Source of the DNA: Ktedonobacterales bacterium
Lineage (GTDB): Bacteria > Chloroflexota > Ktedonobacteria > Ktedonobacterales > DATBGS01
DNA: 59,411 nt
Direction: 5' to 3'
NCBI GenBank assembly: GCA_036557285.1
Contig: DATBHW010000042.1
Coordinates: 1-59,411 of the forward strand
The stretch's first letter is position 1. Every line of letters begins with the position of its first letter. The position numbers and the translations under genes are program-made. This document shows positions 1 to 59,411 of this stretch, piece by piece. A model generated the notes under the pieces. That model worked only from the letters and a program-made list of their open reading frames with translations, had not been told where the DNA came from and made no database searches.

Positions 1-78
1 TACAACCAGCGCCGACCACATCAGTCATTGGACTATCAGACTCCTGCTGAAGTGTATTTCACAGGAAGTAGCCGTTGA
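1..78 (+). CDS. IS3-family transposase OrfB, C-terminal fragment (window edge)
   Basis: The first 25 codons read YNQRRPHQSLDYQTPAEVYF and then a short tail and a TGA stop. This is the hallmark C-terminus of the rve integrase domain of IS3/IS481-family DDE transposases, in which the YNxxRPHxSLxxxTPxE block follows the last catalytic glutamate. The gene begins upstream of the window. It would catalyse cut-and-paste or copy-out transposition of the element whose end is at about 136. The fragment is intact as far as it can be seen, and completeness of the gene cannot be judged. Confidence 0.85.
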   Translation, partial: YNQRRPHQSLDYQTPAEVYFTGSSR

Positions 79-136
79 AGAACAGGGGGGACACACCTTC
101 AAGACACCTTCTCCAGTGTCTTGACTTTGGGGTCCA
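1..136 (+). mobile_element. Right end of an IS3-family insertion sequence (partial)
   Basis: The window opens inside the last codons of an IS3-family transposase and continues to a terminal repeat that reads cttgactttggggtcca and ends at about 136. Its reverse complement begins TGGACCCCAAAGTCAAG, the type of terminus seen in IS3/IS150-group elements. The rest of the element lies outside the window, so neither the left repeat nor a target duplication could be checked. The end position is inferred from the repeat pattern. Confidence 0.6.
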
Positions 137-485
137 TCTTACCGCATTTCAGTGCCATCGTGAATAAGACCTCGAAATCGCAGCCTTCTATGCTATGATG
201 AGGACAATCCTGGAAACCCTAAAGGAGGGACAATGCACTATCTCGTTGCACACCCGTGGGAAGGATCCTCGATACCAGGCGAGGTCTGCTGAGATACCTC
301 AACGTATAAGAGAAGCACAGCAAGGTCGCTAGCTCTGATGCGAGGAAGGAGGGTTCTGAGAGGCTAGCAGCGAACATGATCGTGGCTCCTGGTACTGTCA
401 AGATGAGCATCCTGGCACTCCTGGTTTGGCAAATCCGCACTGGACGGAAGGCCAAAGAAGCGCCAGGAGAGGAAGTGAGACACGG
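137..485 (+). other. Region between the IS3 end and the glycosyltransferase; short broken reading frames
   Basis: No convincing complete gene is present. A -10-like TATGAT lies near 194. A strong ribosome-binding site (AAAGGAGGGACA) at about 221-232 precedes an ATG at 233, but that frame closes after 19 codons (MHYLVAHPWEGSSIPGEVC). A second open frame with a possible ATG at 376 ends in a TGA that overlaps the ATG at 486 (ATGA overlap). This looks like the 3' end of a former upstream gene coupled to the glycosyltransferase. I read the stretch as remains of a disrupted gene, possibly damaged when the IS arrived. Confidence 0.35.
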
Positions 486-1721
486 ATGAAGGCCCTGTGT
501 GGACACGCTCATGAGCCGGAGGCGGCGCTCTGGTTCCTGTTATTGCTGGGATTGGGAAGCCGCGTGGTGGTCGCCTTGCTGACGGCTGGCGCTGACTTTG
601 ACATCACCTCCTATCATATCCAGGCGCAGAGTGTGCTGGCGCACCGGAACGTCTACACAGTCACAGACCGCTATCCCTATCCGCCGGTGTGGATCTGGCT
701 GGTAGCGTTGGCGCAATGGACGACCACGATGACGGGTCTCCCCTTCGTCTGGCTGGTGAAACTCCCCGGCATACTGGGCGATGGGTTAATCGTGGCCCTG
801 CTCTACCGCGCCAAAGGCCGCAGAGCTGCGCTGTTTTATGCGCTCAATCCTGTTTCCATTCTGATTACGGCTGGGCATGGGCAGTTTGATGGATTGGTGA
901 TGGCGCTCGTGGTGGTCACCTGGGTGCTGTGGAACACACGACAGGATCAGGGTCGGTTATGGGCAGCCCTGGCATTGGGCGGAGCCATCGCACTCAAAGG
1001 CTATCCAGTCCTGCTGCTGCCCGCGCTGCTTCTGGGCGCTGCTTCTGGGAAGCAGCGCGGAGCGATCATAGGTCTGGCGCTTACCCCCTTGCTCGCCTGT
1101 GTGTTGGTCTACACCGTTTGCTTTGGACTCCAGCCAGCCATGATCACACACGTGCTGGGCTATCAAAGCCCTCCAATGCTCGGCTGGTCGCTGTATCTCC
1201 ATAGTCCTCTGCCGTCCATCTGGCCTTCCCAACTTACACCGGGGCTGCTGCTCCTGGCGCTCTTCTTGCCCCCGATTACTCGCGTCATGATCCTCTGCTT
1301 GCCAGTGGCGCTGGCGCTACGCCAAGCGACCTGGACACTCGAAAATCTCTGGTTGGCAACGCTCCTGGGGTTCTATAGCCTGGCGCCTGGTCTCTCGCCC
1401 CAATACCTGCTCTGGAGCATACCGCTGCTCGCGCTGATGGATCTCAAGCAGGGAATCCTCTGGAGCGGGTTTGCGACGCCCACCCTCGTGTTCCTCTATC
1501 TGGCGAATTTCCCCGGAGCTGTACCAGGGGGACTCGCCCTGGTGGAGGCGACTCCCATCTCTCTCTGGGTGTTGGGCTATAGGGCAACCAATCTGGCCTG
1601 GTGGCTCTCGTGTCTTTGGCTCTGGCACGTCCTGTTCCGACAGGGCGCAAAGCCGTCTACTAGGAGCAAACGGCATAGGTCCACGCCGCGAGAAGTGCCC
1701 GTGCTGTATGGTAGCCCCTAA
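486..1721 (+). CDS. GT-C family integral-membrane glycosyltransferase (mannosyltransferase-like)
   Basis: The 411-residue protein is almost wholly hydrophobic, with about ten predicted membrane segments. It carries the acidic first-loop motif DFDITSY (about residues 37-43) and a GHGQFDG motif (about 130-136). Both recur in polyprenyl-phosphate-dependent GT-C enzymes such as GPI and ALG mannosyltransferases, where the loop aspartate is catalytic. It would transfer a sugar from a polyprenyl-phosphate donor on the outer face of the membrane; donor and acceptor cannot be read from the sequence. I chose the ATG at 486 because an AGGAGAGG-type site precedes it and it overlaps the upstream stop. An in-frame ATG at 426 is possible. 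The C-terminal 20 residues are basic and cytoplasmic. Confidence 0.75.
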   Translation: MKALCGHAHEPEAALWFLLLLGLGSRVVVALLTAGADFDITSYHIQAQSVLAHRNVYTVTDRYPYPPVWIWLVALAQWTTTMTGLPFVWLVKLPGILGDGLIVALLYRAKGRRAALFYALNPVSILITAGHGQFDGLVMALVVVTWVLWNTRQDQGRLWAALALGGAIALKGYPVLLLPALLLGAASGKQRGAIIGLALTPLLACVLVYTVCFGLQPAMITHVLGYQSPPMLGWSLYLHSPLPSIWPSQLTPGLLLLALFLPPITRVMILCLPVALALRQATWTLENLWLATLLGFYSLAPGLSPQYLLWSIPLLALMDLKQGILWSGFATPTLVFLYLANFPGAVPGGLALVEATPISLWVLGYRATNLAWWLSCLWLWHVLFRQGAKPSTRSKRHRSTPREVPVLYGSP

Positions 1722-2039
1722 GCTCGACCTTGTACAATTCCTTCGAGTTGGTAACTTTCCCCTGGTTCCATCTCCAGCGTATAGAACGCTGCTGGGATAT
1801 AGGCAAGCATCTTGAGCAAATTGCAGCTTCCAACCGCTCCATACCTCCAGGTGGGCAATTTGGCATCGCACATGCGTTGAACAAGAGCATGAGCAATAGA
1901 GGTGCTCCGGGCGAGCGTTCATCCCCCTGATGCCCGACGTTCTGCTCGGTTATTGATCACATCGCTGCCTCCTGGTCTGTCTCTATACTTCCTGGGGATG
2001 GCAGAAAGACTGGGTGATGCAGCTCTTGAGGAGGTAGAT
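1722..2039. other. Intergenic region, no supported gene
   Basis: These 318 bases separate the glycosyltransferase from the small membrane protein. Short open frames occur on both strands, but none has a ribosome-binding site together with a recognisable protein. No clear terminator or palindrome was found. The stretch probably holds the promoter of the gene at 2040. Confidence 0.3.
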
Positions 2040-2450
2040 ATGCTTCAGCCGACCTTGGGGGATCTTACGAATTTTCTCCTTATTCGCCTGCAAGGCGGAG
2101 GATCAGACTTACAGGTACTGGTATTGACCATTCAGTTTGGCAATTTGCCTGCGCTCTCGTTGGATCTGTTGGGAATCCTGCTCGTACTCGGTATCTCTGT
2201 GGTGGCTGCGGTCCTCGTTGGCTTCCTGACGCATGGGCCGACTGTCATTGACCTCGTCGGAACGTTTCTGTGGGCCTTGCTGGGGATCAGCGTCTTTATC
2301 CTGCTGATACCATTCGTCTGGAATGGGGATCTGCTTGTTCATGGGTTGCCTCTGTTCGCCGCGCTGATAGGGGCTTTCGTCGCCCTGTTGATCCGTCAAC
2401 TCCTATCAGGTGGGTTCCGCCGCCGCAGGCCAGTAGTTGCTGGTGAATGA
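2040..2450 (+). CDS. Small four-helix membrane protein, paralogue of the next gene
   Basis: This is a 136-residue protein with a short polar N-terminus and three to four hydrophobic segments, including LGISVVAAVLVGFL and LLGISVFILLIPFVW, and a basic tail. It aligns end to end with the product at 2725-3132. Shared features are the QFGNLP/QIGDAP block, LLxLGISxVAAVLxxxL, xxGIxVFIxxIPxVWxGD and a final ALxGAxxxLLxxxLL helix. The start at 2040 is preceded by GAGGAGGTAGAT, much stronger than any site for the longer frame from 1902. It loosely resembles small GlsB/YeaQ-type stress membrane proteins in size and glycine-rich helices, but I cannot place it in a family. Function unknown. Confidence 0.6.
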   Translation: MLQPTLGDLTNFLLIRLQGGGSDLQVLVLTIQFGNLPALSLDLLGILLVLGISVVAAVLVGFLTHGPTVIDLVGTFLWALLGISVFILLIPFVWNGDLLVHGLPLFAALIGAFVALLIRQLLSGGFRRRRPVVAGE

Positions 2451-2724
2451 AGAAGCTGGAACAATAGGAGCTTCTCTGCTGTGTATAGACCGTGGTCAGT
2501 CGGCACAGAGCGGGATCTCTGGCAGGGGCACGTCCATGCCTGAGACTTCACGTCTATTCCAGAGTCTTTTTATTGGAGGGCAGGTCATGCTAGACCAGCA
2601 ACCACAAAAAGTGCAGGCGCACGCCTAACCTTCCTCCTTAGCAGCAGGTATCTGGCTCCTTGTGTTGAAGCACTCTTCCTACCATCTCTGCAATCCATTT
2701 ACTGCTCCTGGAAGGAGGTTCGTG

Positions 2725-3132
2725 ATGGCCCTGACCCTGGCAAATTTGTTTTTCTTTAGTCTGAATATTGGGGGTTCTGGAGTCAAGTTCCTGGTGGTGA
2801 CTCTCCAGATTGGCGATGCGCCACCAATCCAATATGACCTGCTTCAGCTCCTGCTGATTCTGGGCATCTCCATTGTGGCCGCCGTCCTGCTGGAGCGACT
2901 GCTCTGGCGTGGAACCCCTGGCGGGTTGTTGGGCGCCTTTGTGATCTCGCTCATCGGCATCTGGGTGTTCATCACCTTCATCCCACTCGTCTGGAGGGGA
3001 GATTACTACATCGATGGGATTCCATTGATTACTGCGCTCACCGGCGCCATCCTCTCGCTGCTGGTCGTGCATCTGTTGTTCGGCTTCTGGCGACACGAAG
3101 GACCACGTCGGCGGTATGTCTCCAGAGCCTAG
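2725..3132 (+). CDS. Small membrane protein, tandem paralogue of the preceding gene
   Basis: This is a 135-residue integral-membrane protein. The ATG at 2725 follows GGAAGGAGG, so the longer frame from 2662 is not favoured. The helices LLLILGISIVAAVLLERLL, LGAFVISLIGIWVFITFIP and ALTGAILSLLVVHLLFG match those of the gene at 2040, and the loop VWRGDYYIDGIPL matches VWNGDLLVHGLPL. The pair arose by tandem duplication and the copies are now well diverged. A perfect-looking stem at 3142-3190 follows the gene and may end the transcript. I recognise no catalytic or binding motif. A pore-like or scaffold role is possible but unsupported. Confidence 0.6.
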   Translation: MALTLANLFFFSLNIGGSGVKFLVVTLQIGDAPPIQYDLLQLLLILGISIVAAVLLERLLWRGTPGGLLGAFVISLIGIWVFITFIPLVWRGDYYIDGIPLITALTGAILSLLVVHLLFGFWRHEGPRRRYVSRA

Positions 3133-3141
3133 GGCAGCCCA

Positions 3142-3190
3142 CAGGTGCAAGAGGCTGGGCAGGGAGGCATCTCGCAGCCCCTTGCACCTG
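3142..3190 (+). terminator. Stem-loop after the paired membrane-protein genes
   Basis: Bases 3142-3157 (CAGGTGCAAGAGGCTG) pair with 3175-3190 at 15 of 16 positions across a 17-base loop. It sits 10 bases after the stop at 3132. There is no T-run, so it may be a rho-dependent or mRNA-stabilising structure rather than a classical terminator. Confidence 0.45.
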
Positions 3191-3465
3191 GACGTGAATG
3201 ATAGCCTGAACCGCCTACGCTCCTCCCTACCGGTACGGGTGAGTAAAGGCGTCGGCGCTTGCTGGGATACATCCAGCACCGCCTGAACCTGCTCCTGCCA
3301 GACTCGGTAGGGGAGCACCTTCGCTAAACGGAATGGATCTCCGCCGCGCAAGACTTTTATGAAGAACAAAGAATCAAGTGATTCGCGTGGCAATTCCTCC
3401 CCAGCGGGGATTCCTTGCTCGCATCTGTTGAATCAGGCGGGCATCATACAAACACGTTCTCTATT
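3191..3465 (-). pseudogene. Possible decayed coding remnant (unrecognised)
   Basis: On the minus strand a run of protein-like sequence (FFIKVLRGGDPFRLAKVLPY and a following QVQAVLD segment) lies in one frame. Just upstream, LYDARLIQQMRARNPRWGG lies in another. The pieces are joined by an apparent frameshift near 3390, with no start codon and no clear end. I do not recognise the family. The reading as a gene relic rests only on amino-acid composition and continuity. Confidence 0.25.
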
Positions 3466-4089
3466 TTAGGCCGGAGCGGGCACTTGCCGCTGTTGTTGGA
3501 TGCGGAACTGTTTGACTAATCCCTCCAGGTAGGGGCCATCCAGGAGCATAAGGCCGTGCTGTTTGGCTAGCGCCCTGGCGGGATACGTATACGTGGAGGT
3601 GGTGACGAAAATGCCAACCTGGGCATGATGGTGGACACGCATCATACCAATAAACTTCTGAATTTCTGGCGAGCCAACAGGACGATGTGGAGCATAGCGC
3701 TTACATTGGACAACAGCCCGGGATCCTTGAGGCGTATGACAGGTGATATCAGCAGCTAAATCCCCACCGCCGCCCGTATGGTGTACATGACGATAGCCCC
3801 TGGTACGCAAAAGTTCGACGGTAATCAGTTCAAATTGCGTTGGGGTGAGCCGGATGAGGTCATTGAGCGTGCTTACGCGATCTCGCCAATGCTCCTTGTG
3901 CCGTATGCGCCGCCGGAACAGTACTACAGCCGTTACAGTGCCAACGAGCAAACATGCTCCGAGAAGGGCCGCCAGCCGCCAGTAATGTGCCGCGATGAGA
4001 TAGACCAGCAGCACCAGCATAAACAGGTCAAGTATCAGGCTCATGTGAAGGGATAACGGCTCTTTCTTGCGTTTTCTGCGTCTGCTCAT
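3466..4089 (-). CDS. Membrane-anchored Mrr-like restriction endonuclease domain protein
   Basis: The 207-residue protein has a basic N-terminus (MSRRRKRKKE), two membrane segments (about residues 17-33 and 37-58) and a C-terminal Mrr-type PD-(D/E)XK nuclease fold. The fold opens with LTPTQFELITVELLRTRGY and contains GGGGDLAADI followed by VVQCKRY. D114 and Q128-x-K130 match the metal and catalytic positions of the Mrr_cat family. These proteins cleave DNA, often modified or foreign DNA, although membrane-tethered versions are poorly understood. The start at 4089 follows GGGAGG with good spacing and is preferred to the ATG at 4197. No methyltransferase or partner gene adjoins it, as expected for a type IV-like solitary nuclease. 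Confidence 0.75.
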   Translation of the reverse strand: MSRRRKRKKEPLSLHMSLILDLFMLVLLVYLIAAHYWRLAALLGACLLVGTVTAVVLFRRRIRHKEHWRDRVSTLNDLIRLTPTQFELITVELLRTRGYRHVHHTGGGGDLAADITCHTPQGSRAVVQCKRYAPHRPVGSPEIQKFIGMMRVHHHAQVGIFVTTSTYTYPARALAKQHGLMLLDGPYLEGLVKQFRIQQQRQVPAPA

Positions 4090-4326
4090 GACGGCCTCCC
4101 TTTCTCTTTTTTCTTTCCCTTCTGAGGCCATTATCAGCCGTTTGTAGCTCGATGTCAGTGAACTAGGTGACACTTTGGAGCGCATGGCGGCGTCCATCGA
4201 GAACTATTGTGGTCGTCTGAGCAACTCAGATAGATCAATGAGAAGAGCAGCGCAAAGGTGGCAATGATCGCGGCCTAAACCTCCTGAACTTTAGCCTGGA
4301 GAGCGGCTCAGTAGTGAACTGGTTTT

Positions 4327-5418
4327 TCAATCCACGATACGTATATGGTCCCCCAGCATCAGTCGCCGGTAGGGGTACTGGCATGGTGGCCCATCGGCAA
4401 TATCAAGCGTACCAGCGGTCAGATCAAAAATGAGTGAAGCGATAGACTCGTCTTGTTGATCGGGTGGCAGATCCGTCTGGACGTGCAAGCAGATAGAATT
4501 GGGCGCGGTGGCATGGTCGCTAAGGATGCTGCGCAACCGGGCTTCGTCAATCGGCGGCTCCTCTGCCAGCAAGGTGGCACGCTGCGAGCGTGCCAGTGTC
4601 TCCGGCTGGTCACGAACATAGCGATCATGCAAGGCAAGCTCTCCATCCAGGCAATGATTGGCATGAGCCAGCACACCGCGCGTGGGCGAGAGCACTTGTC
4701 TCCCGAACGGCGTTGCCTCCACATCGGCCAGATGCCCGCCGCGATCAGCGATCAGGTGATTGCAAGAGGTCTGGCGTTTGGCCGCGCCAATCAGCGCAAT
4801 GGCCTCATCCACTCCATGCGCCTCTTCGAGTACGCGCCGCAAAATGATGTGCATGGGCACAGCAGCCTGGCCGGTATCGAGGTCGGACGTGAGCAGGTTC
4901 ACACACATGGCAAAGCCGCTGGCATTGACGCCGATTTTGCCGACCATTCCGGCTTCGGTCAGCGTCAGCACGTCCGGCCCGTCATCGCGCCGGATGGCCC
5001 ACAGCACCAGCGCGCCCGCCAGCGGTGGCTTCCAATCCCAGTTTTGGGCCAGGCGCATATGTCCGTCGCTGGAAGCCTCAGGCGTGACGCCAAGAGAGGT
5101 GCATTCGCCAAACGGCACACCATACATCAGTTCTGTCCGGCTGTTGATAGCCACGATCTCGCGCAGGTCATGGCCTGCGCCTTCGGCAATGCCGCGCATC
5201 TCCTCCAGCAAATGCGGCGCATACGCTCTGATGAGTGGGATGAAGCGTTCGGCAGTGTTGAGCACTCCGGCGTGGTCCAGCCCGGCGCGCGCCTTGAAAA
5301 GCTCTCGATACGCAGAGACCGTTTGGTTCACACGCTGTGCCTGCGCGCGCCCCAGATGAAGCCCGCGCGCATAGGGCACACCTTCGCTCACGACGAGTGG
5401 AATCTGGCGATCTGGCAT
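4327..5418 (-). CDS. C45-family Ntn hydrolase (isopenicillin-N acyltransferase-like)
   Basis: The 363-residue protein matches the acyl-CoA:6-aminopenicillanate acyltransferase/C45 peptidase family. The likely nucleophile is C106 in VPFGECTSLG. It is followed by RLAQNWDW (about 123-129), the family's substrate-pocket and oxyanion segment. Family members cleave themselves before the cysteine and then hydrolyse or transfer amide-linked acyl groups. The substrate here is unknown, and a penicillin role should not be assumed. The ATG at 5418 follows AAAGGAGAAACACC, and the longer frame lacks support. No signal peptide was seen, so it probably acts in the cytoplasm. The LLM oxidoreductase gene lies 212 bases upstream on the same strand. 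Confidence 0.8.
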   Translation of the reverse strand: MPDRQIPLVVSEGVPYARGLHLGRAQAQRVNQTVSAYRELFKARAGLDHAGVLNTAERFIPLIRAYAPHLLEEMRGIAEGAGHDLREIVAINSRTELMYGVPFGECTSLGVTPEASSDGHMRLAQNWDWKPPLAGALVLWAIRRDDGPDVLTLTEAGMVGKIGVNASGFAMCVNLLTSDLDTGQAAVPMHIILRRVLEEAHGVDEAIALIGAAKRQTSCNHLIADRGGHLADVEATPFGRQVLSPTRGVLAHANHCLDGELALHDRYVRDQPETLARSQRATLLAEEPPIDEARLRSILSDHATAPNSICLHVQTDLPPDQQDESIASLIFDLTAGTLDIADGPPCQYPYRRLMLGDHIRIVD

Positions 5419-5630
5419 GGTGTTTCTCCTTTTCTTTGCTGGTGTGTTGGTTGACCTCTTCTCGATCCGCCGCGCGGGATGGGTTTCCTGCAACGCCAGA
5501 GCCGTACCTCCTGCCCATGCAGGTCTGGTCGAGTTCTCTCGTCCTCTGGCGAACACCAAGAAATCCTCGGCTTCGATGTGGACCTGACCAGTTTGCCCCA
5601 GCCAGCGGCGGAGATACTGTCAGGAACGCG

Positions 5631-6536
5631 TCAGTTGCCGGATTGCTTTTTAAAATAGGGCAACACTTCCTGTGCCAGCAACTCGACAGTCGTAAGGTCC
5701 GTGACATCCCGCACTCCGAGCATAAAGGAATCTATCCCCAGATCGATATAGGCCTGGATCTGTTCGACTAGCTGCCCAGGCGTTCCCAGCAACCCTGCCC
5801 CCGAAAGGCGCGCCGCTTCCTCACTGGATGAGACACAGGTACAGCGTCCAAACCAGCTCCGGCGCAACTGTGTGGGATCGCGCCCCTCCTGCTGGCACGC
5901 CTGCTCGAAGACCTGCACCCTCTGCCGATACTCCTCTGGCTTGGCCCAGGCAATATTCCAGTTATCGGCGTAGCGCGCCACCAGGCGCAGCATGCGCGGT
6001 CCCTTACCGCCGATCACGATGGGCGGCAGTGGGGCTGGTTTTGGCTCACAATAGGCGCCGCTGACCGCATAATGGTGTCCCTGGAAGGTGGCCTGCTTCT
6101 CGGTCCAGAGCGCCTTCACAATCTGTAGCGTCTCCTCAAGCTGCTCCGTTCGCGCATGGGCCGTGGGGAAGGGATAATTGTAGGCCCGGTATTCCTCCTC
6201 GTGCCAGCCAGCGCCAATCCCCAGCAGGAAACGCCCCTGACTCAAATAGTGCAGGGTTGCCGCCATCTTCGCCAGCAGCGCAGGATTCCGAAACGACTGG
6301 CACAGCACCATATGCCCCACCTGGAACTGCGGGTATTGGGCCGCGAGATAGGTCAGCGTCGTCCACCCTTCGAGCACGGGCGACTCTCCAAATTGCACAT
6401 GGTCAACGCACCAGAGCGAGTCGATTTGCTCGCCCACCAGTTCGACCTGTCGCCGGGAGATCTCGAGGAACTGTTCGGAAGGCATCCCGCCTGGAGGGCC
6501 AGCGTTGAACACCCAGCCAAATTGAATCTCTGCCAT
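5631..6536 (-). CDS. LLM-class (luciferase-like) flavin or F420-dependent oxidoreductase
   Basis: This 301-residue TIM-barrel protein belongs to the luciferase-like monooxygenase family. Signatures are SLWCVDHVQF near the N-terminus, LGIGAGWHEEEYRAY (about residue 110), PPIVIGGKGPRMLRLVARYADNWN in the flavin or F420 pocket, and a GTPGQLVEQIQAYIDLGID segment. These match the F420-dependent LLM subgroup best. The cofactor is inferred from that resemblance. The ATG at 6536 follows AAAGGAG. The gene is divergent from the aromatic-cleavage operon at 6899 across 362 bases, so it could be co-regulated and might oxidise a related substrate, but that is inference. Confidence 0.82.
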   Translation of the reverse strand: MAEIQFGWVFNAGPPGGMPSEQFLEISRRQVELVGEQIDSLWCVDHVQFGESPVLEGWTTLTYLAAQYPQFQVGHMVLCQSFRNPALLAKMAATLHYLSQGRFLLGIGAGWHEEEYRAYNYPFPTAHARTEQLEETLQIVKALWTEKQATFQGHHYAVSGAYCEPKPAPLPPIVIGGKGPRMLRLVARYADNWNIAWAKPEEYRQRVQVFEQACQQEGRDPTQLRRSWFGRCTCVSSSEEAARLSGAGLLGTPGQLVEQIQAYIDLGIDSFMLGVRDVTDLTTVELLAQEVLPYFKKQSGN

Positions 6537-6898
6537 GAATGGCTCCTTTCTCAAAACGCGCTGGCTTATCCCTGGCTTCCATCCCCTCCCGAAAGGCGCA
6601 GTGGCTGGAGAGCAAGACTCCTGCGCGACGCCATTTTAGCACACCTCTACCGTGCACTCAAACAGAGTTGGTGCTGTCCGTGCAATAGAGCCTATATAGC
6701 ACTTTTGATACTATCCCGGTCTCACGGCTTTTCTGCGTGCCGGAGACGCAGCCTGCTGTTCCCTATGGTAGTATATATGCGGGCTGTACTCCCACCATGG
6801 AGTTCTCTCGCACATCCCGTATCCTCGCCAGGCTATGCACGCTCTTCTAGAGCACTTCTTCGAGGGACGAGTTTCTACACTGAAAGGAGCCATCGCCT
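6537..6898. other. Divergent intergenic region between the LLM gene and the aromatic-cleavage operon
   Basis: These 362 bases must hold the promoters of both flanking transcription units. Two AT-rich patches, GATACTATCC (about 6705-6715) and GGTAGTATATATG (about 6766-6779), are partly complementary and could be operator or -10 sequences. No regulator gene and no confident promoter were found. A ribosome-binding site (GAAAGGAGCC) sits just before 6899. Confidence 0.3.
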
Positions 6899-7618
6899 AT
6901 GAACCAGAGTCGAACGGTGCTGGTGGTAGGGGCGCACTCGGCAGACTTTGTGTGGCGAGCCGCCGGGGTAATCGCCACCGTGACGGCGCGTGGAGGCAAA
7001 GCGAGCGTCGTCGCGCTTTCCTATGGAGAGCGGGGCGAGTCGGGTGACCTGTGGAAAGAACCTGGGCAAACCATCGAACAGGTCAAACGCATCCGCCACG
7101 CAGAAGCCACACGGGCAGCCGAGGTCATTGGAGCGACGTTCCAATGCTTCGATCTGGGCGATTACCCGCTCCAGGTTGATGCACAGGCGATGGCGCGACT
7201 CACCAATCTTATCCGTGAGCTGGCCCCAAACGTGATCATCACTCATACCGAGCGCGATCCGTTCAATCCCGATCACCCGGTCGCCTCTGCGGTCGTCCAG
7301 CGCGCCAGTATTCTTGCCAGTGGGTCAGGAGTAGCCAGCGGCTTTCCCACCATCAAACCTGCCGAATTGTTCCTCTTTGAACCGCACCAACCGGAACACT
7401 GCGGATTCATTCCCACCACCTTCGTTGACATCACCGCCGTATTTTCGCTCAAGCAACAAGCAATGGAGGTCATAGCCGCGCAGAGCTACCTGCATCAGTA
7501 CCAAACCGAGGTCGCAAAGTATCGTGCGAACCATGCTCGCCGCATCTCTGGGCGCACTGATATTCTCTATGCTGAAGCTTTCCAGCGCGTCACTCCCCAG
7601 GTGATAGAGACGCTCTAG
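6899..7618 (+). CDS. galB: PIG-L-fold hydratase, GalB-like (4-oxalomesaconate hydratase)
   Basis: The 239-residue protein has the PIG-L/LmbE fold, but its N-terminal motif is GAHSADFVWRAAG (H13, D16) in place of the usual AHPDDxE of deacetylases. That AHSADFVWR form is the hallmark of GalB, the zinc-dependent 4-oxalomesaconate hydratase of gallate catabolism. A second metal/active-site block, HTERDPFNPDH, covers residues 116-126. GalB adds water to 4-oxalomesaconate to give 4-carboxy-4-hydroxy-2-oxoadipate. The next two genes encode the aldolase that would cleave this product and a ring-cleavage dioxygenase that could make the substrate, which strongly supports the call. A generic deacetylase is the alternative. 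GAAAGGAGCC precedes the start. Confidence 0.78.
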   Translation: MNQSRTVLVVGAHSADFVWRAAGVIATVTARGGKASVVALSYGERGESGDLWKEPGQTIEQVKRIRHAEATRAAEVIGATFQCFDLGDYPLQVDAQAMARLTNLIRELAPNVIITHTERDPFNPDHPVASAVVQRASILASGSGVASGFPTIKPAELFLFEPHQPEHCGFIPTTFVDITAVFSLKQQAMEVIAAQSYLHQYQTEVAKYRANHARRISGRTDILYAEAFQRVTPQVIETL

Positions 7619-7690
7619 CCAGTTCTCGAAAGGAGGAGCAGTTTCCTCCCGATCACTCTCCAGGTGATGGGAGTCCACTGCCAGGATCGC

Positions 7691-8329
7691 ATGAACGAGA
7701 GCGATAGAAACGAATTGGCCCAGCATGGAGTAGCTACCGTCTACGAAGCCGCCGGACGCACCGGGCTTCTTGATATTCCCCTGATGCAACTTCTACCCGG
7801 AAGCCGCGTAGCAGGCGCAGCCCGCACGGTTCGTTGTGGGCAGGGAGATAACTTAATGGTGCATGCGGTGCTGGATCAGGTCCAGCCAGGAGAAGTCCTC
7901 GTCTTGACCATGCCAGAACCGGAACCTGTTGCATTGATCGGAGAATTGCTGGCACGACAAGCCCTGGTGCGCCAGGTAGCTGGCATCCTGGTAGACGCAG
8001 CCGTCCGCGATACGGAGGAGTTGCAAACGCTTGGCTTACCCATCTGGGCACGCTGGATTCGCGTGCGCGGAGCAACCAAAACCAGCGTTGGAACGATCAA
8101 CGAGCCGGTTCTGGTAGGAGGCGCCACCATTGCTCCGGGCGATCTGGTGCTTCTGGATGCCGATGGGGCTGTCGCTCTCCCAGCCACCAGAGCATCCCTC
8201 ATTCTGGAGGCGGCGCGTGAGCGTACGCGCCACGAAGCCGCGCTGCGCGCACAACTGCAAGCGGGGGCACTTACCTACGACCTCTCTGGCCTCCGGGCAG
8301 TCGTCGAGGAGGGTAAGCGGAACTCATAG
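7691..8329 (+). CDS. galC: RraA-type class II aldolase (HMG/CHA aldolase)
   Basis: The 212-residue product belongs to the RraA-like fold shared by 4-hydroxy-4-methyl-2-oxoglutarate/4-carboxy-4-hydroxy-2-oxoadipate aldolases. It shows the conserved (D/E)-X20-R-D motif exactly: E85 in ALIGELLARQ, then R106-D107 in DAAVRDTEEL. R106 would bind substrate and D107 the divalent metal. GVATVYEAAGR near the N-terminus is also typical. The reaction would be CHA to pyruvate plus oxaloacetate. I chose the ATG at 7691, which follows CCAGGATCGC; a GTG at 7664 has no clear site. RraA ribonuclease inhibitors share the fold, but the RD motif and the operon favour the aldolase. Confidence 0.8.
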   Translation: MNESDRNELAQHGVATVYEAAGRTGLLDIPLMQLLPGSRVAGAARTVRCGQGDNLMVHAVLDQVQPGEVLVLTMPEPEPVALIGELLARQALVRQVAGILVDAAVRDTEELQTLGLPIWARWIRVRGATKTSVGTINEPVLVGGATIAPGDLVLLDADGAVALPATRASLILEAARERTRHEAALRAQLQAGALTYDLSGLRAVVEEGKRNS

Positions 8330-8372
8330 GACAGACCGCAGAAATGCCGCGACAACCAGGAAGGAGTATATG

Positions 8373-9407
8373 ATGGCACAACTGGTTTTCGGGATGGGCA
8401 TGTCCCATAGTCCGATGGTGACGCTGCATGATTCCTGGTGGGCAGAGTGGGCAGCTCAGGATTCGACCCTGGCGATCCTGTACGATAGCGAAGGGCAACT
8501 GACGACCTATACGGAACTCGCCGAACGAGCAGGAAACCGCTATGCCCAACAAGCCATTCCCCAACACTGGAAGGAGCAGCACATTGCCGTGCGACGTGCG
8601 GTCGAGAGCCTTGCCAGCGATGTTGCCGCAGCGAAGCTAGATGTCCTCGTTATCGTAGGAGATGATCAGTTGGAACTGTTTACCCTCGCGAATATGCCTG
8701 CGCTCGCCATCTTCTATGGGGACAAGATCAGAAGCGGGCTTTGGACATCGCGCTTTGCTACGTACCAAAGGCAAGGCCAGCCGCCTACCGCCCCGCCGAG
8801 CCTGGAACTCCAACGCGCCGTAGTGGAAAGCTACGCAATGGATACCCATCACGAGTTTGCCAGCGCCCCGGCCTTCGCAAAAGGGTTGCTCGAACGCCTG
8901 ATCGAGTATGGCTTCGATGTAGCGGGACTAGGAGAAATCCCTATGACCGATGAGTCGGCTGGCATCGGGCATGCGTATGGGGCTATCGTCACACAGGTCA
9001 TGAGAGAACAGCCGATTCCTATGGTTCCGGTATTGGTGAATACGTATTTTCCGCCGAACCGGCCAACGCCATCTCGCTGCTATGACCTCGGACTCGCATT
9101 GCGGCGGGCGATTGAGGCCAGCCCGGCTAACCTGCGCGTGGGTATCGCGGCTTCGGGCGGCTTGAGCCATTTCGTCACCGACGAGCGGCTTGATCGCCAT
9201 CTGTTCGCAGCCCTGCGCAAAGGCTCCGAGGACCAGTTGCGTGCTCTCCCTGAGAACCTGCTCAATGCTGGCAGTTCGGAGATTCGCAACTGGATTACTG
9301 TCTCGGCTGCCTGTACACACCTGAAACTGGCCTGGGACGAATACATACCTGTCTACCGCACGTTCGTTGGAACTGGATGTGGGTTGGGCTTTGCCTGCTG
9401 GTCTTGA
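8373..9407 (+). CDS. LigB/DODA-type extradiol ring-cleavage dioxygenase
   Basis: The 344-residue protein is a class III non-haem Fe(II) extradiol dioxygenase of the LigB superfamily. The start MAQLVFGMGMSHSPM places the iron ligand at H12. Further landmarks are DVLVIVGDDQLELF (about residue 90), GHAYGAIVTQ and GIAASGGLSHFVTDERLD near the C-terminal third. Among characterised members it most resembles the DesZ/LigZ type (3-O-methylgallate and related substrates) and gallate dioxygenases, since it is one chain without a separate LigA subunit. It would open a catechol or gallate ring using O2. AAGGAG precedes the paired ATGs at 8370/8373. It ends 56 bases before the convergent regulator at 9464. 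Confidence 0.82.
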   Translation: MAQLVFGMGMSHSPMVTLHDSWWAEWAAQDSTLAILYDSEGQLTTYTELAERAGNRYAQQAIPQHWKEQHIAVRRAVESLASDVAAAKLDVLVIVGDDQLELFTLANMPALAIFYGDKIRSGLWTSRFATYQRQGQPPTAPPSLELQRAVVESYAMDTHHEFASAPAFAKGLLERLIEYGFDVAGLGEIPMTDESAGIGHAYGAIVTQVMREQPIPMVPVLVNTYFPPNRPTPSRCYDLGLALRRAIEASPANLRVGIAASGGLSHFVTDERLDRHLFAALRKGSEDQLRALPENLLNAGSSEIRNWITVSAACTHLKLAWDEYIPVYRTFVGTGCGLGFACWS

Positions 9408-9463
9408 AAGGAGAAGCACCGTCGGCTTAATGCTGCACCCTGCTGGCATGCTGATAGCCCTGC

Positions 9464-12370
9464 TCAGCTTGCGATCTCCTGGTTCTGTTGAGGTGATGGC
9501 TGCGGTGTCGCCGCTCTTGGGAGCGCCTGATCCGCTGGCAGGAGGCGTCCCTCTTGCCAGGTAGAGATGAAAGCCCCCTCGCCAAGCTGATCACGAACAG
9601 CGGCGACAGCAACATCATAGTCGGCTCGTTCAACAGGGTGCAGTGGTGCGCCAAGCGCTTCACGCAGCGCTTCGGCCATTCCCCAGAGCCGCGCCGCCTG
9701 GGCAGGATCGCCTTGCGCAGCTATCACACGCGCCAGCCCTTCCAATCCAGTGGCAATCAACTCTCTCTGGCCCAACTCTCTCGCCAGGGTCAGGCTTTCT
9801 TCATAGAGCGTGCGGGCCAGGGTCAGATCTTCCCGTGCAATCTCCACTTTTCCCAACAGAGCGTGCGCTTCCGCTATCCCCTCTCGATACCCTAACTCTC
9901 TGTAGAGGAGCAGGCCCTCTTCCATCCGCGAACGTGCCGTGGCAACATCTCCCTGTTTGAGTGCCACCGACCCGAGCAACAGAGAAGAGACGGCCATCCC
10001 TTCCTTGTCGCCTACTTCCCGGTCAAGCGAAAGCCCTTGCGCGAGCAAAGGGTACACCATCACCTGATCACCCTGAGAAACAAAAAGCGCGGCTGCCATC
10101 TGGGTTAGAGAGGCGGCTATCCCCCGCTTGTTGTCTAGCTTTCTGAAGAGTGCCAAACCTTCCTCAAACGCAGCAGATGCCCTGCTGTACTCTCCCTGCT
10201 TGATGTTGAGCAATCCGAGCGCAAAGAGCGACCAGGCGATACGATCTGGGTTCCCAAGCTCTCTATACAGGGCCAGGTCTTCTTCCATCAGAACCCGCGC
10301 GGTTGGGAAATCGGCCTTTCGCCAGGCAGCAATGCCAAGCCGATTGAGCGCGAGGGCGATGCCTCGTTTGTCTCCCAGTTCCCGAAACAGAGCCAGGCTT
10401 TCCTGGGCCAGCGTCTTGCCCCGATCATAGTCGCTCTGCATGAAGGAGAGTCGCGCGGCGGCAAGCAGTGCCCTCGCACGCACAGATGGCGCCACTCCTG
10501 CGCTTTCTAAGAGTGCCCGCTCTAAGAATGTCAACCCCTCACTGCGGTAGCCGCGCACCACCCAGAAACGCTCCAACGCCGAGCAGAGGCGTAAGGCCAT
10601 GACTGCCTGGCCCGCTTCCAAAAACCAGTGCAATGCCGCCCGCAAATTGTCATGCTCCTGCTCCAGACGCTCCAGCCAGGAAGTGAGCAGTGGTCCATCC
10701 AGCGCAGGCACGGCCTCCTCTGCCACCAGTAAAAAGTGATCAGCATGGGCCTGACGGGCATCAGGTGCTTCCCCGCAGCTTGCGAGCAATTCCTGCCCAT
10801 ACTCGCGGATCGTTTCCAGCATCAGGAGGCGTGGCTCCTCCCTGTCTTCCCCCGTTTGCTCGATGGATCGCAGTAAACTTTTATCAATGAGCGAGGCTAT
10901 GTCATCCATCTCGTCGCCAGTTCCGGCGCAAACAGCTTCGGCGGCCTGGAAGGTGCAGCCACCTACAAACACCGAGAGCCAGCGGAAGAGTCGTTGTTCC
11001 TGAGCATTGAGCAGGTGGTAGCTCCAGGAGATGGTATTGCGCAGCGTCTGCTGTCGTGTCGGCACATCCCGCGCCCCACCTGTTAGCAAAGTCAGGAGTC
11101 GCCCCATGCGCGCGAGCAGAGCCTGCGGAGACAGCAGTTTCATGCGTGCCGCTGCTAACTCAATTGCCAGTGGCAACCCATCCAGACGAACGCAGATCTC
11201 CGCGACCTCCCTGGCGTTGGCCGTCGTCAAACGGAACTCGGGCTTGATAGCCTGCACCCGCTGCACAAAGAGCGCGACAGAGGAGAAGTGTGCGAGTGCC
11301 GCCAGCCGGGGAAGATGTGCCGGATCGGGCAACGCCAGCGGTGGAACTGCGAACTCGTGCTCCGCACGCACATGCAGCACCTCCCGGCTTGTCACCAGCA
11401 CCTTGAGTCGCGGGCACAACGCAAGGATCTCCGCCACCTGTTCTGCTGCTCCAACCACCTGTTCAAAGTTGTCCAGCAGCAGCAATACGGGCCTCCTTTG
11501 CAGCGTTTCCGCCACGCGCGCCGCTAGAGTCTGTCCCGCCCCATCCCGAATGCCAAGCGCCTGCGCGATGGTAGGCAGGACCAGCATGGGGTCGGTGATC
11601 GAAGCGAGCGAGACAAAAAAAACGCCTCCCATGAACACATCTCGAAGCCCTGCTGCCACCTGGAGCGACAGGCGGCTTTTGCCCGTGCCACCCGGTCCTG
11701 TTAAAGTCACCAGCCGCACATCCTCGCGGCGCAAGAGCTTCTCGATCTGCGCCACCTCATCCTCTCGCCCAACGAGCGCAGTTGGCGGCACAGGGAGCGT
11801 GTCAGCATGACCACCCTGCGTCTTGAGAGGAGGAAAATCGGCAGGCAGTCCAGCAATCACCACCTGATAGAGACGCATCGCTTGCTCGAAATCCTTGAGG
11901 CGATGTTCCCCAAGATCACGCAGGCTTCCCCCCTCTGCTGCGTCGTGCGCAACCAGATCGCGGGTCGTCTGGGAGAGCAGCACCTGCCCTCCATGAGCGG
12001 CGCTCATAATGCGTGCGGCACAGTGGACATCCAGGCCCACATACCCTTCGGTCATGCGAGAAGGTTCACCGGTATGCAGCCCCATGCGTACGCGCACCGC
12101 CACACCTTGAGGCCAGGAATAGGTGGCGAGTGCGCGCTGTGCAGCCACAGCAGCAGAGAGCGCATCACTGGCGCGAGCAAAGACAGCAAAAATGGCATCC
12201 CCCTGCGTATCAACCTCGTGCCCTCGCTGTCCCTGGAAAGCACTTCGCAGCAGGGCACGGCACGAGGCCAACAGCTCGCCGTAGCCATCACCGAGCTGAT
12301 GGAGCAGTTGTGTCGAACCTTCAATATCCGTAAAAAGGAGTGTGATCGTGCCTGTCGGCAAATCACGCAC
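9464..12370 (-). CDS. STAND regulator: class III cyclase-homology domain, NB-ARC-like ATPase, TPR array
   Basis: The 968-residue protein has three parts. Residues about 5-170 form a class III nucleotidyl-cyclase homology domain (TGTITLLFTDIEGSTQLL, D15; GDAIFAVF, D58). About 200-480 form a STAND/NB-ARC-type P-loop ATPase with Walker A GPGGTGKS (225-232) and VLLLLDNFEQV. The C-terminal half is a TPR array with repeats such as ALYRELGNPDRIAWSLFALG. In the cyclase domain the position usually held by the transition-state asparagine is histidine (H116 in DVHCAARI), so it is probably a sensor or an inactive cyclase. I prefer the GTG at 12370, with GAGGAGG just upstream, over the ATG at 12442. Such proteins are thought to act as signal-dependent switches; the target is unknown. 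Confidence 0.85.
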   Translation of the reverse strand: MRDLPTGTITLLFTDIEGSTQLLHQLGDGYGELLASCRALLRSAFQGQRGHEVDTQGDAIFAVFARASDALSAAVAAQRALATYSWPQGVAVRVRMGLHTGEPSRMTEGYVGLDVHCAARIMSAAHGGQVLLSQTTRDLVAHDAAEGGSLRDLGEHRLKDFEQAMRLYQVVIAGLPADFPPLKTQGGHADTLPVPPTALVGREDEVAQIEKLLRREDVRLVTLTGPGGTGKSRLSLQVAAGLRDVFMGGVFFVSLASITDPMLVLPTIAQALGIRDGAGQTLAARVAETLQRRPVLLLLDNFEQVVGAAEQVAEILALCPRLKVLVTSREVLHVRAEHEFAVPPLALPDPAHLPRLAALAHFSSVALFVQRVQAIKPEFRLTTANAREVAEICVRLDGLPLAIELAAARMKLLSPQALLARMGRLLTLLTGGARDVPTRQQTLRNTISWSYHLLNAQEQRLFRWLSVFVGGCTFQAAEAVCAGTGDEMDDIASLIDKSLLRSIEQTGEDREEPRLLMLETIREYGQELLASCGEAPDARQAHADHFLLVAEEAVPALDGPLLTSWLERLEQEHDNLRAALHWFLEAGQAVMALRLCSALERFWVVRGYRSEGLTFLERALLESAGVAPSVRARALLAAARLSFMQSDYDRGKTLAQESLALFRELGDKRGIALALNRLGIAAWRKADFPTARVLMEEDLALYRELGNPDRIAWSLFALGLLNIKQGEYSRASAAFEEGLALFRKLDNKRGIAASLTQMAAALFVSQGDQVMVYPLLAQGLSLDREVGDKEGMAVSSLLLGSVALKQGDVATARSRMEEGLLLYRELGYREGIAEAHALLGKVEIAREDLTLARTLYEESLTLARELGQRELIATGLEGLARVIAAQGDPAQAARLWGMAEALREALGAPLHPVERADYDVAVAAVRDQLGEGAFISTWQEGRLLPADQALPRAATPQPSPQQNQEIAS

Positions 12371-12468
12371 ACCGCACCTCCTCGCATCTCGCAAGACGTG
12401 AATCGCTCGCTGTACTCTCACCAAATCGTTTAGAACACTCATCTGGACAGATCTATTGTACTGTAATT

Positions 12469-12909
12469 TTAAGCTGATGTCCCCTGGCAGCAGCCTGGCC
12501 TGGGGTGGAGCAGGTGATGAGACACTCTGCCTGGAGTTGAGGCGAGATCGGCATCTCCCTTTTCTGGATCGGCTGCATCGAACACCTCGTCAGTTATCCC
12601 TAAAGAAAAAAGAGCGGCAAGAATATGTAGGCAAGATGCCAACCGATCGTCGAGATGAGCAATCCTGTCAAGACGCCTTTTTCCCAGAGTACGCAGGCGG
12701 CTGAAGAGCAAACAAAGCACAGCGAAGGCGACTTCTGCTCCGTAGACCGCGACAGCAAAGCCAGGGATGAACGTGAGGACCACGAGCACGGTGCTTGTGG
12801 GGAACCTCACCAGTCCGACCAGGGCGAGCGGCAGAGGAATGATACCTACTATCACGCCAGCCCAATACACCAGCCAGGAAAAAGCGCGCGCTTTTGAGTG
12901 AATTTTCAT
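12469..12909 (-). CDS. Hypothetical membrane protein
   Basis: The 146-residue protein has a short basic N-terminus (MKIHSKARAF) and three hydrophobic segments: about residues 10-32, 37-67, and a weaker one around 92-103. The C-terminus is acidic (DEVFDAADPEKGDAD). The ATG at 12909 follows GAGGACTTGGCGA; the longer frame up to 13062 overlaps GC-rich intergenic sequence and is not favoured. It lies between two STAND regulators on the same strand. No family was recognised and no function is assigned. Confidence 0.5.
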   Translation of the reverse strand: MKIHSKARAFSWLVYWAGVIVGIIPLPLALVGLVRFPTSTVLVVLTFIPGFAVAVYGAEVAFAVLCLLFSRLRTLGKRRLDRIAHLDDRLASCLHILAALFSLGITDEVFDAADPEKGDADLASTPGRVSHHLLHPRPGCCQGTSA

Positions 12910-13107
12910 TCGCCAAGTCCTCTCTTTAGACACAGCGCCTTCTGCTCGTCTAACCACTGCTCGGCCAAGCTCCGCGCCAGCGCCAGCAGCAAGGAGCCTC
13001 AAGCCGCCCGGAATGTACCTGCGGCAGAGGTGCGCTCCAATTGTGGCGCCGTCTGGCCGCACGCGCTCCCCCGAGAGGGGCGAGTATTGACTACCCGATA
13101 GCTTGCG

Positions 13108-15636
13108 TCAACGTTGCGACTCCGAGGACAATGGCTCCTGGGCGCTCGTCGTGGCTGGCTTGGTGAATGCTGCCTCCAGAGCGGCAGCTTCCTCTGCTCG
13201 TCCCTGGACGGAGAGGAGGTGGGCGTAGCGGGTGCGGGTCTCTCGGGCATGAGGATGATCTCGTCCCAAGTGCTGTTCTTGGATCGCCAGCGCCTGCTGG
13301 TAGAAGGTGAGGGCCTGGTCTGGCTGGCGCTGGAGTTCATGTAAGAGCGCATACCCATATAGACTTTCCGCTGTTTCGAGATGATGCGCTCCGCGCTGTT
13401 GCTGGCGAATGAGAAGCGCGCGCTGGTAGAGCGGCTCGGCTTGCTCGTAGTGACCCTGCTCGCGATAGAGGTCCGCCAATCCGCTCAAGGGGAAGGCGAC
13501 CTCCGGGTGAGTGCTTCCCAGTGCCTGTTCCCGAATCTCGAGCGCGCGCTGGTAGAGAGGCTCGGCTTCAGCATACTTCCCTTGCTCGCGATAGAGGCCA
13601 GCCAGGCTGTCGAGGGCGTAGGCCACTTCAGGGTGTTCTGGACCGAACATCTGCTCCTGCAGGAGCAGCGCCTGCTGCAAGAGCGGCTCGGCCTCGGCAT
13701 AGCGCCCTTGCATCGTATAGAGGACTGCCAGATTGTTGAGGACCGGGGCGAGCAAGGAATTGTTGTCATCGGGCGGCTGCTCGCAGAGCTGGCGCGCGCG
13801 CTGGAAGAGCGGCTCAGCCTGCTGGAAATGGCCTTGCTCAGCATAGAGGATCGCCAGATTGTCGAGGACGAGGGGCATCTCGGGATAGTCGCCACTCCCT
13901 GCCTGTTCCCAGAGCTGGAGCGCACGCTTGAAGAGCGGCTCAGCCTCGGCGTAGCGCCCTTGCGCGCGGTAGAGTTCGGCCAGTCCGCTCAAGGGGAGGG
14001 CGACCTGGGGATCAGAGTTTCCCAGCGCCTGCTCGTATATTTGTAGGGCGCGCTGATAGAGTGGCTCGGACTCCGCGTACTCTGCGCGCTGGTACAAATA
14101 GTCTGCTGTTTTGGTCAGTAACGGAGCCAACTCCAGACTGGCCGTCTGCGAGGCAGTGGCATTTGCCAGAGTGAGGACATGGGGCAAGAGGCGGCCACAG
14201 GCGTCCCAATGTCCCCAGAACTGATGACTGACGTCAGGAAAGACACTGTTGAGTGCGGCGCTGCCACGCTCGATCCACTGCTCGCGCTCCTCTGGGGTCA
14301 TGGCATCCTGCAGCACCGCCTGCACCAGGCGGTGGATCCAGAGGGTGTGTTCGCGGCTGTTGCGCCGGACCAACGAGTAGCGTTGAATGACCGCCAGCGC
14401 CTGGTTGAATACCAGCGAGTTCGTCTCAAGGACAGCAAGTTGCGGTCCCAGGTGAGCGGCGCCTTGCAGGAAGAGCTCTTCGGGAATGGCATCGGGATGC
14501 AGCCAGGCACACAATCGCAGCAGATCAGCCGCCAGCGCGCTCTGCTGCTCTACCTGAGCAAAAGAGAGCGACCAAGTAGTCGCCACGGAGTCGGGATGGT
14601 CGGTCAGCACGCCTCCGCGGCGCCGTAGGAGCTCCATCCGATGACTTCGGAAGAGGTCCAAATACTGCTGGAGGCCACACTGGGTCTCCTCCAGATAAGC
14701 TCCCGCCTGGTCCAGCGCCAGGGGCAATCCACCAAGCTCCTCTGAAAGCTGGATTGCCACTTGCCAATCGGTCTGCTCAGCCTGGGCCAGGGGCGCATCG
14801 AGGGCGAGCAGCCCTGCTCGACGCAGCAGCAACAGCGGGCCGGTGTCCAGGTCCAGCGGCTCGACCTCCAGGCGGCTAGCCAGTCCACCCAGGGCCTGGG
14901 CGCGTGTTGTGAGCAGAAGATGCCCCTGGAGCGGAGCCGGGAGAACCTCTGGTAAGAAGGCGAACTCATCCGCATTATCCAGGATCAAGAGCCAGTTGGG
15001 ATGCTGGCTGAACCAGCCCTTGACGGCATTTACGATGACAGCTTGATCTCCTTCCTCTCGCTCTGGCAGGGACAGCGTCTGGGCAATCTCGACAAAGCCG
15101 ACCACCAGCGCATCCCGACTCTCGGCACGCGCCCAAAAGATCGCCTGATAGTCCTGGGCGTGGCGATAGGCATACTCAAGGGCCACCTGGGTTTTGCCTA
15201 CCCCGCCCAGGCCACTGAGCGCGGGTGGTTGCGCCAGCGCCATCGTCTGCCCCGCGTGCAACTGGCGGTGTAACCGGGCGAGGAGGTCTTCTCGTCCTAG
15301 AAAAAACGGGTTGCGTGGGTAGGGAAGGGTTAATAGGTGGGGAGCAGCAGGCACGGAAGGTCCAGCGGAGGCAGGCGTACCTCCTGCCTCCCGTTGGATG
15401 CGCGCCGCCTCGCGCAGGCGTTCTTGTTTGGAGGAGTCCAATCCGCTGGTGGTGAGCGCCGCCAGTAAACGGGCAACGGTATCGGGATAGGGCTTCAGGC
15501 GCGCCCCGCGTTCGAGGGCACTGATAGCATTGGGACTGATCCCCGCCGCCTCCGCGAGCTGGAGTTGGCTGAGTCCAGCGTCTTGCCGATAAGCTCTGAG
15601 CAAGGCGCCAAAGGGTGGGGGGGGCGTAGACGCCAT
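13108..15636 (-). CDS. STAND regulator: XRE-type HTH, NB-ARC ATPase, TPR array
   Basis: The 842-residue protein begins with an XRE/Cro-like helix-turn-helix (LLRAYRQDAGLSQLQLAEAA and NAISALERGAR, about residues 12-55). A STAND NB-ARC domain follows, with Walker A LSGLGGVGKT (about 155), Walker B WLLILDNADE, the GGLPLALDQAGAYL motif and a winged-helix-like segment. The last 350 residues are regular 42-residue TPRs of the kinesin-light-chain type (LAELYRAQGRYAEAEPLYQRAL and similar), which make the DNA at 13350-14100 internally repetitive. It probably couples a sensed ligand to DNA binding. The ATG at 15636 follows AAAGGGAG. A G-rich repeat lies about 115 bases upstream. Confidence 0.85.
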   Translation of the reverse strand: MASTPPPPFGALLRAYRQDAGLSQLQLAEAAGISPNAISALERGARLKPYPDTVARLLAALTTSGLDSSKQERLREAARIQREAGGTPASAGPSVPAAPHLLTLPYPRNPFFLGREDLLARLHRQLHAGQTMALAQPPALSGLGGVGKTQVALEYAYRHAQDYQAIFWARAESRDALVVGFVEIAQTLSLPEREEGDQAVIVNAVKGWFSQHPNWLLILDNADEFAFLPEVLPAPLQGHLLLTTRAQALGGLASRLEVEPLDLDTGPLLLLRRAGLLALDAPLAQAEQTDWQVAIQLSEELGGLPLALDQAGAYLEETQCGLQQYLDLFRSHRMELLRRRGGVLTDHPDSVATTWSLSFAQVEQQSALAADLLRLCAWLHPDAIPEELFLQGAAHLGPQLAVLETNSLVFNQALAVIQRYSLVRRNSREHTLWIHRLVQAVLQDAMTPEEREQWIERGSAALNSVFPDVSHQFWGHWDACGRLLPHVLTLANATASQTASLELAPLLTKTADYLYQRAEYAESEPLYQRALQIYEQALGNSDPQVALPLSGLAELYRAQGRYAEAEPLFKRALQLWEQAGSGDYPEMPLVLDNLAILYAEQGHFQQAEPLFQRARQLCEQPPDDNNSLLAPVLNNLAVLYTMQGRYAEAEPLLQQALLLQEQMFGPEHPEVAYALDSLAGLYREQGKYAEAEPLYQRALEIREQALGSTHPEVAFPLSGLADLYREQGHYEQAEPLYQRALLIRQQQRGAHHLETAESLYGYALLHELQRQPDQALTFYQQALAIQEQHLGRDHPHARETRTRYAHLLSVQGRAEEAAALEAAFTKPATTSAQEPLSSESQR

Positions 15637-15745
15637 GCGGTTCTCCCTTTCCATGCGCGGCCACACGTTCTCCCGAACGCAGCCTCTTCCTCCAGGCCCC
15701 TAGCATAGCAAAAAAGCCGCAGGAGCACAAGAGGTCAGCGTCTAT

Positions 15746-15792
15746 GTGGGAAGTGTGGGGGGAGTGTGGGGGGAGTGTGGGGGGAGTGTGTG
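15746..15792 (+). repeat. G-rich 11-bp tandem repeat (potential G-quadruplex) in a divergent promoter region
   Basis: The unit AGTGTGGGGGG occurs three times in perfect tandem (15752-15784), preceded by GTGGGA and followed by a partial unit AGTGTGTG. Four G-runs of three to six lie within about 40 bases, which fits an intramolecular G-quadruplex. It lies between the divergent XRE-STAND gene (start 15636) and the small-protein pair (start 15925), where it could affect transcription of either. Confidence 0.8.
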
Positions 15793-15924
15793 TAGACTGC
15801 CAGGCGCGGCGGCTCTATCCTGGATATGGAAGCAAGAAATGCGTTATCTGGCGCATCCACTGCACCTGCGTCCAATGGGGACGGTGGCAGTACGCACCAC
15901 ACCGAGAAAGGAGCTGTCATAAAC

Positions 15925-16218
15925 ATGACGCTTGTCGGAGCTAATCTTCCCCTGATGCAACAGCTGATCCATAGGTTATCCCAGGCCGAAGAAAGACTCG
16001 GCCCTCTCCTGGATGACACCTATACAGCAGGCTCTCAGTTTCTCGAAACCTTCACATCGCCCCAGAAGCCGCAGTTGGAGCAGGAATTCAACCAGTTGAT
16101 TACCGACCTGCGGGGAGCGCGAAACTATAATTACCGCCTGCTCACCTTTTTGCAGATATTATTCCGCTACCTACAAGAAGCAGAACACGTGCAGCAGGCT
16201 GCAGACGCTGCGGAGTGA
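15925..16218 (+). CDS. Small helical-hairpin protein, WXG100-like (first of a pair)
   Basis: The 97-residue, wholly alpha-helical protein has the size and layout of WXG100/ESAT-6 proteins: one long helix (LPLMQQLIHRLSQAEERLGPLL), a central turn and a second helix ending in coiled-coil-like sequence. The central block YTAGSQFLETFTSPQKPQLEQEF closely matches YYPFLETFHSSHRPRVEEAF of the next gene, so the two are paralogues. Neither has a W-x-G motif in the turn; FLETF takes its place. I chose the ATG at 15925, downstream of GAAAGGAG, although the spacing is long and the frame is open from 15826. Family membership is inference and no secretion machinery is nearby. Confidence 0.55.
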   Translation: MTLVGANLPLMQQLIHRLSQAEERLGPLLDDTYTAGSQFLETFTSPQKPQLEQEFNQLITDLRGARNYNYRLLTFLQILFRYLQEAEHVQQAADAAE

Positions 16219-16243
16219 TGCAAAAGAAAGGCCGATTTCGAGT

Positions 16244-16522
16244 ATGTCAAACGTTTTCTTAGCTGATCTTGCCGCGCTGCAAAACCTGATTGCCAGGTTC
16301 CGATATGGCATTGACGAGTTGGAACACATCGATGGCGCACTCAACGCAGCCTATTATCCGTTTCTCGAAACCTTTCACTCATCTCACAGGCCGCGGGTGG
16401 AAGAAGCCTTCCAGCAGTTGGAACACTACATCCATGAGGCCACGGGGCTAGAACAGAGCCTTCTCTACGGTTTTGAGACGCTGCTTACCGACCTGCAAAC
16501 CAGGCAGGGAAAGACGATCTAA
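16244..16522 (+). CDS. Small helical-hairpin protein, WXG100-like (second of a pair)
   Basis: The 92-residue protein is the paralogue of the preceding gene, from which it is separated by 25 bases, so they are probably co-transcribed and may dimerise. Shared features are LQNLIxRF in helix 1, the FLETFxSxxRPxxExxF turn and a leucine-rich helix 2 (LLYGFETLLTDL). No signal peptide, cysteines or catalytic motif are present. ESX-type substrates are usually encoded as such pairs, but the W-x-G motif is missing. A chaperone-like or structural coiled-coil pair is an alternative. The weak site CGAGT precedes the ATG. Confidence 0.55.
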   Translation: MSNVFLADLAALQNLIARFRYGIDELEHIDGALNAAYYPFLETFHSSHRPRVEEAFQQLEHYIHEATGLEQSLLYGFETLLTDLQTRQGKTI

Positions 16523-16721
16523 GCCGCGAATAGCTTGCCAATAAGTAGGGGAAAGGAATAAGATCGTGGCGGAGGCCATGAGCAGCGCAATCCTTACGGC
16601 CTCTGATCCCAGGGGCAGCCAACCTCCCACCATCGGTAGCGAGAGATAGCCCTGGGTTTACCAGGTGCAGGAACCAGCTCCAGGAGGGGGTAGGTTTTGT
16701 CGGAGATGACAGGAGGCCGCT

Positions 16722-17507
16722 ATGTTCACTGCCAGGCAGCGCGACCAGGTGCGTCAGCGCGTCCTCGAACTAGCCAGGGCCGATCCACGGGTCACTGCCG
16801 GGGCGCTCACCGGTTCCATGTCCTTTGGTGGTGGGGACGCCTGGTCGGATATTGATGTGGCCTTTGGGATCAGCGAAGGCATCCCTCCAGAGGCCGTCCT
16901 GGATGACTGGGCGCAGGTCTTCTCTCAGGAATGGAGCGTTCTCGCCCACTTCGATCTGCGCTCCGGTCCCAGTGTCTATCGCGTGTTCCTGCTGCCCAGC
17001 GGTTTGGAAGTGGACGTGGCAGTGACCCCCGCCGAGTCCTTCGGCGCACGCGGTCCGCACTTCCGCGCTCTCTTCGGCCCCACCCAGCCGCTTCAGCCCC
17101 CAGAGCCGCCGAACGCCTTCCATCTTATCGGGATCTGCTGGCACCACGTGCTGCATGCTCGGGCGTGCATCGAGCGCCACAAGCTGTGGCAAGCTGAATA
17201 CTGGATCAGGGATCTGCGCGATCAGACCCTTGTCCTGGCGTGCCTCCGCTTGGGCGAGAACCCCTTCCACGGGCGCGGTCTTGATCGCCTGCCCACTGCC
17301 GTGACCACTCCACTCGCCGATGCACTGGTCCGCTCGCTTGAGGAGCGGGAGCTGCGTCGGGCGCTCGCGGGAGCGACCAGGTGTCTGATCGGGGAACTGG
17401 AAGCATGGGATCCCACGCTCTGCGCCCGCCTGTCGCCACTCCTGCACGAGTTCGGAACGACCCAGGTGATGCCGCCAGGTGTCCCAAACACGCTGGCGGA
17501 GCAGTAG
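16722..17507 (+). CDS. Nucleotidyltransferase-fold (MNT/aminoglycoside-nucleotidyltransferase-like) protein
   Basis: The 261-residue protein opens with a DNA polymerase beta-type nucleotidyltransferase domain. The GS-x9-D-x-D motif is in GSMSFGGGDAWSDIDVAFG (about residues 31-49), with a third acidic residue in SGLEVDVAV (about 95). The C-terminal half is helical, as in kanamycin and lincosamide nucleotidyltransferases. It probably transfers a nucleotide from NTP to a small molecule or protein; the substrate is unknown. The ATG follows ATGACAGGAGGCCGCT with an AGGAGG site. A TPR-like coding remnant begins right after its stop. Confidence 0.7.
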   Translation: MFTARQRDQVRQRVLELARADPRVTAGALTGSMSFGGGDAWSDIDVAFGISEGIPPEAVLDDWAQVFSQEWSVLAHFDLRSGPSVYRVFLLPSGLEVDVAVTPAESFGARGPHFRALFGPTQPLQPPEPPNAFHLIGICWHHVLHARACIERHKLWQAEYWIRDLRDQTLVLACLRLGENPFHGRGLDRLPTAVTTPLADALVRSLEERELRRALAGATRCLIGELEAWDPTLCARLSPLLHEFGTTQVMPPGVPNTLAEQ

Positions 17508-17630
17508 GGGCGTTGGCAAGCGGGGACGAGGCGCAGGCGACTGTGTTGCTAGAGGAGAATCTGGCGCTCTCCCGCGAAGAAGGCAACACCATTGCGTACT
17601 CCTGGGCACTGGCGGTTCTGGCTGCTGTTG
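17505..17630 (+). pseudogene. Remnant of a TPR-containing regulator
   Basis: Directly after the nucleotidyltransferase stop, one frame reads LASGDEAQATVLLEENLALS and then REEGNTIAYSWALAVLA. This is a near-perfect single TPR unit of the type found in the STAND regulators of this window. It has no start codon and runs into unrelated sequence after AVLA, so it is a broken fragment left by recombination among TPR genes. It ends just before the convergent glycosyltransferase at 17666. Confidence 0.55.
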
Positions 17631-17665
17631 GGACAGAAAGGATTTGCACCTGCTGCGCTCGTAAC

Positions 17666-18868
17666 TCATCCTGTTTGCGTTGGCGCTTCCCTGGTCGGAA
17701 GATGCGCCAGGAGCCACGCGGCGATATGGAGCGCCGCGCAAGGGTCTTGCAGGCGAGCCATGTTGGCCCGCATCTGCTCTAGCAGAGGTGAATGGGGCTG
17801 AAGAGCTTCCCGTAGAATCGAGATCACCTGTTCCGGGGTTTCAGCCCGCAGCCCAATTCCTTGCTCACAGGCGTACTCGATGTTGCGCTCCTCTTGTCCA
17901 GGAACACAACCTGACAGCACCAGTGGCAACTTGCACGCGGTGGCCTCGCAAATCGTGCTCGGTCCAGCTTTGGTGATCAGCAGATCGGCGGCCTGCATCA
18001 AGTCAGGCATCTGCTGCACAAACCCCAGCACCCGACACCGTTGCTGAAGATGGCCTGGCAAGCGCCGTGCGAGCTGTTCAAGCCGTCGCTGGAGCCGTGT
18101 ATGTTTTCCGGTAACGACCAGCACTTGTATTGGCAGGTCCGACTGCCACAGCGCACGCGCCAACTCCTCCAGCCTTCCTACGCCTGCCCCACCTCCTGCC
18201 AGCAGAACGATGGGCATGTTCGGATCGAGGCCAAGCCTCTGACATACCAGCGCCTTGGGAGCGCCTGGGCGACCGAATTTCAAGTCTATGGGCAACCCTA
18301 ATACCTGAATGCGCTCCGCAGCTAGCCCCTGGTGTTGGCAGCAGGCACGGGCCAATTCGGTTGGCACGATGCAGGCATCTACAGCCGGGTCAATCCACCC
18401 ACGATGCGGCGTGATCAGATCGGTCATGACGGTTACAACCGGCACGCGCATCTGTAATGCGGCCAGCACGCGCAGCGAGACATGATTGATCAGGGGGTGC
18501 ATCGAGACAATCAGATCAGGGCGTGTCTCGATGAAGAGCCGGGCCAGGCCAGAGCGGATGAGCCGGTACAGCAGCCACTCCAGCGCCCGGAAGCTCCAGG
18601 GGTGGTTGGTGAGGTGGAACAGTGCGCCATACAGCCAGGGGGCGTAGCGAATGGTAGCAGCATAGAGCATGCCCAGCTTGCGCACAGGCAGCGTCCCACA
18701 GGTTGTGAAGGCGTCAATCAATTCTGAGCGATAGCAGTTTGTTCCCTGGTCGTCCACTGAGGCCAATAGCTGCATCGCCTGGCGAAGAGCAGTGGCGGCA
18801 CTGCGATGACCGGCCCCCGTCTCGGCCATGAGCAAGAGGATAGTAGACGGATGTGACCTCTCTTCCAT
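17666..18868 (-). CDS. MGDG-synthase/GT28-type glycolipid glycosyltransferase
   Basis: The 400-residue protein begins ILLLMAETGAGHRSAATAL, the N-terminal signature of the monogalactosyldiacylglycerol synthase/UgtP family. The GT28 C-terminal domain follows, with LLAGGGAGVGRLEELARAL (about 222) and DLLITKAGPSTICEATACKLPLVL (about 290-313), the nucleotide-sugar binding part. Such GT-B enzymes transfer glucose, galactose or glucuronate from UDP-sugar to diacylglycerol or similar lipids at the inner membrane face. The length matches the family. The ATG at 18868 follows AGAAGAGGTTTT. No neighbour clarifies the sugar. I am confident of the family but not of the product. Confidence 0.82.
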   Translation of the reverse strand: MEERSHPSTILLLMAETGAGHRSAATALRQAMQLLASVDDQGTNCYRSELIDAFTTCGTLPVRKLGMLYAATIRYAPWLYGALFHLTNHPWSFRALEWLLYRLIRSGLARLFIETRPDLIVSMHPLINHVSLRVLAALQMRVPVVTVMTDLITPHRGWIDPAVDACIVPTELARACCQHQGLAAERIQVLGLPIDLKFGRPGAPKALVCQRLGLDPNMPIVLLAGGGAGVGRLEELARALWQSDLPIQVLVVTGKHTRLQRRLEQLARRLPGHLQQRCRVLGFVQQMPDLMQAADLLITKAGPSTICEATACKLPLVLSGCVPGQEERNIEYACEQGIGLRAETPEQVISILREALQPHSPLLEQMRANMARLQDPCAALHIAAWLLAHLPTREAPTQTG

Positions 18869-19147
18869 AAAACCTCTTCTAATGTGTTGGTCTTTCTGTC
18901 ATTCCGTCTTCCCTGCTCGCTCTCAGCCATTCTCTCGTTGGAAGGTACTTGCGCCGATATTCCTTTCTATACAATAATACCAGCCCCAAAAACAACCATT
19001 AGCAAAGCGCGTGCTGGCTTAGCAGCAGTATGTGTCCCCTGCGCAGCTAATCCTCCTTTCAGAGCGACGACTTCTTTCCATGCTCTTTTGGGCGCGGGTA
19101 CCCACCACCTTTAGGTGTGGGAGGAAGCGCCCCCTCCTTTCACATAG

Positions 19148-19183
19148 TTGACTTTCCACAGAATAGATGGTATTCTGTGGATA
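19148..19183 (+). promoter_or_regulatory. Promoter of tnpB inside an inverted repeat; predicted leaderless start
   Basis: TTGACT (19148-19153) and TATTCT (19171-19176) are separated by exactly 17 bases. The ATG at 19183 begins six bases after the -10 box, so transcription should start at or next to the start codon. Nearly the whole spacer and -10 form the inverted repeat CCACAGAATA (19156-19165)/TATTCTGTGG (19171-19180). No ribosome-binding site is present. Confidence 0.6.
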
Positions 19184-20355
19184 TGAAACACCGACGCGCT
19201 TACAAATATCGCTGCTATCCCACTGAGGAGCAGCGCCATATCCTGGCGCGCACCTTTGGTTGTACGCGCTATGTGTACAACTGGGGTTTGCGGCTGCGTA
19301 CTGACGCCTACTATCAGCGGCATGAGCGCGTCTACTACAGTGACACCAGCGCGGCCATGACCCAATTGCGCAAGCAACCAGAAACCGCGTGGCTCTCTGA
19401 AGTTGCCTATATCCCCTTGCAACAAGCCTTGCGCCATCTGGACAAAGCCTTTCGCAACTTCTTTGAGGGGCGGGCGAAGTACCCGAACTTCAAGAAGAAG
19501 CATGGCCGCCAATCGGCAGAGTACACCACGTCTGCCTTTACCTGGGATGGGGAACAACTGACACTGGCACGCATGAAAGAAGCGTTGCCTATTCGCTGGA
19601 GCCGCCCCTTGCCCAAGGGAGCCAAGCCCAGCACCATCACCGTCACCAAGGATACCACCGGGCGCTACTTTGTCTCCTTCCTGGTAGAAGAGGACTTCAA
19701 GGCGTTGGATGTCACGCCGCAGATGGTCGGCATTGACCTGGGCTTGCACGATACCGTCACGTTGTCCACTGGCGAGAAGGTCGGCAATGAGCAGTTCTTC
19801 AGCCAGGATGAGAAGCAGTTGGCGAAAGCACAGCGTCTCCTGTCTCGTAAGCAGAAAGGCTCCAAGAATCGCATCAAGGCCGCGCTCTCGGTAGCTCGTA
19901 TCCATGCCCGCATCGCAGATCGGCGGCAAGACTTCCTGCACAAACTCACGACACGCTTGATACACGACAACCAAGTGCTGTGTGTCGAGAGCCTGGCAGT
20001 AAAGAATCTGCTGAAGAATCACAGCCTTGCCAAGGCCATCGCTGATGTCGGCTGGGGCGAATTGATACGCCAGTTGCAGTACAAAGCCGCCTGGTATGGG
20101 CGGTCTGTGGTCGCTATCGACAAGTGGTATCCCTCGTCTAAGCGCTGCTACGACTGCGGGCATATCCTAGAGTCCCTTTCACTCGCTGTCCGGCAGTGGA
20201 CCTGCCCGGAATGCGGCATCTCCCATGATCGTGACATCAATGCTGCGCTGAACATTAAAGCTGCCGGGCTGGCAGTATTAGCCTGTGGAGAGATGGTAAG
20301 ACCCGGACGGGCCAAGCCCGTCAAGGCGCGTCTCCGTGAAGCAGGAAGTTCCTAG
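19183..20355 (+). CDS. tnpB: TnpB RNA-guided nuclease (IS200/IS605 OrfB)
   Basis: The 390-residue protein is a complete TnpB. It has an N-terminal helical domain (MKHRRAYKYRCYPTEEQR), the RuvC aspartate in MVGIDLGLHD, the glutamate in VLCVESLAVKNL, a zinc ribbon of two CxxC pairs (CYDCG and CPECG) and the last RuvC aspartate in HDRDINAALNI. All three catalytic positions are intact. TnpB proteins use an omega-RNA, made from the element's right end, to cut DNA next to a short motif and help retain the element. I take the ATG at 19183, with the promoter immediately upstream; the frame stays open to 19117 without a start signal. A second TnpB locus is at 50052-51137. Confidence 0.93.
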   Translation: MKHRRAYKYRCYPTEEQRHILARTFGCTRYVYNWGLRLRTDAYYQRHERVYYSDTSAAMTQLRKQPETAWLSEVAYIPLQQALRHLDKAFRNFFEGRAKYPNFKKKHGRQSAEYTTSAFTWDGEQLTLARMKEALPIRWSRPLPKGAKPSTITVTKDTTGRYFVSFLVEEDFKALDVTPQMVGIDLGLHDTVTLSTGEKVGNEQFFSQDEKQLAKAQRLLSRKQKGSKNRIKAALSVARIHARIADRRQDFLHKLTTRLIHDNQVLCVESLAVKNLLKNHSLAKAIADVGWGELIRQLQYKAAWYGRSVVAIDKWYPSSKRCYDCGHILESLSLAVRQWTCPECGISHDRDINAALNIKAAGLAVLACGEMVRPGRAKPVKARLREAGSS

Positions 20356-20370
20356 CCGCGAGGCTGGGAG

Positions 20371-20392
20371 TCCCCCGTCTTTAGGCGGGGGA
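20371..20392 (+). repeat. Right-end hairpin of the tnpB element (likely omega-RNA 3' region)
   Basis: TCCCCCG (20371-20377) pairs perfectly with CGGGGGA (20386-20392) around TCTTTAGG. It lies 16 bases after the tnpB stop and is followed by GATGTCAAC. A decayed tnpB relic near 49100 has the same order, hairpin then GTCAAC, which marks this as the element's right terminus. Confidence 0.65.
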
Positions 20393-20555
20393 GGATGTCA
20401 ACGTTTCATCATCCCCGCTAGGTATGCTGTAGCCGAGTTGCATGACAACACCATGAACTTTCCGCCATCGTCTTGCTATCGAATGGTCATCTTGATATGT
20501 CATAATGCGAATAATTGAGATAGCGCCTGGAGCAGCATAAGGAACCAATCCCCGA

Positions 20556-20675
20556 ATGCGCATGCTTGTAGTGGAAGATAATCTTCTCCTCAGCAGTTCG
20601 CTAACAATGCTCGTGCTGATCGTCATTGCGCGCTCTATTCGCCATCCCAGGCGCCAGGGAAGTTTTCAGGGGTAA
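20556..20675 (+). pseudogene. Possible response-regulator receiver N-terminal fragment
   Basis: A 39-codon frame begins MRMLVVEDNLLLSSSLTMLV, which resembles the first beta strand and acidic pocket of a response-regulator receiver domain (LVVEDN). It then continues into unrelated basic sequence and stops, without the phosphoacceptor aspartate. It is probably a scrap left next to the tnpB element. The resemblance is short and could be chance. Confidence 0.25.
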
Positions 20676-20684
20676 CGAGGCTTC

Positions 20685-22103
20685 ATGACTCGAAAAGAGA
20701 TGGGCGCTCCAGGGATGCAGGCCGAACTCACGAACTGGAGCAAGTCAGCACGCTCGCCGTGTTCTGTCTACCAGGCAAGTGATGTAGCGGGCATCACCAG
20801 GGCGCTGGCCGCCGCGCGGACACACGGCTTCTCCGTCATACCACATGGCGCGGGCCACAGCTATACTGATGCAGCCTTGAATACAGGCGGATTGGTTATA
20901 GATCTGACATCCATGCGCCGGATTCTCTCCTGGGATGCCGTGCGGGGAATCATGCGCGTGGAACCGGGAGTGACCTTGCGAGAGATGGTACAGGTGGCCT
21001 GGAAGGATGGTTGGTGGCCTGTCGTCTCGCCATCCACACCGAATGTCACCATTGGCGGCTGCGCCGCTATGAACGTAAACGGCAAGAACGCCTGGAAGTG
21101 TGGCCCTTTTGGAAAACACATCCGCGCTATAGATGTGCTGCTTGCCAGCGGAGAGGTATACACGTTGCAGCCGGAGCGCGACACGCAGCTTTTTCATGCG
21201 TTCATTGGCAGCATAGGGTTACTGGGCATCATCACGTCGATCACCATCCAGCTCCAGCGTATCTCTTCCGGGCAGGTCACTATCCGGCGGCGCACCTCCG
21301 TCTCACTCGCTGAGATCTTCACGATCTTCGCCGAGGAACAGCAGACGAGCGATTTCCTGGAGGGCTGGCTTGACGGATTTGCCGAAGGCCAGCAGCTCGG
21401 GCGTGGATATGTAACCTGTGCAACTCTAGGTGACAGCTCCGACGAAGCGCCCTCCTCATTTCCAACGCCTGGCATCATTGATCGGCTCGAAACGCCGCTG
21501 GTGCGCCTTGCGGCCAGTTTAGGCCGACCAGCACTGCTGCCAGGTGTACGCCTGGCAAACCGCGCTAATTACTGGTTGGGCCGACGTGGCCTCAAATCGA
21601 GGGAACAGCAACGTCACCTGCTCTCCTTCACCTATTGGCCCCAGGCAGCCTTTGCGGGCTATCACGCGCTGTTCCCGGCGGGAGTTGAGACGTTCCAGGC
21701 GTTTGTCCCCGGTCAGCAGGCGCAAGAGATTTTTGAGTGCGTGTTGCGCTATTCGCAAAAGCAGGGGTATATGCCGCTCTGGTGTGTCATCAAACAGCAT
21801 CGGCGCGATCCTTTTCTGCTGAGTTATCAGGTTGATGGGTTTTCTCTCGAATTAAATTATCAACGAACCCATAAGACGGCGCAGACGTTGGAACGGACCC
21901 TGCGGCAGATGATTGCTATTGTAATTGAGGCAGGCGGGAGGTTTTATCTCGCCAAAGACCATTTTTTGACGCCCAGCCAATATCGCCAGAGCATCGGTGA
22001 TCAGGCCGTTGATACCTTCTTGCACCTCAAACAACGCTATGATCCCACAATGCTGCTGCAATCGGACCTGTTTCGTCGGGTATTCCAGCCCTCGCTTCGG
22101 TGA
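20685..22103 (+). CDS. VAO-family FAD-binding oxidoreductase (DprE1/aldonolactone-oxidase-like)
   Basis: The 472-residue protein has the FAD_binding_4 (PCMH) domain: SVIPHGAGHSYTDAALNTGG (about 50-70), VEPGVTLREMVQVAWKDGWW (about 91-110), then the TIGGCAAMNVNGKNAWKCGPFG pyrophosphate loop. The C-terminal domain holds the substrate side, ending in KQRYDPTMLLQSDLFRRVF. It resembles decaprenylphosphoryl-ribose oxidase and sugar-lactone oxidases. GHSY at the flavin histidine position may allow covalent flavinylation. It likely oxidises a sugar or polyprenyl-sugar alcohol. The ATG follows ACGAGGCTTC. The glycosidase gene at 22293 lies 189 bases downstream on the same strand. Confidence 0.75.
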   Translation: MTRKEMGAPGMQAELTNWSKSARSPCSVYQASDVAGITRALAAARTHGFSVIPHGAGHSYTDAALNTGGLVIDLTSMRRILSWDAVRGIMRVEPGVTLREMVQVAWKDGWWPVVSPSTPNVTIGGCAAMNVNGKNAWKCGPFGKHIRAIDVLLASGEVYTLQPERDTQLFHAFIGSIGLLGIITSITIQLQRISSGQVTIRRRTSVSLAEIFTIFAEEQQTSDFLEGWLDGFAEGQQLGRGYVTCATLGDSSDEAPSSFPTPGIIDRLETPLVRLAASLGRPALLPGVRLANRANYWLGRRGLKSREQQRHLLSFTYWPQAAFAGYHALFPAGVETFQAFVPGQQAQEIFECVLRYSQKQGYMPLWCVIKQHRRDPFLLSYQVDGFSLELNYQRTHKTAQTLERTLRQMIAIVIEAGGRFYLAKDHFLTPSQYRQSIGDQAVDTFLHLKQRYDPTMLLQSDLFRRVFQPSLR

Positions 22104-22196
22104 GGAGAACGCCTTTGCTACTGCTGATCTATACTAATAGATGAATCTGGTGGCCTGCTAAGAGCGCCTGACAAAACCGCCGCACGAGCAGGGGCG

Positions 22197-22240
22197 GGGT
22201 TGTAGCGCCGTCCTTCCAGGCGGCAGGGGTGGGGCCAACC
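22197..22240 (+). repeat. Partial copy of the dispersed TAGCGCC palindrome
   Basis: GGTTGTAGCGCCGTCCTTCCAGGCGGC followed by AGGGGTGGGGCC matches one inner arm of the elements at 25727, 31465 and 55861. The other arm and the terminal repeats are missing. It lies between the FAD oxidoreductase and the glycosidase and is a relic of the same repeat family. Confidence 0.5.
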
Positions 22241-22292
22241 GTCGGTTGTGTGAGGCATTCTTAAGAGAGAAGTATAGGAAAGAAATCGAACC

Positions 22293-23393
22293 ATGCGCGC
22301 GCTCGAATTTCGATTGAAGCAGCCAGCACAACCTCTGACCGATGTATGGCAGCATACGCCTATCATGCCACGTCGGTCCACGTTGCTCGGCATCAGCTTT
22401 CGCCCGCTCCAGGTGGCCGCGCTCGGCTTAGACGCGCAGGCCACGCTGCAAACCTTGCTCGCCTATCCGTTTCAACTCATTCGCCTGGGAGCCTACTGGA
22501 ATCGGATAGAACCCGAACCAGGAACCTTTCTTCCTGACGAGCTTGATAGGCAGATGGATGCCGCCGAACAAGCCGGAAAGCAGATTATTGTGTGTGTTGG
22601 CCCGTTGAAAACCTTTGGCTATCCTGAGTTCTTTGTACCCGCGCACCATTTGCGGCAGCCCTTCCCAGAACATATTCGTGTCAAGCCATCCGCGTACCCC
22701 GCACTGTTGAAGGCGGCGACAGCATTCCTCACCCGACTTGTGGAGCGATATAAACTGCGCCAAAGTATCGTTGCCTGGCAGCTTGAACACGAAGCGGTTG
22801 ATCCACTTGGAGTAGAGCATTCGTGGCGGCTAGATGCAGCCTTTGTTGAACAAGAAGTAGAAGCTTTCAGAAAAGCCGATCCTACCAGACCACTGATAAT
22901 GAACGGTTTTTTGCCAACCTCCTTGCTGGTACGCCTCTCCCAATGGTGGCAGACACGCGATCAAGGGGATTCACTCGCTGTCGCCCAGCGTCTGGCAGAT
23001 ATGGTCGGGATAGATTACTACCCGCGTCACGCACTGATGGGCATCGGGAGCAGAACACTGTATCTTGATGGTAGCCAGAGTCGCTGGTCGCAACGGAGGC
23101 GAAGGCAATTGTTCGCCCTGGCTCATGCGCATGGGCGACGCCTCCTGATTGCTGAGGGCCAGGCAGAGCCTTGGGAAACGGTGACAACTCCGCCTAGTCC
23201 AGACCACCGGGGTATGTATAGTTGTTTGCCGGAACATATAATCACCAACTATAACACCTGCATGGGCTGGTCCGGGCAAGAAGCGCCGCTGTATGCGTAC
23301 CTCTTTTGGGGAGCAGAGTATTGGATGCTGCGCAAACAACACGCTGACCCCAGCTATCTCCAGGCATTCGCCCGTATCCTTGAAAAAGCTTGA
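22293..23393 (+). CDS. Clan GH-A TIM-barrel glycoside hydrolase
   Basis: The 366-residue protein looks like a (beta/alpha)8 glycosidase. FQLIRLGAYWNRIEPEPGTF (about 57-76) is the classic second-strand segment of clan GH-A. The putative acid/base glutamate is in IVAWQLEHEAVDP (about 165), and the nucleophile glutamate is in RRLLIAEGQAEPW (about 286-298). WSGQEAPLYAYLFWGAEYW is near the C-terminus. The family within the clan (GH5, GH42 or unclassified) and the substrate are not clear. No signal peptide was seen, so it may act on imported or intracellular glycans. The start has AGGAAAG ten bases upstream; an ATG at 22365 is an alternative. Confidence 0.65.
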   Translation: MRALEFRLKQPAQPLTDVWQHTPIMPRRSTLLGISFRPLQVAALGLDAQATLQTLLAYPFQLIRLGAYWNRIEPEPGTFLPDELDRQMDAAEQAGKQIIVCVGPLKTFGYPEFFVPAHHLRQPFPEHIRVKPSAYPALLKAATAFLTRLVERYKLRQSIVAWQLEHEAVDPLGVEHSWRLDAAFVEQEVEAFRKADPTRPLIMNGFLPTSLLVRLSQWWQTRDQGDSLAVAQRLADMVGIDYYPRHALMGIGSRTLYLDGSQSRWSQRRRRQLFALAHAHGRRLLIAEGQAEPWETVTTPPSPDHRGMYSCLPEHIITNYNTCMGWSGQEAPLYAYLFWGAEYWMLRKQHADPSYLQAFARILEKA

Positions 23394-23433
23394 TCTCTCC
23401 TTATTACCGAACGGACTGTGGACGAATGCGGTC

Positions 23434-25287
23434 TCATAGTTTTGATTGCATGTTGTACAAGTTCGCGTAGACACCGTTCAATGCGATTAACTCAGCGTGC
23501 GTACCCTGTTCAGCGATGCCGGTGTCAGATAACACCACGATTCTCTGGGCATTGCGGATGGTTGACAAACGATGGGCAATGACCAGCGTGGTGCGGTTGG
23601 CGGCTAACTTCTCCAATGAGTCCTGCACCGCCTTTTCACTTTCATTATCCAGCGCGCTCGTCGCTTCATCAAAAATGATCACCGAGGGGTTTTTGAGGAA
23701 GACGCGCGCGATACTCAACCGCTGCTTTTGCCCGCCTGAGAGTTTTACGCCGCGTTGACCAATATCCGTGTCATAGCCATCCGGTAACGCCATGATAAAA
23801 TCATGCGCGTGCGCCTGTTTGGCCGCGTCAATGATTTCTTGCCTGCTGGCGTCAAGGTTTCCGTAGCGGATATTGTCCGCGACGGTCCCGGCAAACAAAT
23901 AGACATCTTGCTGGACAATACCGATATTCCTTCGCAATGAGCGCAAAGTCACCTCTCGGATGTCCTGCCCATCCAGCAGTATTTTTCCCGCATTGACTTC
24001 GTAGAAACGCGGAATTAACGAGCAGAGCGTTGTTTTGCCAACGCCGGAAGACCCGACTAAAGCCACGTATTCTCCGGCTTGTATCTCCAGCGAGAGATTC
24101 TTCACGACATACTGATGATCCTCTTGATACCTGAAGCTCACATCTTGAAACTCCACATGACCCCACACCTGTGTCAGATCAACCGCATCTGCCGTGTCTT
24201 GCAGATCAGGCGCTACCTCCAGAATCTCCATAAACCGTTGAAATCCAGTAATGCCTTCCTGATAGAGCCTGCCAAAATTGACTAACTTGTTAATGGGATC
24301 GGTGAGGATGCCGACACAGAGTAAATAGGTCAGCAAATCAGCTAAATCCAGGGAAGCGTGAACAATGGCAGCGCCGCCAAAGATGAGCACAGCGATGGTC
24401 ATAAGCTGGCTGAAGGCAATCAATCCACCGTAATAGTACGCCTCACTTTTATAGCCGTCGCTGCGGCTGGCGACAAACCGCCGGTTTGCGTAGGCGAACT
24501 TGCTTGATTCAACCTCTTCGTTAGTAAATGATTTGACGACTCTGATGCCGCCCAGCGTATCTTCGACCTGCGCGTTGATATCACCGATTCTATCCTTGCC
24601 GCTGCGCAGCGCCCTGTTCATCTTTTTATTGAAATACAGCGCGAAAACTGCCATGATGGGCAAAAAGAGAAAGACGATCAGGGTCAGCGCAACATTGATC
24701 TTCAGCAAGATGATGAAGACGCCAACGACCGTCAAACAGGTCGTGACGATATCCTCCGGCCCATGATGATATAACTCGGCCATCGCCAGGGTATCGTTGG
24801 TAATCCGGGTCATTAATTGACCGGTTCGTTGTTCATCATAAAAGCTAAACGAGAGCTTTTGATAATGCTCGAACAGCTCACCGCGCATGTCGCTTTCCAT
24901 CCTGGCGCCCATCGTATGCCCTTGAAAGTCAATGAACATGGTGCATAGGGTATGGACACCAACCAGCGCCAGCATGAGCGCGCCCATCAGGTAGATGTCA
25001 TTGAGCGTATGAGGCGTCGTACCTTCTAAGAGGTCTTTGGTGATGTAGCGCGCGCATAACGGGAGCAGCAGCGTAATCGCCGAGACGATCAGTGCGCAGG
25101 CCATGTCCGCGCAAAACAAGCCGATGTAGGGTTTGTAGTACGATAAGAACTTCTTGCCGCGCGAACTCCCAGGCGCAGCCGCGCTGGATGCAGAGCCAGC
25201 TTTTGCCACGGGAAGATCAGTCGCCGCTGGCATAGCCAGCGGTTCTTTCGTGATCGAATCGGGTGAAAGCAAAGGGATGCTCCTCAT
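23434..25287 (-). CDS. ABC exporter half-transporter (MsbA/YknU-like)
   Basis: The product is a fused six-helix permease (residues about 30-310) and ATPase of about 617 residues. Walker A is VGSSGVGKTTLCSL, the signature is KLSGGQKQRLSIARVFL, Walker B with catalytic glutamate is VIIFDEATSALD, and the H-loop is VIAHRLSTI. All catalytic residues are present, so a homodimer would have two working ATP sites. It probably exports a lipid, drug or peptide. The ATG at 25287 (MRSIPLLSPD) is my choice. Upstream in-frame starts (ATG 25329, TTG 25347) are possible and none has a strong ribosome-binding site. It converges on the glycosidase at 23393. Confidence 0.88.
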   Translation of the reverse strand: MRSIPLLSPDSITKEPLAMPAATDLPVAKAGSASSAAAPGSSRGKKFLSYYKPYIGLFCADMACALIVSAITLLLPLCARYITKDLLEGTTPHTLNDIYLMGALMLALVGVHTLCTMFIDFQGHTMGARMESDMRGELFEHYQKLSFSFYDEQRTGQLMTRITNDTLAMAELYHHGPEDIVTTCLTVVGVFIILLKINVALTLIVFLFLPIMAVFALYFNKKMNRALRSGKDRIGDINAQVEDTLGGIRVVKSFTNEEVESSKFAYANRRFVASRSDGYKSEAYYYGGLIAFSQLMTIAVLIFGGAAIVHASLDLADLLTYLLCVGILTDPINKLVNFGRLYQEGITGFQRFMEILEVAPDLQDTADAVDLTQVWGHVEFQDVSFRYQEDHQYVVKNLSLEIQAGEYVALVGSSGVGKTTLCSLIPRFYEVNAGKILLDGQDIREVTLRSLRRNIGIVQQDVYLFAGTVADNIRYGNLDASRQEIIDAAKQAHAHDFIMALPDGYDTDIGQRGVKLSGGQKQRLSIARVFLKNPSVIIFDEATSALDNESEKAVQDSLEKLAANRTTLVIAHRLSTIRNAQRIVVLSDTGIAEQGTHAELIALNGVYANLYNMQSKL

Positions 25288-25726
25288 GGTAGTGTTCAAA
25301 CAATCGCAGATCGCAAAGGGCACAAACATCTCACTCGCCCAAAACAAACGAGCGGAGTTAATGAGTGAGGATGCGCGCGACAGGAAACACCAGCACGAGA
25401 GGGAGTGAAGTGGAAGGCAAGACCGCCTGAGCGGGGACGTGGCTTATGGAGGTTGAAAAGAGGATGCGTTTTCTCGTGATCGAGAACAGTACGACGCGAA
25501 ATGATAGCTCGGCGTCTACGTTCCCCGTGCGCCCTCGATACAGCTCCAAACCTTCATGACCTTCATGCCGGGTATCGCTGTTGCGCGGCGTGCGCTTTGG
25601 GGCATTTCTACACCTCCTTTCCGAACTGGCGGCGCGGGAAAGCCTGCGCCAAAGAGAATAACGAGTATCCTGTATGGGGCAATGATACCATATGAAACAT
25701 GCTTGGTCAATTCTGCTCAAGGTATG
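25288..25726. other. Non-coding or degenerate region upstream of the ABC exporter
   Basis: These 439 bases hold only short overlapping frames without ribosome-binding sites or recognisable domains. The region must contain the ABC exporter promoter on the minus strand and, at its right edge, the original 3' end of the gene now interrupted by the element at 25727. The 9-bp target duplication CAAGGTATG lies at 25718-25726. Confidence 0.35.
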
Positions 25727-25901
25727 GGTTCTCCCAAATCTGAGGTGTTGACAAGCGAGGCGTGTTACTGGTAGCGCCGCCTTCCAGGCGGCCAGCGTTG
25801 GCCTGCTGGTCCGCTGGCCTGGAGGGCGAACGCTCGCCAGGGCGAAGCGGTGGCCGCCTGGAAGGCGGCGCTACAAGTGACCCCCGATAATTGGTGGAAC
25901 C
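25727..25901 (+). mobile_element. Non-autonomous 175-bp element, copy 1 (TIR GGTTCYACCAA, 9-bp TSD)
   Basis: The element starts GGTTCTCCCAA and ends TTGGTGGAACC, giving imperfect terminal inverted repeats. It is flanked by the exact 9-bp direct repeat CAAGGTATG (25718-25726 and 25902-25910). Inside, a second pair of inverted repeats, GTAGCGCCGCCTTCCAGGCGG and its complement, makes a long potential hairpin. It encodes no protein of its own. It matches the copies at 31465 and 55861. Confidence 0.88.
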
Positions 25902-26217
25902 CAAGGTATGGCAGGGCATTTTCAAAGTCCGATCCCGACCAGTCGCAGGTGATGTTGGTGACGCCGGGCCGCCGCAATTGCGTCATAAGGCCAGGCTGTT
26001 GCCATTCTTCGGGGATGTGTTGCCACTGCCCCCAGCATTCAGCAGGGGGCAGTGGCAGAAAACGCGAAGCTCCTCCAAAGGCAGAAGCCCATGCCTCAGA
26101 AAAGCCCTCTGGTTCTTTGGAAGACAGAAACGTTTGAGGCGATTCAGGCAACGCTTGGGACTTGCGCTCCTTCCAACATGATCGCGCAGACAACCTCGTA
26201 GGCTTCCGCCCAGGCAT
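25765..26217 (-). CDS. Unrecognised protein whose 3' end is supplied by a mobile element
   Basis: The frame reads through SKEPEGFSEAWASAFGGASR, a proline- and tryptophan-rich middle (PLPPAECWGQWQHIPEEW) and ITCDWSGSDFENALPYL. It then crosses into the element at 25727-25901, which adds about 46 foreign residues and the stop. Reading the duplicated target on the far side of the element shows the ancestral end was PYLEQN followed by TGA. So only three codons were displaced. The true start is uncertain. The frame overlaps the globin 3' end, so coupling from a start near 26147 (TTG) is possible; the ATG at 26217 gives 150 residues. I do not recognise the family. Confidence 0.45.
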   Translation of the reverse strand: MPGRKPTRLSARSCWKERKSQALPESPQTFLSSKEPEGFSEAWASAFGGASRFLPLPPAECWGQWQHIPEEWQQPGLMTQLRRPGVTNITCDWSGSDFENALPYLGFHQLSGVTCSAAFQAATASPWRAFALQASGPAGQRWPPGRRRYQ

Positions 26218-26563
26218 CCCGGTATGCTGGAGTCCAGCGCCTGCCCAGAAAGTCAGCGAAGGTTTCTAAGAGGATAGCCCCGACGATGGGATAATGCTCT
26301 GGCCGGACGCCATAGCTGACATGCCGCTGGCCCAGCCCCTTGAGGGCACTGGTCAGCACCTCTGGCTTCTTGAGGTTTTGGATCACCAGGACCAGCGCCC
26401 CCAATAGCTTCTTGCGCTGCTCCTTCATATCGGCGGTGGCAAAGAACGCTTTCGTGTCAGGGAATCGGGTGAAAAGCCGCTCATAGAAGGCGGTTACGAA
26501 CGCCTCCCCATGTGGGGCAATGGCCTGAAAACTGGTTTCGAGCAATTCAATCTGAAGTGCCAT
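26144..26563 (-). CDS. Single-domain globin (flavohaemoglobin/VHb-like)
   Basis: The 139-residue protein is a complete globin domain without a reductase domain. The distal E-helix has DMKEQRKKLLGAL with the usual glutamine. The proximal F-helix histidine is in GLGQRHVSYGVRPEHYPIVG, and the H-helix ends in WAEAYEVVCAIML. Such haemoglobins bind O2 or NO, and bacterial relatives support NO detoxification or oxygen delivery to oxygenases. The ATG at 26563 follows GTAGGAGACCAC. It lies 66 bases after the FAD-dependent monooxygenase-like gene on the same strand, so the two may form an operon. Confidence 0.85.
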   Translation of the reverse strand: MALQIELLETSFQAIAPHGEAFVTAFYERLFTRFPDTKAFFATADMKEQRKKLLGALVLVIQNLKKPEVLTSALKGLGQRHVSYGVRPEHYPIVGAILLETFADFLGRRWTPAYRDAWAEAYEVVCAIMLEGAQVPSVA

Positions 26564-26629
26564 GTGGTCTCCTACTTTCACTATTGGGTCTTACGTACTG
26601 TTCGATTGTTGGTGCAAGGTTCAACATTG

Positions 26630-28195
26630 CTATGAGCGATGGGCGGCGCCGACTGTCTCCCGCTCCACTGCTGCCACTGCTGGTTCTTTCACCTCACTAA
26701 GGTGGGTTGGCAGAGCCAGGTGGTCATCTTGCGCGGGCTTTTTCCTGAACAGCAGCACCGCTGCCAGCACACGGGGCGCAAACAGAGCTGTCGGCGGCTT
26801 GAGCATGTGCATCACTTGATAGAAGCTCTGGGCCAACCGGGGATTATCCGCTGCGGCATCGAGCAAGCGCCGCGAATACCAGTGGAAGAACCCCATCCCA
26901 AATGAGCGTTTCCCCTCGGTTTCGGGGTAGCGGAAATCTTCGCTGGTCGTAAACAGCCAGGCAACAGAAACGGTTTTGGCAATGGCTTTCTGGAACTGGC
27001 GCGTAAACCCGGCCATGTCTCCCTGCCGACGCATGCGCTGCTGCAAACAGGATTGGAGCGTCTCCGCTTCTATTGCAGCCACCGTCATCCCTTGCCCATA
27101 GATCGGGTTGAAGCTGCACACGGCATCACCCATGACCACAAATCCCTCTGGCAGACGAGCCATGCGCTCGTAATAGCGCCTGCGGTTCGCCGCGAACCGA
27201 TAGATGGAGACCGGGGACAGCGGCTCTGCATTCTTGATCAGTTCATAGAGGGCCGGGCTGGGCAAGCTGCGCACATAGTCGAGGAATCCTGCCTCATCGC
27301 TGGGGGGATAATCTCGCAACCACCCGCTCACTGAGACGCTCCAGCGGTCGCCCTCGATAGGCAGCACAAAGCCCATCCGCTTCTCCTGGGGAGCAGTACA
27401 GAAGATCGCCAGAACTTTCCAGTCCGCAGGAACCTGTTTAGGGCGGCGATAGATACGGGTGGCATAGCCGACATCCACCTTCACCACCGTTTCCTCGACT
27501 TGTGGATAGCCCAGGGCCTTGAGCCAGTGGGGAGCTTGCGAGCCACGCCCGCTGGCATCCACTACCAGATCAGCCGTCAATTCCTCTTCGCGGCGTTCTC
27601 CATCGGCAGAACGTACCTGTACGCCAGTAATCCGCCTGCTGTCGGCGCTGGTACACAGCCGGGCAACCTCATACCCATCGAGAAAGCGCACATTGGTTCT
27701 GTTTGCCACCTGTTGGCGAATCTGCCCTTCCAACCAGGGGCGGCTCAGGCAATAGACCCGAATGCCACTATGGAACTGGACTTTCCACACGCCAAACTGA
27801 TACCAGCGGAGATCGGCGCCCATATCAACTTTGCTGGCTCCTCCCTCAATGAGAGCTGGAAAGAGGTCGGGAAAGAGTTCCTCAATCACAGCAGCGCCCT
27901 TGCTCAAGATACCGTGAGTTTGCCTTCCGTGGGGCACGCCTTTGCGCGCTTCCATCCCCTCCAGCCGATCACGTTCGATCAGGGTGACGTGCTGGTAATG
28001 ATCGGAGAGGACGCGAGCCGCCAGCAACCCGGCCATGCTGGCGCCAATGACCACCGCATGCTGACCTATGAATTGGGGGGATTCTGTTTGCTTGAGAGCC
28101 ATCAGTACGTTTGCTACCTTTCTCGTGTTCCTGCTCATATCCTTTTGCAGAGCATGAGCGGTTCGTGTTCTTGCCGCTGTTAGAGAGTCTGTCAT
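26630..28195 (-). CDS. FAD-dependent monooxygenase/reductase (NAD(P)/FAD Rossmann fold)
   Basis: The protein of up to 521 residues has the GxGxxG-type FAD motif HAVVIGASMAGLLAARVLSD (about residue 46), followed by VTLIERDRLEG. A central DLVVDASGRGSQAPHWL motif follows, and late comes FVVMGDAVCSFNPIYGQGMT, which binds the FAD ribityl chain. This order is that of the PHBH/geranylgeranyl-reductase/halogenase-like flavoproteins. No halogenase WxWxIP motif was seen. It probably hydroxylates or reduces a lipophilic or aromatic substrate. Starts at 28195, 28138 and 28102 are all possible; the last would place the FAD motif closest to the N-terminus. A globin gene follows. Confidence 0.75.
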   Translation of the reverse strand: MTDSLTAARTRTAHALQKDMSRNTRKVANVLMALKQTESPQFIGQHAVVIGASMAGLLAARVLSDHYQHVTLIERDRLEGMEARKGVPHGRQTHGILSKGAAVIEELFPDLFPALIEGGASKVDMGADLRWYQFGVWKVQFHSGIRVYCLSRPWLEGQIRQQVANRTNVRFLDGYEVARLCTSADSRRITGVQVRSADGERREEELTADLVVDASGRGSQAPHWLKALGYPQVEETVVKVDVGYATRIYRRPKQVPADWKVLAIFCTAPQEKRMGFVLPIEGDRWSVSVSGWLRDYPPSDEAGFLDYVRSLPSPALYELIKNAEPLSPVSIYRFAANRRRYYERMARLPEGFVVMGDAVCSFNPIYGQGMTVAAIEAETLQSCLQQRMRRQGDMAGFTRQFQKAIAKTVSVAWLFTTSEDFRYPETEGKRSFGMGFFHWYSRRLLDAAADNPRLAQSFYQVMHMLKPPTALFAPRVLAAVLLFRKKPAQDDHLALPTHLSEVKEPAVAAVERETVGAAHRS

Positions 28196-28412
28196 TGCTT
28201 TTCTCTAAGCCTGTGAGCAAAGTATGCCCGAAGCGGGGCGCCACGCCCAGACGCAAGAGACGCAACCAGCTACGCAATCAGCTACGCAATGGCTAATTTA
28301 GGAGGGTTGTCGAAGGCGCGCGGAGATGTTATGATCGTGCCAGGCGCGCTTCTTGCCTGCCTGGGCCGTGCAGGGACGTCTCCCGTGAGCCGCGCGCCGA
28401 GGGAGAGCCGCT

Positions 28413-31370
28413 ATGGCCGCCTTTCCATCGCTGTCCTTTGGCGCTCTGCTCAAACGCTATCGGCTGGCCGCCGGACTTACCCAGGAAGACCTCGCCGCCG
28501 AGGCCGGGCTGAGTCTTCGGGGCATCGCTGACCTGGAGCGAGGCGCGCGGACACAACCGCGCAAAGAGACAGTGCGCTTGCTCGCCGAAGCCCTGCACCT
28601 CTCGGCGCCGGAGCGCGCCCAGTTAGAGGCTGCGGCCCGCGGGCGCACCCTCCCAACAGGTCCGGCTACCGCGCCGCAAGAGTTGCTCGCGGCCCACTTC
28701 ATGCCCGCCGCGCCGCTGGTCGGGCGCACCCAGGAACTGGCCCTGCTAGACCGGCTGCTGAAAGATGGTCCCCCGGTGCTGCTGCTGGCGGGCGAGCCGG
28801 GCATCGGCAAATCCCGGTTGGTGCAGGCAGGCATGGAGCGGGCCGAGGCACTGGGCTGGACGGTGCTCGCGGGCGGCTGTCACCGCCGCAGCGGCCAGGA
28901 TCCCTATGCGCCCCTGGTCGGCGCGTTAGTTGACTCCTTGCGCCACCAGCCCCTCTCGCAGCAGCGCCTGCACCTGGAAGGCTGTGCCTGGCTGGTCCGT
29001 CTGCTGCCAGAATTGGTGGAGCGCCAGGTTCTGTCAGCGCCCGCCTGGGCCTTGCCGCCAGAGCAGGAGCGCCGCTTGATGTTTGCCGCGGTGGCGCGCT
29101 ACCTGAGTAATGTGGCTGGTCCCGCCGGGACGCTCCTGGTGCTGGATGATCTGCACTGGGCCGGTTCCGATGCCCTGGATCTGCTCCAGGCGCTGGTCCG
29201 CACCCCAGCGGAGCGTCCGCTGCGCATCCTGGGCGCCTACCGCGATACGGACATCGGTCCTCAAGACCCCCTCGCGCTCCTGGCGGCGGATCTGACGCGC
29301 GAGGGGCAAGCCAACCACACCTTGCTCGCTCCCCTGGCCGATGCCGAGGCCATCGCCTTGCTGGCGGAACTGCTGCCCGAGCCAGAGGACAGGCAGCAGT
29401 TCCGCCAGCAGGTGCTGGAGCGGGCCGGAGGCGTGCCGCTGTTCCTGGTGAGTTGTGTCCAGGCGCTTAGGGCTGGTCAGGTGGCCTGGCAAGGCAGCAG
29501 CCACGTCCCCTGGACGCTGCGCGAGGCGATCCTGCAACGGGTGGTGGCCTTACCAGAGGCCGCCCAACAGATCCTCCAGTTGGCAGCCGTGATCGGACGG
29601 CGGGCGCCACGAATCCTGCTGCTTGCTGTGGCCGCCCGCGCAGACCTGGCAGAGGAAGCCGTGCTGGAGGCTCTGGAGATCTGTGGACGGGCGCGGTTGC
29701 TGATGGAAGCCGACGAAGACACCTATCAGTTGCCCCATGATCTGATCCGCGAAGTGCTGCTGACGGACCTGGGCACGGCGCGGCGGGCTTTGGCGCATCG
29801 GCGCGTAGCCGAGGCGCTGGAGCAGGGACCAGGCGTTCCCTCCATAGAGGTACTGGCTTATCACTATGCGCGCAGCAGCGAGGTGGAGAAGGCCCTGTTC
29901 TATCTGGAACGGGCGGGCGATGCGGCCCGCGCGCGGTACGCGCATGCGGAAGCCGTCGAGGCATACCATCAGGTGGTGGAGCGGCTGGACACACTGGGGC
30001 AGGGAACAGAGGCAGCGCCAGTACGAGAGAAGCTTGGGGAGGCGCTGGGCCTCCTGGGACGCTATAAGGAGGCGCTGGTCGTTTTGGAACAAGCGGCAGC
30101 GGCGGCTCAGGAAGCCCACCACCCGGAGGCCGAACTGCGGGCGCTGGCCCAGATCGGGATCACCCATCGCTGGCACGGGACTATGGAGGACGGGCTGAGG
30201 CGGGTAGAACCTCGCCTTGCGCACCTGAGCGATGGAGAGGACTCGCCGGGAGTCGCGGCCTGCTACGCGGCGCTTGCCCAACTCTATCTTGGCGTGGAGC
30301 AGTACCAGCAGCAGCTAGCTGCCGCTCAGCGAGCGGCCAGTATCGCGGCCTCTCTCAACGACGACCGAACGCTGGCCGTGGCCTGTGGGCAGCAAGGTTT
30401 GGCGCTCTGTATGCTGGGAGACCTCCCAGAAGCCTATCAGGTGCTGACCGAAAAGGTTATCCCCTTAGCCGAGGCCGTCGGCGATGCCAGTACCCTCATC
30501 AGCACGCTCAACAACGTGAGTGTGCTCTATGGCTACTGGGGCAGTTATCACGAAGAACAGCTCTACGTCGAGCGGGCTTTCACGATTGCCGAGCGCCTGG
30601 GTGAGCACCGGCTCCGGGTGTTCTTGCTCTATCGGCTGGGCATCATTGCCTTCGCCTGCGGCCAGTGGAACCGCGCACACGCGGATCTGGAGCGGGCGGC
30701 CAGGGAAGCCCGAGAACGCGGACGCTTCTCTGGAGAGAACTATGCCCTCTACGGATTGGGGCTGCTGGCTCTGGCGCAAGGGGAGGAAGCCGCGGCCTCC
30801 ACCTACTTTCAGGAGGCGACGCAGATGGAGCAGCGCCGAAATCACCGCGTGCTCCATTGGATGCACTGGTCCTTGGCCGAGCAGGATCTGCTGGCGGGGC
30901 AGCCAGAAAAGGCAGCGACCCGACTGACTCCATTCCTCACCATGCCCAATCGGAAGTCCGGCTATATTCGGGAGGTACTTCCACTCCTGGCCTGGGCCTA
31001 TCTGGAGCTGGGCGAAGCGCCCAGGGCGCAGACCTTGTTGACCCGGCTCATTGCCGAAGCGCGGGAGGCCCGGATGCGCCCGGCGCTGATGGAGGCTCTG
31101 CGTGTCCAGGCACTCGCCTGGAGCAAGGGACACCGCTGGGAAGAGGCCGAGCAAGCCCTTGAGGAGGCTCTCACCCTCTGCCGGGAAATGCCCGCTCCCT
31201 ATGCCGAAGCCAAAACGCTTTATCTGTTTGGACAGATCTCTCTCCAACTGGGAGCGCCTGACCTGGCCCGCGAGCATTGGCGGCGCGCGCAGGCCATTCT
31301 GGATCAGCTTGGCGAGCGTCTGTATGCCAGGCGGGTAGAGCAAGCTCTTAGCCAACGAGAAGACCCCTGA
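28413..31370 (+). CDS. STAND regulator: XRE-type HTH, AAA_16-like ATPase, TPR array
   Basis: The 985-residue protein starts with an XRE HTH (LLKRYRLAAGLTQEDLAAEAG and SLRGIADLERGAR, residues about 12-50). The ATPase begins LVGRTQELALLDRLL (about 102), has Walker A LLAGEPGIGKSRLVQA (about 126-141) and Walker B TLLVLDDLHWAGSDALDLLQ (about 237-256). This is the arrangement of LuxR-family/MalT-like STAND ATPases, here with an N-terminal HTH. From about residue 480 to the end the chain is TPR-like. It would act as a ligand- or partner-gated transcription factor. GGGAGAGCCGCT precedes the ATG. It is divergent from the flavoprotein at 28195. Confidence 0.85.
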   Translation: MAAFPSLSFGALLKRYRLAAGLTQEDLAAEAGLSLRGIADLERGARTQPRKETVRLLAEALHLSAPERAQLEAAARGRTLPTGPATAPQELLAAHFMPAAPLVGRTQELALLDRLLKDGPPVLLLAGEPGIGKSRLVQAGMERAEALGWTVLAGGCHRRSGQDPYAPLVGALVDSLRHQPLSQQRLHLEGCAWLVRLLPELVERQVLSAPAWALPPEQERRLMFAAVARYLSNVAGPAGTLLVLDDLHWAGSDALDLLQALVRTPAERPLRILGAYRDTDIGPQDPLALLAADLTREGQANHTLLAPLADAEAIALLAELLPEPEDRQQFRQQVLERAGGVPLFLVSCVQALRAGQVAWQGSSHVPWTLREAILQRVVALPEAAQQILQLAAVIGRRAPRILLLAVAARADLAEEAVLEALEICGRARLLMEADEDTYQLPHDLIREVLLTDLGTARRALAHRRVAEALEQGPGVPSIEVLAYHYARSSEVEKALFYLERAGDAARARYAHAEAVEAYHQVVERLDTLGQGTEAAPVREKLGEALGLLGRYKEALVVLEQAAAAAQEAHHPEAELRALAQIGITHRWHGTMEDGLRRVEPRLAHLSDGEDSPGVAACYAALAQLYLGVEQYQQQLAAAQRAASIAASLNDDRTLAVACGQQGLALCMLGDLPEAYQVLTEKVIPLAEAVGDASTLISTLNNVSVLYGYWGSYHEEQLYVERAFTIAERLGEHRLRVFLLYRLGIIAFACGQWNRAHADLERAAREARERGRFSGENYALYGLGLLALAQGEEAAASTYFQEATQMEQRRNHRVLHWMHWSLAEQDLLAGQPEKAATRLTPFLTMPNRKSGYIREVLPLLAWAYLELGEAPRAQTLLTRLIAEAREARMRPALMEALRVQALAWSKGHRWEEAEQALEEALTLCREMPAPYAEAKTLYLFGQISLQLGAPDLAREHWRRAQAILDQLGERLYARRVEQALSQREDP

Positions 31371-31464
31371 GTCGCCGCGCTATCCACGACTCTAATACAA
31401 AGAGCGAGATGGCAAAAGCCCCAGGTTTCACAGCCTGCAACGAAAACACGAATTGCTGAACTGT

Positions 31465-31639
31465 GGTTCCACCAATGATCGGCGGTCACTGGTAGCGCCG
31501 CCATCTTGGCGGCCAACGCTGCGCCAGCGCGAGCGTGCGCCCTCCAGGCCAGCGGACCAGCAGGCCACCGCTGGCTGCCAAGATGGCGGCGCTACCAGTA
31601 ACACGCCTCGCTTGCCAACACCTCAGATTTGGTAGAACC
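31465..31639 (-). mobile_element. Non-autonomous 175-bp element, copy 2 (inverted relative to copy 1)
   Basis: It begins GGTTCCACCAA and ends TTGGTAGAACC. It is exactly as long as copy 1 but in the opposite orientation. The flanking 9-mers are CTGAACTGT (31456-31464) and CAGAACTGT (31640-31648), a target duplication with one mismatch. The inner palindrome arms are TAGCGCCGCCATCTTGGCGG and its complement. It ends 16 bases before the -35 box of the thiamine-regulated operon. Confidence 0.87.
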
Positions 31640-31655
31640 CAGAACTGTTAGTACC

Positions 31656-31684
31656 TTGCGCTTGCTGCCCACTTATGGTATGAT
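31656..31684 (+). promoter_or_regulatory. Promoter of the TPP-riboswitch/ThiXYZ operon
   Basis: TTGCGC (31656-31661) and TATGAT (31679-31684) are 17 bases apart, a good housekeeping-type promoter. Transcription would begin about 31691, some 40 bases before the riboswitch core. The mobile element at 31465-31639 sits directly upstream. Confidence 0.55.
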
Positions 31685-31727
31685 TGCTCTAGCAGACGTT
31701 ATGTAAGTATTCATTCAGGTACATGTT

Positions 31728-31825
<98 letters not shown>

Positions 31826-31847
31826 GATGAAAATACTCATCACCAGG

Positions 31848-31873
31848 CAGGCGCTGGAGCTATCCAGCGCCTG
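31848..31873 (+). terminator. Expression-platform hairpin downstream of the TPP aptamer
   Basis: An 11-bp perfect stem, CAGGCGCTGGA (31848-31858)/TCCAGCGCCTG (31863-31873), with a GCTA loop is followed by TTGTATT. It ends 18 bases before the thiZ start. It could act as a weak intrinsic terminator or occlude the GGTGGTG ribosome-binding site when TPP is bound. Confidence 0.6.
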
Positions 31874-31891
31874 TTGTATTGGTGGTGCTAT

Positions 31892-32743
31892 ATGAATGCG
31901 CTATCCCCGCGAGCGCCGATCACCCTCGCTGTTGAAGGCGTCGCCAAAACCTTCCCCCAGCGAGGCCGGGAGCCGCTGGCTGTGCTGGACCGCATTTCGC
32001 TCCAGGTAGCCGCCGGCGAGTTTGTCAGCGTCGTCGGCCCCAGCGGTTCCGGCAAAAGCACGCTGCTCTCCATCATTGCCGGGCTAGACGACCCGACAGA
32101 GGGCAGCATCGCCCTGGAGGGAGACGCCAACGCAACGCGCCTGGGCCACATCGGCTACATGCCCCAGCGCGATTTGCTGCTCCCCTGGCGCAGCGCCCTG
32201 GATAACGCGCTGGCGGGCATCCAGGTACAGGGCGTTCCCAGGCGCGAAGCGCGCCAGCGGGCGCACAATCTCTTTTGCCAGTTCGGCCTTGCCGACTTCG
32301 AGCGCACCTACCCGCACGCGCTCTCCGGCGGCATGCGCCAGCGCGTGGCCTTTGCCCGCACAGTGCTGGCGGCGCGCAACCTGATGCTGCTCGACGAACC
32401 ATTCGGCGCGCTGGATGCGCTCACGCGCCTCTCGATGCAACGCTGGCTGCTGGACATCTGGGGGCAGCTTGGCAAAGCAGCCATCCTCGTCACCCATGAC
32501 CCCGAAGAGGCGCTGTTGCTGGCAGACCGGGTGTATGTCCTCTCGGCCCGCCCGGCGCGCATCGTCCTGTCCCTTGAAGTAGCCTTGCCACGCCCGCGCC
32601 AGACGGAAATCGTCGGCTCGCCCGTGTTTGCCGAACTCAAAGCGCGGCTCCTCCGCGCCCTGCTGACCGGCCAGGATACCCCTCCTGAATCGCTTCAGAG
32701 GCAACCGCTGCGCCACGAGGCAAGTCAGGAGGTTGCGCCATGA
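31892..32743 (+). CDS. thiZ: ThiZ-like ABC ATPase of a thiamine-precursor importer
   Basis: The 283-residue ATPase has Walker A VVGPSGSGKSTLLSI, a Q-loop in GYMPQRDLLLPW, signature ALSGGMRQRVAFARTVL, Walker B LMLLDEPFGALD and an H-loop THDPEEALLLAD. It is of the nitrate/taurine/NMT1 subgroup (SsuB/TauB/ThiZ). It powers import of a pyrimidine thiamine precursor, inferred from the TPP riboswitch upstream and the NMT1-like binding protein at 33642. I start it at ATG 31892, after GGTGGTGCTAT, because the frame upstream lies in the riboswitch. Its stop overlaps the permease start by four bases (ATGA). Confidence 0.85.
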   Translation: MNALSPRAPITLAVEGVAKTFPQRGREPLAVLDRISLQVAAGEFVSVVGPSGSGKSTLLSIIAGLDDPTEGSIALEGDANATRLGHIGYMPQRDLLLPWRSALDNALAGIQVQGVPRREARQRAHNLFCQFGLADFERTYPHALSGGMRQRVAFARTVLAARNLMLLDEPFGALDALTRLSMQRWLLDIWGQLGKAAILVTHDPEEALLLADRVYVLSARPARIVLSLEVALPRPRQTEIVGSPVFAELKARLLRALLTGQDTPPESLQRQPLRHEASQEVAP

Positions 32744-33645
32744 AACTCTTGCAAGCTATTCGCCGCGCCTGGCCGCCGCTGGTGGCGCTCTTCCTGCTGC
32801 TGGCCTTCTGGCAGTTGTACGTCCAGACACAAAACATTGACCCATTGATCCTGCCCGCGCCTTTACGCATCATTTCAGCCACTATTGCAGCGCGTTCGAC
32901 CTTCGCGGCGCATATCGGGACCACGCTCTATGAAACGCTGGCGGGCCTGGGCGCTTCGCTGGCCTTTGGCGTGCTGATGGCAGCCATCATTGACCTTTCG
33001 CCGCTGGCGCGCCGGGCTATCTATCCCTTGCTGGTGGCGTCCCAGGCCATCCCAATTGTCGCCATCGCCCCATTGCTGATCTTCTCGTTTGGCTATAGCC
33101 TGCTGCCCAAAGTCATCGTCGTCACGCTGATCTGCTTCTTCCCCATCACCGTCTCCATGGCTTCTGGCCTGCGAGGCACCGACCCCGAACTGATGAAGCT
33201 CTACCGCACCTTTGGCGCGAGCGAACTGGTCATCTTCTGGCGGGTGCGCCTGCCCCACGCGCTGCCGTCCTTCTTCTCCGGTCTACGCATCGCCGCCACC
33301 TATGCCGTCGTCGGCGCCTTTCTGGGCGAACTTGTGAGCGCGATCTATGGCCTGGGCATCCTGTTCGTCTACCAGGAACGCTCATTCCGCACCGACCTGG
33401 CCTATGGCGATGTCATCATTACCGCCCTCTTGAGTATCGCGTTATTTGCGCTCGTCTCCCTGATCGAACGTATCGCGCTCCCCTGGTACTACGCTGCCGG
33501 GCGCGAGCGCGACTGGCACGAAGCCGGGCGGCCTCCCAGGAGACGCCGGGCGCCGCGCCAGAGCAAACAAACGCTAGAACTGCCTGCAACAGTTCAGGCA
33601 GAATCTCCTCACGAACTGACCACACCACGAAAGGAGTCTTTATGA
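32740..33645 (+). CDS. thiX: ThiX-like ABC permease of a thiamine-precursor importer
   Basis: The 301-residue protein has a basic N-terminus and six hydrophobic segments. It carries the binding-protein-dependent permease EAA-type motif around LMKLYRTFGASELVIFWRVR (about 150-169), followed by LPHALPSFFSGLRIAATYAV. This is the SsuC/TauC/ThiX subgroup. The C-terminal 40 residues are basic and cytoplasmic. It overlaps both neighbours by four bases, so translation is coupled through ATGA junctions. With ThiZ and ThiY it should move formylaminopyrimidine or HMP across the membrane; the exact ligand is inferred. Confidence 0.85.
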   Translation: MKLLQAIRRAWPPLVALFLLLAFWQLYVQTQNIDPLILPAPLRIISATIAARSTFAAHIGTTLYETLAGLGASLAFGVLMAAIIDLSPLARRAIYPLLVASQAIPIVAIAPLLIFSFGYSLLPKVIVVTLICFFPITVSMASGLRGTDPELMKLYRTFGASELVIFWRVRLPHALPSFFSGLRIAATYAVVGAFLGELVSAIYGLGILFVYQERSFRTDLAYGDVIITALLSIALFALVSLIERIALPWYYAAGRERDWHEAGRPPRRRRAPRQSKQTLELPATVQAESPHELTTPRKESL

Positions 33646-34676
33646 AGTCGCTGCTTCGCTACGGCTGGATACTGGCTGCCCTTGCGCCGCTCTTTCTGGC
33701 GGCTTGTGGTTCAACCAGCAGTCCTGGGTCACAAAACCTCACAAAAGTTTCTCTGGCGCTGGACTACACGCCCAACACCAACCACACCGGCATCTACGTC
33801 GCCCAGCAGAAAGGCTGGTACCAACAGCAAGGGCTGAATCTCGACATTCTCCCCTACTCGCAGACCGCCGCGCCTGAAGCCCTCGTTGCTTCCGGCAAGG
33901 CTGATTTCGCCATCAGCTATGAAGAATATGTGACGACGGCCCGTATCTCCGGCGAAGACCTGGTTTCTATTGCCGCCATCATCCAGCACAATACCTCCGG
34001 CCTGGCCGTTCGCGCCGATTCCGGCATCACGCGCCCGGCCCAGCTTGCGGGCAAGGTTTACGGCTCATTTGGCGCCCCCTTCGAGCCGTATGTCATCTCT
34101 GCGGTCATCAACTGCGACGGCGGCCACGTCACCCCCGCGCAGATTAGGGAAAAGAGTCCACTTCTCAGCGATGACGGGCTGGCTTCCCTCAAGACGAAGA
34201 AAATTGATTACGTCTGGATTTACTTCGGCTGGGAGGGCATCGAATTTCAGCGCGATGGCCTGAAGTTCAATTACTTCCCCGTCTCCAACTACTGCGTCCC
34301 CGACTATTACACCCCTGTCCTCATCACCAGCGGCGCGTTCATCAAGAACCATCCTGATCTGGTGCGCAAGTTCATGGCCGCCACGTCACAAGGGTACAAC
34401 TACGCCATTGCACACCCCGATGACGCCGCCAACCTCCTCATCAGCGCCGTACCTCCCGGCACGTTCGATGATACGGGCCTGGTCACGCAAAGCCAGGAAT
34501 ATCTGAGCAAGCAATATGCCCTGGACGCCCCGAAGTGGGGCTATCAAACCCTCCCGAAGTGGCGCGATTTCCCCCACTTCCTCTTCCAGACTGGCAACCT
34601 TGCCGACGCCAACGGCAACCCTGCCTCCACTGAACCAGACGAAAGCCAGTTCTTCACGAACGAGTTCTTGCCGTAG
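33642..34676 (+). CDS. thiY: ThiY-like substrate-binding lipoprotein (NMT1/THI5 family)
   Basis: The 344-residue lipoprotein has a signal peptide ending in a lipobox (FLAACGSTSS, C22). The mature protein reads VSLALDYTPNTNHTGIYVAQ and KGWYQQQGLNLDILPYSQTA, the hallmark of NMT1/THI5-like binding proteins including ThiY. KADFAISYEEY and WIYFGWEGIEF follow, and aromatic residues there would clamp a pyrimidine ring. It delivers a thiamine pyrimidine precursor to ThiXZ. It is last in the riboswitch-controlled operon, and a strong hairpin follows at 34685-34722. Confidence 0.88.
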   Translation: MKSLLRYGWILAALAPLFLAACGSTSSPGSQNLTKVSLALDYTPNTNHTGIYVAQQKGWYQQQGLNLDILPYSQTAAPEALVASGKADFAISYEEYVTTARISGEDLVSIAAIIQHNTSGLAVRADSGITRPAQLAGKVYGSFGAPFEPYVISAVINCDGGHVTPAQIREKSPLLSDDGLASLKTKKIDYVWIYFGWEGIEFQRDGLKFNYFPVSNYCVPDYYTPVLITSGAFIKNHPDLVRKFMAATSQGYNYAIAHPDDAANLLISAVPPGTFDDTGLVTQSQEYLSKQYALDAPKWGYQTLPKWRDFPHFLFQTGNLADANGNPASTEPDESQFFTNEFLP

Positions 34677-34684
34677 CGCAAAAC

Positions 34685-34722
34685 AAGTGGCTGGGCAGGG
34701 CTGCCCAGCCACTGACAACTTG
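34685..34722 (+). terminator. Stem-loop ending the thiXYZ operon
   Basis: GTGGCTGGGCAG (34688-34699) pairs perfectly with CTGCCCAGCCAC (34702-34713), nine bases after the thiY stop. The stem extends weakly outward through CAA/TTG. There is no long T-run, so termination may be imperfect or factor-assisted. Confidence 0.6.
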
Positions 34723-35090
34723 TAGCGATGCTACACCTGGACGCCTCGCCTTGTAGACCCCCTTTCTTCTTTCTTCGTAAGCTTTTCCTTCTGCTCTGGG
34801 GAAAGCAGATTGCGTTCACGCTGCTGCATCTGCCAGAATATTACGAAGAAAGAAGAAAGAAGGGATGACTCTATCAGGCATCTGCTGCCAGTATAGCACT
34901 GCCACCAGCAGCCAGACAATAGACACCCGTTTTTGGCGAGCAGGCTGATAAACTGCCTTGCACCTTTCTGCACAAATTATGCGATAATGAGGGACGCGCG
35001 ATGCTTGCCGTTTCCCAGGCAAAGCCGCGCGGCGGTGGGCACACGAATACCGCTGTGCCGTGATCTCTATCGGAGGAGCAAACTCTCGAC
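34723..35090. other. Intergenic region between the thi operon and the methyltransferase
   Basis: No gene was found in these 368 bases. They contain a long inverted repeat: CCCTTTCTTCTTTCTTCGTAA at 34760-34780 against TTACGAAGAAAGAAGAAAG at 34841-34859, with about 60 bases between the arms. A possible promoter for the methyltransferase pairs TTGCAC (34958) with GATAAT (34983), but the spacing is 19. GGAGGAG precedes the next gene. Confidence 0.4.
34760..34864. repeat. Long inverted repeat with purine/pyrimidine-biased arms
   Basis: The arms are 21 bases (34760-34780) and 24 bases (34841-34864). They pair over about 19-20 positions, the right arm having one extra AAGA unit. It may be a bidirectional terminator, the relic of a small element, or an mRNA hairpin. 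No terminal duplications were seen. Confidence 0.5.
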
Positions 35091-35783
35091 ATGGCTGAAA
35101 ACATCAATGTAGAAGAACTGGCGCGCAACGCCCAACTCCGGCGCGAGATTGAAGAGCAGATCACCCGGCGATTTGCCGCTGAAGATGATGTGCTGCGCCA
35201 GACTCTGGCCGCGCAGCATCAAGCAGGGCTGCCCAACATACAGATTTCTCCTATCCGGGGGCGTTTGCTGCAAGTTCTGGCTGCTGCTAACAATACCAAA
35301 AAAATTCTAGAGATCGGCGCGCTCGGCGGCTACAGCGGTACCTGGCTGGCACGCTCGCTTCCTGTCAATGGCAAACTCATCACCCTGGAGGTCAGCCCGA
35401 AACATGCCGAAGTGGTGCGCGCTGCCTTTGCGCGGGCTGGTCTGACTGACCGCACCGAAGTGCGCGTCGGCCCGGCGGATGAACTGCTGCCCGCCGTCCA
35501 GAGCGAGGCGCCCTTCGATCTCTTCTTCATTGATGCCAACAAAGACGGCTACCCGACCTATCTCGACTGGGCCATCAGGCTTTCGCGTCCCGGCAGCATC
35601 ATCGTCTCCGATAACAACATTCGCTTTGGCAAGCCCTTTGAGGAGCCGCCCTCTGATGCCGAAAACGCGGGCATTGCCGCCTACAACCAGCGCGCCGCCA
35701 CCGACCCGCGCTTGCGCTCGATCCTGATCCCCCTGGGCAGTGACGGCATGGATGGCTTTGCCATCTCCGTCGTTCTGCCCTGA
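35091..35783 (+). CDS. Class I SAM-dependent O-methyltransferase (CCoAOMT-like)
   Basis: The 230-residue protein belongs to the Methyltransf_3 family of caffeoyl-CoA/catechol-type O-methyltransferases. Motif I is ILEIGALGGYSGTWLARSL (about 68-86), the acidic loop is LITLEVSPKHAEVVRAAF, and the metal-binding block is PFDLFFIDANKDGYPTYLDW (about 140-159), followed by GSIIVSDNNIRFG. The divalent metal ligands D and N are in place. It would methylate a hydroxyl on a small aromatic molecule. GGAGGAG lies about 12 bases before the ATG. The deoxyhypusine-synthase homologue follows by 41 bases, so co-transcription is likely. Confidence 0.85.
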   Translation: MAENINVEELARNAQLRREIEEQITRRFAAEDDVLRQTLAAQHQAGLPNIQISPIRGRLLQVLAAANNTKKILEIGALGGYSGTWLARSLPVNGKLITLEVSPKHAEVVRAAFARAGLTDRTEVRVGPADELLPAVQSEAPFDLFFIDANKDGYPTYLDWAIRLSRPGSIIVSDNNIRFGKPFEEPPSDAENAGIAAYNQRAATDPRLRSILIPLGSDGMDGFAISVVLP

Positions 35784-35824
35784 TTGGCGCCAGATAAAAC
35801 TGTCAAAGAAAGATAGAGCAGCGG

Positions 35825-36988
35825 ATGAGTACGCCACATCAACATCATCATCATCACCACCAGCCAGGCCATCAGCACAACACCTCTGGGCAGCAATCAC
35901 AGAAGGATGACCAGGCGACGGGCTATCTCAGCGGCCAGCGCATCCTGCCACACAGGCTGCGCCCCGACATGACCGTTGCCGAACTGGTGGACAGCGCCTT
36001 TCAAGCCTACAACTCGGCGCGGCTCAACGAAGCTTGCCGCCTCTACGCGGAGCGCATGCTCGACCCACAGCAAGATGTGACCATCGCGCTGACTCTGGCT
36101 GGCGCGCTGACGCCTGCCGGCCTGGGCGGCAGCATCCTGACTTTGATGGAATACGGCTTTATTGACTTCATCGTCAGCACCGGCGCGAACCTCTATCACG
36201 ACATTCATCACGCGCTGGCTTATACCCTCCATCGCGGCAGTTTTGAGCTTGACGACACCGAATTGCAGCGCGAAGGGGTCATTCGCATCTACGACATTCT
36301 CTTCAAGGACGAGGTTCTGCTGGACACCGACGCTTTTCTGCGCGAAACGTTCAGAACCGTGCCTGATCGGCCTATGTCCACCGCCGAGCTTCATTACCAT
36401 ATTGGCCGTCGCCTGCTCGACGTGGGCGTCAAACCCGAATACTCCGTGCTGGCGCAGGCGGCAGCCTGGGACATTCCCATCTACACCTCTTCGCCCGGCG
36501 ATTCATCCATCGGCATGAACCTGGCGCGGCACGCGCTGGATGGCGCGCGCCTGACCATTGACCCGATGCTGGATGTCAACGAAACCACCGCGCTGGTCCT
36601 CAATGCCACGCGCAACGGCGTCATCATCCTGGGCGGCGGTTCCCCCAAAAACTTCTATCTGCAAACCCAGCCGCAGCTTTGGGAAGTGCTGGGCATCAAC
36701 AAAGGCGGCCACGATTACTTTATCCAGATCACCAGCGATGCCCCCCACTGGGGCGGCCTTTCCGGGGCCACCCCTTCAGAAGCCGTCTCCTGGGGGAAGA
36801 TCAAGCCCGATCAACTGCGCGATACCGTCGTCGTCTATGCCGACACCACCCTGGCCTTGCCGGTCCTGGCCGCCTATGCCATCAGCAAAGCAAAGCCGCG
36901 CCCGCGTCGCGGATTGTACGCGCGGCGCGAAGCCTTGATTGAGCAGATGCGAGCCGATTATGAGCAGGGCAAACGCATTCGCCAATAA
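35825..36988 (+). CDS. Deoxyhypusine-synthase-family protein with histidine-rich N-terminus
   Basis: The 387-residue protein is a bacterial member of the deoxyhypusine synthase family. LAGALTPAGLGGSILTLMEY and FIVSTGANLYHDIHHAL form the NAD-binding N-terminal half. GVIILGGGSPKNFYLQTQP, then SGATPSEAVSWGKI, matches the human active-site segment EAVSWGKI. The catalytic lysine (K329 in human) is therefore conserved. The enzyme moves the aminobutyl group of spermidine via an enzyme-imine. Bacterial members may make homospermidine or modify an unknown target, as bacteria lack eIF5A. The first 20 residues are unusual, with HQHHHHHHQPGHQH a native metal-binding-like tail. GATAGAGCAGCGG precedes the ATG. 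Confidence 0.85.
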   Translation: MSTPHQHHHHHHQPGHQHNTSGQQSQKDDQATGYLSGQRILPHRLRPDMTVAELVDSAFQAYNSARLNEACRLYAERMLDPQQDVTIALTLAGALTPAGLGGSILTLMEYGFIDFIVSTGANLYHDIHHALAYTLHRGSFELDDTELQREGVIRIYDILFKDEVLLDTDAFLRETFRTVPDRPMSTAELHYHIGRRLLDVGVKPEYSVLAQAAAWDIPIYTSSPGDSSIGMNLARHALDGARLTIDPMLDVNETTALVLNATRNGVIILGGGSPKNFYLQTQPQLWEVLGINKGGHDYFIQITSDAPHWGGLSGATPSEAVSWGKIKPDQLRDTVVVYADTTLALPVLAAYAISKAKPRPRRGLYARREALIEQMRADYEQGKRIRQ

Positions 36989-37052
36989 CAAACCCTGGCA
37001 GCCATCCTGGTCCAGCGATTACCTGAGCGGGCCGCGCGACAGAGAGAACCCA

Positions 37053-37673
37053 TCAGGCGTTTTGGATTTGAGTAATGAAGTCGGCAACAGGGACCGAACG
37101 GGATCTGATGCTCATCATGACGGTTTCCGGGCTTCGCGGCTGAACGAGACCATTCTGCACAAGAAATCTTCCTGAAGGACCGCCGACGATAAAGGCGTAC
37201 CCAGATTTGTAAATGTGCAAAAAGAGCAGCGCGTGTTCGCCCGCCTGGAACAAAGGATCATCCTGTATTTCATACTTCGTCCCATCCAGTATTCCTCCCG
37301 TTTGATGAATAAGGATAGTCGGGCTTTTGAGGAGGCGCCGCTCATCTACAATGGTTCGCTCAATCGTGAACACATAATCCGTGAAGACGATTCCGTCGTC
37401 CTGCCCCTGATCATTTTTCGTGAAGCCAACACGCTTGATGCTGGCAATAGCTCCTAACACCACCACATCAGAAGCGGCTTTGGCGCTTTTCACATCTGAA
37501 TACAGAACACTCCAGCTTGCATCTAATGTGACCACCCGCGAGTAGGAAGGCTGCTGGCTGGCTGCTGATGATGATTGATCGCATCCCCCCAACCCAACCA
37601 GCAGGCACAGAGCGATCCCCCAAAAAAGCCCGAACCTCCGAAGAGTTCTGTTGGCAATGTTCACCTTTACCAT
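37053..37673 (-). CDS. Hypothetical lipoprotein
   Basis: The 206-residue protein has a signal peptide with a lipobox (LCLLVGLGGC, C about 32), then a polar linker and a beta-rich domain (SDVVVLGAIASIKRV, IVFTDYVFTIERTIVD, GEHALLFLHIYKSGYAFIVG, GPSGRFLVQNGLV). The order suggests a secreted beta-sandwich, but I recognise no family. The ATG at 37673 follows ACGGAGGGA. It is exported and membrane-anchored, with unknown ligand. It converges on the deoxyhypusine-synthase homologue and lies 76 bases downstream of the stalk protein at 37750 on the same strand. Confidence 0.55.
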   Translation of the reverse strand: MVKVNIANRTLRRFGLFWGIALCLLVGLGGCDQSSSAASQQPSYSRVVTLDASWSVLYSDVKSAKAASDVVVLGAIASIKRVGFTKNDQGQDDGIVFTDYVFTIERTIVDERRLLKSPTILIHQTGGILDGTKYEIQDDPLFQAGEHALLFLHIYKSGYAFIVGGPSGRFLVQNGLVQPRSPETVMMSIRSRSVPVADFITQIQNA

Positions 37674-37749
37674 TCCATTTCCCTCCGTTCCCTCGTCAGG
37701 GAGCATCACTTCTGTGAACAGTGTTACATATACCAGCTTTTACCGTACC

Positions 37750-39006
37750 CTACGGTGTGGGGCTTGGCGTCGGACTGGGTGTCGGACTGGGTGTCGGACT
37801 CGACGTCGGGCTGGGCGTCGGCGTCGGTGTTGGTGTCGGTGTCGGAGTAGGGGTCGGACTCGGCGTCGGAGTAGGGGTCGGGCTGGGTGTGGGAGTCCGC
37901 GTGGGCGATGGCCTGCGAGTCGGCGTCGGCGAAGGCGTTGGGTGAGGAGTTGGTTTGCTTGCCCCAGGCGCAGTTGGTGCGGGCGTAGGTGAAGCCGTTG
38001 GATCACTCGTTGGCATCGGCGAAGGCGCTGGACTGAAAGTTGGCGTCTGATTCAAGAGCATAAGCGGATTATCTGCGCTGGCTCTTCCTCTGGTCGCGCC
38101 TACTGCCACGATCCCAATCAGCAGAAGTACCAGAACCGCCGCAATCAAGGCTGCCACTTGCACCCTTGAAAATCCTCGCCGTCGTTCATGTCCCGGCAAA
38201 GGGCTTAACAGGAGCGGCGCGCGTGTGATTTCGCCGCTCGGAGCGAGGGGTCGCGTTTTCTTCGCCTGGCCTGCCCGCCTGGGGGTGTGATTGGGCCTGG
38301 TGACAAGCACTCGCTCCAGCGTCGGGTTACTAAACGATTGCGAGTCATTCCAACCTACCTGGGCGCGGAGCATGCCCGGGTCAGCCGGGTCCAGTCCCAG
38401 GCGCAGTTCGCGCTGCCATTCATTGCGGGCGATTTCTGAGGGCGACACTATGTTGGCTTCTTGCCAGTCAAGCGTTGAGTGCAATCTAAAGGTATAAAGA
38501 GGTTTGCCTTTTGCCGATGAATGAGGCGTATCCGAAGTGATCAGCAGCGCGTCTTCCGCGAGGAGAAGCTGAAACCACAGCTTCTTCAGTAATTGTTTCC
38601 ACTCGTCCCGGCCCGGTGGTTTGGGCGCCGGGATAGTGACAAAGCGCCCTCCCACCGCCGTTTTCAGCAGCAGATGGCAGTCATAAGGCGTTTCCAAGAT
38701 CGCCTGGCCCAGTGCGCGATAAGACACCTGCGCTTCCACTGACCGCTCGTGGACGCTGATCTGATACAGACGCAAAGGATCGTCCAGTACCTTCACCTCG
38801 GTAAGATAGAGCGGCTCCTGTCCCGCGAAAGAGAGCGCCGTTGTGGCCGAGGCAACCAGATACCGGGTCAGGTGATCCTGCCAACCCGCATTCAGCGCGG
38901 CGGCCTTGAGCGCCACCGTCCACTGGAAGTTTGATCGCTGCGCAACAAGCAGCGGGTGGTCCTGAGCGGTTTCCTCATTGCTCTCAGAAGAACCATCAGA
39001 AAACAT
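37750..39006 (-). CDS. Single-pass membrane protein with a C-terminal Pro/Thr/Ser stalk
   Basis: The 418-residue protein has an intracellular N-terminal part of about 280 residues with no recognised domain, one membrane helix ([20 protein letters not shown], about 285-307), and a C-terminus of roughly 90 residues built almost only from PTP/PSP repeats. The repeat resembles cell-wall-spanning or O-mannosylated stalks. Topology (N-in, C-out) is inferred. TAGGAGCC lies about 11 bases before the ATG. It is divergent from the ABC exporter operon across 334 bases. Low-complexity coding sequence makes the stalk length likely to vary among strains. Confidence 0.65.
37753..37945 (-). repeat. Low-complexity (PT/PS)n coding tandem repeat
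   Basis: On the plus strand the region is a run of GTCGG(C/A/T)GT-like units of six to twelve bases, which encodes the Pro/Thr/Ser stalk on the minus strand. The periodicity is coding-driven and would be prone to slippage. Confidence 0.75.
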
Positions 39007-39340
39007 AGCTGATTGGCTCCTATAGGCGCGCGAATGGGAACAGATAGAAAAAGCGCATTCTCATGAGCCGCCTGATAGTATAACGAGCATCCCTGGCAAG
39101 AGGCACACGGTTTACCCCCTGATTTCACCGCCAGACATCTGATCAAGCAAAACGAATGCCAATTTTGTGGGCAGAGACGCGCAAAAGGGAGCGCGCTACA
39201 AGCCATTCCTGATATTTCGGGAGCATAACGTGTACGTTTGCGTCAAAGCCGTCAAACATGCTATAATATAATTCTGCCCAGTTCATATCTTCTTGTCTCT
39301 GAAAAGCCCGAACGGCTGCATACTCTAGAAAGGTTTTGAG
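39007..39340. other. Divergent intergenic region upstream of the ABC exporter operon
   Basis: No gene is supported in these 334 bases. The stretch contains the promoter of the exporter operon (39238-39267) and must contain that of the stalk-protein gene on the opposite strand. Confidence 0.4.
39238..39267 (+). promoter_or_regulatory. Promoter of the heterodimeric ABC exporter operon
   Basis: TTGCGT (39238-39243) and a perfect TATAAT (39262-39267) are separated by 18 bases. The GTG start lies about 75 bases downstream of the -10, leaving room for a short leader. Confidence 0.6.
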
Positions 39341-41218
39341 GTGACATTAAGTACGTGGAAAACCCATCCGATTCGATCATTCTTCAGCACATGGCAGACA
39401 AGCGGACGCATTTATGTACGAATCTTCGGCCTCCTTCGTCCCCATAAGACGTTAGCCCTGGGCGCTCTAGGCTGCCTCATCCTCGCCACGGTCCTGGCCC
39501 TGCTCATTCCTGAACTGATCGCCCAGGTGATTGCCATCGGCATTGGCAGCGGGAACCTGCGCAATCTCGTACTGATTAGTGGAGCCGTCCTTATCGCCAG
39601 CATTCTGCGCGGCCTCGCAGCCTACGGCCAGGGCTATCTTTCGCAAGCACTCTCTGTCGAAATAGCCTATGATCTGCGCAACCAGATTTACGACCATCTG
39701 CAACGTTTGAGCTTCTCGTTTCATGACGAGTCAGAAACCGGGCAGTTGATGTCGCGCATGACCGTTGACATCGAGGCTGTGCGCAACGCTTTTCCGCTGG
39801 GCTTCTTGCGCGCCCTCATCGCCATTCTCTACTTCGCCGCTGTCGCCATTATCCTGGCGATACTGGACCTCCCCCTGGCGTTGGTTATCCTGCTCGCTGT
39901 ACCCATCTTGATCGCCCTCGCCATACAGGTAGCGCGCCGTCTGCGCCCCATGTGGGACAACGCCCAGCAAGAAACGGGCGCGCTCAGCACCATCATGCAA
40001 GAAAGCCTGAGCGGGCGGCGGGTTGTCCTCTCGTTCGTGCGCGAAGCCTTCGAGATAACCAAATTCGAGGCAAAAAACCAGGAGTTGCGCAACCTGAAAA
40101 TCAGCGCGCAGCGCCTTTCGGCCTGGAATCAGCCCTTGATGGTCCTGTCGCTGAACCTCGTCACCGTCCTGGTCCTCTGGGTGGGGGGCACTGCCGTCAT
40201 CAGCCAGCGTGTCAGCCTGCCAACATTAGTCGCAGTAATTCAGTATGCCCTGCTGCTCGGCACGCCAGTGCGCTCCTTTGGCTTCATGATTACCTGGCTC
40301 ATGCGCGCGCGCTCCAGCGGTCATCGCATCTTCGAGGTGCTGGACACCGAACCCGTCATCAAAGACGCCCCCAACGCTATCGCCTTGCGCCAGGTGGCAG
40401 GCCATGTGCGCTTCGAGGGGGTCGGCTTCGCCTATGGGTCTGGCCCCCGAATCCTTGACGAAATCAATATTGACGCGCAGCCAGGGCAGGTGATCGCGCT
40501 CCTGGGTACAACGGGCAGCGGGAAAAGCACCATTTTATCTCTCCTGCCGCGCTTTTACGATGTCACCGAAGGGCGCATTACCGTTGACGGCCATGATATT
40601 CGGGCGGTGCAGCACGCATCGCTGCGGCGCAGCATCGGCTTTGTGTTACAGGATGTCTTTCTCTTCAACGCCACGCTGCGCGAGAACATCGCCTTTGGCG
40701 CTCCCCATGCCACCGAAGAGCAAATCATCGCCGCCGCAAAAGTGGCTCGCCTGCACGACTTCGCCTGCACACTGCCAGATGGCTACGAGACATGGGTAGG
40801 CGAGCGCGGCGTCACGCTTTCTGGCGGCCAGAAGCAGCGCGTCGCCATCGCCCGCACCATCCTGTTTGACCCGCGTATCCTGGTGCTGGATGACGCAACC
40901 TCCAGCGTTGATATGGAGACAGAATATCTGATTCAAGAGGCGCTGGATGCCGTCATGCGCGGGCGCACGAGCTTTGTCGTCGCCTCGCGCCTGCGCACCA
41001 TCAAACGCGCCGACCAGATTCTTGTGCTGGATCGTGGCCGGATTATCGAGCGCGGCACGCACGACACTCTGCTGGCTCTTGATGGAACGTATGCGCGCCT
41101 GTACGAGTTGCAGCTACGCGAACAAGAGGAATACGAAGCCCAGGCGCTCAAGCTGCTGGACGGCGAAAAACCGGCGGCGCTGACCGAGGCAGACACCCCC
41201 CAGCAAACCAGGAGATAA
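39341..41218 (+). CDS. ABC exporter subunit with degenerate ATP site (heterodimer partner 1)
   Basis: The 625-residue fused permease/ATPase has six membrane helices (about 35-320), Walker A LLGTTGSGKSTILSL and signature TLSGGQKQRVAIARTIL. The Walker B end reads ILVLDDATSSVD, with aspartate where the catalytic glutamate should be. The H-loop reads VVASRLRTIK, lacking the switch histidine. This pattern marks the subunit with the non-canonical site in heterodimeric exporters such as TM287/288, LmrCD and BmrCD. The partner starts four bases after the stop and is canonical. GTG start with AAGGTTTTGAG upstream. It likely exports drugs or lipids. Confidence 0.9.
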   Translation: MTLSTWKTHPIRSFFSTWQTSGRIYVRIFGLLRPHKTLALGALGCLILATVLALLIPELIAQVIAIGIGSGNLRNLVLISGAVLIASILRGLAAYGQGYLSQALSVEIAYDLRNQIYDHLQRLSFSFHDESETGQLMSRMTVDIEAVRNAFPLGFLRALIAILYFAAVAIILAILDLPLALVILLAVPILIALAIQVARRLRPMWDNAQQETGALSTIMQESLSGRRVVLSFVREAFEITKFEAKNQELRNLKISAQRLSAWNQPLMVLSLNLVTVLVLWVGGTAVISQRVSLPTLVAVIQYALLLGTPVRSFGFMITWLMRARSSGHRIFEVLDTEPVIKDAPNAIALRQVAGHVRFEGVGFAYGSGPRILDEINIDAQPGQVIALLGTTGSGKSTILSLLPRFYDVTEGRITVDGHDIRAVQHASLRRSIGFVLQDVFLFNATLRENIAFGAPHATEEQIIAAAKVARLHDFACTLPDGYETWVGERGVTLSGGQKQRVAIARTILFDPRILVLDDATSSVDMETEYLIQEALDAVMRGRTSFVVASRLRTIKRADQILVLDRGRIIERGTHDTLLALDGTYARLYELQLREQEEYEAQALKLLDGEKPAALTEADTPQQTRR

Positions 41219-41221
41219 CCC

Positions 41222-43048
41222 ATGAAAGCGACCTCCTACGCGGAGTACCGGCGGAGCCATCGTTGGCGCGAAAACAGCCTTGCCAGCGACGACGAGGATA
41301 TTTATGGCAAGTTCGATTTGCAGCTCATCCGCCGCTTTGGCCCCTACCTGGCCCGCTATCGCGCCGCCAGCATCGCCAGCGTCATCCTCATGTTGCTATA
41401 CACCGGGCTGAACGTCGCCTATCCTTTCCTGATCGGCGTGGCAATTGATGACTTCATCAGCCGCAGCAACCTGGGTGGCCTGGCTATCGCCAGCGCCGGC
41501 CTGGTCGCGCTTAACATCGTTATGTGGCTGGCTCAATACTGGCAAGTCTGGAGTATGTCCTGGGTAGGCGAGCAGGTTCTCTACCATCTGAGTTCGGATA
41601 TGTTTGCCCATCTCCAGCGGCTCTCGCTCAGCTTCTACGACCACACGCAGATCGGGCGCGTCATGTCGCGCCTACAGAGCGATGTTGATGTGCTGGAAGG
41701 CTTGCTGAGTTCAGGGTTGCTCTCCATTCTGAGTTCCCTGCTGGCGCTGATCGGCATCATCGGCGCGATGCTGATCATGAACGTATCGCTGGCGCTGCTG
41801 GCCTTCACCGTCCTTCCCCTCATGATTGGCATCGCGGCGTTCTGGCAGAAACACGCGCAGCGTTCCTTCCGCGTGACGCGGGCAGCTATTTCATTAGTGA
41901 ATGCCACGCTTCAAGAAAATATCTCCGGCATGCGCGTCATCCAGAGCATGGTGCGCGAGGACCGCAACCGCGAAGAGTTCGACGACCTCAACGCCTACAA
42001 CCGCGATACAAACCTGACCGCCAGCAAGATCGCCGCGCTGGTCCTGCCGCTGGTGGAAGTGGTGGCCGCCATCGCCATTGTCATCACCCTCTTTTATGGC
42101 AGTGTGCTGATCTCGCGCGGCTCCCTGAGCGTCGGCGTGCTGGTAGCCTTTATCCTCTATATCTATCGCTTTTTCGATCCCATCCGTGATCTCAGCCAGC
42201 AATACACCCAGTTGCAGCGTTCAGGCGTAGCCGCCGAGCGTATCTTCCAAATCCTCTCGATACCCGTTGAAATCACTGATCGCCCCAACGCCAAAGTCCT
42301 GCCACAGATCAAAGGTGATGTGGAGTTCCGCGAAGTCGTCTTCGGCTACAAGCCCGAAGCGCCCGTCTTGCAAGGGCTGAACCTTTCGATCAAAGCCGGT
42401 CAGACCGCCGCCATCGTGGGGCATACCGGCGCGGGAAAAAGCACCATCGCCAGCCTGCTTTCGCGCTTCTATGATGTGCAGCAAGGGGCTGTCTTGATTG
42501 ATGGATACGATGTAAAAGAAGTGACGCAGAGTTCGCTGCGCAGCCAGATTGGCATCGTCCTTCAGGAGCCGTTCCTCTTCACCGGAACCATCCGCGACAA
42601 CATCAGCTATGGCCGCCTTGAAGCGACTGATGAAGAGATTGAGGAGGCGGCGCGGGTCATCGGCGTCCACGACATCATCATCCAACTGCCCCGGGGTTAT
42701 GAAACGCCTATCCGCGAGCGCGGGCGCAACCTCAGCGTGGGCCAGCGTCAGCTCATCTCCTTCGCGCGGGCGCTGCTGGCCGACCCACGTATCCTCATAC
42801 TGGACGAGGCCACCGCCAACATTGATACCTTCACCGAAGTGCTGGTGCAGCAGGGCTTGCAGCGTCTGCTGCATGGACGCACCGCGCTGGTGATCGCGCA
42901 CCGCCTCTCGACGATCAAGAACGCCGATACCATCATCGTCCTTCAGGGCGGGCGCATCATCGAGCAAGGCTCCCACCAGGAACTTTTGCAGCGCGACGGA
43001 GCCTACGCCACGCTCTACGCGATGGGCTTCCGCCAATCGCATGTTTGA
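41222..43048 (+). CDS. ABC exporter subunit with canonical ATP site (heterodimer partner 2)
   Basis: The 608-residue fused permease/ATPase carries Walker A IVGHTGAGKSTIASLL, signature NLSVGQRQLISFARALL, Walker B with glutamate ILILDEATANID and an intact H-loop VIAHRLSTIKNAD. The signature has V in the second glycine region (LSVGQ), a common variant in this subfamily. Together with the preceding gene it would form one asymmetric exporter. The gap of three bases between stop and ATG and the AACCAGGAGATAACC site show tight co-translation. Substrate unknown. Confidence 0.9.
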   Translation: MKATSYAEYRRSHRWRENSLASDDEDIYGKFDLQLIRRFGPYLARYRAASIASVILMLLYTGLNVAYPFLIGVAIDDFISRSNLGGLAIASAGLVALNIVMWLAQYWQVWSMSWVGEQVLYHLSSDMFAHLQRLSLSFYDHTQIGRVMSRLQSDVDVLEGLLSSGLLSILSSLLALIGIIGAMLIMNVSLALLAFTVLPLMIGIAAFWQKHAQRSFRVTRAAISLVNATLQENISGMRVIQSMVREDRNREEFDDLNAYNRDTNLTASKIAALVLPLVEVVAAIAIVITLFYGSVLISRGSLSVGVLVAFILYIYRFFDPIRDLSQQYTQLQRSGVAAERIFQILSIPVEITDRPNAKVLPQIKGDVEFREVVFGYKPEAPVLQGLNLSIKAGQTAAIVGHTGAGKSTIASLLSRFYDVQQGAVLIDGYDVKEVTQSSLRSQIGIVLQEPFLFTGTIRDNISYGRLEATDEEIEEAARVIGVHDIIIQLPRGYETPIRERGRNLSVGQRQLISFARALLADPRILILDEATANIDTFTEVLVQQGLQRLLHGRTALVIAHRLSTIKNADTIIVLQGGRIIEQGSHQELLQRDGAYATLYAMGFRQSHV

Positions 43049-43090
43049 GAGCGCACCTGCTTGTACCGCCGCCTTCCAGGCGGCTAAACC

Positions 43091-43207
43091 GCGTGTACCG
43101 CCGCCGTCCCTGGCGGCCAAACCGTTCGCCAGCGCGAACGCTCGCTCTAGTAGGCAACGCTCGTGCTGGCCCAACGTTGCGCCGCCAGGGACGGCGGCGG
43201 TACACGC
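43091..43207. repeat. Long palindromic repeat with perfect 27-bp inverted arms
   Basis: Bases 43091-43117 (GCGTGTACCGCCGCCGTCCC and on) are the exact reverse complement of 43181-43207. The core (CCGCC..CAGG/TGGCGG) is related to the inner palindrome of the elements at 25727, 31465 and 55861, but GGTTCYACCAA ends are absent. A half arm, TTGTACCGCCGCCTTCCAGG, lies just before it at 43061. It sits between the ABC exporter and the convergent NUDIX gene. Confidence 0.75.
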
Positions 43208-43275
43208 AAATGCTAGTCGCATTCAAGAAGACGTGATATTAGCAAAGAGGGTATTGCACTACTTAACAGAAGAAC

Positions 43276-43743
43276 CTAAGAAACACTTTGCCCATCTTCC
43301 AGATAGAGAGTTACTTCCTCTCTCTGCGCTTTTACCGCAAAAGGTAGCCTTTTCGCTGACCAGGGATTCAGCAAATGCACCGCCTCATCCAATGACACAA
43401 ATTGGAACGTCTCCAACTCCTGCGCTTGCAAACGTATCTGCCCAAGGCTTTCTTCCCCTAACACCCCACCGAAAAAGACAAACTCCATGCCCTCTTCTCG
43501 CCTTGTTTGCTGCGCCTTATAGTCAACACACAACAGCCTTTCCACCGCTATCTCTAACCCTAATTCCTCCTTGATTTCTCGCATACAAGCCTGTCTTGGC
43601 GATTCCCCATCCTCCACTACTCCCCCTGGCAACAACCAGAATGGCCGGTATACCGGCTTCACAATCAAAATCTTCTGCGACGTATTGAAAAACAAAGCCC
43701 CAGCGGCCATCCGTTTCTTAGGAAAAGGTCCAGGCAAACTCAT
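43276..43743 (-). CDS. NUDIX hydrolase
   Basis: The 155-residue protein contains a complete Nudix box, GGVVEDGESPRQACMREIKE followed by ELGLEI (about residues 40-65). It matches GX5EX7REUXEEXGU, with the two metal-binding glutamates present. Such enzymes hydrolyse nucleoside diphosphates linked to another group; the substrate is unclear. LFFNTSQKILIVKPVYRPFW precedes the box as in housecleaning ADP-ribose/NTP-type members. The ATG at 43743 follows GGAGGCTGAGTGA. The longer upstream frame runs through a repeat and a neighbouring gene and is rejected. Confidence 0.82.
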   Translation of the reverse strand: MSLPGPFPKKRMAAGALFFNTSQKILIVKPVYRPFWLLPGGVVEDGESPRQACMREIKEELGLEIAVERLLCVDYKAQQTRREEGMEFVFFGGVLGEESLGQIRLQAQELETFQFVSLDEAVHLLNPWSAKRLPFAVKAQREEVTLYLEDGQSVS

Positions 43744-43782
43744 TTCACTCAGCCTCCGCGCTGGCGGCCCGCTGCGCCAGCC

Positions 43783-43811
43783 GCGTGTACCGCCGACAGG
43801 GACGGCGCTAC
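43783..43811. repeat. Deleted copy of the dispersed palindrome, supplying a stop codon
   Basis: GCGTGTACCGCCGACAGGGA and CGGCGCTAC are the two outer arms of the repeat family joined with the middle missing. Read on the minus strand, the arm begins GTAGCGCC, and its TAG (43808-43810) is the stop codon of the methyltransferase gene. Confidence 0.55.
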
Positions 43812-44518
43812 GAAGCCACTGCCTGGCGCTGCTTCTGCCAGACCATAACGAAGCTGACGGGCCGATTGTGATACTGGCCCCACTTCGGCTTCTGCGCCAG
43901 CCATTCCTCGTCAATCAGCCCCTCGTGCATTTCAAGCAGCGACCAGCCTGACGCCAGAGCCGCTTGAACGTGATCGCTTATCAGGTGAACATATGTCTGA
44001 ATCGTGGCTGGTTCACCCGATGCTCTGTTGAAATGGGTCGGGATGCCACTCATCAGGAAAAACGGGTGATAGCCGACGAGGACGAAATAGCCGCCGGTGC
44101 GCGCAATCCTGGCGCTCTCCTGATAGAGCGGACGCACATCTGGAAGGTGTTCATCTGCCAGGGAAATCGTCACCAGATCATACACCCTGGCTTGTAAAGG
44201 CGTCTCACGCACATCTCCCAGGAAAAGCTGCCGATACCCCCCTTTCGCTCTGGCTCCTTCCAGCATGGCAGGCGTCAGATCAACGCCATCGAGTGAGGCG
44301 ACACCTTGCTGCTTGAGCCAGACCCCCGTTCGACCTGTGCCACAGGCCAGATCCGCCGCTTCCCGAAGCTGATCCCAGGCGACGGATCGGATTTTCGCCA
44401 GTAAACGCAGGTCCATAGCATCCAGCACACTATCTTCATAGGTGGCCGCCCATTCTCCATAGCCTTCCTGCACAGAGAGCGTGGGATAGTTGCGTGTATC
44501 GAACTGTGAAAAATCCAT
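43808..44518 (-). CDS. Class I SAM-dependent methyltransferase
   Basis: The 236-residue protein has a Methyltransf_11/25-type Rossmann fold. Motif I is ADLACGTGRTGVWLKQQGV (about 58-76). LDGVDLTPAMLEGA holds the adenosyl-ribose acidic residue, then DLVTISLADEHLPD and a post-III strand GGYFVLVGYHPFF. The start MDFSQFDTRNYPTLSVQEGY and WAATYED resemble bacterial ubiquinone/tellurite-type small-molecule methyltransferases. The substrate is unknown. The ATG at 44518 follows GAGCAGGCT. The TAG stop falls in a repeat fragment, so the original C-terminus may have been slightly different. A TetR gene lies 64 bases upstream on the same strand. Confidence 0.75.
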   Translation of the reverse strand: MDFSQFDTRNYPTLSVQEGYGEWAATYEDSVLDAMDLRLLAKIRSVAWDQLREAADLACGTGRTGVWLKQQGVASLDGVDLTPAMLEGARAKGGYRQLFLGDVRETPLQARVYDLVTISLADEHLPDVRPLYQESARIARTGGYFVLVGYHPFFLMSGIPTHFNRASGEPATIQTYVHLISDHVQAALASGWSLLEMHEGLIDEEWLAQKPKWGQYHNRPVSFVMVWQKQRQAVAS

Positions 44519-44582
44519 AGCCTGCTCTTCTCTTGCCGGTTCCCCTGCTGCTCTATCGTTTCCAAATAACCGTTCGGTCCAC

Positions 44583-45185
44583 TCATCCGCGATGGCTTCC
44601 CCCGGCATTCTCTTCTGCCACCTGCCTGGGGCTGAAGGCAACTGCGTTGGTCGGGCGCACAATCAATTCGTGATAAATAACCCCCATCCGCTCAGGCGGA
44701 TAGGGCATCTCATGCTCCAGCCACCACTGAATCAAGGCCAGCGTCGAAGCAACCAGGTGATAGGCCGCAATCTCCACTGGCACGACGGCCTCCGCCAGCG
44801 GAGTATTCTGGCGCAGCACGCTCTCTGTCCCTGCCTCGATGATACGCTGCACCAGGGTTGTCGAGCCTCTGCTGCTCAAGAGCACCCGACACACCTCGCT
44901 CTGCTGCTGCACATAGCGGAAAATTAAGGCTCCTACAGCGGCAGGGTCAGCATCAGGCGAGAGCGGCAGCAGCCCCATTAACTCCTCCAGCACCACCTCC
45001 AGCACATCCAGCAGCAGCGCATCTTTATCGTGATAATGCCGGAAAAATGTCGCGTAGCCCACATCGGCGCGGTCCGTAATGTCACGGATCGTCACTGCCT
45101 CATAACCCTTCTCCAGAGTAAGCGCAATCAACGCCTTTGCCAGTAAGTTCTGCGTGCGTTTGATTCGTCGGTCCTGTATTTCCAT
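44583..45185 (-). CDS. TetR-family transcriptional regulator
   Basis: The 200-residue protein begins MEIQDRRIKRTQNLLAKALI and continues with a TetR HTH, GYEAVTIRDITDRADVGYATFFRHYHDKDALL (about residues 26-57), typical in length and position. The C-terminal helical domain would bind a small-molecule ligand. The ATG at 45185 follows TGAGAGTAGAA and drops an unlikely 31-residue extension. It is divergent from the P450 gene at 45382 across an AT-rich region with palindromes, so it probably represses the P450, itself and perhaps the methyltransferase downstream. Confidence 0.82.
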   Translation of the reverse strand: MEIQDRRIKRTQNLLAKALIALTLEKGYEAVTIRDITDRADVGYATFFRHYHDKDALLLDVLEVVLEELMGLLPLSPDADPAAVGALIFRYVQQQSEVCRVLLSSRGSTTLVQRIIEAGTESVLRQNTPLAEAVVPVEIAAYHLVASTLALIQWWLEHEMPYPPERMGVIYHELIVRPTNAVAFSPRQVAEENAGGSHRG

Positions 45186-45281
45186 TTCTACTCTCAGCTT
45201 GCCGCTGTTTGCGGGCTTTTGTGTCTGCTCATCATACCATACCACCTTCCATCTTGCGGGCTGCTCTTGACTCAGCACTTC

Positions 45282-45306
45282 ATTATGATATATAGTGTTT
45301 CATAAT
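45282..45306. promoter_or_regulatory. Candidate TetR operator in the TetR-P450 intergenic region
   Basis: ATTATGA (45282-45288) and TCATAAT (45300-45306) form an inverted repeat with an 11-base AT-rich spacer. A second short palindrome, TATGA-A-TCATA, lies near 45333-45343 close to the P450 start. Location between divergent genes supports operator function; the binding protein is inferred. Confidence 0.45.
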
Positions 45307-45381
45307 ATATTTAGTATATAAAAATAGATAGTATGAATCATAAAATGACCACGCCAGCCAGCGCGGGGAAGGACCAGAACC

Positions 45382-46644
45382 ATGAGCATATCAGCCGAAC
45401 ACATCAGCCAGCCTCCAGTCAAGAGAGATGAGGCCGCCGTCCGTTGTCCAATTGACCATGCAGCGTGGTCCCACCAGAAGACCGCCCGCGAAGTTGAGCC
45501 AACCAATACTCCCATCGAACGGGATGCCGATGGAGTCTGGCACGTGCGCGGCTACGAGGAGGTCAGGGCAATCTTGCGCAGCACCAATACAAAACAGGCT
45601 GGTTTTAAGGCAGAACTGCTGGGCCGCCTGCCCACCAGCATGAGCAACTCGCCCATCCTCTATCAAGAGGGCAAACCGCACCAGCTTCAGCGCAAGCAAA
45701 CGGCGCGATTCTTCACCCCCAAAGCCGTCAGTTCCAACTACCGGCTTTTGATGGAGCGGCTGGCAGACCAGCGTATCGCTGAACTTCAGCGTGTCCAACG
45801 CGCCGACCTCAGCCGACTCAGCATGACGCTGGCGGTGCGTGTCGCCGCAGCAGTAGTTGGGTTGACCAGCAGCCGCCTGCCTGGGATGGATAAGCGGCTG
45901 AGCGCCTTTTTCGCTCGTGATATGCCTGCCTTCGCCTGGAACCTCCTGGCGCTCTTTCGATTGCTGCGTATCCAACTGAGCATAGCCGCCTTCTTCTATC
46001 TGGATGTGCAGCCAGCCATTCGGGCACGCAAGCGCCGCGCACGCGAAGATGTCATCTCCCATCTGATTGCCCAGGGCTATAGCAAGAGAGAGATTCTGAC
46101 CGAGTGCATCACCTATGCTGCGGCTGGCATGGTAACAACGCGCGAGTTTATCAGCGTTGCCGCCTGGCATTTCCTCGAACAGCCGACGCTCCGCGCCCAA
46201 TATCTGGCAGCCCCGGAAGCAGAGCGCCAGGAGATGCTTCAGGAAATCTTGCGCCTGGAGCCGGTAGTCGGGCATCTCTACCGCCGCGCCACCGCCGATC
46301 TCCATCTGGAAAGCAGTGGTTTGCCCATCACCATTCGGCAGGGCGAACTGATTGACGCGCATATCTACGCCGCCAATGCGGACGAAAGCGCGGTTGGAGC
46401 GCAGCCGCTGGCGCTCTTTCCAGGGCGAAAACTCCGCGCAGAACATATCTCCGCTGCTGTGATGGGCTTTGGCGATGGCCCCCATCGCTGCCCAGGATCG
46501 TTTATCGCCATTCAGGAAACGGACATCTTTTTGCGGCGGCTCCTGGCGCTAGACGGCCTGTTCATCGAGCGCGCTCCTTCCCTGCGTTGGAACGATATTG
46601 TGAGCGGCTACGAACTGCGCGACTTTCTGATCGCGCTGGCGTAA
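45382..46644 (+). CDS. Cytochrome P450
   Basis: The 420-residue soluble P450 has the haem-thiolate loop MGFGDGPHRCPGSF (cysteine about 372), the K-helix ExxR in EILRLEP (about 289-292) and the I-helix AAAGMVTTREF (about 250-260). In the I-helix the usual acidic residue before threonine is valine, which may alter O2 activation. No membrane anchor is present, as for bacterial CYPs with separate redox partners; none is encoded here. The substrate is not predictable. The ATG sits downstream of an AT-rich divergent region shared with TetR. The amine-oxidase gene follows after 70 bases and may be co-transcribed. Confidence 0.9.
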   Translation: MSISAEHISQPPVKRDEAAVRCPIDHAAWSHQKTAREVEPTNTPIERDADGVWHVRGYEEVRAILRSTNTKQAGFKAELLGRLPTSMSNSPILYQEGKPHQLQRKQTARFFTPKAVSSNYRLLMERLADQRIAELQRVQRADLSRLSMTLAVRVAAAVVGLTSSRLPGMDKRLSAFFARDMPAFAWNLLALFRLLRIQLSIAAFFYLDVQPAIRARKRRAREDVISHLIAQGYSKREILTECITYAAAGMVTTREFISVAAWHFLEQPTLRAQYLAAPEAERQEMLQEILRLEPVVGHLYRRATADLHLESSGLPITIRQGELIDAHIYAANADESAVGAQPLALFPGRKLRAEHISAAVMGFGDGPHRCPGSFIAIQETDIFLRRLLALDGLFIERAPSLRWNDIVSGYELRDFLIALA

Positions 46645-46714
46645 TGCAGCCGGACAATGGTATCATGCTCTCGCACAGGTAGCGAAATACCAGTATCTGC
46701 TAGGGGGTGATGCC

Positions 46715-47899
46715 ATGAGCAACGAATATGACGCCATTGTCCTTGGTTTGGGAGCGATGGGCAGCGCAGCCCTCTATCAACTTGCTCGCAAGGGCAAGAA
46801 GGTGCTGGGCCTGGACCAATATGCCCCACCGCACACGCTGGGGTCCACGCATGGCGACACGCGCATCACGCGCCAGGCCATCGGCGAAGGCGCAGAGTAT
46901 GTGCCGCTGGTCTTGCGTTCCTATGAACTCTGGCGTGAAATCGAGCAGTTGAGCGGCCATGATCTGCTCACCATCACGGGCGGCCTTATCATGGCAAGCC
47001 AGAGGCGCCAGGAGTCTATGCACGGCTCTGAGAACTTTCTCAAGACCACCATTGCCGCCGCAGAGCAGTACAACATCGCGCATACCATATTGGAAACGGA
47101 CCAGATTCGCCAGCGATTTCCGCAATTCCAGCTAGTGGGGGATGAACTGGGCTATTATGAAGTGAACGCCGGTTTCCTGCGCCCCGAACGCTGCATTCAG
47201 GCGCAGCTTGCGCTCGCTGAGCGTTTTGGCGCAGCCATCCAGACCGGAGAGCAGGCGCTGGAGTATCGGCCCGACGCAACTGACAGCCGTATAACCCTCA
47301 AAACCACGTACAACAGTTATACGGCTGAAAAGCTGGTTATCACTGCTGGCCCCTGGATTGGCAGCCTGCTCGAAGCCGCTTATGCCCGCTACTTCACCGT
47401 CTATCGGCAGGTGCTTTACTGGTTTGGCCTCAGAGGAGCTATCGAGCCATTTCTACCGGACCGCTTTCCTATCTTTATCTGGGAACGACCTCATGGCTTG
47501 CTCTATGGGTTTCCGGCCATTGACGGCCCGGCAGGCGGGGTCAAAGTGGCGACTGAGGACTATACGAAGTCAACCACCCCTGACATTGTAGCGCGCGCTG
47601 TCACCAGCCAGGAAAAGCGCGAGATATACGAGCGGCAGGTTGCCAGCAGCCTGCCCAACCTCAGCGATACCTGCGTCAAAGCGGTATCGTGCCTGTACAC
47701 CGTCACGCCCGATGAACGCTTTGTGCTGGACACGCACCCGCAGCACCCCCAGGTCATCATCGCCTCCCCCTGTTCCGGGCATGGCTTCAAGCACTCAACG
47801 GCCATTGGCGAAGTGCTGGCCGAAATGGTAGTTGACGGCAAAAGCCGGATTGACATCAGCAGCTTTTCCCTTCGCCGATTCCTGCCAGCGGAGGTATGA
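46715..47899 (+). CDS. solA: N-methyltryptophan/sarcosine-oxidase-like flavoprotein (MTOX/SolA)
   Basis: The 394-residue protein has an N-terminal FAD dinucleotide-binding motif, DAIVLGLGAMGSAALYQLAR, and ends with SPCSGHGFKHSTAIGEVLAEM. The segment KAVSCLYTVTPDERFVLDTH contains the cysteine that binds FAD covalently in monomeric sarcosine and N-methyltryptophan oxidases (CxYxxTPD). STHGDTRITRQAIGEGAEY is typical of this family. It would oxidise a secondary amine, releasing formaldehyde and H2O2. GGGGGTGATGCC precedes the ATG. Its last 44 bases overlap the convergent metX gene. The precise substrate is uncertain. Confidence 0.82.
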   Translation: MSNEYDAIVLGLGAMGSAALYQLARKGKKVLGLDQYAPPHTLGSTHGDTRITRQAIGEGAEYVPLVLRSYELWREIEQLSGHDLLTITGGLIMASQRRQESMHGSENFLKTTIAAAEQYNIAHTILETDQIRQRFPQFQLVGDELGYYEVNAGFLRPERCIQAQLALAERFGAAIQTGEQALEYRPDATDSRITLKTTYNSYTAEKLVITAGPWIGSLLEAAYARYFTVYRQVLYWFGLRGAIEPFLPDRFPIFIWERPHGLLYGFPAIDGPAGGVKVATEDYTKSTTPDIVARAVTSQEKREIYERQVASSLPNLSDTCVKAVSCLYTVTPDERFVLDTHPQHPQVIIASPCSGHGFKHSTAIGEVLAEMVVDGKSRIDISSFSLRRFLPAEV

Positions 47900-49019
47900 T
47901 GGGCGGCGCTTTTGCAGCCAGGAATGGCCGCAAAAGCGCGTCAAGCTGCTCCCACTCTTTCAGAAACGCATCGTGTCCATGCGGCGAACGAAGCTCTACA
48001 TAGCGCGCTCGCCCGCCAGCGGCGGTAATCCCCGCCGCAAGGTCGCGCACCTGGCGAGCGGGATACAGCCAGTCGCTATCTATACCCACCGCCAGCACCT
48101 CTGCCTGAATGCGAGCGAAGGCGGCGGCGTCGGAGCCGCGCCCCGGTCCCTCAGCGGCGTCGTAGCGGTCCATCGCGCTGGAAAGATAGAGATAGCAGTT
48201 CGCGTCAAAGCGTCGCACCAGTTTCTCGCCCTGGTGCTGGAAATAGGTTTCGATGTCCAGGCGTGGGCCAAACGTCGGATAATTGCTGGGCCGCGTGGCA
48301 AGACGACGCCCAAAACGCTCCTCCAGCCCCTCAGCACTGGTATAGGTGAGTATGCCCAGCATACGCGCAATGTTCAGACCTGCTGCTGGCCCCGCGCCTG
48401 GCGGATAGTTCCCATCCTGCCAGGCCGCGTCACACAGAATAGCCTGCCGCGCAATCGTGTCAATCGCCAGCCCCTGCGCAGAAAGGCGTGGCGACGCAGC
48501 GATCACCATAGCGCGCTCCACCATCTCAGGGAACGCTATCGGCCACTCCAGTGCTTGTAGCCCTCCCAGCGAGCCGCCAGCAACCGCCGCCAGGCGCTTA
48601 ACGCCCAACCGTTCGAGGAGCGCCTGCTGCGCCCGCACCATATCCCCAACGCTGACCAGCGGAAAGCGCAGGCGATATGGCTGCTTATCCAGAGGATGCG
48701 GGCTGGTTGGTCCGACGCTGCCGTAGCAGCTTCCCAGGACGTTAGAACAGACCACAAAAAATCTCGTCGTGTCAAAGACCCGTCCTGGGCCGATCAGCGG
48801 GTTCCACCAGCCCGCGCGTGGATCATCGGGCTGCTGAGTATCATAAGCATGAGCATCTCCCGTCAGCGCGTGGCAGACCAGGATAGCATTATCCCCTGCG
48901 GCATTGAGGCGCCCCCAGGTTTCATAGGCCAGTGTCACTGGAGCCAGAACCGTCCCATCGTCGAGCGCAAGATGGGCCAGTGTGATATGCCCCTTCTGCT
49001 GGAATCCCTCTGTCTTCAT
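47856..49019 (-). CDS. metX: Homoserine O-acetyltransferase
   Basis: The 387-residue alpha/beta-hydrolase-fold enzyme activates homoserine for methionine synthesis. LAYETWGRLNAAGDNAILVC and HALTGDAHAYD are the N-terminal signature. The nucleophile serine is in AVAGGSLGGLQALEW (about residue 133-147). FFVVCSNVLGSCYGSVGP lies between. The catalytic aspartate is in GIDSDWLYP and the histidine in SPHGHDAFL. Acetyl versus succinyl specificity cannot be settled by eye. I prefer the ATG at 49019, because the longer GTG start at 49076 falls within a decayed tnpB element. No SAM riboswitch was seen. The 3' end overlaps the amine-oxidase gene by 44 bases. Confidence 0.88.
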   Translation of the reverse strand: MKTEGFQQKGHITLAHLALDDGTVLAPVTLAYETWGRLNAAGDNAILVCHALTGDAHAYDTQQPDDPRAGWWNPLIGPGRVFDTTRFFVVCSNVLGSCYGSVGPTSPHPLDKQPYRLRFPLVSVGDMVRAQQALLERLGVKRLAAVAGGSLGGLQALEWPIAFPEMVERAMVIAASPRLSAQGLAIDTIARQAILCDAAWQDGNYPPGAGPAAGLNIARMLGILTYTSAEGLEERFGRRLATRPSNYPTFGPRLDIETYFQHQGEKLVRRFDANCYLYLSSAMDRYDAAEGPGRGSDAAAFARIQAEVLAVGIDSDWLYPARQVRDLAAGITAAGGRARYVELRSPHGHDAFLKEWEQLDALLRPFLAAKAPPIIPPLAGIGEGKSC

Positions 49020-49068
49020 TGCGGATGGTTGCCAGGCTCCATCGGGCCGTATCCCCTCAGCTAATCTG

Positions 49069-49098
49069 GTTGACACTCTCCCGCTTAAAAGGCGGGAG
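49069..49098 (-). repeat. Right-end hairpin and terminus of a decayed tnpB element
   Basis: CTCCCGC (49078-49084) and GCGGGAG (49092-49098) form a perfect stem. On the minus strand the order is hairpin, GAGAGT, GTCAAC, the same as at the right end of the element at 20371-20400. It marks the end of the relic whose coding remains are at 49108-49290. Confidence 0.6.
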
Positions 49099-49107
49099 AT
49101 TCTTCCT

Positions 49108-49290
49108 TCATCCAGCCAACTTAGCAGACCGCAATCGCTTGCGCCCGCCAGCGGTTGTCTGTCCAGAAGCGTTACGCCGCTCCGAAGCGCGACCCGTTTC
49201 CGCCTGCCCGGCGGTACGGTTCAATGCTGCCACCATCACCAATGCAGCAGCCAAAATGTTCAGGGCAGCGTTCCAGTCCCGATCTAGTAC
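49108..49290 (-). pseudogene. tnpB: tnpB relic: C-terminal coding end only
   Basis: On the minus strand the frame reads DRDWNAALNILAAALVMVAA, then a basic tail ending KLAG and a TGA at 49108-49110. DRDxNAALNI is the third RuvC motif and conserved end of TnpB. Upstream of it the frame is closed at once by TAG, and no zinc ribbon or other TnpB part remains. The body of the element has been deleted, leaving the last 60 codons and the right-end hairpin next to metX. Confidence 0.8.
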
Positions 49291-49307
49291 CTACCTTCAT
49301 CATCTTA

Positions 49308-49838
49308 TCAGGCAGTAATTCTGAGAATAAGGCCCCCCGAGACGCATCCGCTTACGCCATCTCCCTGCTGACATATCCTCTCAAACAGCCAGTAATAGTC
49401 AGCAATTGGCTGCGATGGAAGATCCAGGATACTCGTGCGAGTCACATTAGTCCAGTTATCTATTTGGATGGGCAGAGCAGAAACCACCACTGGAGCAGCC
49501 TCCTCGACCTTATTTGGTAGCACCTGATTAGCGGTCTCAAAAGACGAGAAAGGACCGATCAGTTTCACGAAGAAAGTAATAAGCGCGTGCAATCCCGCTC
49601 CATCTGTAGTTGGCTGCCAGGTTACAATTATTTGATTTCCTGGCTGCAAGAGATAGTAGTTACTATCGGATGGTAGGGTTGCATTTGCTGGGGCATGGAT
49701 ATAGTTATAACCGTAAACGTGGCTGTAAGTTGGCTGTGAGTGAGGAATGGGAGAAGCACACCCGGGAAACAGCGTTACTAAGAGCAATCCTATTCCAAGC
49801 AAACCATTCCACTGTATTAGCGCTTTCTGCTTGACCAC
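49308..49838 (-). CDS. Hypothetical lipoprotein
   Basis: The 176-residue protein begins with a signal peptide and lipobox (GLLLVTLFPGCASP, C about 27). The mature part is beta-rich (YYLLQPGNQIIVTWQP, ALITFFVKLIGPFSSF) and contains a short pair of late cysteines in ERICQQGDGVSGCVSG, which may form a disulphide. I recognise no family. GTG start with AAGGTAACGGCGA upstream. Its stop lies 18 bases from the broken edge of the tnpB relic, so the insertion history may have shortened its 3' flank. It is exported and membrane-anchored, function unknown. Confidence 0.55.
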   Translation of the reverse strand: MVKQKALIQWNGLLGIGLLLVTLFPGCASPIPHSQPTYSHVYGYNYIHAPANATLPSDSNYYLLQPGNQIIVTWQPTTDGAGLHALITFFVKLIGPFSSFETANQVLPNKVEEAAPVVVSALPIQIDNWTNVTRTSILDLPSQPIADYYWLFERICQQGDGVSGCVSGGLILRITA

Positions 49839-49973
49839 TCGCCGTTACCTTGCCCTTTCTTACAATCCCGAGAGCGAAAGCGCAGTCTTAATTGCTGCTA
49901 CCGTCGTATGGCACAAATCCGAGAGCGCTTTCGCCCAGGAAGATTCGACTACTATGCCTGGCCGAAATCCTAG

Positions 49974-50095
49974 AGTCTGTTATGCACTTTTGCGCGGACT
50001 CGCTTTTCACCAAGCTTTGCAGCAACCATGTCAAACTGCGATCCATTGCTGTTAGCCCGGACGTGAACTGCCTTCGTAAAAGTGCATAACACGCT
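49974..50095. mobile_element. 122-bp MITE-like insertion with CTAG target duplication
   Basis: The ends AGTCTGTTATGCACTTTTGCG (49974-49994) and the complement of 50075-50095 match at 18 of 21 positions. CTAG occurs on both sides (49970-49973 and 50096-50099). CTAG fits the YTAR target preference and 4-bp duplication of IS5-group transposases, so this is probably a non-autonomous IS5-type derivative. It carries no gene and truncates the tnpB at 50052. Confidence 0.75.
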
Positions 50096-51137
50096 CTAGC
50101 ACCAGGCCACAGGAAGGACAGATATGGGTCCGCATCGAGAGCGACTTTTTGACCCGTTCGCCACAGCTAGAGCAATCCTGTGTGGTGAAGCGCGCCGGGA
50201 CCGCTACGACTAGCACGCCCGCAACCTGCCCATAGTAGCGCACGAGCGAGAGGAACAGCCCCCAACTGGCATCAGAGATACTTTTTGCCAGATGGTGATT
50301 CTTGACCAGATGGGCAATCTTGAGGTCTTCAAAAGCTACCAAGTCGCTAGACTGGATGAGCGCTCTCGCCGTCTTCACCGCGAAATCTTTACGCCGCCTG
50401 TGCACTCTCAGATACCCTTTTGCCAATCGTCGTATGGCCTTCTTGCGGTTCTTGGACCGCTTGATTTTGCGGGAGACGCGCCGATGCAAGCGCTTGAGTT
50501 TGGTTTCAGCCTTCCGCAGATACCCAGGGTTGGCAACGGTGGCCCCGTCGCTATCGGTATAGAAACTCTTCAGCCCAACATCAATGCCCGCCTGTTTGCT
50601 GGTAGGAACATGGGCTATCTTGCGTTCTGCCTGCACGGCAAACTGGACATAAGAGCCATCCGCCCGCTTGACCAGGCGAACCCGCTTGATTTGATTGCTG
50701 GGGAAGGTTTCAATGGAGCGTGTGCCAATCAACCGGAGCGTGCCAATGCCGTGTCCATCGGTGAAGGTGAGCCGCTTGCCATCCGGCTCCAACCGCCAGC
50801 CAGAGGTTTTGTACTCGACACTCCGGTTATCCTTCTGGAAACGGGGATAGCCCTTCTTGCCAGGCTTGTGCTTCTGGCAATTGTCGTAGAAGCGAGCAAT
50901 GGATTGCCAGGCGCGTTCTGCGCTGGCTTGTCGGGCCATCGAATTGAGCCGGGCCACAAAGGGATACTCTTTTGCCAGTTGGGCGCTGTACTGATTCAGG
51001 ACGTAGGCATTCGTGCCCCGCGTGTCCATCCACAGCCCAAGGGCCTTGTTGCGGATGAACTGCGTGGTACGGATGGCCTCGTCAATCGCGGACCGTTGAG
51101 CCTGGTTGGTCCTGAGCTTGTACTCCAGAATCAGCAC
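50052..51137 (-). CDS. tnpB: TnpB, C-terminally truncated by a MITE
   Basis: The 361-residue frame is TnpB from its N-terminal domain through the RuvC aspartate (SKQAGIDVGLKSF), glutamate (LVAFEDLKIAHL) and zinc ribbon (CSSCG and CPSCG). After CPSCGLVLE it runs into the element at 49974-50095, which supplies VMHFYEGSSRPG and the stop. The third RuvC motif DRDxNAALN is lost, so cleavage is unlikely. The right end and omega-RNA region are gone too. The GTG at 51137 has GCGAGGTATCC upstream and lies inside the preceding RHH-like gene. It is not closely similar to the TnpB at 19183. Confidence 0.85.
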   Translation of the reverse strand: MLILEYKLRTNQAQRSAIDEAIRTTQFIRNKALGLWMDTRGTNAYVLNQYSAQLAKEYPFVARLNSMARQASAERAWQSIARFYDNCQKHKPGKKGYPRFQKDNRSVEYKTSGWRLEPDGKRLTFTDGHGIGTLRLIGTRSIETFPSNQIKRVRLVKRADGSYVQFAVQAERKIAHVPTSKQAGIDVGLKSFYTDSDGATVANPGYLRKAETKLKRLHRRVSRKIKRSKNRKKAIRRLAKGYLRVHRRRKDFAVKTARALIQSSDLVAFEDLKIAHLVKNHHLAKSISDASWGLFLSLVRYYGQVAGVLVVAVPARFTTQDCSSCGERVKKSLSMRTHICPSCGLVLERVMHFYEGSSRPG

Positions 51138-51273
51138 GGATACCTCGCTTGCGGGCGGCCTCTCGAATCAACAGTTCCATCACTGCCGTTTGAGAAATCC
51201 CATCGGCTGCTGCCAGTCGCTCCAAAAGCACTCTGGCGTTCTCGGTTAAGCGAAAATGTGTAGACCGTTTCAT
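51082..51273 (-). CDS. Small ribbon-helix-helix-like protein overlapping tnpB
   Basis: The 63-residue frame reads MKRSTHFRLTENARVLLERL and then AAADGISQTAVMELLIREAA, a short beta strand and two helices in the pattern of CopG/Arc-type ribbon-helix-helix DNA-binding proteins. It overlaps the start of tnpB by 56 bases in a different frame, so translation of the two is coupled. The ATG lies six bases after a -10 box (51280-51285). It may regulate the tnpB transcript. The fold is inferred from pattern only. Confidence 0.6.
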   Translation of the reverse strand: MKRSTHFRLTENARVLLERLAAADGISQTAVMELLIREAARKRGIRADSGVQAQDQPGSTVRD

Positions 51274-51309
51274 GTACCTATTGTAGCACATGATGGGCCT
51301 CTATGTCAA
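51274..51309 (-). promoter_or_regulatory. Promoter of the RHH-tnpB unit, predicted leaderless
   Basis: On the minus strand TTGACA (51309-51304) and TACAAT (51285-51280) are 18 bases apart. The ATG at 51273 begins six bases after the -10. This is the same arrangement as at the other tnpB element (19148-19183), so both mRNAs would begin at or near the start codon. Confidence 0.6.
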
Positions 51310-51330
51310 CCGCAGCAAGGGCGCTTCTAT

Positions 51331-51351
51331 CCCCGGCTTAAAAGCGCGGGG
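51331..51351 (-). repeat. Left-end hairpin of the second tnpB element
   Basis: CCCCGGC and GCGCGGGG form an imperfect stem around TTAAAA, 22 bases upstream of the -35 box. The order hairpin, -35, -10, ATG matches the left end of the element at 19088. It probably marks the subterminal left end. Confidence 0.5.
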
Positions 51352-51493
51352 TTTTACGCGCCCCTTCTATAAGCGTAGGACGTTGCTCTGCATTGTCTGC
51401 TGACTACCATATCTGATCCTGCTGCCTGCCGTCAAGAACAGTATCAGCAGCCTGGTTGCTTGATCGCGAAGAAAAAGAACTCAGCGAATAGTG

Positions 51494-52558
51494 TTAATTG
51501 CCACTCTCAGCCTGCTCCGCGCCATCACTATAGAGAAAGCAGTGCGTCCAATGTCCATTGCCCAGGTCAGTCCGTTTCGGGAAGCGTTCACGGCAGACGG
51601 GCATAGCATGCGGGCAGCGTGGATGAAAGCGACACCCGCCAGGCGGAGTCACCAGGCTAGGAATCTCGCCGCGCGCGGGCAGCGAGGCCAGGCCCTGCCC
51701 ATCGGCATTCAGGCGATCAGGATCAGGCGCAGCCGAAAGTAGCAATTGCGTGTACGGGTGTTTTGGCTGCTGAGTAATTTCCTCGCTTGGCCCACCCTCC
51801 ACCATCTGTCCGGCGTACATCACCAGCGTCTCTTCAGCAAAGTAGCGGGCGCTGGCAATATCATGGGTGATATAGAGCAGCGCCAGCCGTTCCTCCTCCT
51901 TCAGACGCAGCAGCAAATTAAGAATATCCAGCCGAATAGAAACGTCCAGCATCGAAACCGGCTCATCGGCTAACAGCACCTCCGGGCGAACTGCCAGAGC
52001 GCGCGCAATCGCTACTCGCTGGCGCTGTCCACCGCTCAATTGGTGCGGGTACTTGCGCAGAAACTGGTCGGCAGGGGTCAGGCTGACACGGTTGAGCAGC
52101 GCCAGCGCCTGCTCTGTCACCTGCGCCGAACTGCGCGCATGCCCATAGAGCCGCAGCGGGCGGCTCAGATGATAGCGCACATCATGCACCGGATTCAGCG
52201 AAGAAAAAGGGTCTTGAAAGATTAACTGAATATGACGCCGGTACGCGCGCAGATTGGCTCCCAGCCCCAATTTGACTGGCGCGCCCCGGAAATAGATGCT
52301 GCCAGCCGTCGGCTCATACAGGCGCGCCAGCATGCGCGCAATCGTCGTCTTGCCGCTCCCGCTTTCGCCGACCAGCGCCGTAGCACGGCCAGGAATCAGG
52401 GTAAATGAGGTATCCTCAACCGCATGGACCGCGCGCCGGGGTCCAAAAGGGTTCAAGCGCCGCAAGGGGAACCGCTTTTGTAAATGCCTCGCTTCCAGAA
52501 CGGCTCCCGAAGGATGCTCTGCGTCAGAAGCCATCGTTGCTTGCTGAGAACCACTCAT
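51494..52558 (-). CDS. Opp/Dpp-type ABC ATPase (OppF/DppF-like)
   Basis: The 354-residue ATPase has Walker A LVGESGSGKTTIARMLARLY, signature HQLSGGQRQRVAIARALAV, Walker B EVLLADEPVSMLD and an H-loop YITHDIASARYFAEETLVMY. The C-terminal oligopeptide-transporter extension contains three cysteines, in GGCRFHPRCPHAMPVCRERFP, which bind an iron-sulphur cluster in family members. It pairs with the ATPase upstream (ATGA overlap). It is the last gene of the operon that begins with the binding protein at 57772. Confidence 0.9.
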   Translation of the reverse strand: MSGSQQATMASDAEHPSGAVLEARHLQKRFPLRRLNPFGPRRAVHAVEDTSFTLIPGRATALVGESGSGKTTIARMLARLYEPTAGSIYFRGAPVKLGLGANLRAYRRHIQLIFQDPFSSLNPVHDVRYHLSRPLRLYGHARSSAQVTEQALALLNRVSLTPADQFLRKYPHQLSGGQRQRVAIARALAVRPEVLLADEPVSMLDVSIRLDILNLLLRLKEEERLALLYITHDIASARYFAEETLVMYAGQMVEGGPSEEITQQPKHPYTQLLLSAAPDPDRLNADGQGLASLPARGEIPSLVTPPGGCRFHPRCPHAMPVCRERFPKRTDLGNGHWTHCFLYSDGAEQAESGN

Positions 52559-53709
52559 CGAACGACGCTCCCTTCTGCTCTGGCTTCATACCTCTCCGCG
52601 ATAGCAGCAATAGTTGGCGGCTCGGCATTGAAGCGGGCGTCATAGAGATGGCAGGCAACCTGCTGCGTCGTTTCGGCAGACGCCTGCCGCAGCCCTGGCA
52701 CAGTGGTGGCGCAGGCGCTAAAGGCGAACGGGCAGCGCGGATGAAAGGCGCAGCCGGGCGGCACAGCGCGTAAATCTGGCGGCGAGCCTGGAATCCCAAG
52801 CGCCTTGCGTCGCGGGCCATGCAGGCTGGGGAAAGAGTGAATCAAACCATAGCTATAGGGATGGCGTGCAGCCTGATACAGATCGCGCTGCGTGGCTTTC
52901 TCGACAATACGCCCCGCATACATTATGGCAATATGGTCGGCAAGCTCCAGCAGCAGCGAAAGATCATGCGTAATAAAGATCACCGAAAACTGCAATTGTT
53001 CGCGCAGGCGCATAATCTCCGCCAGAATCTCGCGCTGCACCACCACATCCAGCGCCGTCGTCGGCTCGTCCATAATAATGATTTCGGGCGAAAGCGCCAG
53101 CGCAATCGCAATTACCGCGCGCTGGCGCATCCCGCCGCTCAACTCATGCGGATAGCTGTTCAGCCGATCAGGCGCAATACCAACCAGCCGCAGCAGTTCG
53201 AGCGCGCGCTGCTTGCGCTCTTTGCCGTTCATACCTGGGCGATGCGTCTGCAACACATCCATAATTTGCGCGCCAATATTCATCACCGGATTCAGCGCGT
53301 TCATGGCGCTCTGAAAGACAATCGCCAGATCATTCCAACGAAAAGCCCGCAACTGCGCGGGCGAAAGCTGCAAGACATCAACAGGTTGCCCAGCAACGCC
53401 TGCGCTGAATGTTCTGGAAACGCGCGCGAGGTTCTCATCCACCCGGCGCCGTCCAGCGTCCGCCGCCGTAGGCGGATAGTAAAGAACTTCGCCGCCAGTG
53501 ATGATCGCGGGCGGGTTCAAGAGCCGCGAGATAGCATAGGCCAGTGTTGATTTGCCGCTGCCGCTCTCGCCTGCCAGGCCCAGCACCTCACCGCGCTGCA
53601 ACGTGAAACTTACGTCGTCCACCGCATGCACCGTACCGCTCGCCGCCTCATAATCCACGCTCAGGCGTTTCACCTCAAGGAGCGCCTGCTTCTGCCTACT
53701 CGTATCCAT
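52555..53709 (-). CDS. Opp/Dpp-type ABC ATPase (OppD/DppD-like)
   Basis: The 384-residue ATPase carries Walker A LAGESGSGKSTLAYAISRLL, a Q-loop region LAIVFQSAMNALNPVM, signature HELSGGMRQRAVIAIALAL, Walker B IIIMDEPTTALD and H-loop FITHDLSLLLELADHIAIMY. The tail PGCAFHPRCPFAFSACATTVP is the oligopeptide-ABC C-terminal cysteine motif. An insertion of about 25 residues between Walker A and the Q-loop (about 75-115) is longer than usual. It overlaps the permease gene by 14 bases and the next ATPase by four. Confidence 0.9.
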   Translation of the reverse strand: MDTSRQKQALLEVKRLSVDYEAASGTVHAVDDVSFTLQRGEVLGLAGESGSGKSTLAYAISRLLNPPAIITGGEVLYYPPTAADAGRRRVDENLARVSRTFSAGVAGQPVDVLQLSPAQLRAFRWNDLAIVFQSAMNALNPVMNIGAQIMDVLQTHRPGMNGKERKQRALELLRLVGIAPDRLNSYPHELSGGMRQRAVIAIALALSPEIIIMDEPTTALDVVVQREILAEIMRLREQLQFSVIFITHDLSLLLELADHIAIMYAGRIVEKATQRDLYQAARHPYSYGLIHSFPSLHGPRRKALGIPGSPPDLRAVPPGCAFHPRCPFAFSACATTVPGLRQASAETTQQVACHLYDARFNAEPPTIAAIAERYEARAEGSVVR

Positions 53710-54742
53710 CGGCCACCGCCTTCTCTTTGGCTAGCTTGCTGGCGCTCTTCTTGGCGCTCTTTGCCGGGCGTTCGCGGCGCAAACGGGGGTCAGCAATCTC
53801 GTCTATCCCAAAGTTCAAGAGCGCCAGACCCGCTCCAAGCAGCGCAATGCACAGACCAGGGGGAACGAACCACCACCACGCCTCCAGAATTATTGCGCCT
53901 TGAGTATAGGCCCCGTACAGAATCGTTCCCCAACTCACTGTGAACGTATTACCGAAACCAAGAAACTCCAGGCCAGCCACCGCCAGGAGGACTTGAATCG
54001 TCGTGGTGACAAAGTTGGCAGCCACGATGGACAGTTGGTTCGGGAATATCTCCGCGAAAATGACGCGCCACGAACGCTCTCCACCAGCTTGCGCTGCTGT
54101 GACAAACTCTCGATTGCGCATCGAAAGCGTCTGCGCTCGGATCACGCGCGCCCCCCAGGGCCAGTTTGTCAGCGCAACCACCACAGCGATAGTCACTTCG
54201 GTTCTGGCGAAATATTGCGAGGCGACAATCGCCAGAGGCAGCGCGGGAATCACCAGGAAGACATTGGTAAGCACCGAAAGAATATCATCCGCCACACCCC
54301 CAAAATACCCGCCGACCAGCCCAATTGTGACCGATATAACTAATACCGCCAGTCCGGTCACAAACGACCAGAAGAGCGTGACACGGGTGCCAACGATCAT
54401 CTGGATAAACACGTCCTGTCCCGCCTGGTTGGTCCCCAGCCAGTGTTCGAACGAGGGAGCAGCCACCAGATTGGTCGTATAGGCCAGGGGGTCTTGATGG
54501 ACGAAGAGCAGCCCGAAGATCGCCACCATTACGAAGAACCCGATGATGCTACAGCCCACCATGACTTTCCGATTGAATGTCACCAGGCCCCAGAAGACAG
54601 AGAGCCAGGCCAGAATGCGCGAGAGAACAGCTTCCAGACGCTTCTTGCGCTGCTCCTGCGGAGAGCGAACAGCAGGCAGAGCATCATGCTCACCAATCGC
54701 TGTTGGTGAAAATTGCGAAGAAGGCGATTGGCTCACTCCCAC
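53696..54742 (-). CDS. Opp/Dpp-type ABC permease (OppC/DppC-like)
   Basis: The 348-residue protein has a cytoplasmic N-terminus of about 55 residues, six membrane helices, and the permease motif NWPWGARVIRAQTLSMRNRE followed by FVTAAQAGGERSWRVIFAEIFPNQL (about 205-250). This is the EAA loop that docks to the ATPases. SFEHWLGTNQAGQDVFIQMI (about 92) is the DppC signature. The C-terminus is lysine-rich. GTG start after AAAGGAGCTA, overlapping the upstream permease stop by one base. Confidence 0.9.
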   Translation of the reverse strand: MGVSQSPSSQFSPTAIGEHDALPAVRSPQEQRKKRLEAVLSRILAWLSVFWGLVTFNRKVMVGCSIIGFFVMVAIFGLLFVHQDPLAYTTNLVAAPSFEHWLGTNQAGQDVFIQMIVGTRVTLFWSFVTGLAVLVISVTIGLVGGYFGGVADDILSVLTNVFLVIPALPLAIVASQYFARTEVTIAVVVALTNWPWGARVIRAQTLSMRNREFVTAAQAGGERSWRVIFAEIFPNQLSIVAANFVTTTIQVLLAVAGLEFLGFGNTFTVSWGTILYGAYTQGAIILEAWWWFVPPGLCIALLGAGLALLNFGIDEIADPRLRRERPAKSAKKSASKLAKEKAVADGYE

Positions 54743-55740
54743 TAGCTCCTTTCCTGGCGCACACGCGGATCAAGCACAGCATAGAGCAGATCAGCAATGA
54801 GGTTCATAACAACAGTTGCCACAATCACCAGCAGGAGGATTCCCTGTGTCAGAGCAAAGTCGTCGTTTTGGATGCCTTGAAACAGGGAAAAGCCGATGCC
54901 AGGATACGAAAAGATCGCTTCGACGAACAGTTGCCCACCGATCACCCCTCCCAGCGCCAGCGCAAAGCCAGTCACACTGGGCAAAATCGCGTTCCGCGCC
55001 GCATAAGCGAACATCACGCGGCGCGAGGTGAGGCCCTTCGCCTTTGCCATCGTGACATAATCTTCAAAAAGCGTCGTAATCATGGTATTCCGCATCGTCA
55101 GCATCCACCCTGCAATGGTCGAGATCACGATGGTGAACGCGGGCAGAATAGCATGGTAGGCCGCGTCCAGAATAAAATCAAGGTTCCAACCAGGAGTTAC
55201 TCTCGAAGCATCATAGCCTTGCCCCAGGACAGGAAACCAGCCCAGGACAAAGGAGAAAAAATAGAACACGACGAAGGCCAACCAGGGATAGAGCAGCGAG
55301 TAGAAAAAGGTCATCAGCGCAGAAAGCGCCGTATCGAACGCCGAGCCGCGCCGCCAGGCCATCACGATGCCGATGAGCGTGCCGAGCGCAAAACTGATCA
55401 ACACGCTGACCGTCAAGAGCACCAGTGTCCACCTGATATTCTGGTTGATAATATCTGCCACTGTAGTGGGGAAAAACGTGGTCGAAATCCCTAAATTCCC
55501 ATGAAGCAGATTATTCAGATACTTGAAGTATTGCACCCATAACGGGTCAGTCGTATCCACCCCAAACTCAATTTTCAGCGCGTTCAAGAGATTGGGGTTC
55601 ACCGAACCATGCTGCGAAAGGCGAAAAAAGAGCGCCGAGGCCGGGTCGCCTGGCGCGAGGCGAGGCAGAAAAAAATTGAGGGTAATGGCTGCCCAGACCG
55701 CCAGAAGATAAATGCTCAGGCGACGGATCAAGTGGCGCAT
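54742..55740 (-). CDS. Opp/Dpp-type ABC permease (OppB/DppB-like)
   Basis: The 332-residue permease starts MRHLIRRLSIYLLAVWAAIT and NFFLPRLAPGDPASAL, the classic OppB N-terminus. It carries the EAA loop TTLFEDYVTMAKAKGLTSRR and then VMFAYAARNAILPSVTGFAL (about 220-258). GQLFVEAIFSYPGIGFSLF is near the C-terminus. It forms the heterodimeric channel with the next gene. A mobile element (55861-56021) lies between it and the binding-protein gene upstream, so the element is transcribed within the operon if the operon is intact. Confidence 0.9.
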   Translation of the reverse strand: MRHLIRRLSIYLLAVWAAITLNFFLPRLAPGDPASALFFRLSQHGSVNPNLLNALKIEFGVDTTDPLWVQYFKYLNNLLHGNLGISTTFFPTTVADIINQNIRWTLVLLTVSVLISFALGTLIGIVMAWRRGSAFDTALSALMTFFYSLLYPWLAFVVFYFFSFVLGWFPVLGQGYDASRVTPGWNLDFILDAAYHAILPAFTIVISTIAGWMLTMRNTMITTLFEDYVTMAKAKGLTSRRVMFAYAARNAILPSVTGFALALGGVIGGQLFVEAIFSYPGIGFSLFQGIQNDDFALTQGILLLVIVATVVMNLIADLLYAVLDPRVRQERS

Positions 55741-55860
55741 AGGGGTTCTCCTTGTGCAGATAAGCGCCTGCTATCTACATCGTTTGGGTGATACCACATC
55801 TGGCTCTGCGCCATCATAACACAGGTATAAAGGGTCCGATCAAGAGCGCGACGCCCCATT

Positions 55861-56021
55861 GGTTCTACCAAAAAGCGGGGGCCACCTGTAGCGCCGCCTT
55901 CCAGGCGGCCACCGCTTCGCCAGGGCGAGCGTTCGCCCTCCAGGCCACGGCGCCAGCAGGCCACCGTTGGCCGCCGAGACGGCGGCGCTACCAGCGGCAA
56001 CCCCCGATCATTGGTGGAACC
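55861..56021. mobile_element. Non-autonomous element, copy 3 (about 161 bp)
   Basis: It begins GGTTCTACCAA and ends TTGGTGGAACC. The 9-mer CGCCCCATT flanks it at 55852-55860 and 56023-56031, with one extra G at 56022 on the right. The inner palindrome GTAGCGCCGCCTTCCAGGCGG matches copy 1. It is 14 bases shorter near its left end. It sits in the gap between the binding-protein and permease genes of the Opp-type operon. Confidence 0.83.
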
Positions 56022-56098
56022 GCGCCCCATTGGTTAACGCTGAGGGGACGACCTCGCGGCCATCCCCCCAGGCCGAGGAAGGGCACAGAAAATCTGCG

Positions 56099-57772
56099 CT
56101 AGGCTGGCGTGAGGTGCAAGATCACCTGCGTGTTATCACCCGGAGGCCGCGTGTAGGGAGAGCCGATGGCATACGGATTATCCGGTGTAGGCCAGCCAGT
56201 CCATTTGACTGTCGTGTACTCGAAGAACTCGATAGCGCCCAGCAGCGGAATAACCGGCAGTTGCTCCACCATGATCTTCTGAATGCCATACAGCGCCTGC
56301 TTCTGCACGTTCGGATCGGTCGAGGTGGCGTACTGGTTCAGGAACTGGTCTGTCGCTGTGTCCTTCCAGCGAGGCCAGTTGAGGCCGCCCTGACCAATGT
56401 TGGCGCTGTTCAAGATGTCGTTGAAGTAGTAGAACGGCGTTGGGCCATACAGCGCGCCAACCATCATGATCTGGTAATTCCCTGAACCGCGATCATTGAA
56501 GTACGAGTCGTCTGACACCTGATTGACTTTCAGGTCAATGCCAGCCGCCTTGAGGTTTTGCGCCGCGATTTGCAGGTTCTGCACATAATCGTTAAAGTCG
56601 CTTGGCACCTCTGCCGTGAACGACAACTTGCCGCCGTGCGGGTCAACAAAGATGCCATCTGAACCCTTGGTGTAGCCCGCGCTGGTCAGAATCTGCGCCG
56701 CCTTGTTGGGGTCTGGCGCGCCAAAGGTGAGACTCGCGTACTGCGGGTCCATGAAATCCTTCTGCCCAGCCGTCAGCCCGGTCGGGCTAATCACCGGCTC
56801 CAGCCCCGCCTCACCGGCGCTTGACATCTGCTGGCGATCCAGCGCGACGCTGATGGCCTGGCGAACTGGCAACTGGTTGAGCGGATAGATCGTCTGGTTC
56901 AGGATCAGGCTGACAGGAGCCACCGGGACCATATATTGATGGTTATGCGCGGAGTCTGCCTTCACAAACGTATTGACCGCAGGGCTGAAAACACCCGACC
57001 AGTCAACGGTATGACTTTGGAGCGCCAGGATCGCCGCCTGCGCGTTCCCAACCGCCTGATATTGCAGTTCGTCAACCTTCACCTTGTCGGCCTGCCAATA
57101 ATCGGAGTTCTTGACCAGCGTGATAAGCTGCGCTGTGAAGCTCTTCAGCTTCATGGGGCCAGTGCCAATCGGAGTCGAGTTCACAAACTTGGTGGGATCG
57201 CCCGCAGTTTGCCAGGTATGCTGAGGCACGATGTTGACGCCCTCAATGTATGGCAGCAGGGGTACATTGGCTGTCTTGAACGTGAAGACGACCGTATTCG
57301 GGTCTGACTTCTCTACACTACTCAAGTAGCTCCACAGCGCGTTGCCATCTGCCGCCGGATACTGCTTGAGTAGATTGAAGGTGAACACCACATCATCAGC
57401 AGTGAATGCTTGCCCATCCGACCACTTGACCCCCTGGCGGATCGTAAACGACAACTGGGTGTTGTCACTGTTGAAGGTATGGGCGGTTGCCAGCATCGGC
57501 GTTTCCTGGCCGTTGATGGCGTCCACGAACACCATCGGCTCATAGATCATAAAGGTGCCATCATTGGGATTTGCCCCAAAGGGTGTAAAGGACTCGGTAT
57601 AGCTGCCATTCGTATTGGCGATTGCCTTCAGGACTTTGGGGCCGGAATTGTTGGCGGGCGGGTTGCCGCACGCCGCGAGCAGAAGTGTAGCAACCACCAG
57701 GAAAATGAAGGATAGCGAGGCTGCTGTGCCTTTCGCCTTGAAAGACCGCAAGGGGAACGTATGGAAAGCCAT
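56099..57772 (-). CDS. Family 5 (SBP_bac_5) substrate-binding lipoprotein
   Basis: The 557-residue lipoprotein has a signal peptide ending ATLLLAACGNPP (C about 33). The mature protein has the family-5 order: TESFTPFGANPNDGTFMIYE near the start, SFTIRQGVKWSDGQAFTADD and VVFTFNLLK (about 105-135), then STPIGTGPMKLKSF, and RQAISVALDRQQM (about 300). Such proteins bind peptides or, in one branch, cello- and chito-oligosaccharides. The ANPNDGTFMIYEPM region and the nearby nag genes hint at the sugar branch. The ATG at 57772 follows GAGGAGGTTTTGT. It heads the operon through 51494. Confidence 0.87.
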   Translation of the reverse strand: MAFHTFPLRSFKAKGTAASLSFIFLVVATLLLAACGNPPANNSGPKVLKAIANTNGSYTESFTPFGANPNDGTFMIYEPMVFVDAINGQETPMLATAHTFNSDNTQLSFTIRQGVKWSDGQAFTADDVVFTFNLLKQYPAADGNALWSYLSSVEKSDPNTVVFTFKTANVPLLPYIEGVNIVPQHTWQTAGDPTKFVNSTPIGTGPMKLKSFTAQLITLVKNSDYWQADKVKVDELQYQAVGNAQAAILALQSHTVDWSGVFSPAVNTFVKADSAHNHQYMVPVAPVSLILNQTIYPLNQLPVRQAISVALDRQQMSSAGEAGLEPVISPTGLTAGQKDFMDPQYASLTFGAPDPNKAAQILTSAGYTKGSDGIFVDPHGGKLSFTAEVPSDFNDYVQNLQIAAQNLKAAGIDLKVNQVSDDSYFNDRGSGNYQIMMVGALYGPTPFYYFNDILNSANIGQGGLNWPRWKDTATDQFLNQYATSTDPNVQKQALYGIQKIMVEQLPVIPLLGAIEFFEYTTVKWTGWPTPDNPYAIGSPYTRPPGDNTQVILHLTPA

Positions 57773-58129
57773 ACAAAACCTCCTCATGCCGGAGAATTTG
57801 ATCACCTGTTTGATCGGCAAAATAGTCTTTGACTGAAAACCAGGGCAGCGACCACCGCGCTGCTGTGAACCACCAACCGGAGCCAACGAGCCAGAGATTC
57901 CCGCTCCTTTCTAGCATTTCCATGCCGGTCTAGTATTGCTCTGCTTGTTCTTCAGCCAGGCGCACGTGTATAAAACTCAATGCTTTTTCCCTGATTGGCT
58001 GTTGTAACGTAGTGTACCTGGTCCGTGTCCATTTGTCAAGACATCTAGACCACTATACCAGAAATACGATAAAATGAACCTGAGAAAAACGTTACCATGT
58101 TCCCGCTCAGGAAACTCAGAGGAGGGTCT
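57773..58129. other. Divergent promoter region between the Opp-type operon and the SIS-domain gene
   Basis: These 357 bases contain no gene. They hold the control region of two divergent units. TTGTCA (58033) and TATACC (58054) might be a promoter with short spacing, and GATAAAAT occurs at 58068. CTAGACCACTATACCAG at 58045-58061 resembles GntR/HutC operators. A strong ribosome-binding site (AGAGGAGGG) is at 58118-58126. Confidence 0.45.
58045..58061. promoter_or_regulatory. Candidate NagR/DasR-like (GntR family) operator
   Basis: The complement reads CTGGTATAGTGGTCTAG, made of TGGTATAG and TGGTCTAG. NagR/DasR sites are built from the same half-sites (TGGTCTAGACCA type), though as inverted rather than direct repeats. 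It overlaps the likely promoter of the SIS-domain gene. No such regulator is encoded in the window. Confidence 0.35.
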
Positions 58130-59164
58130 ATGACCTCACTGCTCGAACAAGAAATCGGGAGCCAGCCAGGGGTAATCGGCGATCTCCTGCGAGCTGAACT
58201 GCGCCACATGACCCATATCACCGCGCAGCTCCCCTCTTTTGATTACGCTTTGATCGCGGCGCGTGGCTCCTCAGACCACGCCGCCATCTATGCCCAGTAT
58301 GCCTGGGCGGCGCTCGCCAGCTATCCGGTAGCCCTGGCCGCGCCATCCTTGCACACCCTCTATAAAACCGCGCCGCGCATGGCGGGCGCGCTGGTCGTGG
58401 GCATCTCGCAATCAGGCCAGTCGCCCGATATTATCGCCGTCCTGGAAGAGGGCAAAAGACAGGGACGGCCTACCCTGGCAATTACTAACGACGGCGGCTC
58501 TCCCCTCGCAGCCGCAGCAGATCATGTCGTGGAACTGCACGCTGGCCCTGAACAGAGTGTCGCGGCAACCAAAACCTACACCGCCCAGCTTGCCGTGATA
58601 GCTGCCTTCGCCGCTCTATGGAGTGGCAAGCAAGAGCGCCTGGCCGAACTGCAACAACTCCCCGAAACGCTCCAGACCACCCTACAGGGAACCGCTGAGA
58701 TTGCCCAGCGCATTGAACGCTACCGCTATATGGACCAGTGCGTCGTGATCGGGCGCGGCTATAACTACGCAACCTCCTTCGAGTTGGCGCTCAAGCTCAA
58801 AGAACTCACCTACGTCATGGCGTCCGCCTATTCCTCGGCGGATTTCCGTCACGGCCCCATCGCCACGATTGAAACCGGCTCTCCCGTTGTCCTCATCATG
58901 CCAACGGGCATGGCGTTCGACGACATGCTTGACCTGGCAGAGTCGCTGCAAGCGCGCGGCGCAGAACTGCTCGTCATCTCCGAAGCGCCCCAGGCGCTCG
59001 CACTCGCCAAAACGCCGCTGCCAATCGCCGCATCTCTTCCAGAGTGGCTTAGTCCGCTCAGCGCCATCATCCCCGGCCAGACCCTGGCCCTTCATCTCAC
59101 CCTTGCCAAAGGCTTGAACCCCGATCTCCCTCGCGGGCTTCAGAAAGTCACGCGCACCCTGTAA
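58130..59164 (+). CDS. Tandem-SIS aminosugar isomerase/deaminase (NagB-II/GlmS-C-like)
   Basis: The 344-residue protein is two SIS domains, as in the isomerase half of GlmS but without the glutaminase domain. Domain 1 has AARGSSDHAAIYAQYAW, VVGISQSGQSPDIIAVLEEG and ITNDGGSPLAAAADHVVEL. EQSVAATKTYTAQL follows. Domain 2 has CVVIGRGYNYATSFELALKL and KELTYVMASAYSSADFRHGP. Free-standing proteins like this act as glucosamine-6-phosphate deaminases (NagB-II) or related aminosugar isomerases. The convergent nagA gene supports deamination of glucosamine-6-phosphate to fructose-6-phosphate and ammonia. The ATG at 58130 has an excellent AGAGGAGGG site. Confidence 0.82.
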   Translation: MTSLLEQEIGSQPGVIGDLLRAELRHMTHITAQLPSFDYALIAARGSSDHAAIYAQYAWAALASYPVALAAPSLHTLYKTAPRMAGALVVGISQSGQSPDIIAVLEEGKRQGRPTLAITNDGGSPLAAAADHVVELHAGPEQSVAATKTYTAQLAVIAAFAALWSGKQERLAELQQLPETLQTTLQGTAEIAQRIERYRYMDQCVVIGRGYNYATSFELALKLKELTYVMASAYSSADFRHGPIATIETGSPVVLIMPTGMAFDDMLDLAESLQARGAELLVISEAPQALALAKTPLPIAASLPEWLSPLSAIIPGQTLALHLTLAKGLNPDLPRGLQKVTRTL

Positions 59165-59189
59165 ACACCTGTGCCAACATAGAACCTGC

Positions 59190-59411
59190 CTACACGCCAG
59201 GCGGTTGGTCCTGCGTCTGGCGGCGGCTTTTTTCTGGCTTTATCACCAGCGCGCGCTCATCGGGAGGGGCCAGAAGAACGCTCAGGCGCTCGCGCCAGGC
59301 ATCCGTCGCAAAGGCAAGCGTTCCTCGGCAAATGGTGGCCTGAAGCTGGAACGCGCTGTCAAAGATGACCAGATCAGCATCGTAGCCAGCCTGTAACCGC
59401 CCTTTGCGCCC
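59190..59411 (-). CDS. nagA: N-acetylglucosamine-6-phosphate deacetylase, C-terminal part (window edge)
   Basis: On the minus strand the frame enters from the window edge with GRKGRLQAGYDADLVIFDSA and continues through QLQATICRGTLAF, ending in TAG at 59190-59192. KGRLxxGxDADLVIFDxxxxxxATxxRG is the conserved C-terminal beta-sandwich of NagA amidohydrolases. It would deacetylate GlcNAc-6-phosphate, providing the substrate of the SIS-domain enzyme. The catalytic metal site lies outside the window. The last 18 or so residues are a polar tail overlapping the neighbour's terminator. Confidence 0.82.
   Translation of the reverse strand, partial: GRKGRLQAGYDADLVIFDSAFQLQATICRGTLAFATDAWRERLSVLLAPPDERALVIKPEKSRRQTQDQPPGV
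59195..59233 (+). terminator. Intrinsic terminator of the SIS-domain gene
   Basis: CGCCAG (59195-59200) pairs with CTGGCG (59217-59222), followed by GCGGC and a run of six T (59228-59233). It lies 30 bases after the stop and overlaps the last codons of the convergent nagA gene. Confidence 0.6.

What the first reader, a model, noticed from the sequence alone, without database searches (positions are those of the whole stretch)
6899..9407. Compact three-gene extradiol cleavage operon for gallate-like aromatics
A GalB-type hydratase (GAHSADFVWR motif), an RraA-fold aldolase with an exact E-X20-RD motif and a LigB-type dioxygenase with iron ligand H12 follow one another on one strand. In Pseudomonas and Sphingobium these steps are spread over larger gal/lig clusters with isomerase, transporter and regulator genes, none of which is seen here. 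A minimal unit in a probable Chloroflexota background is not something I know to be described. The dioxygenase could act on gallate, 3-O-methylgallate or another trihydroxybenzoate.
Basis: partly seen in the sequence, partly recalled or inferred. Interest (0 to 1): 0.7.

Follow-up and report, generated by a model that had tools for sequence, protein, structure and literature searches.

The report
Hybrid aromatic-ring-opening mini-operon
A Chloroflexota bacterium carries a three-gene unit that probably opens a plant-derived aromatic acid and turns it into pyruvate and oxaloacetate; two genes come from one known pathway and the ring-opening enzyme from another family, one that has lost a textbook iron-binding histidine.

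Summary
In detail: a GalB-like PIG-L hydratase (6899-7618), an HMG/CHA-type RraA aldolase (about 7691-8329) and a LigB-fold extradiol dioxygenase (8373-9407) follow each other on the + strand, with no isomerase, transporter or regulator beside them. Hydratase and aldolase belong to the 4-oxalomesaconate branch, which serves protocatechuate 4,5-cleavage as well as gallate. The dioxygenase is not GalA/DesB/LigB-type. It belongs to a large, apparently uncharacterised subfamily whose GDDQxE motif puts Gln99 where LigB has iron ligand His61; H12, H200, H266 and E303 are kept. Its nearest relatives sit in DDVA-type clusters with LigY-like C-C hydrolases; none of 80 relatives has GalB beside it. GalB and RraA trace instead to a Chloroflexota/Thermus cluster with DUF6282 and a type I extradiol dioxygenase. 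The window is therefore a hybrid: the GalB-RraA pair with the dioxygenase exchanged. No LigY, DUF6282, C23O or GalD homologue was found in the genome, so a substrate whose cleavage gives oxalomesaconate directly (gallate type) is the most economical reading, not a proven one. New variant of a known kind; interest 0.5.

The parts
6899..7618 (+). GalB-like hydratase (PIG-L fold, 239 aa), predicted 4-carboxy-2-hydroxymuconate / 4-oxalomesaconate hydratase
   Evidence: 5cgz GalB 207 bits over the full length; AHSADF, GERGES, NxDH, FEPH conserved; 75% to G035 and 66-67% to f46 genomes, beside the same aldolase
7691..8329 (+). RraA-fold pyruvate aldolase (HMG/CHA aldolase type, 212 aa from ATG 7691; ORF opens at GTG 7664)
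   Evidence: NF006731 183 bits, cut-off 179; 3noj 1.3e-39; E-X20-RD (E85, R106-D107) and the Asn/His/Lys of the 3noj active site kept in the printed alignment (residue roles from PMC5065237); tree places it with aldolases of GalB loci
8373..9407 (+). LigB-fold (class III) extradiol dioxygenase of the GDDQ subfamily, 344 aa
   Evidence: PF02900; AlphaFold model pLDDT 93.6, DesB Z 30.4, LigB Z 29.5; tree nests it among LigY-associated relatives
8406..8408 (+). His12 codon, iron ligand equivalent to LigB His12
   Evidence: invariant in A1 and A2
8658..8675 (+). GDDQLE motif (residues 96-101); Gln99 in the place of iron ligand LigB His61
   Evidence: hmmsearch of A2 against 1b4u_B aligns D-Q with D60-H61; hhalign against Azospirillum LigB gives the same register; counts in 122 sequences
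8970..8972 (+). His200 codon (LigB His127 / DesB His124 equivalent)
   Evidence: invariant in A2; MAFFT register with Azospirillum LigB
9168..9170 (+). His266 codon in SGGLSH (LigB His195 equivalent, catalytic base)
   Evidence: invariant in A2; alignment to 1b4u_B
9279..9281 (+). Glu303 codon in SSEIRNW, third iron ligand equivalent to LigB Glu242
   Evidence: invariant in A2; alignment to 1b4u_B E242

Best explanation
A compact, hybrid meta-cleavage operon. The LigB-fold dioxygenase opens a tri-oxygenated benzoate of the gallate type (gallate, 3-O-methylgallate or a close analogue) beside an oxygen substituent. The ring-opened product is then 4-oxalomesaconate (or a derivative that collapses to it) without a C-C hydrolase, semialdehyde dehydrogenase or lactonase. 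The GalB-like enzyme hydrates this to 4-carboxy-4-hydroxy-2-oxoadipate and the RraA aldolase splits that into pyruvate and oxaloacetate. By descent, GalB and RraA are an inherited pair from the Chloroflexota/Thermus cluster [DUF6282-GalB-RraA with a type I extradiol enzyme], and the dioxygenase was taken from the LigY-associated (LigZ-like) lineage and now stands where f46 genomes have their type I enzyme. Shown here: gene identities, order, conserved and lost residues, two different ancestries, absence of detectable partner genes. Inferred: enzymatic activity, substrate, co-transcription, metal coordination through Gln99.
For: Hydratase and aldolase identity. Pair ancestry: GalB and RraA relatives rank in the same order, G035 75/71%, f46 about 66/65%, Thermus 61/58%, and the RraA tree puts the window with aldolases of GalB loci (100/99; pair with G035 100/96), apart from the aldolases of dioxygenase-family loci. 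G158 has DUF6282-GalB-RraA-C23O in that order; G035 keeps only a 43-aa DUF6282 match in a 52-aa frame right before GalB. Dioxygenase ancestry: 100/95 with L032, L035, L053 inside a LigY-associated clade. G000 has no match to C23O or DUF6282 where the same search rang in G010 and G158, no PrpF/GalD, only 29.6 bits to a LigY-like query and a single PF02900 protein. So only a substrate that needs none of these steps fits the genes present.
Against: No substrate or activity is shown. The dioxygenase family has Gln for the second iron His. It lacks the C-terminal part of DesB that (from memory) reaches into the neighbouring active site; the structural match stops at DesB residue 275. Its kin are associated with C-C hydrolases, not with gallate genes. 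No gallate-specific gene (transporter, tannase, GalD, regulator) is near. A hydrolase of another fold could stand in for LigY and would have been missed. The genome is a draft (97% complete, 3.7% contamination).
Confidence: 0.5

Rival explanations
1. LigZ-type route: the dioxygenase cleaves a 5-substituted protocatechuate (biaryl such as OH-DDVA, or acyl), a C-C hydrolase encoded elsewhere releases 4-carboxy-2-hydroxypenta-2,4-dienoate, the GalB-like enzyme hydrates that to 4-hydroxy-4-methyl-2-oxoglutarate, and the RraA aldolase yields two pyruvates.
For: Nearest dioxygenase relatives stand with LigY-like hydrolases, a LigXa_C Rieske protein, RidA and RraA; amidohydrolases in 36 and RraA in 32 of 49 long loci. 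RraA aldolases of this type accept HMG (PMC5065237). The alkene hydratase of the SYK-6 DDVA route is listed as not identified in PMC12673573.
Against: No LigY-like protein in G000 beyond 29.6 bits; no LigXa_C match in G000, though that search had no positive control. GalB and RraA come from an oxalomesaconate lineage, not from DDVA-type clusters.
Confidence: 0.25
2. The dioxygenase-like protein is not an Fe(II) extradiol enzyme: with Gln for the second histidine it uses another metal or another chemistry, and the GalB-RraA pair processes oxalomesaconate-like acids from elsewhere.
For: Q99 is nearly invariant in 62 sequences and no solved structure is closer than the canonical enzymes. MEMO1, with this fold, binds iron while its primary function is reported as unknown (PMC11081632, abstract).
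Against: H12, the two other active-site histidines and the Glu ligand are kept throughout; a few members carry His (4) or Glu (2) at the same position, as expected for a residue at a metal site; the family sits with catabolic genes for ring-cleavage products.
Confidence: 0.15
3. A decaying or chance assembly: the pair is a remnant of a lost protocatechuate 4,5-cleavage cluster, as in G035, and the dioxygenase gene landed beside it without a shared pathway.
For: G035 shows a decayed DUF6282 before the pair and no dioxygenase on its short contig; the GDDQ dioxygenase is found in only one of 47 genomes of the class; no regulator or transporter is adjacent.
Against: All three frames are intact with good ribosome-binding sites, tight spacing and one strand; active-site residues of hydratase and aldolase are conserved.
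Confidence: 0.1

Closest known systems
gal cluster of Pseudomonas putida KT2440 (GalA gallate dioxygenase, GalB hydratase, GalC aldolase, GalD tautomerase)
   Same: GalB-type PIG-L hydratase next to a CHA-type RraA aldolase and a LigB-fold dioxygenase
   Different: Dioxygenase is from another subfamily with Gln99 for the second iron His and no DesB/GalA C-terminal part; no GalD, transporter or regulator
Chloroflexota/Thermus cluster DUF6282-GalB-RraA with a type I catechol 2,3-dioxygenase-like enzyme (Thermus oshimai pTHEOS01, G158, G010)
   Same: Closest relatives of the window's GalB and RraA, same order of the two genes
   Different: DUF6282, GntR, C23O and oxidoreductase are absent; a LigB-fold enzyme follows RraA where f46 genomes have C23O
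DDVA pathway of Sphingobium lignivorans SYK-6 (LigXa, LigZ, LigY, HMG aldolase) and the LigY-associated GDDQ clusters
   Same: Dioxygenase ancestry; clusters combine ring cleavage with an RraA aldolase
   Different: GalB in place of LigY, no Rieske demethylase, no RidA. Whether LigZ itself is a GDDQ protein was not tested (its sequence was not at hand)
LigAB protocatechuate 4,5-dioxygenase (1b4u/1bou)
   Same: Fold (Z 29.5, rmsd 2.3 over 255 residues), H12, H127, H195 and E242 equivalents
   Different: H61 replaced by Gln99; no LigA-like subunit gene; about 20% identity over aligned residues

Membership tests
GalB (4-oxalomesaconate / 4-carboxy-2-hydroxymuconate hydratase) | full-length similarity to GalB well above PIG-L deacetylases | tested here: met
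   207 bits to 5cgz against at most 31.7 bits to deacetylase structures; below all BshB/MshB equivalog cut-offs
GalB (4-oxalomesaconate / 4-carboxy-2-hydroxymuconate hydratase) | AHSADF metal-site motif and downstream E/H motifs of GalB | tested here: met
   AHSADF, GERGES, NxDH, FEPH kept in the 5cgz alignment; A12 H13 A15 D16 E47 D125 H126 E161 at 95% or more in 24 relatives
GalB (4-oxalomesaconate / 4-carboxy-2-hydroxymuconate hydratase) | hydratase activity | not testable with these tools
   needs an assay
HMG/CHA aldolase (RraA fold) | class II aldolase residues (Arg123, Asp124, Asn71, His75, Lys147 of 3noj) | tested here: met
   alignment; residue roles from PMC5065237; R106-D107 at 95% or more in 108 relatives
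HMG/CHA aldolase (RraA fold) | NCBIfam equivalog cut-offs | tested here: inconclusive
   over the cut-off of NF006731 (183 against 179) but under TIGR02798 LigK/PcmE (175.5 against 304.5)
LigB-superfamily class III extradiol dioxygenase | LigB fold | tested here: met
   PF02900; model pLDDT 93.6, DesB Z 30.4, LigB Z 29.5, MhpB 27.6
LigB-superfamily class III extradiol dioxygenase | 2-His-1-Glu iron triad (H12, H61, E242 in LigB) | tested here: not met
   H12 and E303 present, H61 replaced by Gln99
Gallate dioxygenase (GalA/DesB) | gallate dioxygenase equivalog score and the C-terminal LigA-like part of DesB | tested here: not met
   NF009904 gallate dioxygenase 44.8 bits against a cut-off of 412; structural match ends at DesB 275 of 418. 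Role of the C-terminal part: from memory
OH-DDVA dioxygenase (LigZ) type | LigZ sequence similarity | not tested
   LigZ sequence was not at hand; only neighbourhood evidence
OH-DDVA dioxygenase (LigZ) type | partner C-C hydrolase LigY | tested here: not met
   no LigY-like gene around the operon; 29.6 bits at best in G000
Protocatechuate 4,5-cleavage cluster with DUF6282 | type I extradiol enzyme and DUF6282 present | tested here: not met
   no match in G000 while the same searches rang in G010 and G158

The most novel reading that the evidence does not exclude
A large, widespread subfamily of LigB-fold ring-cleaving dioxygenases works with a His-Gln-Glu metal site in place of the textbook 2-His-1-carboxylate triad, and this window shows such an enzyme recruited, in exchange for a type I extradiol dioxygenase, into a GalB-aldolase module, giving a three-gene route for gallate-type acids.
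Probability: 0.3. Interest if true: 0.7.

Novelty: new variant of a known kind. Interest (0 to 1): 0.5.

Why it matters
It shows module exchange in aromatic catabolism at gene resolution: a hydratase-aldolase pair with one history and a dioxygenase with another, joined in one compact unit. One purified member with an iron stoichiometry and a substrate panel would test whether a Gln can serve in that facial triad, and would give a function to many proteins now called 'extradiol ring-cleavage dioxygenase' or, on some plasmids, 'protocatechuate 3,4-dioxygenase'.

Tried and rejected
Naringenin fde operon as the model for the dioxygenase clusters: rejected, FdeC is described as glyoxalase-like (PMC11069340). 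LigJ-type hydratase as the identity of the amidohydrolase in those clusters: rejected for the three tested, all score higher to LigY. Remnants of DUF6282, C23O, GntR, RidA or LigY around the operon: none above noise. Same dioxygenase in the class: not found in the other 46 genomes held. GalB beside any of 80 dioxygenase relatives: none. Promoter and terminator scan: no signal above shuffles. PF19301 in G000: empty, but no control rang, so no conclusion. Literature: no paper found on the GDDQ motif, on DUF6282 or on gallate cleavage in Ktedonobacteria; the library is open-access only, so this is weak. The paper on the GalB structure was not held. In one search locus L117 is labelled as a dioxygenase-family locus by my script; it is a GalB locus (G158).

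Full report
1. What is there. On the + strand at 6899-9407 lie three intact genes. The first (6899-7618) matches P. putida GalB, a PIG-L-fold hydratase, over its full length (207 bits; next best, deacetylases, 31.7 bits). The second (ATG 7691, ORF from 7664, to 8329) is an RraA-fold aldolase: over the cut-off of NF006731 CHA aldolase, under that of TIGR02798, with the catalytic Arg-Asp and other pocket residues of 3noj kept. The third starts at 8373, not at the mechanical 8130, and is a 344-aa LigB-fold protein. Gaps of 72 and about 40 nt and clear Shine-Dalgarno sequences fit one transcript; consensus scans give no promoter or terminator above shuffles. Neighbours are unrelated and on the other strand. 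The rest of the window shows no further gene for the same pathway among the ORFs scanned.

2. The dioxygenase is not GalA, DesB or LigB. Its profile aligns to LigB with the iron ligand D60-H61 facing D98-Q99 (hmmsearch; hhalign against Azospirillum LigB; MAFFT). In 122 aligned sequences the position is Gln in 106; four members of the same subfamily have His and two have Glu. H12, H200 (LigB H127), H266 (H195) and E303 (E242) are invariant in a 62-sequence alignment, as are D98 and E101. The AlphaFold model is confident (pLDDT 93.6) and superposes best on DesB (Z 30.4) and LigB (Z 29.5), which are tied, covering only DesB 2-275 of 418. So the fold and most of the active site are those of a class III extradiol dioxygenase, and one of three iron ligands is changed in a conserved way. 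Whether Gln99 binds metal is inference.

3. Where the dioxygenase comes from. Around the best 80, loci longer than 15 kb hold an amidohydrolase in 36 of 49, RraA aldolases in 32, RidA in 22, Rieske proteins in 20, and no GalB in any. Three of the amidohydrolases were tested and score higher to LigY, the C-C hydrolase for the OH-DDVA cleavage product, than to LigJ: 297 against 213 bits, 283 against 191, 381 against 209. The window protein groups at 100/95 with L032, L035 and L053. L032, from a Chloroflexi MAG, has MarR, a LigXa_C Rieske protein, two RraA, RidA, LigY-like and dioxygenase genes: a DDVA-type cluster. L053 has neither a LigY-like gene recognised nor GalB nearby.

4. Where the pair comes from. 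GalB and RraA have the same ranking of relatives: G035 (same order) 75 and 71%, f46 genomes about 66 and 65%, Thermus oshimai 61 and 58%. In f46 and Thermus the pair stands with DUF6282 and a type I catechol 2,3-dioxygenase-like enzyme, in Thermus also with a 4-hydroxybenzoate 3-monooxygenase; this reads as protocatechuate 4,5-cleavage, by inference. The RraA tree separates aldolases of GalB loci (window included, 100/96 and 100/99) from those of dioxygenase-family loci (98/88). G035 keeps a fragment of DUF6282 right before GalB. In G158 the C23O follows RraA, which is the place the LigB-fold gene takes in the window. In G000 neither C23O nor DUF6282 is found by searches that ring in G010 and G158.

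5. How it most likely works. The partner genes that other routes need (LigY, semialdehyde dehydrogenase plus DUF6282, GalD) are not adjacent, and LigY, DUF6282, C23O and PrpF were not found in the genome. A substrate with an oxygen substituent next to the cleaved bond gives the acid directly; this is the chemistry of gallate and, after ester loss, 3-O-methylgallate (established knowledge of these pathways). Hydration by GalB and aldol cleavage by RraA then give pyruvate and oxaloacetate. I put this at 0.5. The LigZ-type route with a hydrolase encoded elsewhere is the main rival (0.25).

6. Comparison and novelty. It works like a gal pathway but its dioxygenase fails membership of GalA/DesB and fails the canonical iron triad. 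It is a new variant of a known kind: a hybrid operon with an exchanged dioxygenase. I found no description of the GDDQ subfamily or of this gene order, within an open-access library only. Limits: draft genome; unnamed taxonomy below phylum; no activity data; LigZ sequence not compared.

Noticed in passing
L007-L015 (genomes G009, G012, G016, G020, G026, G030, G032, G035, G037, same order as the window): A second LigB-fold family (about 286-296 aa, motif ATTHHPFFYR, GSDH) keeps the His that GDDQ proteins lose but has Leu for the catalytic His195 equivalent and Gly for the Glu242 equivalent in my alignment. Function unknown.
   Followed up: partly
L144 3244-3372 (G035:C756): Short remnant of a DUF6282 gene (51% over 43 aa in a 52-aa frame) between GntR and GalB: a decayed intermediate of the ancestral cluster.
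   Followed up: partly
genomes G081, G097, G058 (same phylum): Massive paralogy of the dioxygenase family: 19, 16 and 12 matches per genome.
   Followed up: no
L112 6449-11115 (Thermus oshimai pTHEOS01): Cluster C23O-GntR-DUF6282-GalB-RraA-oxidoreductase beside 4-hydroxybenzoate 3-monooxygenase: suggests that DUF6282 is a pyrone-dicarboxylate hydrolase-like enzyme of a protocatechuate 4,5-route with a type I dioxygenase. DUF6282 had no paper in the library.
   Followed up: partly
window 19117-20355 (+) and 50052-51137 (-): Two TnpB-like (OrfB_IS605 / Cas12f1-like) genes.
   Followed up: no
window 35825-36988 (+): Deoxyhypusine synthase family protein (PF01916, 261 bits) in a bacterium.
   Followed up: no
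window 4327-5559 (-): C45 autoproteolytic acyltransferase/hydrolase (NF040521, 261 bits) next to an LLM-class oxidoreductase.
   Followed up: no
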